Below, one piece after another: positions 1 to 29,296 of a stretch of 29,296 bases of DNA (positions are counted from its first letter, which is position 1; the number at the start of each line of letters is the position of its first letter). The notes beneath the pieces are model-generated. The model ran no database searches. It saw only the letters and a program-made list of their open reading frames with translations, and was not told the origin of the DNA. This DNA comes from a virus: IMG/VR virus record IMGVR_UViG_3300017967_000140, positions 1-29,296 of that record; one strand, 5' to 3'. The position numbers were made by a program, and so were the translations under genes.

Positions 1-9
1 GGTAACCAT
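1..9 (-). CDS. 5' end of a leftward gene leaving the window (partial)
   Basis: Only the first three codons (Met-Val-Thr) are in the window, read leftward from an ATG at 9-7. The start is supported by a Shine-Dalgarno AAGGAG (complement of 14-19) four bases upstream. It is the next gene after the 882-aa gene and is separated from it by a GC-rich hairpin. Nothing can be said about its product. Confidence 0.5.
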
Positions 10-52
10 ATAACTCCTTACGTCAAATATAATATAATATGCAACACAGGGG

Positions 53-84
53 TCCTGCCCCCAGGTTTTACCCCAGGGGCAGGA
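53..84 (-). terminator. GC-rich hairpin downstream of the 882-aa gene
   Basis: Read leftward, TCCTGCCCC pairs perfectly with GGGGCAGGA over nine base pairs, with a possible inner GGT/ACC stem closing an AAA loop. It lies just past the stop codon of the 882-aa gene. No U-tract follows, so it may slow or protect the 3' end rather than act as a classical intrinsic terminator. Confidence 0.4.
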
Positions 85-92
85 TGCCTGCA

Positions 93-2741
93 TCACTCGC
101 TGTCGTCCTCCATCAGTTCGAGGAGAGAGGCGAAGAACTCATCGTCCCCATCCTCCTCATCACCCCAAGCCTGAGGCTCAGGAATGGAGGGAACCTCATT
201 GTCGTCAATGAGCCCGTATTCGTTGAGCCCATCGATGACGAGGTCCATGACCGACCTGCCGTTGCCCGGCTGGAAGATCAAACGGTCATAGCTGCCATAC
301 GGCTTGCCATCTCTCGGGCACAGAATTGAGTGCCAGAGAGCAACAGCCTGCTTGGGAGCCTGATCCATCTGGTCTAGCTCAGCAACCGCCTCATCGACCA
401 CTGCACGCATCGTTGCATGCTTAGCCTTCAAGGCGGAGATCTTCTTGATGCCCGAAGGCAGTCCGTTAATATAACCGAACTGCTTATCGACACCAGCCAA
501 CCTCACCTCATACTTCGAGGCAAAGTCGATAGCCCAGCGCTTTGGCTTAGGCCCAAGATCCCGGACACGCCCTACGACGGGAACAACATGTCGCATCTGA
601 AGCGACTTCTGCATCACCGTGTTGTAGATGTCCTTGATCGCCTTACGGTATTCCTCCTGGAATTCCGAATAGGGACCGAAGACAGCGTGTTCCATTGCTG
701 CCTCACGATCTTCACGACCGGCAAAGCGGGGGACCAGATACTGATCCACCTCATTACCAGCATTAAGCAGGCGAAGAGCATCACCGGAGATATTGGATCC
801 GATGTTCTTGACTGCGTTGAAGATCGCAGGGTCGGACAACTGCTGGACACCATCGACCAGCTGCTCGAAGCCCACCTTCAGTGAGGGCGGAAGATCAACT
901 CCACCAGAGCCAATCCACGCCATCAGGGCATTTGCAGCTTGACCGATACCCGGGTTGAACTGCTGTGCCATGATCTGACGGTAAGCATCGTCAGCAGTGA
1001 AAGAAGCCTTGGAGTAAACCATGTTACTCTTTAGCTCGCCTTCAGTGGCCAACAATGTAGCAGGCGTGGGCAGTGTCGCCAAGTCCACAATCTCAACATT
1101 GTCGAGGTCACGGAACTGCCAAGGTGCCTTCAGGATATCCTCCATCTGCACCATGACATACTCACCGATGCCATTTGGTGAGCGCAGCAGACACGCCATG
1201 TAAGACGCATCATCTGCACTCGTGGCAATCAGATCGTTCTTGCCGATCACGCCAGCTTCCCTCATCATTCGAGTGGAATCTTCCGAAGAAGACCACACCT
1301 TGATGAGGTTGACCTCTGCCGAGTCATCGAAGTCGGCTCCCCCCATGAGGGAAAGCATGTCTTCGATACGGTTGTCAGGCAACACAAGCCCGATTCCTCG
1401 GACCATGTACGCCTTCTTACCATCCCGGCGAGTCTGGAAGTTGCCCACCTTGGTAAGGGAGCCATGGCTAATGAAGTATGCCACGAAGGCATTGGACTTC
1501 GGTAGCCACATGCGACGAGCATAACCCTTCGCATCACCCTGGAAGCATCCCTCGTCAAAGAAACGAGACATGCGTCCAACGACAGCTCCCATAGCCATCC
1601 GCACAACATTCTGTGCAGCACGGATGTCAAGGCCAGCAGCTTGCCAGCGAATAGGAACAGAGTCCAGATCCGAGAACTCATCCCGGATAGACCCAAGGTC
1701 CTCCTCATGCATTTCTGAGGAGTCTAGGAGCAGCCACTCAGGCAGCACACCTTCATTGATCGACTCCTTAATGGTGTCGACCAGTCGGGTAAGATCCCGG
1801 GCCCGATGCTCATGGGTCAGAACCTGTGGGTTCATCACCATACGCTGGATGTCCCAGGTAGCCTGGTAGGTGGGGTGCTTCAACTCAGCCGTAGCCATGA
1901 TGAAGTGCTCCGTGGCCCGCACCTCGTCCTTGACATTCTCAGGGACGGTAATAATATCATACCCTCCCATGAACTTGTCATCTCGGACGATAGCGTGACC
2001 CTTGATGAGGCCACCGTTAGGCATGAACTTCATCCAGCCTGGTCCGAAGACCAGACGGAACGTGCCCAACAGCTGCTCCCGACCATTGTCGATATCATCG
2101 ATCAGATCGAGAGCACGGGCAGGATCACCATGCTCGGAGAGCATACGATAAACGAAGCTCTTCGAGACGTAGTTCATCCCGTCCCTGCCTGTAGGTGTGA
2201 CACCTTTGGGTGTCCGGACCTTCACCCGTACAGAGTGCATATCCTCGGTATAGAGGAACATCTCTGCTGCACGGGAGATCTCATTGGCCCGCTTTGCCGA
2301 CTTCGGCGCATGGACCAACTCGATACCAAGAGGCTTCAAGCCCCAATCATTAACTCCATCAATCTGCAGGAAGAAGGAGCTTCCAGCATTGGCCCACGCG
2401 AACGTAGCCTTTGCCAGAGCCTTCTTCCAGCTCTGATGGAACTTCTTGAGTTGCGCCTCGGTTGCGTGAGGACCGGGGTTGATGCACCCGTTCTCCACGA
2501 CATTGAGGCGGAACTTCAGGTCTTTGGCTTCCGCACGCTTGGTGAGCATGTGGAAGAGCCAGTGACCTGACTCGATGGCGAACAGTTTGCCACCAGAGGA
2601 CAGTTCAGCGACGTTGTTGCTGTCACTGGACACCTCGTGTGCATCCTGCTCACCCTGGACAGCGCCGTTTGTGACGACGCGCACCTCGCCAAAGACCCGA
2701 TGGGTCCTGACGAAGTGCAACACACGGGAGATTGCTCCCAT
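93..2741 (-). CDS. Large protein, possible two-barrel RNA polymerase-like
   Basis: This encodes 882 aa. The ATG at 2741 is chosen because GGAGGTGAT lies six bases upstream; a longer frame to 2882 would run through a tRNA-like element. I do not recognise the family with certainty. Two segments resemble the paired double-psi beta-barrels of YonO/QDE-1-type polymerases: a lysine-bearing GGLIKGHAIV at about 243-252, and GGADFDDSAEVNL at about 467-479, which echoes the NADFDGD metal motif of RNAP beta-prime. R-x-WLP (about 410-414) precedes the second motif, as the RxPxLH element does in beta-prime, and a Ser/Glu-rich stretch follows it. The third catalytic Asp position is Ser474 and the expected Gly is Asp473, so activity is uncertain. 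The C-terminus is very acidic. It is GC-rich compared with the virion genes. It could equally be an unrelated large early phage protein. Confidence 0.4.
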   Translation of the reverse strand: MGAISRVLHFVRTHRVFGEVRVVTNGAVQGEQDAHEVSSDSNNVAELSSGGKLFAIESGHWLFHMLTKRAEAKDLKFRLNVVENGCINPGPHATEAQLKKFHQSWKKALAKATFAWANAGSSFFLQIDGVNDWGLKPLGIELVHAPKSAKRANEISRAAEMFLYTEDMHSVRVKVRTPKGVTPTGRDGMNYVSKSFVYRMLSEHGDPARALDLIDDIDNGREQLLGTFRLVFGPGWMKFMPNGGLIKGHAIVRDDKFMGGYDIITVPENVKDEVRATEHFIMATAELKHPTYQATWDIQRMVMNPQVLTHEHRARDLTRLVDTIKESINEGVLPEWLLLDSSEMHEEDLGSIRDEFSDLDSVPIRWQAAGLDIRAAQNVVRMAMGAVVGRMSRFFDEGCFQGDAKGYARRMWLPKSNAFVAYFISHGSLTKVGNFQTRRDGKKAYMVRGIGLVLPDNRIEDMLSLMGGADFDDSAEVNLIKVWSSSEDSTRMMREAGVIGKNDLIATSADDASYMACLLRSPNGIGEYVMVQMEDILKAPWQFRDLDNVEIVDLATLPTPATLLATEGELKSNMVYSKASFTADDAYRQIMAQQFNPGIGQAANALMAWIGSGGVDLPPSLKVGFEQLVDGVQQLSDPAIFNAVKNIGSNISGDALRLLNAGNEVDQYLVPRFAGREDREAAMEHAVFGPYSEFQEEYRKAIKDIYNTVMQKSLQMRHVVPVVGRVRDLGPKPKRWAIDFASKYEVRLAGVDKQFGYINGLPSGIKKISALKAKHATMRAVVDEAVAELDQMDQAPKQAVALWHSILCPRDGKPYGSYDRLIFQPGNGRSVMDLVIDGLNEYGLIDDNEVPSIPEPQAWGDEEDGDDEFFASLLELMEDDSE

Positions 2742-2765
2742 ATGTATCACCTCCATGGTGATTGT

Positions 2766-2795
2766 GTCTGCTAATTTAATTATACGCCAGCAGAC
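2766..2795 (-). promoter_or_regulatory. Inverted repeat enclosing a TATAAT box before the 882-aa gene
   Basis: GTCTGCT (2766-2772) and AGCAGAC (2789-2795) form perfect 7-bp arms around a 16-nt AT-rich spacer. On the minus strand the spacer contains TATAAT (2784-2779). The site lies about 25 bp upstream of the start codon. No convincing -35 box is visible (ACTGCG at 17-bp spacing), which fits either an operator over a weak promoter or a leader hairpin. The function is inferred from position. Confidence 0.45.
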
Positions 2796-2805
2796 GTTAG
2801 GCGCA

Positions 2806-2881
2806 GTGCCCCAGGTGGAGTCGAACCACCTTGCGACCATCAGGGCTCTGGAAGTATTATTATTCACCCCTCCAGAGGGCA
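2806..2881 (-). other. tRNA-like element: good T-arm and acceptor, non-canonical middle
   Basis: Read leftward, the element is 76 nt long. It has a consensus T-arm (GGTGG stem, TTCGACT loop, CCACC; complement of 2814-2830). An acceptor follows in which TGCCC at the 5' end pairs with GGGCA at the 3' end; extending to seven positions adds a G-U pair and a mismatch. No CCA is encoded. The middle does not fold as D-arm plus anticodon arm. Instead CTCTGGAGG pairs with CTTCCAGAG over 9 bp (one G-U) around a 14-nt loop. It may be a decayed tRNA gene or a functional tRNA-like structure. I would not assign an amino acid. Confidence 0.4.
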
Positions 2882-2942
2882 TATCCCACTTCTGTTGCCA
2901 CGCTATGGGACGCGCCGAATCTTATTCATGCACCAGCAAGAG

Positions 2943-3086
2943 TCACTTGGACTCAGCCTTGGCGCGGTTGGCCCGCATGTTGCAGACCTTGACCGCAGCC
3001 ACGGTGGGGTGCTTGACCTCAGTCTTCACCCACTTGCCGTCGACCTGCTCCCACTTCGAGCAGTTCGCGCATGTGATACCAGCCAT
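2943..3086 (-). CDS. Small 47-aa protein with CxxC motif
   Basis: This 47-aa gene was found by reading back from a strong ribosome site (AAGGAGGTG, seven bases before the ATG at 3086). The protein starts MAGITCANCSKWEQ, giving C6 and C9, with a third Cys at 35 and a Lys/Arg-rich tail. The Cys pair suggests a small metal-binding knuckle, perhaps completed by dimerisation. It follows the 83-aa gene by 48 bp. The stop codon of that gene is part of a CTGAGA/TCTCAG inverted repeat that ends next to this ribosome site. The family is not recognised. Confidence 0.7.
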   Translation of the reverse strand: MAGITCANCSKWEQVDGKWVKTEVKHPTVAAVKVCNMRANRAKAESK

Positions 3087-3134
3087 AATGTTTCACCTCC
3101 TTCTGAGAAACTAAAGGCCGATACGGATAGCCTC

Positions 3135-3386
3135 TCAGCCCTGACAACCGCAGTTGCCGGGCCGAGAAGCACGCTCCTCCCTGCGTCCCTGCTCAATGAG
3201 AGCAAGGACTTCCTCCCAGGTAAGCTTCCTCTCGAAGAGGTTGCCCTGGACAGGAGATGCAGGGGGAATGATGCGAGCACGTGCACGAGCGCGGATACGC
3301 TCAGCACAATGCTCACGGTGATGGGGACATCCAAGCCCGTTACTACACAGCGTCCCCTTTGCTGTGCGGGCATTGCATTTGGCCAT
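3135..3386 (-). CDS. 83-aa Cys/His-rich small protein
   Basis: The ATG at 3386 follows AAAGGAGGAAAT, a strong ribosome site. The N-terminal third (MAKCNARTAKGTLCSN, then CPHHREHC) has C4, C14, C20, H22, H23, H26 and C27. This resembles the small 'KCkAxTkxGxxC' zinc-binding modules common in bacteria and phages. A basic RARARAR stretch (32-38) and a predicted helix (about 55-70) follow, ending with a C-x-C pair. A basic patch beside a metal site would suit nucleic-acid binding, but that is inference. The leader carries the AUCGG hairpin shared with genes further upstream. Confidence 0.7.
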   Translation of the reverse strand: MAKCNARTAKGTLCSNGLGCPHHREHCAERIRARARARIIPPASPVQGNLFERKLTWEEVLALIEQGRREERASRPGNCGCQG

Positions 3387-3404
3387 ATTTCCTCCTTTAG
3401 GCCA

Positions 3405-3427
3405 GGCTAGAGGCCGATCCTCTACCC
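3405..3427 (-). repeat. AUCGG-loop leader hairpin, copy before the 83-aa gene
   Basis: Read leftward, GGGTAGAGG-ATCGG-CCTCTAGCC folds into a hairpin (eight of nine pairs) between a T-run and the ribosome site. The same loop and AGAGG/CCTCT stem occur at 4091-4117 and 4579-4605, with a variant at 3604-3625. Only about 10 nt separate it from the ribosome site, so any promoter must include or precede it. Confidence 0.6.
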
Positions 3428-3429
3428 AT

Positions 3430-3447
3430 AAAAAAAGACTAAAGTCC
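3430..3447 (-). terminator. Weak intrinsic terminator after the 45-aa gene
   Basis: Read leftward, AGGACTTTAGTCT is followed by a run of T. The stem is only 4-5 bp with a TTTA loop, but the T-run is good. It overlaps the stop codon of the 45-aa gene. A very similar hairpin (AGGACTGTAGTC, then TTTT) follows the recA operon at 7040-7023. Confidence 0.45.
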
Positions 3448-3584
3448 TATTTAAATACCATGCGGTACGAATGTGATGGGCATTTTGCACCAACGCCCAA
3501 GGTGAAGCCTTTTTCAGCCTTGCTCAGGGCCATAATTACATTAACCATCGTTTGCCCTATAAAAGGGCAGCTTTGCTGTCTCAC
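3447..3584 (-). CDS. Small 45-aa hypothetical protein (GTG start)
   Basis: A GTG at 3584 is preceded by AAAGGAAAG at seven-base spacing. The product begins MRQQSCPFIGQTMVNVIM and contains two Cys (C6, C35). It is not recognised. It sits between two terminators with a variant leader hairpin upstream, matching the one-gene-per-unit organisation of this cassette, which is the main reason to believe it. Early in the gene TGCCC and GGGCA flank a TTTTATA loop, a small hairpin in the mRNA. A longer open frame extends upstream to 3995 but overlaps the 116-aa gene and a terminator, so it is rejected. Confidence 0.5.
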   Translation of the reverse strand: MRQQSCPFIGQTMVNVIMALSKAEKGFTLGVGAKCPSHSYRMVFK

Positions 3585-3603
3585 ATTGAATCTTTCCTTT
3601 CCT

Positions 3604-3625
3604 AGAGAGAGGATCCCTCTATTCG
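3604..3625 (-). repeat. Variant leader hairpin before the 45-aa gene
   Basis: Read leftward, CGAATAGAGGGATCCTCT follows the terminator's T-run. The stem AGAGG/CCTCT is kept but the loop is GAT instead of ATCGG. It occupies the same place, between terminator and ribosome site, as the three AUCGG hairpins. Confidence 0.45.
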
Positions 3626-3626
3626 T

Positions 3627-3674
3627 AAAAACCAGGGTAGTCCCCAGGGTCCGAAGACCCCAGGGACACCCCCT
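3627..3674 (-). terminator. UUCG-loop intrinsic terminator after the 116-aa gene
   Basis: Read leftward, a long stem centred on GGGTC-TTCG-GACCC (C(UUCG)G tetraloop) extends outward through G-U pairs and C-G pairs, with an outer TGTCCC/GGGACTA region, then CCTGG and TTTTT. It is nearly identical to the terminator at 4118-4167 and lies 11 bp past the stop codon. Confidence 0.8.
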
Positions 3675-3684
3675 CAGACGAGAG

Positions 3685-4035
3685 TCAGCTGCAGTGCTCA
3701 GTGCACAGCAGCTCGAACCCTTCGCCCGAGTCCCCACCAATCCGGCATGCCCAAGCATTACCGAGAATGTAATTGGTGAGGTGGAGGTCCGTCCTGCACT
3801 TTGCGCAGTACGGATCAACGACCAGCGCTTCGATGAAGTGCCGGACGTCCAGGTCCAATTCCATGAACCATGGATACTCCTTCTCCAGATGTATGTCGAC
3901 CTCACAGCGAAGCCATGAGTAGACATACTCCTCCCCCCGTAGAGCAAGGAGCCTACTGACACGCCAATTGACGTCGTAGTATTCCCCCTCCTCAACAGTG
4001 AGAATGGTGGATAGGAGCTTAATGAGCCAAGACAT
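3685..4035 (-). CDS. 116-aa Cys/His protein, paralogue of its neighbour
   Basis: The ATG at 4035 follows GGAGGTGGGTC. The protein aligns along its whole length with the 114-aa product of 4180-4524. Shared segments are WLI-LLS at the N-terminus, VY-WLR (38-43), F-E-DL/R-F-EAL-VDP-C (58-77), RIGG-S-GFELLC (98-111) and a final H. Conserved C77, C80, C111 and H114 form a CxxC...CxxH pattern typical of a treble-clef-like zinc site resembling an HNH-type zinc scaffold, but no catalytic HNH motif is visible. The N-terminal part is helical and acidic. It carries its own leader hairpins and terminator, duplicated with the neighbouring gene. The function is unknown. Confidence 0.75.
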   Translation of the reverse strand: MSWLIKLLSTILTVEEGEYYDVNWRVSRLLALRGEEYVYSWLRCEVDIHLEKEYPWFMELDLDVRHFIEALVVDPYCAKCRTDLHLTNYILGNAWACRIGGDSGEGFELLCTEHCS

Positions 4036-4037
4036 GA

Positions 4038-4090
4038 CCCACCTCCAGTGCCGCTTCGCTCGGGATTGAGCTGGGCAACGACGAACGCCC
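4038..4090 (-). promoter_or_regulatory. Structured leader of the 116-aa gene
   Basis: Read leftward, GTCGT (4082-4078) pairs with GCGGC (4054-4050), enclosing an inner GCTC/GAGC hairpin (4071-4068 with 4061-4058) and a conserved GAA. It ends a few bases before the ribosome site. The 114-aa gene has the same architecture with different but still pairing bases (GTCAC/GTGAC), including one full A-U to G-C exchange. That pattern supports a selected RNA structure. Confidence 0.6.
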
Positions 4091-4117
4091 ATGAATAGAG
4101 GCCGATCCTCTATTCGT
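4091..4117 (-). repeat. AUCGG-loop leader hairpin, copy before the 116-aa gene
   Basis: Read leftward, GAATAGAGG-ATCGG-CCTCTATTC pairs perfectly, with one mismatch if extended by two bases. It lies directly after the T-run of the upstream terminator and before the three-part leader structure. Confidence 0.65.
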
Positions 4118-4167
4118 AAAAAAAAACCAGGGTAACCCCCAGGGTCCGAAGACCCCAGGGGCACCCA
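4118..4167 (-). terminator. UUCG-loop intrinsic terminator after the 114-aa gene
   Basis: Read leftward, CCCCTGGGGTC-TTCG-GACCCTGGGGG forms an 11-bp stem (two G-U pairs) capped by a UUCG tetraloop. It is extended by GGGT/ACCC, then TGG and nine T. It lies about 12 bp past the stop of the 114-aa gene and is the clearest terminator in the window. Confidence 0.9.
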
Positions 4168-4179
4168 CTCGGGCGGGGA

Positions 4180-4524
4180 TCAAGCAATCTCTGCGGCGTG
4201 AACGTCGCAAAGAAGCTCGAAGCCCTGCTCCGAGTTGCCACCGATACGGTACGCAGTTGCGTCACCGATATCAGTGGCTTGGAGGTCCTTCCCGCAACAC
4301 TTGCAGGTCGGATCTACGAGCAGCGCCTCATAGAAGCGACGCTCGCCCAGGTCCTTCTCCAAGAACCCGGTGATCTCCTCATCCAGGATGATGTCACACG
4401 TCAGCCGGAGCCACGTGTAGACCTCATCCTCATTCCTTACCTGGAAGAGGGTCTTGACGAGCTTATGCACGTCGAGCTCCTCCTCTTTGGTAAGGACGGA
4501 CAGGAGAGTGATGAGCCAATCCAT
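4180..4524 (-). CDS. 114-aa Cys/His protein, paralogue of its neighbour
   Basis: The ATG at 4524 follows AAAGGAGGTGAGTC. The protein matches the 116-aa neighbour from end to end at roughly 40% identity by eye. It keeps C74, C77, C106 and H109 (CxxC...CxxH), the VDPTC segment and RIGGNSEQGFELLC. The N-terminus is an amphipathic helix (MDWLITLLSVL) followed by an acidic region. Because leader, gene and terminator are all duplicated, the pair arose by tandem duplication of a unit of about 485 bp. Similar proteins retained side by side may form a heterodimer or have specialised. The function is not recognised. Confidence 0.8.
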   Translation of the reverse strand: MDWLITLLSVLTKEEELDVHKLVKTLFQVRNEDEVYTWLRLTCDIILDEEITGFLEKDLGERRFYEALLVDPTCKCCGKDLQATDIGDATAYRIGGNSEQGFELLCDVHAAEIA

Positions 4525-4526
4525 GA

Positions 4527-4578
4527 CTCACCTCCTTTGTCACTTCGCTCATTGTGAGCTGGGCTGTGACATATGCCC
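4527..4578 (-). promoter_or_regulatory. Structured leader of the 114-aa gene
   Basis: Read leftward, GTCAC (4570-4566) pairs with GTGAC (4543-4539) around an inner GCTCA-CAA-TGAGC hairpin (4559-4547) and a conserved GAA, immediately before AAAGGAGG. It is the counterpart of the leader at 4038-4090. Confidence 0.6.
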
Positions 4579-4605
4579 ATGAATAGAGGCCGATCCTCTA
4601 TCCAT
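4579..4605 (-). repeat. AUCGG-loop leader hairpin, copy before the 114-aa gene
   Basis: Read leftward, ATGGATAGAGG pairs with CCTCTATTCAT over 11 positions (one G-U) around the ATCGG loop. It starts at the last T of the upstream terminator. It is the longest copy of the repeated hairpin. Confidence 0.65.
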
Positions 4606-4661
4606 AAAAAAAAGGGTGTTACCCCGAGGACCGACATTTCTGCCGATCCCCGGGGAACACA
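4605..4661 (-). terminator. Intrinsic terminator after the LysM gene
   Basis: Read leftward, CCCCG pairs with CGGGG and an inner GGA/TCC-CG region closes a loop of about 10 nt. The outer GTT/AAC bases also pair. CACCC and eight T follow. It is placed six bases past the stop codon and differs in sequence from the two UUCG terminators. Confidence 0.75.
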
Positions 4662-4666
4662 TATGA

Positions 4667-4918
4667 TCATCCCTCAAATACGATTATTTGATCAGGATAA
4701 ACGGTTGACCCGTGGGTTTCACTGAGTTTGTAAACGATGTCACCAATGGTGCCGTCACAGTACTGCTCAGCAATACCCCACAGGGTCTCGCCGCTGCGTA
4801 CAATGTGAGTTGCAGGCTCACAGCTGTACGATGGCTTCATCATCATAAGAATAACAAATATGATGATAGGAGTCGCCACAATGATGCGGCGGAGTGTATA
4901 GTTGGGTTTATTCTTCAT
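4667..4918 (-). CDS. Membrane-anchored LysM-domain protein
   Basis: This 83-aa protein starts at an ATG preceded by GGAGGATC. A basic N-terminus (KNKPNYTLRR) is followed by one hydrophobic segment (about 12-28, IIVATPIIIFVILMMM). A single LysM domain then fills the rest (about 38-82): HIVRSGETLWGIAEQYC at the front and VYPDQIIVF at the end match the LysM pattern. LysM binds N-acetylglucosamine-containing glycan such as peptidoglycan. The topology suggests a protein anchored in the host inner membrane with the domain outside. Plausible roles are in lysis or in altering the host envelope (superinfection), but no enzyme domain is present. Cys33 and Cys54 could form a disulfide. Confidence 0.8.
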   Translation of the reverse strand: MKNKPNYTLRRIIVATPIIIFVILMMMKPSYSCEPATHIVRSGETLWGIAEQYCDGTIGDIVYKLSETHGSTVYPDQIIVFEG

Positions 4919-4987
4919 GATCCTCCAATCATGTTGTTGTTTGGGTTGAGCAGTTTAAGGTCATGCTCAGGACCGTCTGATAGTGAA

Positions 4988-5515
4988 TTATCGTACGCGT
5001 TGCGCTGCGCACAGGATGCTGTTCACATCCTTCTTCTGAGTATAGCCATACTGTTGCTGTGCATAGACCCAGCTTTTGGCTAGTGTCATGTGTGTGACAG
5101 TCTGCAAGGGGAAGTTATATACAATAACTTTACCACCGTCTTTTACATGCATCTGTCCACCATTCCAGTGATACACTCGCCCCTCTTCAGCTGCACGACA
5201 TGCATCATCCACATCAGCTCTTACCATTGGCACTGTCTGGTCTTTACCATACTCTGCTGAAGAGCGGATGAATTGCCTCATGTTATCAATGAAGGTGTGC
5301 TTCACTGCACGAGGATCTTCGTACCGCTCAAGGTAAGCAATGCTGTCATCTTGTGAGAGATTGATGACCCTCTTGTCTTGCAGATCGACCATCTTCACCA
5401 TGTAGGTGTAGCGGTTGACGATGTGGGTGTACGCCCCGTTGCTGTGGCAGAGATCATAGTTTCCCTGCAAGGCGGTGATCATTTCGTCGATCAGGGTGAA
5501 TGTGATGTTATCCAT
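4988..5515 (-). CDS. 175-aa hypothetical protein
   Basis: The start at 5515 lies ten bases after AGGAGG. The protein begins MDNITFTLIDEMITALQGNYD and is a soluble alpha/beta-looking protein with no membrane segment and no motif I recognise. The C-terminus is basic (CAAQRVR). Its ribosome site lies inside a small perfect hairpin, a feature shared with the next gene upstream, which suggests co-regulated translation. GC content is intermediate between the left cassette and the virion operon. Confidence 0.75.
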   Translation of the reverse strand: MDNITFTLIDEMITALQGNYDLCHSNGAYTHIVNRYTYMVKMVDLQDKRVINLSQDDSIAYLERYEDPRAVKHTFIDNMRQFIRSSAEYGKDQTVPMVRADVDDACRAAEEGRVYHWNGGQMHVKDGGKVIVYNFPLQTVTHMTLAKSWVYAQQQYGYTQKKDVNSILCAAQRVR

Positions 5516-5521
5516 TATAAT

Positions 5522-5536
5522 GTACCTCCTAGGTAC
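5522..5536 (-). promoter_or_regulatory. Hairpin sequestering the ribosome site of the 175-aa gene
   Basis: Read leftward, GTACCT-AGG-AGGTAC is a perfect 6-bp stem with a 3-nt loop that buries the AGGAGG Shine-Dalgarno. The 49-aa gene has the same arrangement with a C-G to U-G change in the stem. Confidence 0.55.
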
Positions 5537-5599
5537 GGTTAGTTGTCTGATAGTGATCGGTTTGCCATCATCAGTGCATGAGTAACCAACTCATACAGA

Positions 5600-5617
5600 C
5601 CCCTGTTGTAGGGGTTT
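5600..5617 (-). other. Hairpin between the 49-aa and 175-aa genes
   Basis: Read leftward, ACCCCT and AGGGGT flank a short ACAAC loop just past the stop of the 49-aa gene. No T-run follows leftward, so it is not a convincing terminator. It may mark mRNA processing. Confidence 0.3.
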
Positions 5618-5626
5618 CGGCATTAC

Positions 5627-5776
5627 TTACATACGACCTTCGCGCTCAAGACGAAGACGTGCTTCACTTGCCTTGATGTGCTTGGCCCATTCTTTGTTAT
5701 CCTTGTGGTTGTTGATTGCAGCTGTGATTCCAGCAACAATGGCAACGGTGATGATGAAGATGATGAAAATAAACAT
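5627..5776 (-). CDS. Small single-pass membrane protein (49 aa)
   Basis: I start it at the ATG 5776, seven to eight bases after AGGAGG; a frame extending to 5851 lacks a ribosome site. The product begins with an uninterrupted hydrophobic stretch (MFIFIIFIITVAIVAGITAA, about 1-20), followed by a charged helix (NNHKDNKEW...RLRLEREGRM). That is a classic N-in or N-out single-span small membrane protein. Phage proteins of this shape include holin-like, spanin-like and host-takeover peptides, and sequence alone does not decide between them. It is two genes away from the LysM membrane protein. Confidence 0.65.
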   Translation of the reverse strand: MFIFIIFIITVAIVAGITAAINNHKDNKEWAKHIKASEARLRLEREGRM

Positions 5777-5782
5777 GATAAT

Positions 5783-5798
5783 GTACCTCCTAAAGTAC
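5783..5798 (-). promoter_or_regulatory. Hairpin sequestering the ribosome site of the 49-aa gene
   Basis: Read leftward, GTACTT-TAGG-AGGTAC gives a 6-bp stem (one U-G pair) holding AGGAGG in loop and stem. It has the same geometry as the hairpin at 5522-5536, and the following ACATTAT spacer is also shared. Confidence 0.5.
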
Positions 5799-6110
5799 AG
5801 AGTTAGTGTGCCCCATGCCCGGGTGGGCTCGGTAAAAGTTGAAAGCAGCACATATACTCACTATTACCCACTCATAAATTTTCCTATTTTTTACCAGGGT
5901 ATGATTTTTTATATACGTTTATATGGCTACAGGGGTTGTCGGCCCGCAAAAAACAAGGTAAGGTCTCTACTATGCCTAGGAGAGAGAATATTTCTCAGAA
6001 AATCTGTGTTACAGGTTGCGAAGAGGTAGAATCTCTGATAGACATACAGATACACCACATGGTGTAACATAAAACCATCACACCAATGCTTAATCAGCTA
6101 AGGAGAAATA
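5799..6110. other. Divergent intergenic region with a palindrome
   Basis: This 312-bp stretch separates the leftward cassette from the rightward 69-aa gene and must hold promoters for both. I see no gene with a ribosome site in it. No confident -35/-10 pair is visible leftward. Rightward, TTGCGA (6016-6021) and TAGACA (6039-6044) at 17-bp spacing is a weak candidate. A palindrome TACACCA-CA-TGGTGTA lies at 6051-6066, downstream of that candidate, in operator position. Confidence 0.4.
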
Positions 6111-6320
6111 ATGAACACATATATGGATTGCCCACACTGTGGATCTGAGTTTTCAGTATCTGAAGATATTGCCTACTCTAACCTCAGATGTCCTGATTGT
6201 TTAAAGTGGTTTAACTCTATGGACGATCTAATGGACTCACGTATGGCCTACGCTGGTTACGCTTCATACGGTGATTCTGAGTATGATGACTACGGATATC
6301 AAGAGGGATATGATTACTGA
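6111..6320 (+). CDS. 69-aa zinc-ribbon protein with Tyr/Asp-rich tail
   Basis: The ATG follows AAGGAGAAATA. The protein has two zinc knuckles, CPHC (C7, C10) and CPDC (C27, C30), spaced as in a zinc ribbon (resembling MJ0042/zinc-ribbon_4-type domains at protein N-termini). An unusual acidic, tyrosine-rich tail follows (GYASYGDSEYDDYGYQEGYDY region). Such ribbons bind nucleic acid or protein partners; the tail could mimic DNA or contact a basic partner. It stands alone between a candidate operator upstream and a strong terminator downstream, so it is probably an independent unit. Confidence 0.8.
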   Translation: MNTYMDCPHCGSEFSVSEDIAYSNLRCPDCLKWFNSMDDLMDSRMAYAGYASYGDSEYDDYGYQEGYDY

Positions 6321-6375
6321 TATCAATTGTGATATAATAATGGAACTCGCTTGTATGTGAGGCTCCTTCAACAAG
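6321..6375 (+). other. Short leader-like stretch between the 69-aa gene and a terminator
   Basis: TATAAT occurs at 6333-6338 (GTGATATAATAATGG), with no good -35 at 17 bp. If it were active, the terminator at 6377-6420 would end a short RNA of about 75 nt. This is only a possibility; no gene is visible. Confidence 0.2.
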
Positions 6376-6376
6376 A

Positions 6377-6420
6377 TAAAAGGGGTACGGATCCGATTAT
6401 TGGTTCCGTACCCCTTTTGT
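6377..6420 (+). terminator. Strong bidirectional intrinsic terminator
   Basis: AAAAGGGGTACGGAtCC and the matching GGTTCCGTACCCCTTTT form a long stem (about 15 bp with one bulge) around a short AT loop. It is flanked by A on the left and TTTTGTTTGTT on the right. It ends the 69-aa transcript and can also work leftward. Confidence 0.85.
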
Positions 6421-6437
6421 TTGTTCTCCGGGCCATT

Positions 6438-6453
6438 TGTGATCTATTTCACG
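6438..6453 (+). promoter_or_regulatory. Crp/GlxR-like binding site
   Basis: TGTGA-TCTATT-TCACG matches the TGTGA-N6-TCAC(A/G) consensus of Crp-family regulators, including the central TA of the actinobacterial GlxR form. It is centred about 42-43 bp upstream of a possible start set by a TACAAT box (6477-6482) that has no -35, close to a class II activator position. This is a pattern match only. Confidence 0.4.
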
Positions 6454-6484
6454 ATGTAGTCTAGGAATTAAGTCTCTACAATTA

Positions 6485-6528
6485 TTGTTGAGGTTTTAGT
6501 GGTAAATACAATAAAGGAGACTCAACAA
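6485..6528 (+). promoter_or_regulatory. Inverted repeat bracketing the ribosome site of the 42-aa gene
   Basis: TTGTTGAG (6485-6492) pairs perfectly over 8 bp with CTCAACAA (6521-6528). The second arm lies between the AAAGGAGA ribosome site and the ATG and includes its first base. The fold would block initiation. Confidence 0.5.
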
Positions 6529-6656
6529 TGTTGAAAAAAATATTCCGCGAAAAGAAAAGAACGAGAAGGGCTACTTTGCCCCCTCAGTACAAGCACATTA
6601 CAAACTTAACAGACGAAATCGAACGCCAGATTTATCTCTACAAGCGTTCTGTGTGA
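6528..6656 (+). CDS. 42-aa basic protein
   Basis: This small gene reads from an ATG after AAAGGAGACTCAACA. The product is MLKKIFREKKRTRRATLPPQ followed by about 22 more residues. It is very basic at the N-terminus, with a predicted helix at the end (TDEIERQIYLYKRSV). No family is recognised. A basic phage peptide of this size often acts on a host protein or binds nucleic acid. Its stop codon directly abuts the stop of the convergent 96-aa gene (6656/6657), with no intergenic base. Confidence 0.65.
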   Translation: MLKKIFREKKRTRRATLPPQYKHITNLTDEIERQIYLYKRSV

Positions 6657-6947
6657 TTAGAACTCGGTAGGGTCAATCGTAATTGTTGCGATGTCTCCAT
6701 CATTGGAGAGTTCGGCTACAACGGTCTGAATGTCTTTTTCGGCAATCTCTGCGATATGTAAAGCCATATCCCATTGATCTGGAGTGAAGACAGACATGAC
6801 CACAAAGCCCTCTTCAGTGGTGGACATCGTCAAAATTCTTTCTTCTTGCTCTTCATCCATAGTATGTGTAAACTTTGAGAACTGTCCGTCTATTTCTTCT
6901 AAGTTAGACTCTTCAATCATTTGTAAGAGTTTCTTAATAAAGTCCAT
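6657..6947 (-). CDS. 96-aa acidic hypothetical protein
   Basis: The ATG at 6947 is preferred over a GTG six bases upstream because AGGGAG sits five bases before the ATG. The protein is acidic: an N-terminal helix (MDFIKKLLQMIEESNLEEID) leads to an alpha/beta part ending ATITIDPTEF. It has no Cys motif and no membrane segment. It has its own candidate promoter (7005-6978) after the terminator that closes the recA operon. The function is unknown. Confidence 0.7.
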   Translation of the reverse strand: MDFIKKLLQMIEESNLEEIDGQFSKFTHTMDEEQEERILTMSTTEEGFVVMSVFTPDQWDMALHIAEIAEKDIQTVVAELSNDGDIATITIDPTEF

Positions 6948-6977
6948 AACCACTCCCTGAACTAGGGCATATTGGTT

Positions 6978-7005
6978 ATAGTACTGTATTTAGATCATCA
7001 AACAA
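6978..7005 (-). promoter_or_regulatory. Candidate leftward promoter of the 96-aa gene
   Basis: Read leftward, TTGTTT (7005-7000) and TACTAT (6983-6978) are 16 bp apart, placing transcription start about 25-30 bp before the ATG. This is a moderate sigma70 match in the expected place, between a terminator and the gene. Confidence 0.45.
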
Positions 7006-7022
7006 CCGAATCATTTCCAAAT

Positions 7023-7040
7023 AAAAGACTACAGTCCTTT
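7023..7040 (-). terminator. Short intrinsic terminator closing the recA operon
   Basis: Read leftward, AAAGGAC-TGTA-GTCTTTT folds into a 7-bp hairpin (one G-U pair) ending in a T-run, ten bases past the stop of the 60-aa gene. It has the same design as the hairpin at 3447-3430. Confidence 0.5.
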
Positions 7041-7049
7041 GGGGAGACA

Positions 7050-7232
7050 TTAGTCATCCCTATTATTTAAAAAAAATTCGTCGGCGGCTAAAGGTTCTTC
7101 CCAGTATTCACCGCAGTCTCGGCATGTAGTGCAGGTCATCTCCTCTTCGTCCTTGTTTATTTTCACAACAGTAACAAAGTTGGGAGGCAGTGAGCACTCC
7201 TCACACGCCATCTGTAACAGTTTGCTGTTCAT
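7050..7232 (-). CDS. 60-aa zinc-ribbon-like protein
   Basis: The gene overlaps the 3' end of recA by 32 bp in another frame and starts at 7232 (GGGTAAGG three bases upstream, tighter than ideal; an ATG at 7208 has no ribosome site). Two Cys clusters, C10-x2-C13 and C34-x2-C37-x2-C40 (CTTCRDC), are separated by a charged strand region (TVVKINKDEEEM), consistent with a small zinc ribbon. Overlap with recA implies translational coupling. The function is unknown; a recombination-linked accessory role is only guilt by association. Confidence 0.65.
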   Translation of the reverse strand: MNSKLLQMACEECSLPPNFVTVVKINKDEEEMTCTTCRDCGEYWEEPLAADEFFLNNRDD

Positions 7233-8199
7233 CTTCCTTACCCTTGATTAGGTTTATTAGTTCTGGATCTTCTTTTATCTTTTGTATAGCATTATCACGA
7301 CCCTGGGCATAGTTTTCATCGCCATGATACACCCAGGCGCCTTTTTGACTTAAGATACCCTTAGATATAGCTACATCGAATAAACAGCCATATTCATCGA
7401 TACCTTTAGCGTATAAGATGTTGAATTCCACTATCTTCATTGGTGGGGCCATCTTATTCTTGATAATCTTAGCTTTTACGCCAATTCCAACAGAATTACC
7501 CTGCTTGTCTTTTAGGTCTTCTCTTTTTCTTACATCAATTCTGACAGATGAGTAGAACTTAAGTGACATTCCACCAGGAGTAGTTTCCGGATTGCCAAAC
7601 ATAACACCAATCTTATTTCTCAGCTGATTAATAAAGATTATAAGTGTATTATGCTGTGCAGCCAGGCCGGTCATCTTACGCAGTGCTTTGGCCATCATGC
7701 GAGCCTGTAGACCCATATGAGCCTGCTCCATCTCGCCATCAAGCTCTGCCTTTGGCACAAGTGCTGCAACAGAGTCAATAACGATAAGACCAATCTCACC
7801 AGTGCGTAATAGCTTGTCCGCTATGTCTAAACCCTGCTCTCCATGGTCTGGTTGGGCCAGCAAGAGGTTATCCAGGTCTATCCCTACCTCTTTCATGTAA
7901 ACTGGGTCTAGCGAGTGTTCTGCGTCAATATAGGCGCATGTGACGCCCATCTGTTGCGCCTTAGCTACAGTGGTAAGTGCTATGGTAGATTTACCAGATG
8001 ATTCTGGTCCGTATATTTCTACTATTCTACCTTTTGGTAGGCCACCGATGCCAAGAGCATGGTCTAGCGTGAGGGCACCAGTCGGAATTGAATCCCAAGG
8101 CTTGACATTGGTGGATCCAAGCCTAATTACGGATCCTTGTCCGTATTGTCTCTGCAGTTGCGCTATTGCAACTTCCAGAGCTTTATTTTCTTCAGTCAT
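7201..8199 (-). CDS. recA: RecA recombinase
   Basis: This is a 332-aa, full-length bacterial-type RecA that drives ATP-dependent strand exchange on ssDNA. Visible features are Walker A GPESSGKST (64-72), the conserved YIDAEHSLDP segment, Walker B LIVIDSVAALVPKAE, and the FINQLRNKIGVMFGNPETTPGG stretch that includes the L2 DNA-binding loop, split here as IFINQLRNKIG and VMFGNPETTPGG. An SVRIDVRKRE strand and a short acidic C-terminal tail follow. ATG 8199 is chosen (AAGGAAA eight bases upstream); a TTG one codon earlier is less likely. It overlaps the upstream 86-aa gene by 8 bp and the downstream 60-aa gene by 32 bp, so the three form an operon. A complete RecA suggests the phage carries out its own recombination-dependent replication or repair. 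Confidence 0.97.
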   Translation of the reverse strand: MTEENKALEVAIAQLQRQYGQGSVIRLGSTNVKPWDSIPTGALTLDHALGIGGLPKGRIVEIYGPESSGKSTIALTTVAKAQQMGVTCAYIDAEHSLDPVYMKEVGIDLDNLLLAQPDHGEQGLDIADKLLRTGEIGLIVIDSVAALVPKAELDGEMEQAHMGLQARMMAKALRKMTGLAAQHNTLIIFINQLRNKIGVMFGNPETTPGGMSLKFYSSVRIDVRKREDLKDKQGNSVGIGVKAKIIKNKMAPPMKIVEFNILYAKGIDEYGCLFDVAISKGILSQKGAWVYHGDENYAQGRDNAIQKIKEDPELINLIKGKEDEQQTVTDGV

Positions 8200-8452
8200 C
8201 AAAAAGCTTTCCTTGACTATAGTTCACGCGCATCTGATTGATACACTTGGTTATGATTATATCATAAAAGTCATTGTGAAACGACTCCAATTCGCCCACA
8301 ATCAGCTTCATTAGGTCATCTGCTGCGTCAGGCGACAGCTCATAAAGAATCGATGCTCGCTCACACTCGTCAATCATATCCTGAAACAAAGACTGTATTT
8401 TCTGCATTGATTTTGCGATCTGTTTATCAATTATCGGTAGTGCTTCATTCAT
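8192..8452 (-). CDS. 86-aa helical protein upstream of recA
   Basis: First gene of the recA operon. The ATG at 8452 has only a weak AGAGAG-type ribosome site. The protein is predicted almost wholly helical (MNEALPIIDKQIAKSMQKIQ at the start, long amphipathic heptads after), with two Cys and an acidic end (GKLFDD). The last residues resemble the F/LFDD-type clamp-binding ends of some replication proteins, but this is weak. Its stop overlaps the recA start. The family is not recognised. Confidence 0.7.
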   Translation of the reverse strand: MNEALPIIDKQIAKSMQKIQSLFQDMIDECERASILYELSPDAADDLMKLIVGELESFHNDFYDIIITKCINQMRVNYSQGKLFDD

Positions 8453-8493
8453 AGCTTTTTCTCTCTTTGTGGTATAATGGTTACTATATTTAT

Positions 8494-8522
8494 ATTATAC
8501 ATTAAGGAGTTATTTTGAGCAA
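8494..8522 (-). promoter_or_regulatory. Leftward promoter of the recA operon
   Basis: Read leftward, TTGCTC (8522-8517), a 17-bp spacer and a perfect TATAAT (8499-8494). Start would be near 8487, about 35 bp before the 86-aa gene. It overlaps the ribosome site and start of the rightward 53-aa gene, so the two directions may interfere. Confidence 0.55.
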
Positions 8523-8676
8523 GTCTGATAATGATCAGCATTTAATGCTGGCAATGTACCTACTAAAGAATAGATTTAACACACCATGGGACCTACTTAA
8601 GTACTGGGGTGCCTTTGGACCATGTATTGAAGAGTGCCCCAGTGTGGAGAAGATAGAAAGTTTTGACGAGGCTTGA
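8515..8676 (+). CDS. 53-aa hypothetical protein (TTG start)
   Basis: A TTG at 8515 follows AAGGAG at six-base spacing. The product starts MSKSDNDQHLMLAMYLLKNR and continues WDLLKYWGAFGPCIEECPSVEKIESFDEA, with two Cys. It is compact and helical, with no recognised family. A perfect TATAAT at 8473-8478 lies 37 bp upstream and could serve it, though no -35 is clear. The strong virion-operon promoter lies inside its last codons. The unusual start codon lowers certainty. Confidence 0.5.
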   Translation: MSKSDNDQHLMLAMYLLKNRFNTPWDLLKYWGAFGPCIEECPSVEKIESFDEA

Positions 8677-8691
8677 CAGGCATGATAGAAT
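8663..8691 (+). promoter_or_regulatory. Main rightward promoter of the virion operon
   Basis: TTGACG (8663-8668), exactly 17 bp, then TAGAAT (8686-8691): five of six matches in each box. Start would be near 8698, giving a leader of about 90 nt before the AAA+ ATPase gene. It is the best sigma70 match in the window and stands where the long rightward operon begins, overlapping the end of the 53-aa gene. Confidence 0.65.
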
Positions 8692-8700
8692 GGTCCTAAG

Positions 8701-8720
8701 CCCCCTACCCCCTACCCCCT
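8701..8720 (+). repeat. CCCCCTA repeat at the start of the virion-operon leader
   Basis: Three C5 tracts separated by TA follow directly on the predicted transcription start. The complementary strand has three G5 tracts plus a nearby GG, enough for a possible quadruplex. In RNA the unstructured C-rich tract would resemble a Rho-loading sequence. Confidence 0.6.
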
Positions 8721-8723
8721 TTA

Positions 8724-8766
8724 CTATATAATATATATAATATATATTAATATAATACTATATACT
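8724..8766. other. Extreme AT tract in the virion-operon leader
   Basis: About 43 bp of alternating A and T with several overlapping short palindromes (for example ATATATAATATATATT). It contains TATAAT boxes and may melt easily. It may be a secondary promoter, an mRNA stem-loop or a DNA-unwinding element; nothing decides between these. Confidence 0.35.
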
Positions 8767-8786
8767 TATATGCGGAGAAATTAAAA

Positions 8787-10205
8787 ATGCAGATCTACCA
8801 GATACACATACCGGAGTTACACACAAGCGTAAAGTTTAAGGTACTCCCTGTCGATGATGTTCTGGAATTCGTATCTAAGCATAAGAGAAAAAGTGAAGAG
8901 AATTTAAGAAAAGAGATTCTCCAGACGTTTGTATATAATCTTCATACAGATATAGCTGAATCCTTAAACATGATGTCCAGAACGGCTGCAGAACGTGCGC
9001 TAGAGGCTTTGTACGCTGGAGCGATAATGTTAAATCCTAGTTTGGATCCTGAGTACTGGATCACAATGGCTTTTAGTACGGCCCCTATTGTGCCGGTCTT
9101 CGATCAAGATGATGATGATCCATACTTTGAGGTTAAGGAATTTATTAGAAGACAAAGAAAGAAAACTGATCAGCCGGTAAAGAAAAAGCCGGTTAAAATG
9201 ACAAAGCAGAAGTTTTTAGGGCTTGAAGATCATCTCAAAAGTAAAGTTATAGGACAAGATCCTGCGGTAGAAGAAGTTGTCTCAGCCTTAACTAGGTCGC
9301 AAGCTGACCTTCAAGATGATAATAGACCTTTGGGTGTATTCTTGTTTGCCGGATCTTCTGGCGTTGGAAAAACTCATTTAGCTAATGAGCTACATAAGTA
9401 TATGTTTGGAAACACATCTCCTATGGTCAGAATAGACTGCGGTGAATTTCAACATAAGCATGAAAATCAGAAGCTTACTGGTTCTCCTCCTGGATATGTA
9501 GGTCATGATGAAGGTGGGCAGCTAAGTAACCAGATCAAGAATAATCCATACACAGTTGTCCTGCTTGATGAGGTGGAAAAAGCTCACCAGGACATATGGA
9601 ATACATTCCTTCGCATATTTGACGAAGGCACCCTCACTGATGCCAAGGGTGAGATAGTAGATTTTAAGAATACAATTATCATATTAACGACTAATCTTGG
9701 AAACGATAAAATAGTTGATGATATGATTTCAACTGGAACAGGGTTTACTCAAGTTGTTGATTTTGAGAGAAAAACTTCTAAAATCCCCTCTAGGGAAATT
9801 GTAACCAAAAGAACTAATGAAGCAGTCAATAAATATTTTAAACCTGAGTTATTAAATAGAATAGATAAGACTATAATATTCAATCACCTTTCAAGAGAAG
9901 ACTGCATGGAAATAGCTAAGCTTGAAATGCTAGTGACCGCCGGAAAGCTGTCTAAAAAAGGTATATCTATAGAATATACTGAAAATGTTATAGATGGATT
10001 AATAAACCTAGGAATAGATACTGTCAGAGGTGCAAGAGGGATATCTCAAGTAAGAAGGGATAATATAGAGACTGAATTAGCTACTGCTATTGTGAGAACG
10101 GCTGTACCTAAGGGTACTATATTCCATATTGATTACCTCGATGACAAGTTTTGCTTTGATATTCAAAAGCCTGTCAAAAAAAAGAGGGCTACAGATAAGG
10201 AATAG
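8787..10205 (+). CDS. ClpB/ClpA-type AAA+ ATPase with a phage-specific N-terminal domain
   Basis: This encodes 472 aa; the ATG follows GGAG at a slightly long spacing. Residues 1 to about 110 are a distinct helical domain with no ATPase motif, followed by an acidic-to-basic linker (DQDDDD, then KKKPVKMTK). Residues about 150-460 are one AAA+ module of the HSP100 D2 type: Walker A GSSGVGKT (189-196), pore loop GYVGHDEGG, Walker B LLDEVEKAH (D261, E262), sensor 1 TTNLG (N303), arginine finger in ELLNRID (R358) and sensor 2 GARGI (R417). Such rings unfold or remodel proteins by threading; there is no ClpP-binding IGF-type loop that I can see. Being first in the virion operon, it may be an assembly chaperone for tail, baseplate or internal virion proteins, with the N-terminal domain as the adaptor. 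That role is inference. Confidence 0.85.
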   Translation: MQIYQIHIPELHTSVKFKVLPVDDVLEFVSKHKRKSEENLRKEILQTFVYNLHTDIAESLNMMSRTAAERALEALYAGAIMLNPSLDPEYWITMAFSTAPIVPVFDQDDDDPYFEVKEFIRRQRKKTDQPVKKKPVKMTKQKFLGLEDHLKSKVIGQDPAVEEVVSALTRSQADLQDDNRPLGVFLFAGSSGVGKTHLANELHKYMFGNTSPMVRIDCGEFQHKHENQKLTGSPPGYVGHDEGGQLSNQIKNNPYTVVLLDEVEKAHQDIWNTFLRIFDEGTLTDAKGEIVDFKNTIIILTTNLGNDKIVDDMISTGTGFTQVVDFERKTSKIPSREIVTKRTNEAVNKYFKPELLNRIDKTIIFNHLSREDCMEIAKLEMLVTAGKLSKKGISIEYTENVIDGLINLGIDTVRGARGISQVRRDNIETELATAIVRTAVPKGTIFHIDYLDDKFCFDIQKPVKKKRATDKE

Positions 10206-10208
10206 TTT

Positions 10209-11180
10209 ATGTTAGGTGGCTTAAAGGGCGTCGGAAGGGTTATGAAGGGTAGAGCCTCTATGGCAATGAGAGGCGCTGCTGCAGGATCTTCTGGCCAAAT
10301 GGTTAAGAGTGGAATGAGGGGTGTTCACTCCGCCGAGGATATAGGCAATGCTGGCAGGAGGATATTTATTGATGGTACTCAACCAGCAGGTGGAGCATTA
10401 GACACCTTTACTACTACGGCTCCAATGGGAACACCACTACCGGGTAGAGGGTTGGCCTCCAGGGCCGATTACGGCAATGTCTTAGAAGCTAGAAGACAGG
10501 CTAAGTTGGCGTCGTCAGATCCAGGTCTCTCCACTAGAGGTAGGGTTAGAACGACAGCAGCAACACGTGGTAGTGGCTTAGAAACCAGGGGCGCATCCCC
10601 AATGCCAGGCAGTAGGGTGATGGGTCCATCTACACGCACCCTGGAGACCAGAGGAGTTAGACCTATGCCGGGATCAAGAGTTAGGGGTGCTTCCACTAGG
10701 ACTCTAGAAACAAGGGGAGTTAGGCCAGCTCCGGGTAGCAGGATGATGGGTCCTTCAGGTCCAGCTGGTGGTAGTTTGAGAAATGTTAGACAAAATGTCA
10801 ATAATAGTCAACAGGTTAGGGCAGCTAGGCAGCAAGCAGCCGCAAGAAATGCTAGAAGACAAAAAGAAAGAATTATAGGAAATATAGAAGAAAGTAAAGC
10901 AGGTAATACTGGTGGTTTTAGGCGTTCTGGGGTTGGAAGACCAGGTCCTACCGCTTCAAGAGGTCCCACTGTAGTACAGCCCACGGTTACCTCTGGTACT
11001 GGTGCTACCGCAGGAAAAAGTGTATCTGCAGGAAATCAGCCTAGAAGTTTCAGAAATATGGATCCAAAAACTAGAAGAATGTTAATGATAGGTGGAGCAG
11101 CTGCAGTTGGCGTAACTGCAGCGAGCAACAGGAGGGGCGAAGGCACTTCATCTGGAAGACAGTCTATGACGAGGTACTGA
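10209..11180 (+). CDS. Gly/Arg-rich low-complexity protein with tandem repeats
   Basis: This encodes 323 aa, very rich in Gly, Arg, Ser and Ala and predicted disordered. Three tandem units of about 21 aa (LETRGVRPMPGSRVRG type) occupy about residues 124-183. Near the C-terminus DPKTRRMLMIGGAAAVGVTA forms a short hydrophobic segment, followed by NRRGEG. The same design (basic low complexity plus a C-terminal hydrophobic helix) recurs in the 1069-aa product of this operon. That fits an internal virion protein packed against DNA or inserted in membrane during ejection, but no family is recognised. It starts three bases after the ATPase gene; the ribosome site AAGGAAT overlaps that stop codon. 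Confidence 0.75.
   Translation: MLGGLKGVGRVMKGRASMAMRGAAAGSSGQMVKSGMRGVHSAEDIGNAGRRIFIDGTQPAGGALDTFTTTAPMGTPLPGRGLASRADYGNVLEARRQAKLASSDPGLSTRGRVRTTAATRGSGLETRGASPMPGSRVMGPSTRTLETRGVRPMPGSRVRGASTRTLETRGVRPAPGSRMMGPSGPAGGSLRNVRQNVNNSQQVRAARQQAAARNARRQKERIIGNIEESKAGNTGGFRRSGVGRPGPTASRGPTVVQPTVTSGTGATAGKSVSAGNQPRSFRNMDPKTRRMLMIGGAAAVGVTAASNRRGEGTSSGRQSMTRY
10578..10757 (+). repeat. Three tandem 63-bp coding repeats
   Basis: Units at 10578-10640, 10641-10703 and 10704-10757 (the last shortened by three codons) encode LETRG-(A/V)-(S/R)-P-(M/A)-PGSR variants. Third-position differences show protein-level selection or age rather than a fresh duplication. Confidence 0.85.
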
Positions 11181-11181
11181 T

Positions 11182-11604
11182 ATGTCTAAATGGAATCAAT
11201 ATATAGACAGTGATGGTAATTTTCAGTTTGCAAACTATGTTTATAAAACTATAAATGACTTGATGAAAAATTCATTAGATATGGGTACGCTTTTGAGTGA
11301 TGACCCTCAAAAGCTGAGAGCATATAAAGAGCAAACTAAAAAACTTTTTAAGTCAAAATGGTACGAATTAGCTGAGTCAATGGAGTCAATGGATATAATT
11401 GAAAAATGCCCGTGCCAAAGTGATAATAGGGAAGTTTATTGCGAAATTTGTAAAGGCGCTAGATATATTGTTTCTCAGTTCCTAAGTATTGACACAATAA
11501 GAGAAGTGTCAGTAATAACCAGTAATCAAAATGAGGAAATTTCCAAAAAACTTCAAATAGCTCTTTTGGAGGTCCTGAATGAAGTGTCCTCGCTGCAAGT
11601 CTAA
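11182..11604 (+). CDS. 140-aa protein with Cys4 knuckle
   Basis: The gene follows by one base the stop of the Gly/Arg-rich gene (TGATATG). An N-terminal helical region leads to CPC (C76, C78) and CEIC (C87, C90), then a strand-helix end. The pattern C-x-C-x8-C-x2-C resembles DnaJ-type or rubredoxin-like knuckles, with the third to fourth Cys in a CxxCKGAR context like a DnaJ CxxCxGxG half-repeat. The zinc site probably stabilises a binding surface. Its place between virion genes suggests a head or tail assembly role. The function is unknown. Confidence 0.75.
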   Translation: MSKWNQYIDSDGNFQFANYVYKTINDLMKNSLDMGTLLSDDPQKLRAYKEQTKKLFKSKWYELAESMESMDIIEKCPCQSDNREVYCEICKGARYIVSQFLSIDTIREVSVITSNQNEEISKKLQIALLEVLNEVSSLQV

Positions 11605-11749
11605 AAGAGAAGTTGTATCAGAATATTATGATTTTGATAAAGAGTGCATGGTCAGAGACGAGTACTGTGCGTATTGTAAAAGTGTAGAGATATTTAAGTT
11701 CTATTCTGACAGTAGGACAAAGAGTGAATGGATTGATTTGAATGGGTGA
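11579..11749 (+). CDS. 56-aa zinc-ribbon protein
   Basis: This small gene overlaps the end of the 140-aa gene by 26 bp and the start of the next gene by 8 bp, and has a strong ribosome site (GGAGGT five bases before the ATG at 11579). The product begins MKCPRCKSKREVVSEYY and has CPRC (C3, C6) and CAYC (C30, C33), a textbook zinc ribbon. Tight overlaps on both sides imply translational coupling in the virion operon. The specific role is unknown. Confidence 0.75.
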   Translation: MKCPRCKSKREVVSEYYDFDKECMVRDEYCAYCKSVEIFKFYSDSRTKSEWIDLNG

Positions 11750-12458
11750 CATTGAGAAAGTAGAAAAAGATTCTTTTTTGGAAAAGTTTGAGTCTTTAAG
11801 GCCAGATTTATTCTTTCCCGAACATTGGTCAGATGAAGATAGGGAAAAGGTTGTTGAACTAGTAAGACCTCAGAGAACGCGCAATGCGATGTTTTCCTCT
11901 ATACCTATGACATGCGAAGCAGAGAAATGTGTTTTCGCAGACACTTGTCCACTAATGAAGGAATCCTTAGCCCCAAGAGGAAAACCATGCCCACTTGAGA
12001 TGGCAATTGTTGCACAGTTCACTAGCGAATATATGGAGCAGCTTGACGTTCATCCAGATAATTTAGTCGAAGTATCTATGGTTAGAGATCTTGTTGATCA
12101 AGAAGTCCAGTATATGAGAAAAACAAAACTTCTAGCTAAAGAACATTTTATTCAAGAAAATGTCATAGGAGTGGATCAAGATGGTCAACCAATTTTAAAG
12201 AAGGAATTACACCTTGCGGTAGACCTTGAAGATAGACTTCATAAAAGAAGAAAAGATTTAAGAAATCAACTTGTTGCCACCAGAGAGGCTAAAGCTAAAA
12301 TGGGGCAATCTCAGATTGATAGCGCTCAAGCAATATCTGAGATTATTGGTAAAGTTCAAGAAATAGAATCACAGAGAGAAAAACTTCTGCGTCAAAAGTT
12401 AGGTATTCACGATATCGATGAGTACATAGAGGTAGAAGCTGTAAAAGAAGAGGAATGA
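11742..12458 (+). CDS. 238-aa Cys4 and coiled-coil protein, possible small terminase-like
   Basis: The ATG overlaps the 56-aa gene's end by eight bases. Four cysteines, C58-x4-C63-x5-C69-x13-C83, precede a long helical C-terminal half (about 90-225) with LEDRLHKRRKDLRNQLVATR and repeated Gln/Glu heptads. The Cys spacing could hold zinc or an iron-sulfur cluster. Position (upstream of terL, though four genes away) and the helix-rich 'KRRKDLRNQLVATREA' part recall some phage small terminase subunits or packaging accessories, but no helix-turn-helix is obvious. I put that assignment at about one in four. Confidence 0.7.
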   Translation: MGDIEKVEKDSFLEKFESLRPDLFFPEHWSDEDREKVVELVRPQRTRNAMFSSIPMTCEAEKCVFADTCPLMKESLAPRGKPCPLEMAIVAQFTSEYMEQLDVHPDNLVEVSMVRDLVDQEVQYMRKTKLLAKEHFIQENVIGVDQDGQPILKKELHLAVDLEDRLHKRRKDLRNQLVATREAKAKMGQSQIDSAQAISEIIGKVQEIESQREKLLRQKLGIHDIDEYIEVEAVKEEE

Positions 12459-12459
12459 T

Positions 12460-15400
12460 ATGGCGAGAGGGAGGGAAGCTCTACTCAATATTTTCAGTGG
12501 ACTAAATCTAACTGCAAGAGATTCTTCTGGGGCAGCCATTCTGCCCACAGGATTAAATAGCTTTTTCCAGCAAAGCCCATTAACCTCTGGCGCGTTATCT
12601 AACTTCTACGGAAGCGATGCAGCCTTTATGCAGAGGTTTCAGGGGTTTGAGGAAGAATTTTTTAGAACTATTTCTGATTCAACAAACTTAAGAGTTGGTC
12701 AATCGGTAGATATCGCAGCGATGCAGGCAAGCGGATACATGGATTTCAATGTTCTAAATGAACAAGCCAAAAGACAATTGAAACAAAAGTTCGGTCGTAA
12801 TGTTATGGACTTTGGTGGCTTAATCCAGAGGTTTGGTCTTCCTGGGTCTGAACTCCCTAATTCAAACTTATATAGGTCGCCATTTAGATTTAGAACCCTA
12901 AATCAAGGTGATAATTTAAGTCCAAGTGTTGCCTTACTTAATAGTTTGACACTGAATATCGACACTACCGGTAGAACTGCTGGTGTGGATTCGATAAATA
13001 TTGGTGGCAAGATAATGACCAGTAGAAGACTTAGAGAGCTATCCGATAGGTCGGTTTACACTGATATGTTTTCTGGTCCAGGTACCAAAAAAATTATTAC
13101 ATTTGACACTGAGACAACAGGTCTAAATAGAGGTGCTCAAGTTAGATCTATGGCTATGGCTGAGTCTACTTATGAGAACGGAATCCTAAAAAGTGTTTCA
13201 AAAGTTGACGGTTTTAACTTCGCTTATGACGCTCCGGCATTAGGTGGCTTGACTGTGGATACATTAAATGGTGGATCTCAAGAAATGAGTAAATTCTTAA
13301 TGCAGATAGAAGGTGCGGATAAGATAGCGGAAAACCCTGCTCAATTTCTAGATAATGCTAACGATTTTGTTAAAAGAATGTTGGAAGCAGACATGATCGC
13401 GGGACATAATGTTGGATTCGATATTGGAATGATGGATTCAACAATAAGGCAAACTGCAGGATTTCAAAATCATGAAATCTTTGGAACCATGGGAAGGTTT
13501 TATGAGAAAATAAATGCCGGAGGTTATATTGTTGATACAGCTGACACGGCAAGAAGTTATTTCATAAATCAGGTGGAAGCCGCAACTGGTGGGATAACAG
13601 ATTTGGACGATCAAGCTCAGAGGTTTATTAAAGGATTATATTCACCTGAATCTTTAGCAAAAGTGACGGTTGGAGGTAGCGCAACGTATGCTGACGTGGG
13701 CAATATAGTCACAAATACAAACTTAATTGAATTGATTGAGAATGTTGATAATGGGGTCATAACTCAGTTAAAGCAGGGTTCTCACATAGCTGAAACAGAC
13801 GTAATACTTCAGTCTTATGTAGCTAATTTTATACAAACCGGTGAACTTAAAATCAGAAGCTTAAATCCAGGAATAGCTTCTACAACAACTGGTGACGAGA
13901 TAAGGAGGATAGTCGCAAGATCAAGCGCGATAACTCCAACAACCAACATAGCCGATGTCGAGCATATGAGTGCGGCAACAAAAGCATATGCCAAGACAAA
14001 CGAAGGACTTAAGGGCGCTGTTGCTATGGTCGGGCCTGGGGATGAAAGATCTTTGGGATTGGTAGGTAATATATCTGAGGGTGGTCACTTAAGGTATATG
14101 AATGGTGGGTACCAGTATGTAACTGGACAAGGCGCTGGCAATATGGTTCAGGTAGACTCAGGTCTAGCTAGACAGTTCTTGACGGATGTAATAGATTCTA
14201 GGTCTAAAAAGCTTATGAGTTCTGGTGTTAATTATATGTCGCAATCAGCTGCAAATCAGATCATGTCTCAAGCAGGCATATCGGTAGCCACCGATCCTGA
14301 TTCAGCTGCTGTGATTAACGCATTTGGATCTTTTTATGAAAACTATGGATCTGGAGTTAGCCCAGGTGCGTATAGGGATTACAGGGCAGGCAGAGGTACT
14401 ATAACACCTTTTGGCGCAGGGTTAAATCCTGTTAATCAAGTGACAGCTAGATCTGTCACGGAAGCATTTGCAGCCGCAGGGGATCCTTTGGCTGGATTTG
14501 GAGGAGATGTAAGTAGGGCGTTCACTACAGCTTTTGCTAAAGCTACCGCTAAGGTTGGAATGGAAGAAGGCGCAAAACTTGGCTTAGCTATGACTCAGCA
14601 CGCTGATTTAATGGCTGAAGGCGGTATTGCATACTTTAGAACTATGAACAATAGAGTGGCTGGATTGCCTGGAATAGGTACACCTTCTAGGGTTCAGTTG
14701 CCCACGGCAGTAGTTAGGGAGGCAGCTGAAAGAGCAGGTGCTTTTGATGGTGGTTTTGGCGGTTTAACATATTCTTTTGTTGACGAAGGTGAAGATCTTA
14801 TAACTGCAAATGTAGTTTATAATCCAACAAAAGATTTAAGCTCAGCTCAAAGAACAACTTTTTATGGTGCCATCCAAGACATAATGTCTAATGCACAGGA
14901 AGTTTCTAGGGTTACAGGTTTGGAGCAGTCGGAGTTTGATTCTACCTTAAAGGCTTCCATAAATTCTTTCGCCAATGGCGGTGATGATGTAGCCTCAATG
15001 ATAGATCTTGCTAATGAAAATGGAATACTGATAGGGTCTACAGAAGTAGATAGGTCGCTTCAAGACGAAGTTGCTCAAATGTTGCGTACAGAATCTGCAA
15101 ATGATGTGAACATGAGGCATATGGCCGGAAGATCAGTCTCTTTAGGTGAAGAGGCTGATAGAGGACTTTTGGCAGTGGCATATTCAGCAGATGAAAAAGC
15201 ACTAGCAATTTCTGGGCAGGGCCAAAATGCTGCCGATTTAGCTAGGCAAAAAGTTGTTGCGACAGAAAAGCAGGCAGCTATAGTTGCAGAAAATGAGGCA
15301 GCTGTTAGACGCAAGGTGGGCAGAGGCCTTACTGGAATGGGCGAGAATAAGTTATTGAATGCATTCGATGCAGTTAGACCAAAAGCCGGACTAATAGGAA

Positions 15401-15669
15401 TAGGCGTGGCTGCTGCAACAGCTGGTTACTATATGAATAAGAGACGCCAAGAAGTTTCTTTATACAACGAAACATTGGAAGCTCAACCATATGAAAAATC
15501 TAGAAATACTTATCAGCAAAATAGGTCAGCAGCACAGTTTGTTGATGTTTCATCAACCAGATATGACCCATTGAATACAGCTGGAACAGTAGGGAACTTA
15601 GATAGAAGTAAGATAGGGCACACTCACATGGGCAATAGAAAAAATGATCATCTGTTTAGAGGAGTATAA
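12460..15669 (+). CDS. 1069-aa virion-operon protein with embedded DEDDh exonuclease
   Basis: The ATG follows GAGGAATGAT. Residues about 208-460 form a DnaQ-like 3'-5' exonuclease domain with all catalytic residues: FDTETTGL (D216, E218), GHNVGFD (D321) and HIAETD (H442, D447), with DTADTARS between motifs as in DnaQ proteins. The ExoII-ExoIII gap is longer than in DnaQ. The flanks are not polymerase: the first 200 residues and the 500-residue Gly/Ala/Ser-rich rest look structural. GLIGIGVAAATAGYYM near the C-terminus is a short hydrophobic helix, followed by a basic tail ending RKNDHLFRGV. Its place among virion genes suggests a packaged or ejected nuclease that trims DNA ends at packaging or attacks host DNA at entry. 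Both roles are inferred. Confidence 0.8.
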   Translation: MARGREALLNIFSGLNLTARDSSGAAILPTGLNSFFQQSPLTSGALSNFYGSDAAFMQRFQGFEEEFFRTISDSTNLRVGQSVDIAAMQASGYMDFNVLNEQAKRQLKQKFGRNVMDFGGLIQRFGLPGSELPNSNLYRSPFRFRTLNQGDNLSPSVALLNSLTLNIDTTGRTAGVDSINIGGKIMTSRRLRELSDRSVYTDMFSGPGTKKIITFDTETTGLNRGAQVRSMAMAESTYENGILKSVSKVDGFNFAYDAPALGGLTVDTLNGGSQEMSKFLMQIEGADKIAENPAQFLDNANDFVKRMLEADMIAGHNVGFDIGMMDSTIRQTAGFQNHEIFGTMGRFYEKINAGGYIVDTADTARSYFINQVEAATGGITDLDDQAQRFIKGLYSPESLAKVTVGGSATYADVGNIVTNTNLIELIENVDNGVITQLKQGSHIAETDVILQSYVANFIQTGELKIRSLNPGIASTTTGDEIRRIVARSSAITPTTNIADVEHMSAATKAYAKTNEGLKGAVAMVGPGDERSLGLVGNISEGGHLRYMNGGYQYVTGQGAGNMVQVDSGLARQFLTDVIDSRSKKLMSSGVNYMSQSAANQIMSQAGISVATDPDSAAVINAFGSFYENYGSGVSPGAYRDYRAGRGTITPFGAGLNPVNQVTARSVTEAFAAAGDPLAGFGGDVSRAFTTAFAKATAKVGMEEGAKLGLAMTQHADLMAEGGIAYFRTMNNRVAGLPGIGTPSRVQLPTAVVREAAERAGAFDGGFGGLTYSFVDEGEDLITANVVYNPTKDLSSAQRTTFYGAIQDIMSNAQEVSRVTGLEQSEFDSTLKASINSFANGGDDVASMIDLANENGILIGSTEVDRSLQDEVAQMLRTESANDVNMRHMAGRSVSLGEEADRGLLAVAYSADEKALAISGQGQNAADLARQKVVATEKQAAIVAENEAAVRRKVGRGLTGMGENKLLNAFDAVRPKAGLIGIGVAAATAGYYMNKRRQEVSLYNETLEAQPYEKSRNTYQQNRSAAQFVDVSSTRYDPLNTAGTVGNLDRSKIGHTHMGNRKNDHLFRGV

Positions 15670-15673
15670 TTAA

Positions 15674-16276
15674 ATGTTAGGTGTGGGAAAAAAAATAGCT
15701 TCAGGCGCAAGAAACGCAGGTTCTTTTGCATCCGGTGCAGCAAGAAAAACTGCTATTGGCGCCGGAATGGCAGGGGCAGTAGGTTTAGGTTTTGCTAATG
15801 AGGTTGGATCAGCAGCAGTTGACGCCAGTATGGATATTGCATTTGGTGCACCCGATGCAGATAGATATTTTACAGGTAGAGAGATTAGTAATAGATATTT
15901 GGCTGGCAGATTAATAGGTGGTCCAGTAGGAACTGCAATGCAGGCAACAGACCCATTTACTGCCATGGATTATGCAGGCGGGACGGCGGTACCAGGCGCA
16001 ACTGCAACAATGGCAGGAGGAGCTATTGGTGCAGTTGGTGGAGGTATTGCAGGAGCAAAAATGGGTGGCCTGAAAGGTGGTATAGCTGGAGCAGTGCTGG
16101 GTGGTATAGCGGGTGGATCAATGCCAGCAGTTAATGCTGGCATGGCTGTATCTGCGAATAGAGAGTTTTTTCAAGAGACTGCTTACGGAAGGTCTATGTC
16201 TCAAAATAATGCTATGGCGATAAGTGCAGTAGGCGACATAGTGCTCGGAATGCATAACTCAAGGAACGGATACTGA
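15674..16276 (+). CDS. Glycine-zipper membrane-active protein (200 aa)
   Basis: GGAG lies nine bases before the ATG. The N-terminus is basic and Ala/Gly-rich (KKIASGARNAGSFASGAARK). Two hydrophobic Gly-rich blocks follow, the second (about 110-150) being GAIGAVGGGIAGAKMGG and GGIAGAVLGGIAGG with glycine every fourth residue, the glycine-zipper pattern of pore-forming or membrane-packed helices. The design matches internal virion proteins that enter the host membrane during genome ejection; a tape-measure-like role is less likely at this length. No family is recognised. Confidence 0.7.
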   Translation: MLGVGKKIASGARNAGSFASGAARKTAIGAGMAGAVGLGFANEVGSAAVDASMDIAFGAPDADRYFTGREISNRYLAGRLIGGPVGTAMQATDPFTAMDYAGGTAVPGATATMAGGAIGAVGGGIAGAKMGGLKGGIAGAVLGGIAGGSMPAVNAGMAVSANREFFQETAYGRSMSQNNAMAISAVGDIVLGMHNSRNGY

Positions 16277-16277
16277 C

Positions 16278-17582
16278 ATGCCAATAGACCCAATGACTGG
16301 ACAATATCTGCCCTATGCCAGCGGAACAGACGAGATGCCCGGACTGGGCATGAGGCTCTTGGAGAACGCTCCGGGAATAACGGCTTCTATTGGATTCAGC
16401 TCAAGACGTGGTTCGAACACGATGCTATCAGGTGGCTATCTAAGAGGGGACAATAAATTTGGTCGACCTAAAACGGCAAGAGATTTCGTGGGCTCTTCAT
16501 CAAGAAGAAATGCCGCTATGGCAGCAAATAAACAGCCTTTTCTTAAGCGAGCATTTGCTAACAATAATCCCCTAAATCCTAGAAACATGTTTAAATATTC
16601 TGACATGAGCGTTTTTGCTGGTCAAAGTTCAGGTATGTACACACCCTTCGCTGCCTCAGGTTTTTTGGGGGAAAGAAAGTTTGTCAAGAATGCCTTAGGT
16701 ATGTCTGATGAAGCTGGTTCCGTTTTAGGTCCAGGACTTTTGTCAGCAATTAGTGCCGGTACAAGAGTGGATAGAATGGAAAGGAAGGCGGCTGCTAGAA
16801 GGGCTCAAGGGAAAAATGTTGGAAGGAGACTAGAAAGAAGATTAGCTAAATCAGATAAGGCTTTAGGAGCTTTAGGGAGAGTAACTGGTGCAGCTCCGGG
16901 TATGAGCAGTATACCCTCAGTTAATGCTGGTATAAAGTTGGGAGCAGGCGTAAGTGCTGGTCCAAGCAGTTTTATTGGTAGTGCAGCCCCCGGTAGAGCT
17001 GCCAGTAGAGTTGGCGGTAGAGCTGGGGCATATGCTTCTTTGCTCGCCGGGCAAGGTACGCAAAAGGCTGCTGGCTTTGTACTGGGCGCTGCTGGTAGTA
17101 ATATGAGTTATGCAACAGGATTTGCCAAAGAAGGTGCAGATAATGCTGTGAAGATGTTTGGTCAAGCATTAGGGGGTAGGCAAAGAGTGGCTGCTAAAGC
17201 CCTCAAGCAGGGAGTTCTTAAGACGGTTGGTGTAAGGGGTACGGCTCAAGCATTAATGACTAAGCAGGGTGCTCAGGTTTTGGGTGCAAGAGCATTGGGA
17301 TTAGCTATTCCTGGTCTTCAGGTTGTGGCCGCAGCCTCCTTCATGTACGACGTTGGAAAGATGGCTGGGACGGCAGTTAAGGGGTCTATAGATCTAGCTA
17401 AAGATTCCATAAAGAGTATGCAAGGATCGTTGTATAAGCCTATGTTTGGTATGGGATACAATGACACCGAAGCAGCTGCAACCTCAAGGGCTCGTGGTGT
17501 TATGGCTATACAAAATTCTAGATTAAATGCAAGAAGTATGCTAGGATCTGAAGCAGGTATGATGGCGGCACATTTTGGTTAA
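16278..17582 (+). CDS. 434-aa Gly/Ala-rich virion-associated protein
   Basis: It starts two bases after the previous stop (TGACATG). It is rich in Gly, Ala, Ser and Met with many basic residues. It has a basic helical stretch (RMERKAAARRAQGKNVGRRL) and hydrophobic Ala/Gly segments near the end (GLAIPGLQVVAAASFMYDVG). Its composition matches the proteins at 10209-11180 and 15674-16276 and the C-terminal half of the exonuclease fusion. The four are probably partners in one virion substructure. No enzymatic motif is visible. Confidence 0.7.
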   Translation: MPIDPMTGQYLPYASGTDEMPGLGMRLLENAPGITASIGFSSRRGSNTMLSGGYLRGDNKFGRPKTARDFVGSSSRRNAAMAANKQPFLKRAFANNNPLNPRNMFKYSDMSVFAGQSSGMYTPFAASGFLGERKFVKNALGMSDEAGSVLGPGLLSAISAGTRVDRMERKAAARRAQGKNVGRRLERRLAKSDKALGALGRVTGAAPGMSSIPSVNAGIKLGAGVSAGPSSFIGSAAPGRAASRVGGRAGAYASLLAGQGTQKAAGFVLGAAGSNMSYATGFAKEGADNAVKMFGQALGGRQRVAAKALKQGVLKTVGVRGTAQALMTKQGAQVLGARALGLAIPGLQVVAAASFMYDVGKMAGTAVKGSIDLAKDSIKSMQGSLYKPMFGMGYNDTEAAATSRARGVMAIQNSRLNARSMLGSEAGMMAAHFG

Positions 17583-17584
17583 TT

Positions 17585-19444
17585 ATGAGTGTATTTGACA
17601 AGACTAAAGAATTTAGAAAAAGTTTAGAGAAGCTTTCTAGAGAGGATCTTCTCGAAATAATTCGCGCCCAAGACCCAGAATTAATTAAGCAGATTAATAG
17701 AATTGAATGGGTTTTTGAAAATAAGCTTGGACATTTAAGCTGGAATGATGGATCTACTGTAATGAGTAGGCCATTAACCAATCAAGAGCTGGCCTTATTG
17801 ATAGATGAGCCATTTGAAGTAGATAAGGCTCTTTTAGATGCTGGTATTAGCACAGAAAATCAAAGGCAGCTTCATGTGTCTAAGGACAGTGTTACATGGG
17901 CAAAAAATTTTCTAGGAGTTAGTCCTAGGGTTTATCAGATTCTAATTCTTAGAGATCCTTCTTTAAGAAAAGTGCTGAGGGCTGGTCGTCGTTTAGGTAA
18001 GACTTTCTCCATGGCCATTCAACTTTTACACTATTCTTATACCAGGAAAGACGGAAGGTCATTAGTCGTCGCCCCTATGAAAACTCATGTTGAATTGATT
18101 TATCAAGAGATTCTGAGAATTGCGCAAAAGAATGATGTAGTTATGAATTCTATATCAAGAAAAGTGACTAGTCCTCAATTCATGATTCAGTTTTCAAATG
18201 GATCAACAATAAGATTCTTTACTTCTGGTATGAGATCGGGCGGAAAGTCTGACGTAGCTCGTGGTCAGGAAGCTCACCTTATTATCTTAGACGAGATGGA
18301 CTATATGCATTCAGGCGATCTAGATGCTCTGTACGCCATGCTACAGAAGACCGCTGAAGATCAGCCAGATAAAGTGTTGATGGGTGCGTCTACTCCAACT
18401 GGTAGAAGAGAAAGATTCTGGGAGTGGTGCAGGTCGGAAAGGTTTAGGGAGTTTTGGTTTCCTTCATACTGTAATCCATTTTTTAGTAAGGAACAAGAAG
18501 AAGAGTTTAGGGAGCAGTATTCATCTTCTGGTTACAGGCATGAAATTGAAGCTGATTGGGGAGAGGACTCAGAGGGTGTTTATCCAAGAAAGTTTGTTGA
18601 CATAGCATTCAAGGATCCATCCTGGGATTATGTAGATGAGGTAACTTCTGCTAGATCCTTCCACACCATAGGTGTTGACTGGGACAAGTATGGAGCAGGA
18701 ACGAACATAGTTGTTTGCGAAGTATGTTCTGATTCTTATGAAGAAGAGAGATTTAGGGGTAAAGTTAGAGTCTGTCACAGAGAAGAAATAAGTAAGAGTG
18801 AGTATACTTTAACTACAGCTGTCGATAGAATTATCGAACTAAATCATCGATTCAATCCAAGACATATTTATGTTGACCGAGGATTTGGTGAAGTTCAAGT
18901 TGAACTCTTAAGAAAACACGGTGTAGAAAATCCTAATACTAAACTCAAGGAAAGAGTTAAAGGTATAGGTTTTGGAGAGAGTATTGATGTTAGGGATCCC
19001 TATACAAAGCTAATGATAAAAAAGGAAATGAAGCCATACATGGTTGATAACCTCAGGCAATTTCTTGAAAGAGAAAATGTTTGTTTTCCGGAATCAGATG
19101 AGCAATTATATATGGAGTTGATTTCATATGTTGTAGTTAGAACCACAGCTACAGGAAGGCCAGTATTTGAAGCTGGTGGATCAGCTATGGATCACGCACA
19201 CGACGCCCTGATGCTTGCACTGCTTGCTATAACAGATAATTATGGAGACTTAAATAATATGAAGTCTGCTAATTTTTCTGAGTCATTTTCAAATAAGTTC
19301 TATATGCCCCTAGCAAATAATAGTGACGATGACGAAGATGATAAGGTTACTAAACAGGTATTGACCGGAAGAGTTTCTTCTATGGGCTCTAGGTCTTCTT
19401 TTGCAAGAAGATCAAATAATACTTTTAAGAGATCTATGTTTTAA
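17585..19444 (+). CDS. terL: Terminase large subunit
   Basis: This 619-aa protein is the DNA-packaging motor and nuclease. ATPase half: GRRLGKT Walker A (134-140), IILDEMD Walker B (D236, E237) and GASTPTG coupling motif. Nuclease half (RNase H fold): GVDWDKYGAG (D365, D367), HIYVDRGFG (D431) and DHAHDALML (D536, D540) provide the metal-binding acids. The tail (NNSDDDEDDKVTKQ, then Ser/Arg-rich) is disordered. Both halves are intact. The portal is about 5.2 kb downstream, with fibre genes between, which is an uncommon order. The ribosome site is weak, suggesting coupling to the preceding gene two bases upstream. Confidence 0.97.
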   Translation: MSVFDKTKEFRKSLEKLSREDLLEIIRAQDPELIKQINRIEWVFENKLGHLSWNDGSTVMSRPLTNQELALLIDEPFEVDKALLDAGISTENQRQLHVSKDSVTWAKNFLGVSPRVYQILILRDPSLRKVLRAGRRLGKTFSMAIQLLHYSYTRKDGRSLVVAPMKTHVELIYQEILRIAQKNDVVMNSISRKVTSPQFMIQFSNGSTIRFFTSGMRSGGKSDVARGQEAHLIILDEMDYMHSGDLDALYAMLQKTAEDQPDKVLMGASTPTGRRERFWEWCRSERFREFWFPSYCNPFFSKEQEEEFREQYSSSGYRHEIEADWGEDSEGVYPRKFVDIAFKDPSWDYVDEVTSARSFHTIGVDWDKYGAGTNIVVCEVCSDSYEEERFRGKVRVCHREEISKSEYTLTTAVDRIIELNHRFNPRHIYVDRGFGEVQVELLRKHGVENPNTKLKERVKGIGFGESIDVRDPYTKLMIKKEMKPYMVDNLRQFLERENVCFPESDEQLYMELISYVVVRTTATGRPVFEAGGSAMDHAHDALMLALLAITDNYGDLNNMKSANFSESFSNKFYMPLANNSDDDEDDKVTKQVLTGRVSSMGSRSSFARRSNNTFKRSMF

Positions 19445-19452
19445 GGTGAATT

Positions 19453-21027
19453 ATGGCTGGCTCAATTGGATCATACGGTAGTGAAGTTTTCGGGGATTAT
19501 AAATTTTCCGACTCCTTTACCGACTCATCTACATCTGCAGACAAAAGAAGAAAATTAAATAAGGGACCACTTCTTGAAGACGTAACCTATTTTAGGCAAC
19601 CGTATTCTATTGAGTACAATGAAGTTGTTAAGCACGTATCTATAGCTGAGAAATCATTGTCTGAAGCAAGAAGTAAAATAGAAAATAATTTATTAAGAAA
19701 AATAAATGTAGATCCGTTTCTTACGCCTGAACTTGAAGAGGCACATTTTCGTATTTGGGATGAACTAAAAAGACTATATAAGTCTAATTCAAACAATAAA
19801 TTAGATGGACTGAATGCCCCAGGATACATATCTTTTGACGAGCTACTCTTTGCAGAAAGAATTGATTCAAGAGCTGGACAGGTTTTAGTAAATGAATATC
19901 TTTCGGCAATATCTCACACAACCTTTTCTTACCTATTTGATTTAAGAAGATTATTAAACTTAATCTACAATGAGCTAATCTGTATTAAAAATTCTTTATA
20001 TACTGATATTGGAGGTGGGTATGATACAGAATCACAGCAAAAAATTGCAGCGCAATATTACTCATGGAGCAAAATGGCGACACATTACGCAGAGAGGGTC
20101 TCGAATACAGTCATCACGAAAGCAGTCGAAATCCCCTTATCCGAACTGGATAAGATCTCAGAAAAACAGTCAGCGCAGCTCCAAACTATTTTTGCGATCA
20201 AACTAAATGCTGTTGAGTCTGAGGTAAATAATCTTCTATCTTCACTAAAAAGAGATATGGTAGATAATTGTGATATTTTCTATACACAATTTGTGTCCCC
20301 TGCTATAAAGTTTTCAAAAAACATAGTTTCTGGTCTTGAGTTAGATTTTACAACATCAAACATGAGAGACGAATTACCATTTATAGCTGGAGAAGTTTAT
20401 TCTGCCAATACGGTACTTAAAGGAAACTTTTTATCCGTTTTAGCAGACATGGTTGAAAGGGTTAAATTATTTAGAGACAATGCAGATAACGTAATGATGT
20501 ACGTTAGAGAGAAGAGAAAGTATTCGAACTATATTAGTCAGTTATCTCCCAAGGCGTCTCCCAAGAAACCTGTACTTATTACCATAGATGATGATCCATA
20601 TTCAAAGAATTTTAGATTTGCTGTTGTAAATAAAAGTCAAAAAAACAACTTTGAATCTAACCACTCAAGTCTAGATGGACTACTGAATAATGATCATCCT
20701 CAATATCTTCTAAGAAGTGGAGGAGAGATAAGTGGTGATGTCACATTTGCTCCTGACGCAAAAATCGATGGGATAAAGTTGGCTACCCACGCACACAACG
20801 GTCAAGATGGTTCTGTCAGAATTAAGGCTTCTGATATAGATTATACTACTGAAAGATCTTCAGGAGCCGAAGTGGTAGAGAAGCCATTAGTCGTTTCTAT
20901 AAATCAGTTTATACCTGAAATAACTAATGAAGGAATACATGTATGTGATGTAGTGGTAAATATAGAGTATGATGATAAAAAATTGGGTAACCACGAATTC
21001 GAAATAACGTTTGCAGAGGTGCCCTGA
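19453..21027 (+). CDS. Virion appendage protein with a fibre-type C-terminal module
   Basis: This encodes 524 aa; AAGGTG precedes the ATG. Residues 1 to about 380 are largely helical with no recognised domain. Near residue 390-425 comes a typical fibre linker motif (SLDGLLNNDHPQYLLRSGG, then GDVTFAPDAKIDG and THAHNG), which occurs at the base of many phage fibres and whiskers. The C-terminus is beta-rich. The reading as a neck/whisker or fibre-anchoring protein rests on this motif and on the following fibre genes. It overlaps the next gene by one base (TGATG). Confidence 0.75.
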   Translation: MAGSIGSYGSEVFGDYKFSDSFTDSSTSADKRRKLNKGPLLEDVTYFRQPYSIEYNEVVKHVSIAEKSLSEARSKIENNLLRKINVDPFLTPELEEAHFRIWDELKRLYKSNSNNKLDGLNAPGYISFDELLFAERIDSRAGQVLVNEYLSAISHTTFSYLFDLRRLLNLIYNELICIKNSLYTDIGGGYDTESQQKIAAQYYSWSKMATHYAERVSNTVITKAVEIPLSELDKISEKQSAQLQTIFAIKLNAVESEVNNLLSSLKRDMVDNCDIFYTQFVSPAIKFSKNIVSGLELDFTTSNMRDELPFIAGEVYSANTVLKGNFLSVLADMVERVKLFRDNADNVMMYVREKRKYSNYISQLSPKASPKKPVLITIDDDPYSKNFRFAVVNKSQKNNFESNHSSLDGLLNNDHPQYLLRSGGEISGDVTFAPDAKIDGIKLATHAHNGQDGSVRIKASDIDYTTERSSGAEVVEKPLVVSINQFIPEITNEGIHVCDVVVNIEYDDKKLGNHEFEITFAEVP

Positions 21028-22055
21028 TGTCTTGGTTTAAATATTTAAAAGATGTTTCTAGTAGCAATTATTATAGTCCGCCGGTAAAAAGAAGATTAAA
21101 AAGAATAAGCCCAGTAGAAGACATCGCTGAAGGAACATGGTTATATGTTGATGTTGAGGGTTTAAATCTCAATAAGAAACTTGACTTAGATCTATCTACA
21201 ACAGATGATTCTAATTCATATGTAGTTGTATATGAAGATGAGGTTTCTGAAAATTATTATAAACCTGTTAAAACTCAGATAGTAGGAAATAGACTTTTCT
21301 TTGCAGCCGCAGAAGATCATGCTAGAAATGAAATCATATCTAATACATATATCGTTTATTATATGGCAAACGGGATAAAGGGGCTATCTGCTAATGTTTC
21401 AAATGGTGCAACCAGTTATTATTTAGATTCATCGGAATTAGCCGACACATATGTGGCTACAGAAGATGTGCAAGATTTTGAATACATAATCGAGCCTGGA
21501 TCAAACTCCTATTATAATTTTTCTTTTATAAATTCTTTAGAAACATGGAGAAATGCGTCTTCTTCTCAGGTAGGAGCATCTTTTAATATAATCTTTAGTG
21601 GTCCTACTTTATCCCTCAATGGGCATAAGGGACCCAATGGGGGGAAGATAAATGTATCAGTAACCCCTATTGACCCAAATGCGTCGGTTAGCGATAGTAG
21701 AGAATATGTATTTGATTGCTATTCGCAAAGTGTTCAAGAAGATGTTGAGCTATTTAGGACGTCTAATCTGAAAAGTCAAGACTATAGGGCATCATTTACC
21801 ATATCTTCTTCATCTAATATAAATTCCTCAGGAACGTATATTAAAATCGATTCTTATTCTTTTAATTACAATGGATACTTTACTATAGGTGAAGAATTAT
21901 TAAAGGATGATATTAGGACAATATCTCTGGGAGCTACGACCGCTTCAAGCTCAGTAGTTGGTGGATCTGGTGGTTCAAGTGAAATAATCTATAACAATAC
22001 ATATGAATCGGTTGATGCTAGAGATGTTCTGATTAAAATGTGGATGGAAGTTTAA
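21027..22055 (+). CDS. 342-aa beta-rich tail-fibre-region protein
   Basis: The start overlaps the previous stop, with GAGGTG upstream. The sequence is Ser/Asn/Tyr-rich and beta-predicted. A central jelly-roll-like stretch (about 150-280: FINSLETWRNASSS, NIIFSGPTLSLNG, DSYSFNYNGYFTIGEELL) resembles carbohydrate-binding or shell domains, but I cannot assign a family. The last residues (SVDARDVLIKMWMEV) look like the first strands of a fibronectin III domain whose remaining strands begin the next gene, which suggests a split or truncated domain at this boundary. Confidence 0.7.
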   Translation: MSWFKYLKDVSSSNYYSPPVKRRLKRISPVEDIAEGTWLYVDVEGLNLNKKLDLDLSTTDDSNSYVVVYEDEVSENYYKPVKTQIVGNRLFFAAAEDHARNEIISNTYIVYYMANGIKGLSANVSNGATSYYLDSSELADTYVATEDVQDFEYIIEPGSNSYYNFSFINSLETWRNASSSQVGASFNIIFSGPTLSLNGHKGPNGGKINVSVTPIDPNASVSDSREYVFDCYSQSVQEDVELFRTSNLKSQDYRASFTISSSSNINSSGTYIKIDSYSFNYNGYFTIGEELLKDDIRTISLGATTASSSVVGGSGGSSEIIYNNTYESVDARDVLIKMWMEV

Positions 22056-22057
22056 TA

Positions 22058-24181
22058 ATGGCTAATGTAATAAAAACAGTTCAAGATCTTATACCCGGCA
22101 AAGAATATATTATAAGAATTAGGGCTAAAAATACAGATTTAAATACTTATTCTAATGCAACTGATTCAATAAGATTTACAGTTCCGCAGGATCAAACTAT
22201 TCCTGGTCAAGTTCAAAATTTATCACTATATAGTTCTTTTCAGACTGTAATGTTTGTGTATGATTTTAATTCAGAAAATGACATATCTCATTATGAATAT
22301 GAATTATATTACGGAACATTAACGGCTGGTGAACCGACTGGACAACTACATAGTCAAGGCAAGGCTACTGCTAATGTATTCACTGTTACCGTAGAAAATA
22401 GCACGACAGATACGACTGCTGGTGTTAGTGATCCAGTTACTTATTGTGGAAGAATGCGCGCAGTAGATTTGACTGGAAACATTGGTGAATGGTCAACATT
22501 CGCACAGTCAGATCAGGACACCCCATTAATAGATGAGGAGTTTATAGCATCTTTAACCGCAGCAAAAATAACAGCCGGAACAATTGGTGCGCATGAGATA
22601 ATACTTACTCAGTCCGGTACTGTTACTACGTATGATCCACCAGGAAACGTTGCCGTACTAAGGTCATCAAACTTTGCTTCTGGTCCAGCTGGTGCTGGCT
22701 GGCTAATCCGTGGTGACGGTTATGCAGAATTTGATTCAACTCATATAAGAGGAAATCTTGATGCAGGCAGTATTACAGTTGGCAATGGAACATATAATTA
22801 TTGGAATAAGACCGGTGCAGAAAATGATTTTAGAGTCGGTGATTCATCGACCTATGTATTATGGGATAATAGCGCCGGAACATTAACTGTTGCAGGTGAT
22901 GCATCAATTAGCGGTACGCTCAACTCTGTCGACGGAACATTTAGCGGAACGCTTAGTGCAGTAGATGGTACTTTTTCTGGAACACTTTCTGGTGTAGGTG
23001 GAACCTTTACAAGTAATGTTACGGTAGGTTCTCACGCAACAAATAAGATAACTATCGCTTCGGACTCAACTGCTAGCGGAACAAAAATATATGCAGGAAC
23101 TGGAACCTATAGCAATTCTAATACGGGTTTTTATTTTGATGCAAGCGGTAGATTCTCTATAGGTGATAAGTTAGTTTTTAACCCTTCTAATGGAGCGCTA
23201 TCTTTAAATGGCAATCCAAATGGTCTTACATCTGATATTGAAATTATTGGAGCAATAATTAAAACAGTAGAAGATACAGATACTGAAGATGGAGTAGCTT
23301 TAACCGAAAACGATATTTATCTCTATAATAGAACCAGTAATCAGTCTCAAATAAAATTTCAAGGAAGCACTGCTTACCCAGCTAGCATTATTTCAGAAAT
23401 AAAAGGACTTCAATTATCAGCAACTACTTCTGCTGGTTCTCCAAAGTTTGTCATTGGAACAGATAGTACCTCTGAAAACTACCTATCATATAAGTGGTAC
23501 GGGTATAACTCTGCTGCTATAGCAAGATTGTATCAAACCAGTTCTTCTGCCGCTACAATATTTGATCTTTACGAAAATGATTCTGAAATTAGAGTTGGCG
23601 AATTAGCCCTGAGAAGTGATGGTGCAAGCAATAATCCTGCAGTCAGATTTAATTCCGATGGCACGACAGCCAATGGTTTATATAGGTGGTCAAACTCTAG
23701 TCAACTAGGAATTGCTCATACGTCAACAGATGGAACCAATTTTGTTTCTTCACATGATGGCACTAATGGCGTTTTCATATTCAATGATCCACCGATAACC
23801 ACATCTGTCTCTGGTTATGGCTTTTTGTTACATAATAACACCTATGGAACCCTTCACAAATACACTTCTTCTAGGAATTTAAAAGAAAACATTGAAAACA
23901 TAACTGATACAGGAACTTTCTTTGACGATGTTAGACCAGTCACCTTTGTTCCAAAATCCTCTGACCCAGATAATGAGTCCGAAGAAAACAGATCGCTAAG
24001 ACTTTCCGACGTACAACATGGTTTTATAGCTGAAGAGATATCGGAAATACTTGGTGGCCAATTAGCTACCTATGATCAAGACCTTAATGCCACTGGCTGG
24101 AGGTGGCCAGATATGATAGCCATGTGTGTAGCTGAAATAAAGTCTTTGCGTACAAGGGTTGCGCAGCTAGAATCTTCATGA
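22058..24181 (+). CDS. Tail fibre with S74 intramolecular chaperone
   Basis: This encodes 707 aa from the ATG at 22058 (GGAAG upstream; an ATG at 22040 in frame has no ribosome site). It opens with FN3-like strands (GKEYIIRIRAKN at about 18-29, then TVPQDQTIPGQVQNLSL and a second FN3-like unit). GTL-S-VDGTF repeats and a long beta-helix-like shaft follow. The end is a peptidase S74 domain: SSRNLKENI supplies S604 and K609, spaced as in the Ser/Lys dyad of endosialidase-type chaperones, followed by VRPVTFVP, HGFIAEEI and a C-terminal coiled coil (IKSLRTRVAQLE). Autocleavage just before S604 should release about 104 residues after trimerisation. It is the probable receptor-binding fibre. Confidence 0.93.
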   Translation: MANVIKTVQDLIPGKEYIIRIRAKNTDLNTYSNATDSIRFTVPQDQTIPGQVQNLSLYSSFQTVMFVYDFNSENDISHYEYELYYGTLTAGEPTGQLHSQGKATANVFTVTVENSTTDTTAGVSDPVTYCGRMRAVDLTGNIGEWSTFAQSDQDTPLIDEEFIASLTAAKITAGTIGAHEIILTQSGTVTTYDPPGNVAVLRSSNFASGPAGAGWLIRGDGYAEFDSTHIRGNLDAGSITVGNGTYNYWNKTGAENDFRVGDSSTYVLWDNSAGTLTVAGDASISGTLNSVDGTFSGTLSAVDGTFSGTLSGVGGTFTSNVTVGSHATNKITIASDSTASGTKIYAGTGTYSNSNTGFYFDASGRFSIGDKLVFNPSNGALSLNGNPNGLTSDIEIIGAIIKTVEDTDTEDGVALTENDIYLYNRTSNQSQIKFQGSTAYPASIISEIKGLQLSATTSAGSPKFVIGTDSTSENYLSYKWYGYNSAAIARLYQTSSSAATIFDLYENDSEIRVGELALRSDGASNNPAVRFNSDGTTANGLYRWSNSSQLGIAHTSTDGTNFVSSHDGTNGVFIFNDPPITTSVSGYGFLLHNNTYGTLHKYTSSRNLKENIENITDTGTFFDDVRPVTFVPKSSDPDNESEENRSLRLSDVQHGFIAEEISEILGGQLATYDQDLNATGWRWPDMIAMCVAEIKSLRTRVAQLESS
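22910..23008 (+). repeat. Three tandem 33-bp fibre repeats
   Basis: Three units encode SGTL-(N/S)-x-V-(D/G)-GTF (11 aa each). The DNA has diverged at third positions while the protein is kept. This is a typical trimeric-fibre shaft repeat. Confidence 0.85.
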
Positions 24182-24217
24182 TAATATAGATGTCTACAAT
24201 TAATCTAGGAGATAAAA

Positions 24218-24409
24218 TTGGAAAATTTAGACGCTAATGTAGTAATTCAAGTCTTTAGCGAAAGACTTAATGCTATGACTACAGAAATGGTTGTCAAAGA
24301 TGCTACTATAAGGCAATTAACTGCTCAGATAGAATCGCTTACCGCAGCAAATGCTACAAAGACGGCGACTACTTCTAGTAAAAAAAATAATGACGAAGAA
24401 TTTAAGTGA
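24218..24409 (+). CDS. 63-aa coiled-coil protein (TTG start)
   Basis: TTG at 24218 follows CTAGGAGATAAAA. The product is one amphipathic helix (NVVIQVFSERLNAMTTEMVV and RQLTAQIESLTAAN) with a Thr/Ser/Lys-rich, charged end. Small coiled coils beside S74 fibres are sometimes fibre chaperones or trimerisation partners; that role is a guess here. It ends seven bases before the next gene. Confidence 0.65.
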   Translation: MENLDANVVIQVFSERLNAMTTEMVVKDATIRQLTAQIESLTAANATKTATTSSKKNNDEEFK

Positions 24410-24416
24410 GGTAATA

Positions 24417-24605
24417 ATGTCAGAAATAATTGATACAGATATTGTTGAAAGTTCAGAAGAAAAAGAGTTTAATGTAAATATTAAAGTTTCAAATCAAAAC
24501 TTAAGTTATAAAAGTGATTTTCAAGAGTCAGAAACAATTTTTTGGCTTGAAGCAGTTAAAAGTCTAATCCTCAAAAACGCTTTTGATAGAACGCAAGAGT
24601 CTTGA
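24417..24605 (+). CDS. 62-aa acidic hypothetical protein
   Basis: ATG at 24417 follows GAGGTAATA; a longer frame starting at 24351 overlaps the previous gene without a ribosome site. The protein is acidic at the start (MSEIIDTDIVESSEEKEF), then strand and helix (FWLEAVKSLILKNAF). No family is recognised. It is the last gene before an apparent transcription boundary upstream of the portal. Confidence 0.65.
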   Translation: MSEIIDTDIVESSEEKEFNVNIKVSNQNLSYKSDFQESETIFWLEAVKSLILKNAFDRTQES

Positions 24606-24613
24606 TAAGTTAT

Positions 24614-24647
24614 AAAAAACTTTAGTTTTTGCTACTATTTATAGTAG
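24614..24647 (+). promoter_or_regulatory. Two adjoining hairpins before the portal gene
   Basis: AAAAAC-TTTA-GTTTTT (24615-24630) is a weak AT-only terminator-like hairpin. It is followed at once by a perfect palindrome CTACTAT-TT-ATAGTAG (24632-24647), 12 bp before the ribosome site AGGAG. The second could be an operator or an mRNA 5' hairpin. No clear promoter pair is visible. Confidence 0.4.
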
Positions 24648-24665
24648 TTCTATCAGGAGTGTACC

Positions 24666-26285
24666 ATGGCTGTAGTTGATTTTTTACCTTTCAGAAGAGT
24701 TGATAATTTTGCTAACAACAATGTTGTAGCAAAAACCTTGGATTCAACAGATATAAAATCCTTAAATAGAGTGATGAAAGTTTCAGCCTTAGCCTTAGGG
24801 TATCAGGGAACAACGCTACTCTATAATAAACGTAGTAACTTTGAGCCGTCTCCATACGATTTTGATAGGATTATACAGGCTGTAGATACAGACTCTTATG
24901 TGAAGCAGGCTATAGCTAAATATAGAGAACTCTTCTGGAAAGAAGGCTGGGAGATAGTAGGGGAAAACTCGGAAGCAGTAGAGTACTTATATCAAAGAAT
25001 AGATTACATGGAAATGGCAATGAAAAGGCCATTCTTAGATTTTTTAATAGAAGTATCTGACCAACTCTTTAAGTTTTCAAATGCGTTCATAGTTAAAGCA
25101 AGAGGAGATATAAATGAGTATTTTCCTAGCGATTTGTCTGCTATAAATGCTAATCAAACTATTGTAGGCTATTACTTAATACCTACAGAGCAAGTTAGAA
25201 TACTAAGAAATAAGCACAATAGGCCTCAAGCTTATCAGCAGGCTACCGATCCACTGACCTACTCTCCAAATGACAAGGATCCAGTTTGGGCAGCCGATAG
25301 AGTTATCCATTTACACTTTGATAGAAAGACAGGCAGAGCATTCGGTACTCCATTTTTGTCTAATGCGTTAGATGATGTTGTGGCACTAAGGCAAATGGAA
25401 GAGGACATACAAAACCTCGTTCATCGCGAGCTCTTTCCTTTATATAAGTACAGGATAGGAACCCCAGAGCAGCCAGCAGAGCCTGATGAGATATCCCAAG
25501 CCGCCTCAGAAATAGAAAACATGAGAACAGAGGGTGGTCTAATCATACCCCATAGGCATGACATAGAAGTGGTTGGTGCTGGCGCTGCATCCCTTGATGC
25601 TGGTGGCTACCTTGATCATTTTAAAGAAAGAGTTGCAGTAGGCCTTGGTGTTGCACCTCATCATTTGGGTATGTCCATGAATGGTGGGAATAGATCTGTG
25701 ACCGAAAGACTGGATACAGCTCTTTACGATAAGGTTAAGCAAATGCAAAAAATGTTTGCAGAGCTGATCAGGGTAAATGTTTTTAATGAGCTCTTACTAG
25801 AAGGCGGCTTCGATCCAGTTGTAAATCCTTATAGTGATTCTATATCAGATAGATGTTATTTTAAGTTTAATGAAATTGATGTTGATACTCAAGTTAAAAA
25901 AGAAACTCATGTTGTTCAGAAATTCGTAAATTCTATGATTACACTTCCTGAAGCTAGAAAAGAACTTGGAATGGATCCTGAGTATGATAAAAATGAGCTT
26001 TTCACCGCTATGCAGGCAGATATACAAACACAGATGCAGTTAGACGTTCAATCAGGCAGAGACGCTCAGATGGACTCTGACAAGCAGCAGTCTTCTACTG
26101 GTGGAGCCTCGAATCTGCCTAACAAAAGAAGAGGCCCAGGAAATACTGTAAGACCTGCAAATCAGCAGGGTAGAAAGACATCTCCTGACATAAAAAGGTC
26201 GGATGCAAATTTATTGTCACTAGTTGAAAATCTTTTAGAAGAAGAGTATACTGTAATATATTCAGAAGAAAGTGAAAGTGAGTAA
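24666..26285 (+). CDS. Portal protein
   Basis: This 539-aa protein forms the dodecameric ring for DNA passage. Features are an N-terminal wing (SYVKQAIAKYRELFWKEGWE), a clip-stem region (IPTEQVRILRN, AADRVIHLHFDRKTGRAFGT), and the conserved GVAPHHLGMSMNGGNRSVTE followed by a long helix, as in HK97/SPP1-like portals. The C-terminal 90 residues are Gln/Ser/Arg-rich and probably disordered, ending in an acidic tail (EEEYTVIYSEESESE). AGGAGTGTACC precedes the start. The protease, scaffold and presumed capsid genes follow, as is usual downstream of a portal. Confidence 0.93.
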   Translation: MAVVDFLPFRRVDNFANNNVVAKTLDSTDIKSLNRVMKVSALALGYQGTTLLYNKRSNFEPSPYDFDRIIQAVDTDSYVKQAIAKYRELFWKEGWEIVGENSEAVEYLYQRIDYMEMAMKRPFLDFLIEVSDQLFKFSNAFIVKARGDINEYFPSDLSAINANQTIVGYYLIPTEQVRILRNKHNRPQAYQQATDPLTYSPNDKDPVWAADRVIHLHFDRKTGRAFGTPFLSNALDDVVALRQMEEDIQNLVHRELFPLYKYRIGTPEQPAEPDEISQAASEIENMRTEGGLIIPHRHDIEVVGAGAASLDAGGYLDHFKERVAVGLGVAPHHLGMSMNGGNRSVTERLDTALYDKVKQMQKMFAELIRVNVFNELLLEGGFDPVVNPYSDSISDRCYFKFNEIDVDTQVKKETHVVQKFVNSMITLPEARKELGMDPEYDKNELFTAMQADIQTQMQLDVQSGRDAQMDSDKQQSSTGGASNLPNKRRGPGNTVRPANQQGRKTSPDIKRSDANLLSLVENLLEEEYTVIYSEESESE

Positions 26286-26562
26286 CACTGTGAAGATTAC
26301 ATTAGATGAAGGTCCTTTGAGAGAATACGCCAGGACAGATGATGCAGTAAAAGCCTTTAATTTAGCAGTTGCTAATGGGCAGGCAAGATTAGCTATGGAA
26401 ATGTTGGTTCCAATTATAAATGCCATAACTGCAGATAATTATCTGGATCCCAAAGAAGAGATTAGTGAAGCACCTAAGGCTGAAGCAGAGCCAGTGAAAA
26501 AAGCCTCTAAATCGGTTACACCTAAACCACGTGAAGAGGAAGATCAAAACCTAGAAAAGTAA
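26272..26562 (+). CDS. 96-aa helical protein between portal and glycosyltransferase
   Basis: It overlaps the portal gene by 14 bp. Start choice is unsure: GTG at 26272 or GTG at 26278, the latter better spaced from a GAAGAA sequence. The N-terminal 60 residues form a compact helical domain (DDAVKAFNLAVANGQARLAM, EMLVPIINAI). The rest is a Lys/Glu/Pro-rich tail. No family is recognised; helical hairpins of this size beside portals may be head-completion or assembly factors. Confidence 0.65.
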   Translation: MKVSNTVKITLDEGPLREYARTDDAVKAFNLAVANGQARLAMEMLVPIINAITADNYLDPKEEISEAPKAEAEPVKKASKSVTPKPREEEDQNLEK

Positions 26563-26563
26563 G

Positions 26564-27328
26564 ATGAAACTACTTATAGGATGCCCTATATATAAAAGGG
26601 ATTGGATTTTTGATCATTGGATGGCCTGCGTAATCAGGCAATCAATTAACATTAAAGATATAGGAATTATATTTGAAGCATCATCTAATGACGCAGCCAC
26701 TCTAAGGAAAATAGAACTCTATAAATCTCAGGTACCGTTCGCATATTTTGACGTAAAGATTAGAGAAGATCTTCCTCACTTTGAGCATAAAGACAATGGC
26801 AGGCAGTGGACATTGTCAAAGTATGCAAACATGGTTAGTTTGAGAAACTCTCTACTTGAGTCAGCTAGGGAATTGAATCCAGATTTTTATTTTAGTTTAG
26901 ATTCAGATATCCTTATACAAAACCCTAATACTTTAGAGCTTTTGATGGGACACATCAAAGACGGCGCAGATGCAGTGAATCCACTTATGTTTATGACTCC
27001 TGTTGGAACACAATTTCCGAGTGTTATGACATGGAGAGATGATAATCCAGAGAAGGCAACAAGAGAAAGTGATTATCCTATAGGCTCATTTTTTGAGGTA
27101 GATGTAATAATGGCCGCAAAGATGATGTCTAAAAGCGTATATCAAAATATAAACTATGACATACATCTTCAAGGGGAAGATCTAGGTTGGTCATTGAATG
27201 CAAGAAGCAATGGGTACAAACTCTTTTGTGCCTCTTATATATACGCTCCCCATATAATGTCACCGCTAATGTATGAGGATTTTTTAAAAAACGGTGATAC
27301 TAGGAAAGAAATGTATCAATTAGTATAA
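26564..27328 (+). CDS. GT-A-fold glycosyltransferase (GT2-like)
   Basis: This encodes 254 aa. MKLLIGCPIYKRDWIFDHW at the N-terminus is the nucleotide-binding strand and loop of GT-A enzymes. DFYFSLDSDILI carries the metal-binding DxD (D113, D115). HLQGEDLGW (E205, D206) is the usual acceptor or base ED motif, and YAPHIM (H230) the late His. It would transfer a sugar from a nucleotide-sugar to a protein or glycan. Its place between portal and prohead protease, not in an early region, suggests glycosylation of head or fibre proteins, as known for some mycobacteriophage virions. The donor and acceptor are unknown. A 78-bp gap with no sure promoter follows. Confidence 0.8.
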   Translation: MKLLIGCPIYKRDWIFDHWMACVIRQSINIKDIGIIFEASSNDAATLRKIELYKSQVPFAYFDVKIREDLPHFEHKDNGRQWTLSKYANMVSLRNSLLESARELNPDFYFSLDSDILIQNPNTLELLMGHIKDGADAVNPLMFMTPVGTQFPSVMTWRDDNPEKATRESDYPIGSFFEVDVIMAAKMMSKSVYQNINYDIHLQGEDLGWSLNARSNGYKLFCASYIYAPHIMSPLMYEDFLKNGDTRKEMYQLV

Positions 27329-27406
27329 ATTCATATAAATTTGTTCAATGTTATTAAAACCAATTTACTATACTAACTGACTTAGGTTAATAAAGGAAGA
27401 TATTAG

Positions 27407-29083
27407 ATGCCATTCGATTTTGTAGAAAACTTTACCGTAGAACTTCCAGACTTTTCTAAATTAGAAACAGATTTTTCGGAAAGCTTTAATTCTAAGCAAG
27501 GCCTTATAATAGAGGTGGCAGCGATCCACGAAGGATTGACCGCTAATTACAACAATTATTCAGCAGAAGAGCTTGAGAAAGCTCTAGAATCCTGGGTTGA
27601 GCCATATCCTAAGCCAATAATACTTAATCACGATCTTTCTACTGAGCCTATTGGCAGGGTTATAGCTGCCAGAATGGATAAGGAATCAGATGGTTCATCT
27701 TTCGTGAGACTTCAGGTTGCTATAACTGACCCAGTTGCAGCTCAAAAGGTTATGGACAAAAGATATTTGACAGGATCTGTTGGCGGTAGAGCGTCTAAAG
27801 CAGTCTGCAGCATAAGCGGTGAAGATCTTGCGCAAGAAACAGAATCTGGAAGGCCTAAGATGGCCAAATATCGTAGAGGTAAGGTCTACAAAGGGAAGCT
27901 GGCATATATAGATATGCAAGATATTTCTTTTAAAGAATATTCTTTTGTTAATCAGCCAGCAGATCAAAAGTCTGGAGTTAGATCAACTAAGTTCCAGGAC
28001 GGAAATGCCGAGGTAGCGGCTACAGACTCTTGGGTTGCAAAAAGCTCAGCTTTTGTACTCCACATGGATAATGAGGACATTATTTCTGTAGAGGAAAATG
28101 AATCAATATTAAAATCCATGAAAAAGAAAGACAGCAAGACAACTTATCTTCGTACTAAGGGGGCATTTTTGTCCGCTGTAGCCATTCATGAAAGTGAAAG
28201 TGATGTTACAAATAGCGAAACATTACTATCTAATGAAGATCTTGAAATAGAAAAGTCTGAGGAGAATTCAACAATGGACGATATTACCAAAGATGACGAT
28301 ATTCTAGCGGTAGCAACAGGCTTAAGTGAGGATTTGTCAAATATAGCTTCTTCGCAATCAGCTGAAGAGGCAGAAGGTGCTCCAGAAGAAGAGGCTGTAT
28401 CAGAGGAAGCTTCAGAAGAAGTGGATACTGAAGTGGCTGAAGCTTCTGACGAAGAAGCAGCCGATGCAGCAGATTCGGATCCCAAAGAGGGCGAAGAGGA
28501 AGCAGCAGCTGCAGAAGAAATCTCTACTGACAATCCAGAAGAGGCGGATGTACAAGATGTAGATTCCGAAAATGCTGGAGAGCCAGAAGAGTCATTAGCC
28601 GAAGAGGCTGATGAGGTTCAAGAAGTGACCGAAGAGGAGAGTCTCACCGCAGAAGAAAGTGCTGATGAGCAAACCGATGAGGATCAGTCAGGCGCAACAG
28701 CCCTTCTTGAAGAAGAGATTCAAAGCCTTAAGGCTGAGAACTCCAAGCTCAAAGCAGCATTGCACATGACTCTTGTTGAAAGAGTTGTGGATACCAAGGT
28801 TGCTCTTGGTTTAGCTGAAGCAGAGCAAAGAGAAGCGCTTATTAACGAGCATGCCTCAAGAACAGCGTCATCTCTTGCAGATAGTCTTAGAGATATGGCT
28901 ACAATGCCAGCAGCTAAAGGAAAGAAAACTGTTGATACTATTGAATTTGATGTTGATACAGCTCAGGTGAATGAAGAGGTTAATGTTACTACACTAGATG
29001 TGGAGGAGCAGGAATCTGCTGATCCTGAAGATTCTTTCGAGCAAGTTTTGGTCGATACTCTAATGGGCAGACGTAAACTCTGA
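27407..29083 (+). CDS. Prohead serine protease fused to scaffolding protein
   Basis: This encodes 558 aa; AAAGGA precedes the ATG. Residues about 30-200 are an assemblin-like (HK97/S78-type) protease: LNHDLSTEPIGRVI (H75), a GSSFVRLQVAITDP core, and YLTGSVGGRA with nucleophile S124; FKEYSFVNQPAD follows. Residues about 290-460 are extremely acidic low complexity (runs of Glu, Ala, Ser, Asp). A coiled coil (LLEEEIQSLKAENSKLKAAL) and a C-terminal helix region follow, ending DTLMGRRKL, like the capsid-binding ends of scaffolds. An in-frame ATG at 28274 with GAGGAG upstream could yield scaffold alone (269 aa), like lambda C/Nu3. Confidence 0.85.
   Translation: MPFDFVENFTVELPDFSKLETDFSESFNSKQGLIIEVAAIHEGLTANYNNYSAEELEKALESWVEPYPKPIILNHDLSTEPIGRVIAARMDKESDGSSFVRLQVAITDPVAAQKVMDKRYLTGSVGGRASKAVCSISGEDLAQETESGRPKMAKYRRGKVYKGKLAYIDMQDISFKEYSFVNQPADQKSGVRSTKFQDGNAEVAATDSWVAKSSAFVLHMDNEDIISVEENESILKSMKKKDSKTTYLRTKGAFLSAVAIHESESDVTNSETLLSNEDLEIEKSEENSTMDDITKDDDILAVATGLSEDLSNIASSQSAEEAEGAPEEEAVSEEASEEVDTEVAEASDEEAADAADSDPKEGEEEAAAAEEISTDNPEEADVQDVDSENAGEPEESLAEEADEVQEVTEEESLTAEESADEQTDEDQSGATALLEEEIQSLKAENSKLKAALHMTLVERVVDTKVALGLAEAEQREALINEHASRTASSLADSLRDMATMPAAKGKKTVDTIEFDVDTAQVNEEVNVTTLDVEEQESADPEDSFEQVLVDTLMGRRKL
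28259..28276 (+). promoter_or_regulatory. Internal ribosome site for a nested scaffold protein
   Basis: GAGGAG (28259-28264), nine bases, then ATG (28274-28276), in frame with the protease-scaffold gene at residue 290. The nested product (starting MDDITKDDDILAV) would contain all the acidic and coiled-coil scaffold and none of the protease. Confidence 0.55.
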
Positions 29084-29102
29084 AAACTAAGGAGAAAATA
29101 AA

Positions 29103-29296
29103 ATGAGTTTAGCAAAATTCCGTAAGGTACATAGCAAGACCGGTGCAGGTCGCTTCGTAGTTTCTGAGGGTGTAGCCCCCAGCGCCTACCTACTCCCTGA
29201 CCAGGGTCTTCCCACTTGGTACTATGACAGTGAAGATGATCGCTTTGAGATCGTAATCACTAAGGGTACAATTCTTTCAGTCGTTGCCGACTCAAA
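29103..29296 (+). CDS. Probable head (decoration or capsid-associated) protein, 5' part
   Basis: The ATG follows AAGGAGAAAATAAA; 64 codons are in the window and the gene runs off the right edge. The product starts MSLAKFRKVHSKTGAGRF and includes FEIVITKGTILSVVADS, a beta-strand 'xKGTIL' element common in phage head-decoration or head-fibre base proteins. Codons shift to C- and G-ending forms compared with the neighbours (CGC, CTC, GTC), as expected for a highly expressed virion component. It lies directly after the scaffold, where decoration or major capsid genes are usual. Confidence 0.6.
   Translation, partial: MSLAKFRKVHSKTGAGRFVVSEGVAPSAYLLPDQGLPTWYYDSEDDRFEIVITKGTILSVVADS

Follow-up and report, generated by a model that had tools for sequence, protein, structure and literature searches.

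The window, that is, the whole stretch of 29,296 bases analysed here, is classed as a virus record and represents a fragment of a tailed phage. It carries a long gene on its minus strand, and the question raised by this locus is what kind of enzyme the gene encodes and whether that enzyme is likely to be active. A sequence-only reading had pointed to a two-barrel RNA polymerase (RNAP). The gene was therefore delimited, its relatives collected, its fold predicted and the result compared with known polymerases.

The gene and its surroundings

The reading frame of the polymerase-like gene stays open to position 2882, and in this longer form it crosses a tRNA-like stretch. As the ATG at 2741 is preceded by a strong Shine-Dalgarno sequence, GGAGGTGAT, the shorter frame (2741..93) was taken as the likely gene.

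93..2741, minus strand: polymerase-like gene, proposed single-chain two-barrel RNA polymerase type; 882 aa, with residue 1 at the ATG at 2741 and the stop codon at 93-95
2746..2754, minus strand: Shine-Dalgarno sequence before the ATG at 2741

The neighbouring genes are those of a tailed phage and include UvsX/RecA, an AAA+ protein, the terminase large subunit and the portal. The terminase shares ∼36% identity with its counterpart in Moorella phage MTATph1 and had 377 relatives among the IMG/VR candidates.

The tRNA-like element (2807-2881, minus strand) lies just 5' of the polymerase start, with a T-arm, GGTGGTTCGACTCCACC, and an acceptor TGCCC/TGGGGCA. ARAGORN and Rfam were negative for it, and its folding was not clearly above that of shuffled sequences.

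A family carried by large tailed phages

When used as a single query, the window protein gave no match in Pfam, PHROGs, PDB sequences, INPHARED phages, IMG/VR or the GTDB genomes. Relatives were found by searching whole IMG/VR records that share a terminase or portal with the window. The first of these searches returned nine long-stretch matches with 23-30% identity. Three records also contained a paralogue at a greater distance, in two cases alongside the first kind. Iterated searches brought the family, counting the window, to 41 members after removal of redundancy at 90% identity; the family alignment has 42 rows since the window was entered twice. No members were detected in the INPHARED phages by single-sequence search, and a pattern scan of the GTDB genomes with the C-type alignment gave 474 pattern matches and no relative. 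The family is carried by large tailed phages and has no name in the databases searched (Pfam, PHROGs, NCBIfam and PDB sequences), and the literature searched contained no description of it or of a permuted two-barrel polymerase.

A tree of 36 rows revealed three groups. Group A holds the window protein and L226, its closest relative at 49%, along with two long fusion proteins and a clade of six members with the canonical DxDGD motif; group B consists of L169-like proteins, and group C accounts for 20 rows. Many records carry a group C paralogue together with a group A or B member, mostly 10-16 kb apart, and the records with such pairs measure up to 268 kb, several exceeding 200 kb. Both the family and its paralogue pairs are thus observed directly.

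Invariant residues and motifs

Seventeen residues were 100% conserved in the 41 non-redundant members, the window included: K147, K150, R151, D187, G188, K247, G248, K271, E273, D470, D472, D473, R520, P522, N523, G600 and D630. The main elements are located as follows.

2289..2303, minus strand: K147-x-x-K150-R151 motif, invariant across the family
2178..2183, minus strand: D187-G188, invariant; YonO has DG at a like place
1986..2015, minus strand: GGLIKGHAIV (residues 243-252), with K247-G248 invariant
1923..1937, minus strand: NVKDE (residues 269-273), with K271 and E273 invariant
1323..1334, minus strand: D470-F-D472-D473, where Mg2+ is proposed to bind; nine relatives have DxDGD at the aligned position
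1173..1184, minus strand: R520-S-P522-N523, invariant, on the C-terminal side of the Asp motif
930..956, minus strand: NPGIGQAAN (residues 596-604), weak candidate for a bridge-helix element; its match to the YonO segment YGINIGEYSN, at a like place, was not reproduced

Both motifs on which the sequence-only reading rested, GGLIKGHAIV at 243-252 and GGADFDDSAEVNL at residues 467-479 of the 882-aa protein, were confirmed, and so was its R-x-WLP element ahead of the second motif, which is R409-R-M-W-L-P and is not invariant in the family. The lysine that it placed at about 248 is K247. Its statement that the third aspartate had been replaced (DFDDS) did not hold: the glycine is missing, and the third aspartate, D473, is invariant. 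The canonical DxDGD is present in nine of the 41 members at the position of the window's DFD-D, with the alignment gap falling on the glycine, which supports the earlier suggestion that D473 is used instead. The window and 31 other members have DxDD and retain all three aspartates. Since the DxDGD members of the 36-row tree form one clade, the ancestral state, DxDD or DxDGD, remains undecided. In the window protein, the invariant R-x-P-N follows the Asp motif at a distance of 47 residues.

Among close relatives, dN/dS values of about 0.05-0.17 were obtained, the DxDD clades included, which demonstrates strong purifying selection. Between the window and L226, synonymous sites were near saturation (pS 0.69, pN 0.37).

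Predicted fold

An AlphaFold2 model of the full-length protein, built on a 36-member alignment, reached a pLDDT of 81.9 and a pTM of 0.76. The first seven Foldseek matches against the PDB were all two-barrel RNAPs, namely QDE-1 (E 3.5e-5), its Thielavia orthologue and the P74-26/P23-45 phage RNAPs (P74-26 gp62, E 1.3e-3; P23-45 gp64, E 4.5e-3), and the next match had an E-value of 1.1. In the VIA comparison, rows 1-17 were likewise all two-barrel RNAPs, with Z from 11.8 to 6.3 (RDR2 11.8, QDE-1 9.6, gp62 8.6 and gp96 6.3), while the best BFVD matches were two uncharacterised phage proteins followed by P23-45 gp64. Rows such as GST and 14-3-3 in the VIA list involved the helical C-terminal part only and were set aside as noise. 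The overall fold is hence predicted, with consistent support from these searches, to be that of a single-chain two-barrel RNAP, and the order given by the sequence-only reading, a lysine barrel and then the Asp motif, held in the matches of the full protein.

1884..2261, minus strand: barrel 1 (residues ∼161-286), lysine-bearing double-psi barrel (DPBB), matching isolated DPBB domains
1083..1532, minus strand: barrel 2 (residues ∼404-553), Asp-bearing, in which the strand order may be rewired

The two barrels differed in how well they could be recognised separately. Barrel 1 (model residues 160-286) matched a VCP-like ATPase and designed DPBBs with Z of about 4 (VIA), and it is predicted by the model to be a DPBB bearing the two lysines K247 and K271; the cleft geometry was not measured. 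The barrel 2 fragment (residues 366-560), folded alone with a pLDDT of 83.4, had no PDB match (best Foldseek E 1.5), and none of 283 chains reached Z 2 in VIA. UFD1, which contains a DPBB, appeared only at ranks 7 and 18 (E 3.7 and 5.1). The VIA alignment with gp62 extends over 61-717 and includes 403 residues, which does not in itself show that barrel 2 is covered. As the fragment alone matched nothing, barrel 2 has not been independently shown to be a DPBB.

Comparison with known polymerases

The sequence-only reading had proposed a divergent polymerase of the YonO/QDE-1 type. The full-protein fold matches support this, and no significant sequence or profile similarity was found to YonO, QDE-1/PF05183, the P23-45 RNAPs or any known polymerase; the protein thus shares the predicted fold of these enzymes and is best placed in a family of its own. 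Neither the window nor any of the 36 members matched Pfam, including PF05183 and the RNA_pol_Rpb families. An hhalign comparison with a five-member YonO alignment gave a probability under 1%, and profile-profile comparisons with YonO, gp64, gp66 and gp96 were not significant. A piece-wise profile comparison at first looked encouraging; with window columns only, which drops the glycine column, and shuffled controls, only the YonO DG and RSP elements aligned, and this result was marginal.

The best fold matches were the eukaryotic RNA-dependent RNAPs QDE-1 and plant RDR2 (PF05183), which are also single chains with the lysine barrel before the Asp barrel. K247 and K271 are 24 residues apart, as are K743 and K767 in QDE-1 (PMC1750930). 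The window protein differs from them in having DxDD rather than DxDGD and in its R-x-P-N following the Asp motif. The Thermus phage enzymes P23-45 gp64 (nvRNAP), P74-26 gp62 and the gp96 vRNAP share the fold, the phage origin and the single chain, and occur as two paralogues per genome, as is often so in the new family (PMC10770324). They differ from the window protein in that gp64 is smaller (616 aa), gp96 forms a fusion with the tape measure protein, and an R-x-P element precedes a canonical DxDGD in the Thermus phage enzymes. YonO of SPbeta-like phages is a single chain of similar size, in which DG, KG and RSP motifs are recognisable by eye, with a single piece-wise profile match each on DG and RSP.

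In YonO the RSP precedes DNDGD and in gp64 the RRP element precedes DxDGD, whereas the R-x-P-N of the new family comes after its Asp motif. The cellular beta-prime subunit also has an R-x-P element before the Asp motif. An upstream R-x-P element is absent from the family as an invariant feature; the known members compared (YonO and gp64) have one, although it is not an agreed defining feature. Two uncharacterised and unannotated proteins of uncultured Caudovirales, A0A6J5M9G6 and A0A6J5NTF7, were close fold matches along the full length (E 3.7e-36 and 9.3e-31) and are probably members of the family, judging from the fold matches alone.

Proposed function and alternative explanations

We consider it likely that the gene encodes a single-chain two-barrel polymerase of a new family, most probably a DNA-dependent RNAP that transcribes some of the phage genes; activity and template are inferred. 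In the proposed mechanism, barrel 1 (161-286) would offer K247 and K271 to the substrate and nucleic acid, and barrel 2 would hold Mg2+ through D470, D472 and D473 in a D-x-D-D loop, seen as DxDGD shortened by one residue. R520 and N523 would contact the NTP; in other two-barrel polymerases the R-x-P element contacts the NTP. Metal binding and polymerisation are inferences from invariant residues and a predicted fold. Transcription is favoured because the known phage enzymes with this fold are DNA-dependent RNAPs, and YonO and P23-45 gp64 and gp96 use DNA templates (PMC5467207, PMC10770324). A cellular-type RNAP (PF00562) was not found in 16 related records, nor was sigma-70 region 2 in an overlapping set of 16, with controls detected in both searches. 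Gene absence is weak evidence here, the records being fragments or of unknown completeness, and the search for a T7-type RNAP was uninformative since its controls went undetected. The main reading has evident weak points: the lack of significant similarity, the unmatched barrel 2, the position of R-x-P, the missing glycine, and the absence of activity data and of a conserved promoter.

Several other explanations were weighed. The protein could be a two-barrel enzyme of DNA replication, either a primase or a DNA polymerase like archaeal PolD. The two-barrel core is present in PolD as well, and two of the three aspartates suffice for its activity (PMC4996933). PolD (DP2) was absent from the listed Foldseek and VIA matches, which does not exclude a likeness. 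Bacterial-type PolIII alpha is encoded in 11 of 16 records, so that there is no need to invoke the protein as a replicative DNA polymerase, and all clear fold matches were RNA polymerases; we regard this explanation as unlikely. A priming role stays possible, as 16 large records with the family yielded neither the DnaG core nor the DnaG zinc domain. It could also be argued that barrel 1 is the sole true double-psi barrel and that the rest is another fold, the match being carried by barrel 1 and the helices. The unmatched barrel 2 and the gp62 alignment leave room for this; against it, other DPBB proteins rank far below the two-barrel RNAPs in the whole-protein match, and DxDGD occurs in the second barrel of nine members, which makes it improbable.

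Less credible still is a dead, polymerase-derived protein with a structural or regulatory role. Its support is the glycine missing from the window and 31 other members, which would mark an inactive site, as the sequence-only reading had allowed. All 41 members, the DxDD ones included, keep the three aspartates, the two lysines and R-x-P-N unchanged, the DxDD clades are under strong purifying selection, and PolD works with a changed triad (PMC4996933); inactivity is thus very unlikely. The top fold matches, whether ranked by E-value or by Z, are RNA-dependent enzymes, which would agree with an RNA-dependent RNA polymerase of the QDE-1 or RDR2 kind that works on transcripts instead of DNA. The tested phage relatives of the fold (YonO, gp64 and gp96) use DNA, however, and phages are not known to have an RNA-silencing partner, so we give this possibility very little weight as well, the template type remaining an inference.

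If the preferred reading, a DNA-dependent RNAP, is correct, a separate phage family joins the few single-chain two-barrel RNA polymerases, and its shorter metal loop and displaced R-x-P-N provide a natural test of what change is permissible in the universal transcription active site. P23-45 and phiKZ each have a virion and a non-virion polymerase, which the paralogue pairs in many of these phages resemble; the recurrence of the pairs suggests that one paralogue is a virion polymerase and the other a later one, as is the case in jumbo phages. Such a pair would point to host-independent transcription in large uncultured phages, although the division of labour between the paralogues is inferred.

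A possibly rearranged catalytic barrel

A bolder reading, towards which the evidence does not quite tip, is that the active-site barrel has been rearranged, the R-x-P hairpin having moved behind the Asp motif, and that it is combined with a DxDD triad and two paralogues per phage. The strand order would then be b1-b2-[b5-helix-DxD(G)D-b6]-[b3(RxPN)-b4], with a metal loop one residue shorter. The moved hairpin is suggested by R-x-P-N following the Asp motif and by the barrel 2 fragment matching nothing; a fragment artefact or an unrelated R-x-P-N remain possible alternatives.

Additional observations

No conserved promoter was found for the polymerase family in the window and relatives. A candidate, ATCAyTATCAGAC, was rejected, as its three sites are expected about 1 in 10 times by chance (shuffles) and it is absent in relatives. 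The sites, TTCACTATCAGAC, ATCACTATCAGAC and ATCATTATCAGAC (4975-4987, 5545-5557 and 8523-8535, minus strand), lie upstream of three small genes.

The polymerase ORF of some relatives is extended N-terminally (L166:1-1416, L167 and L234:3-602), and related genes occur at L254:11133-11672 and L255:7758-8291. By eye, the extensions resemble DprA/SLOG and 2OG-Fe(II) oxygenase domains. The L166 extension and the L255 gene had no Pfam match; the stand-alone L254 gene (DprA, E 0.0003) and the L234 extension (2OG, E 0.002) did not reach the cut-offs.

In the window, the UvsX/RecA-like gene (7201-8202, minus strand) has a TTG start and lies on the same strand as the polymerase gene. A 1069-aa protein encoded in the head-packaging operon (12460-15669, plus strand) has a weak exonuclease match (RNase_T/DnaQ-like).
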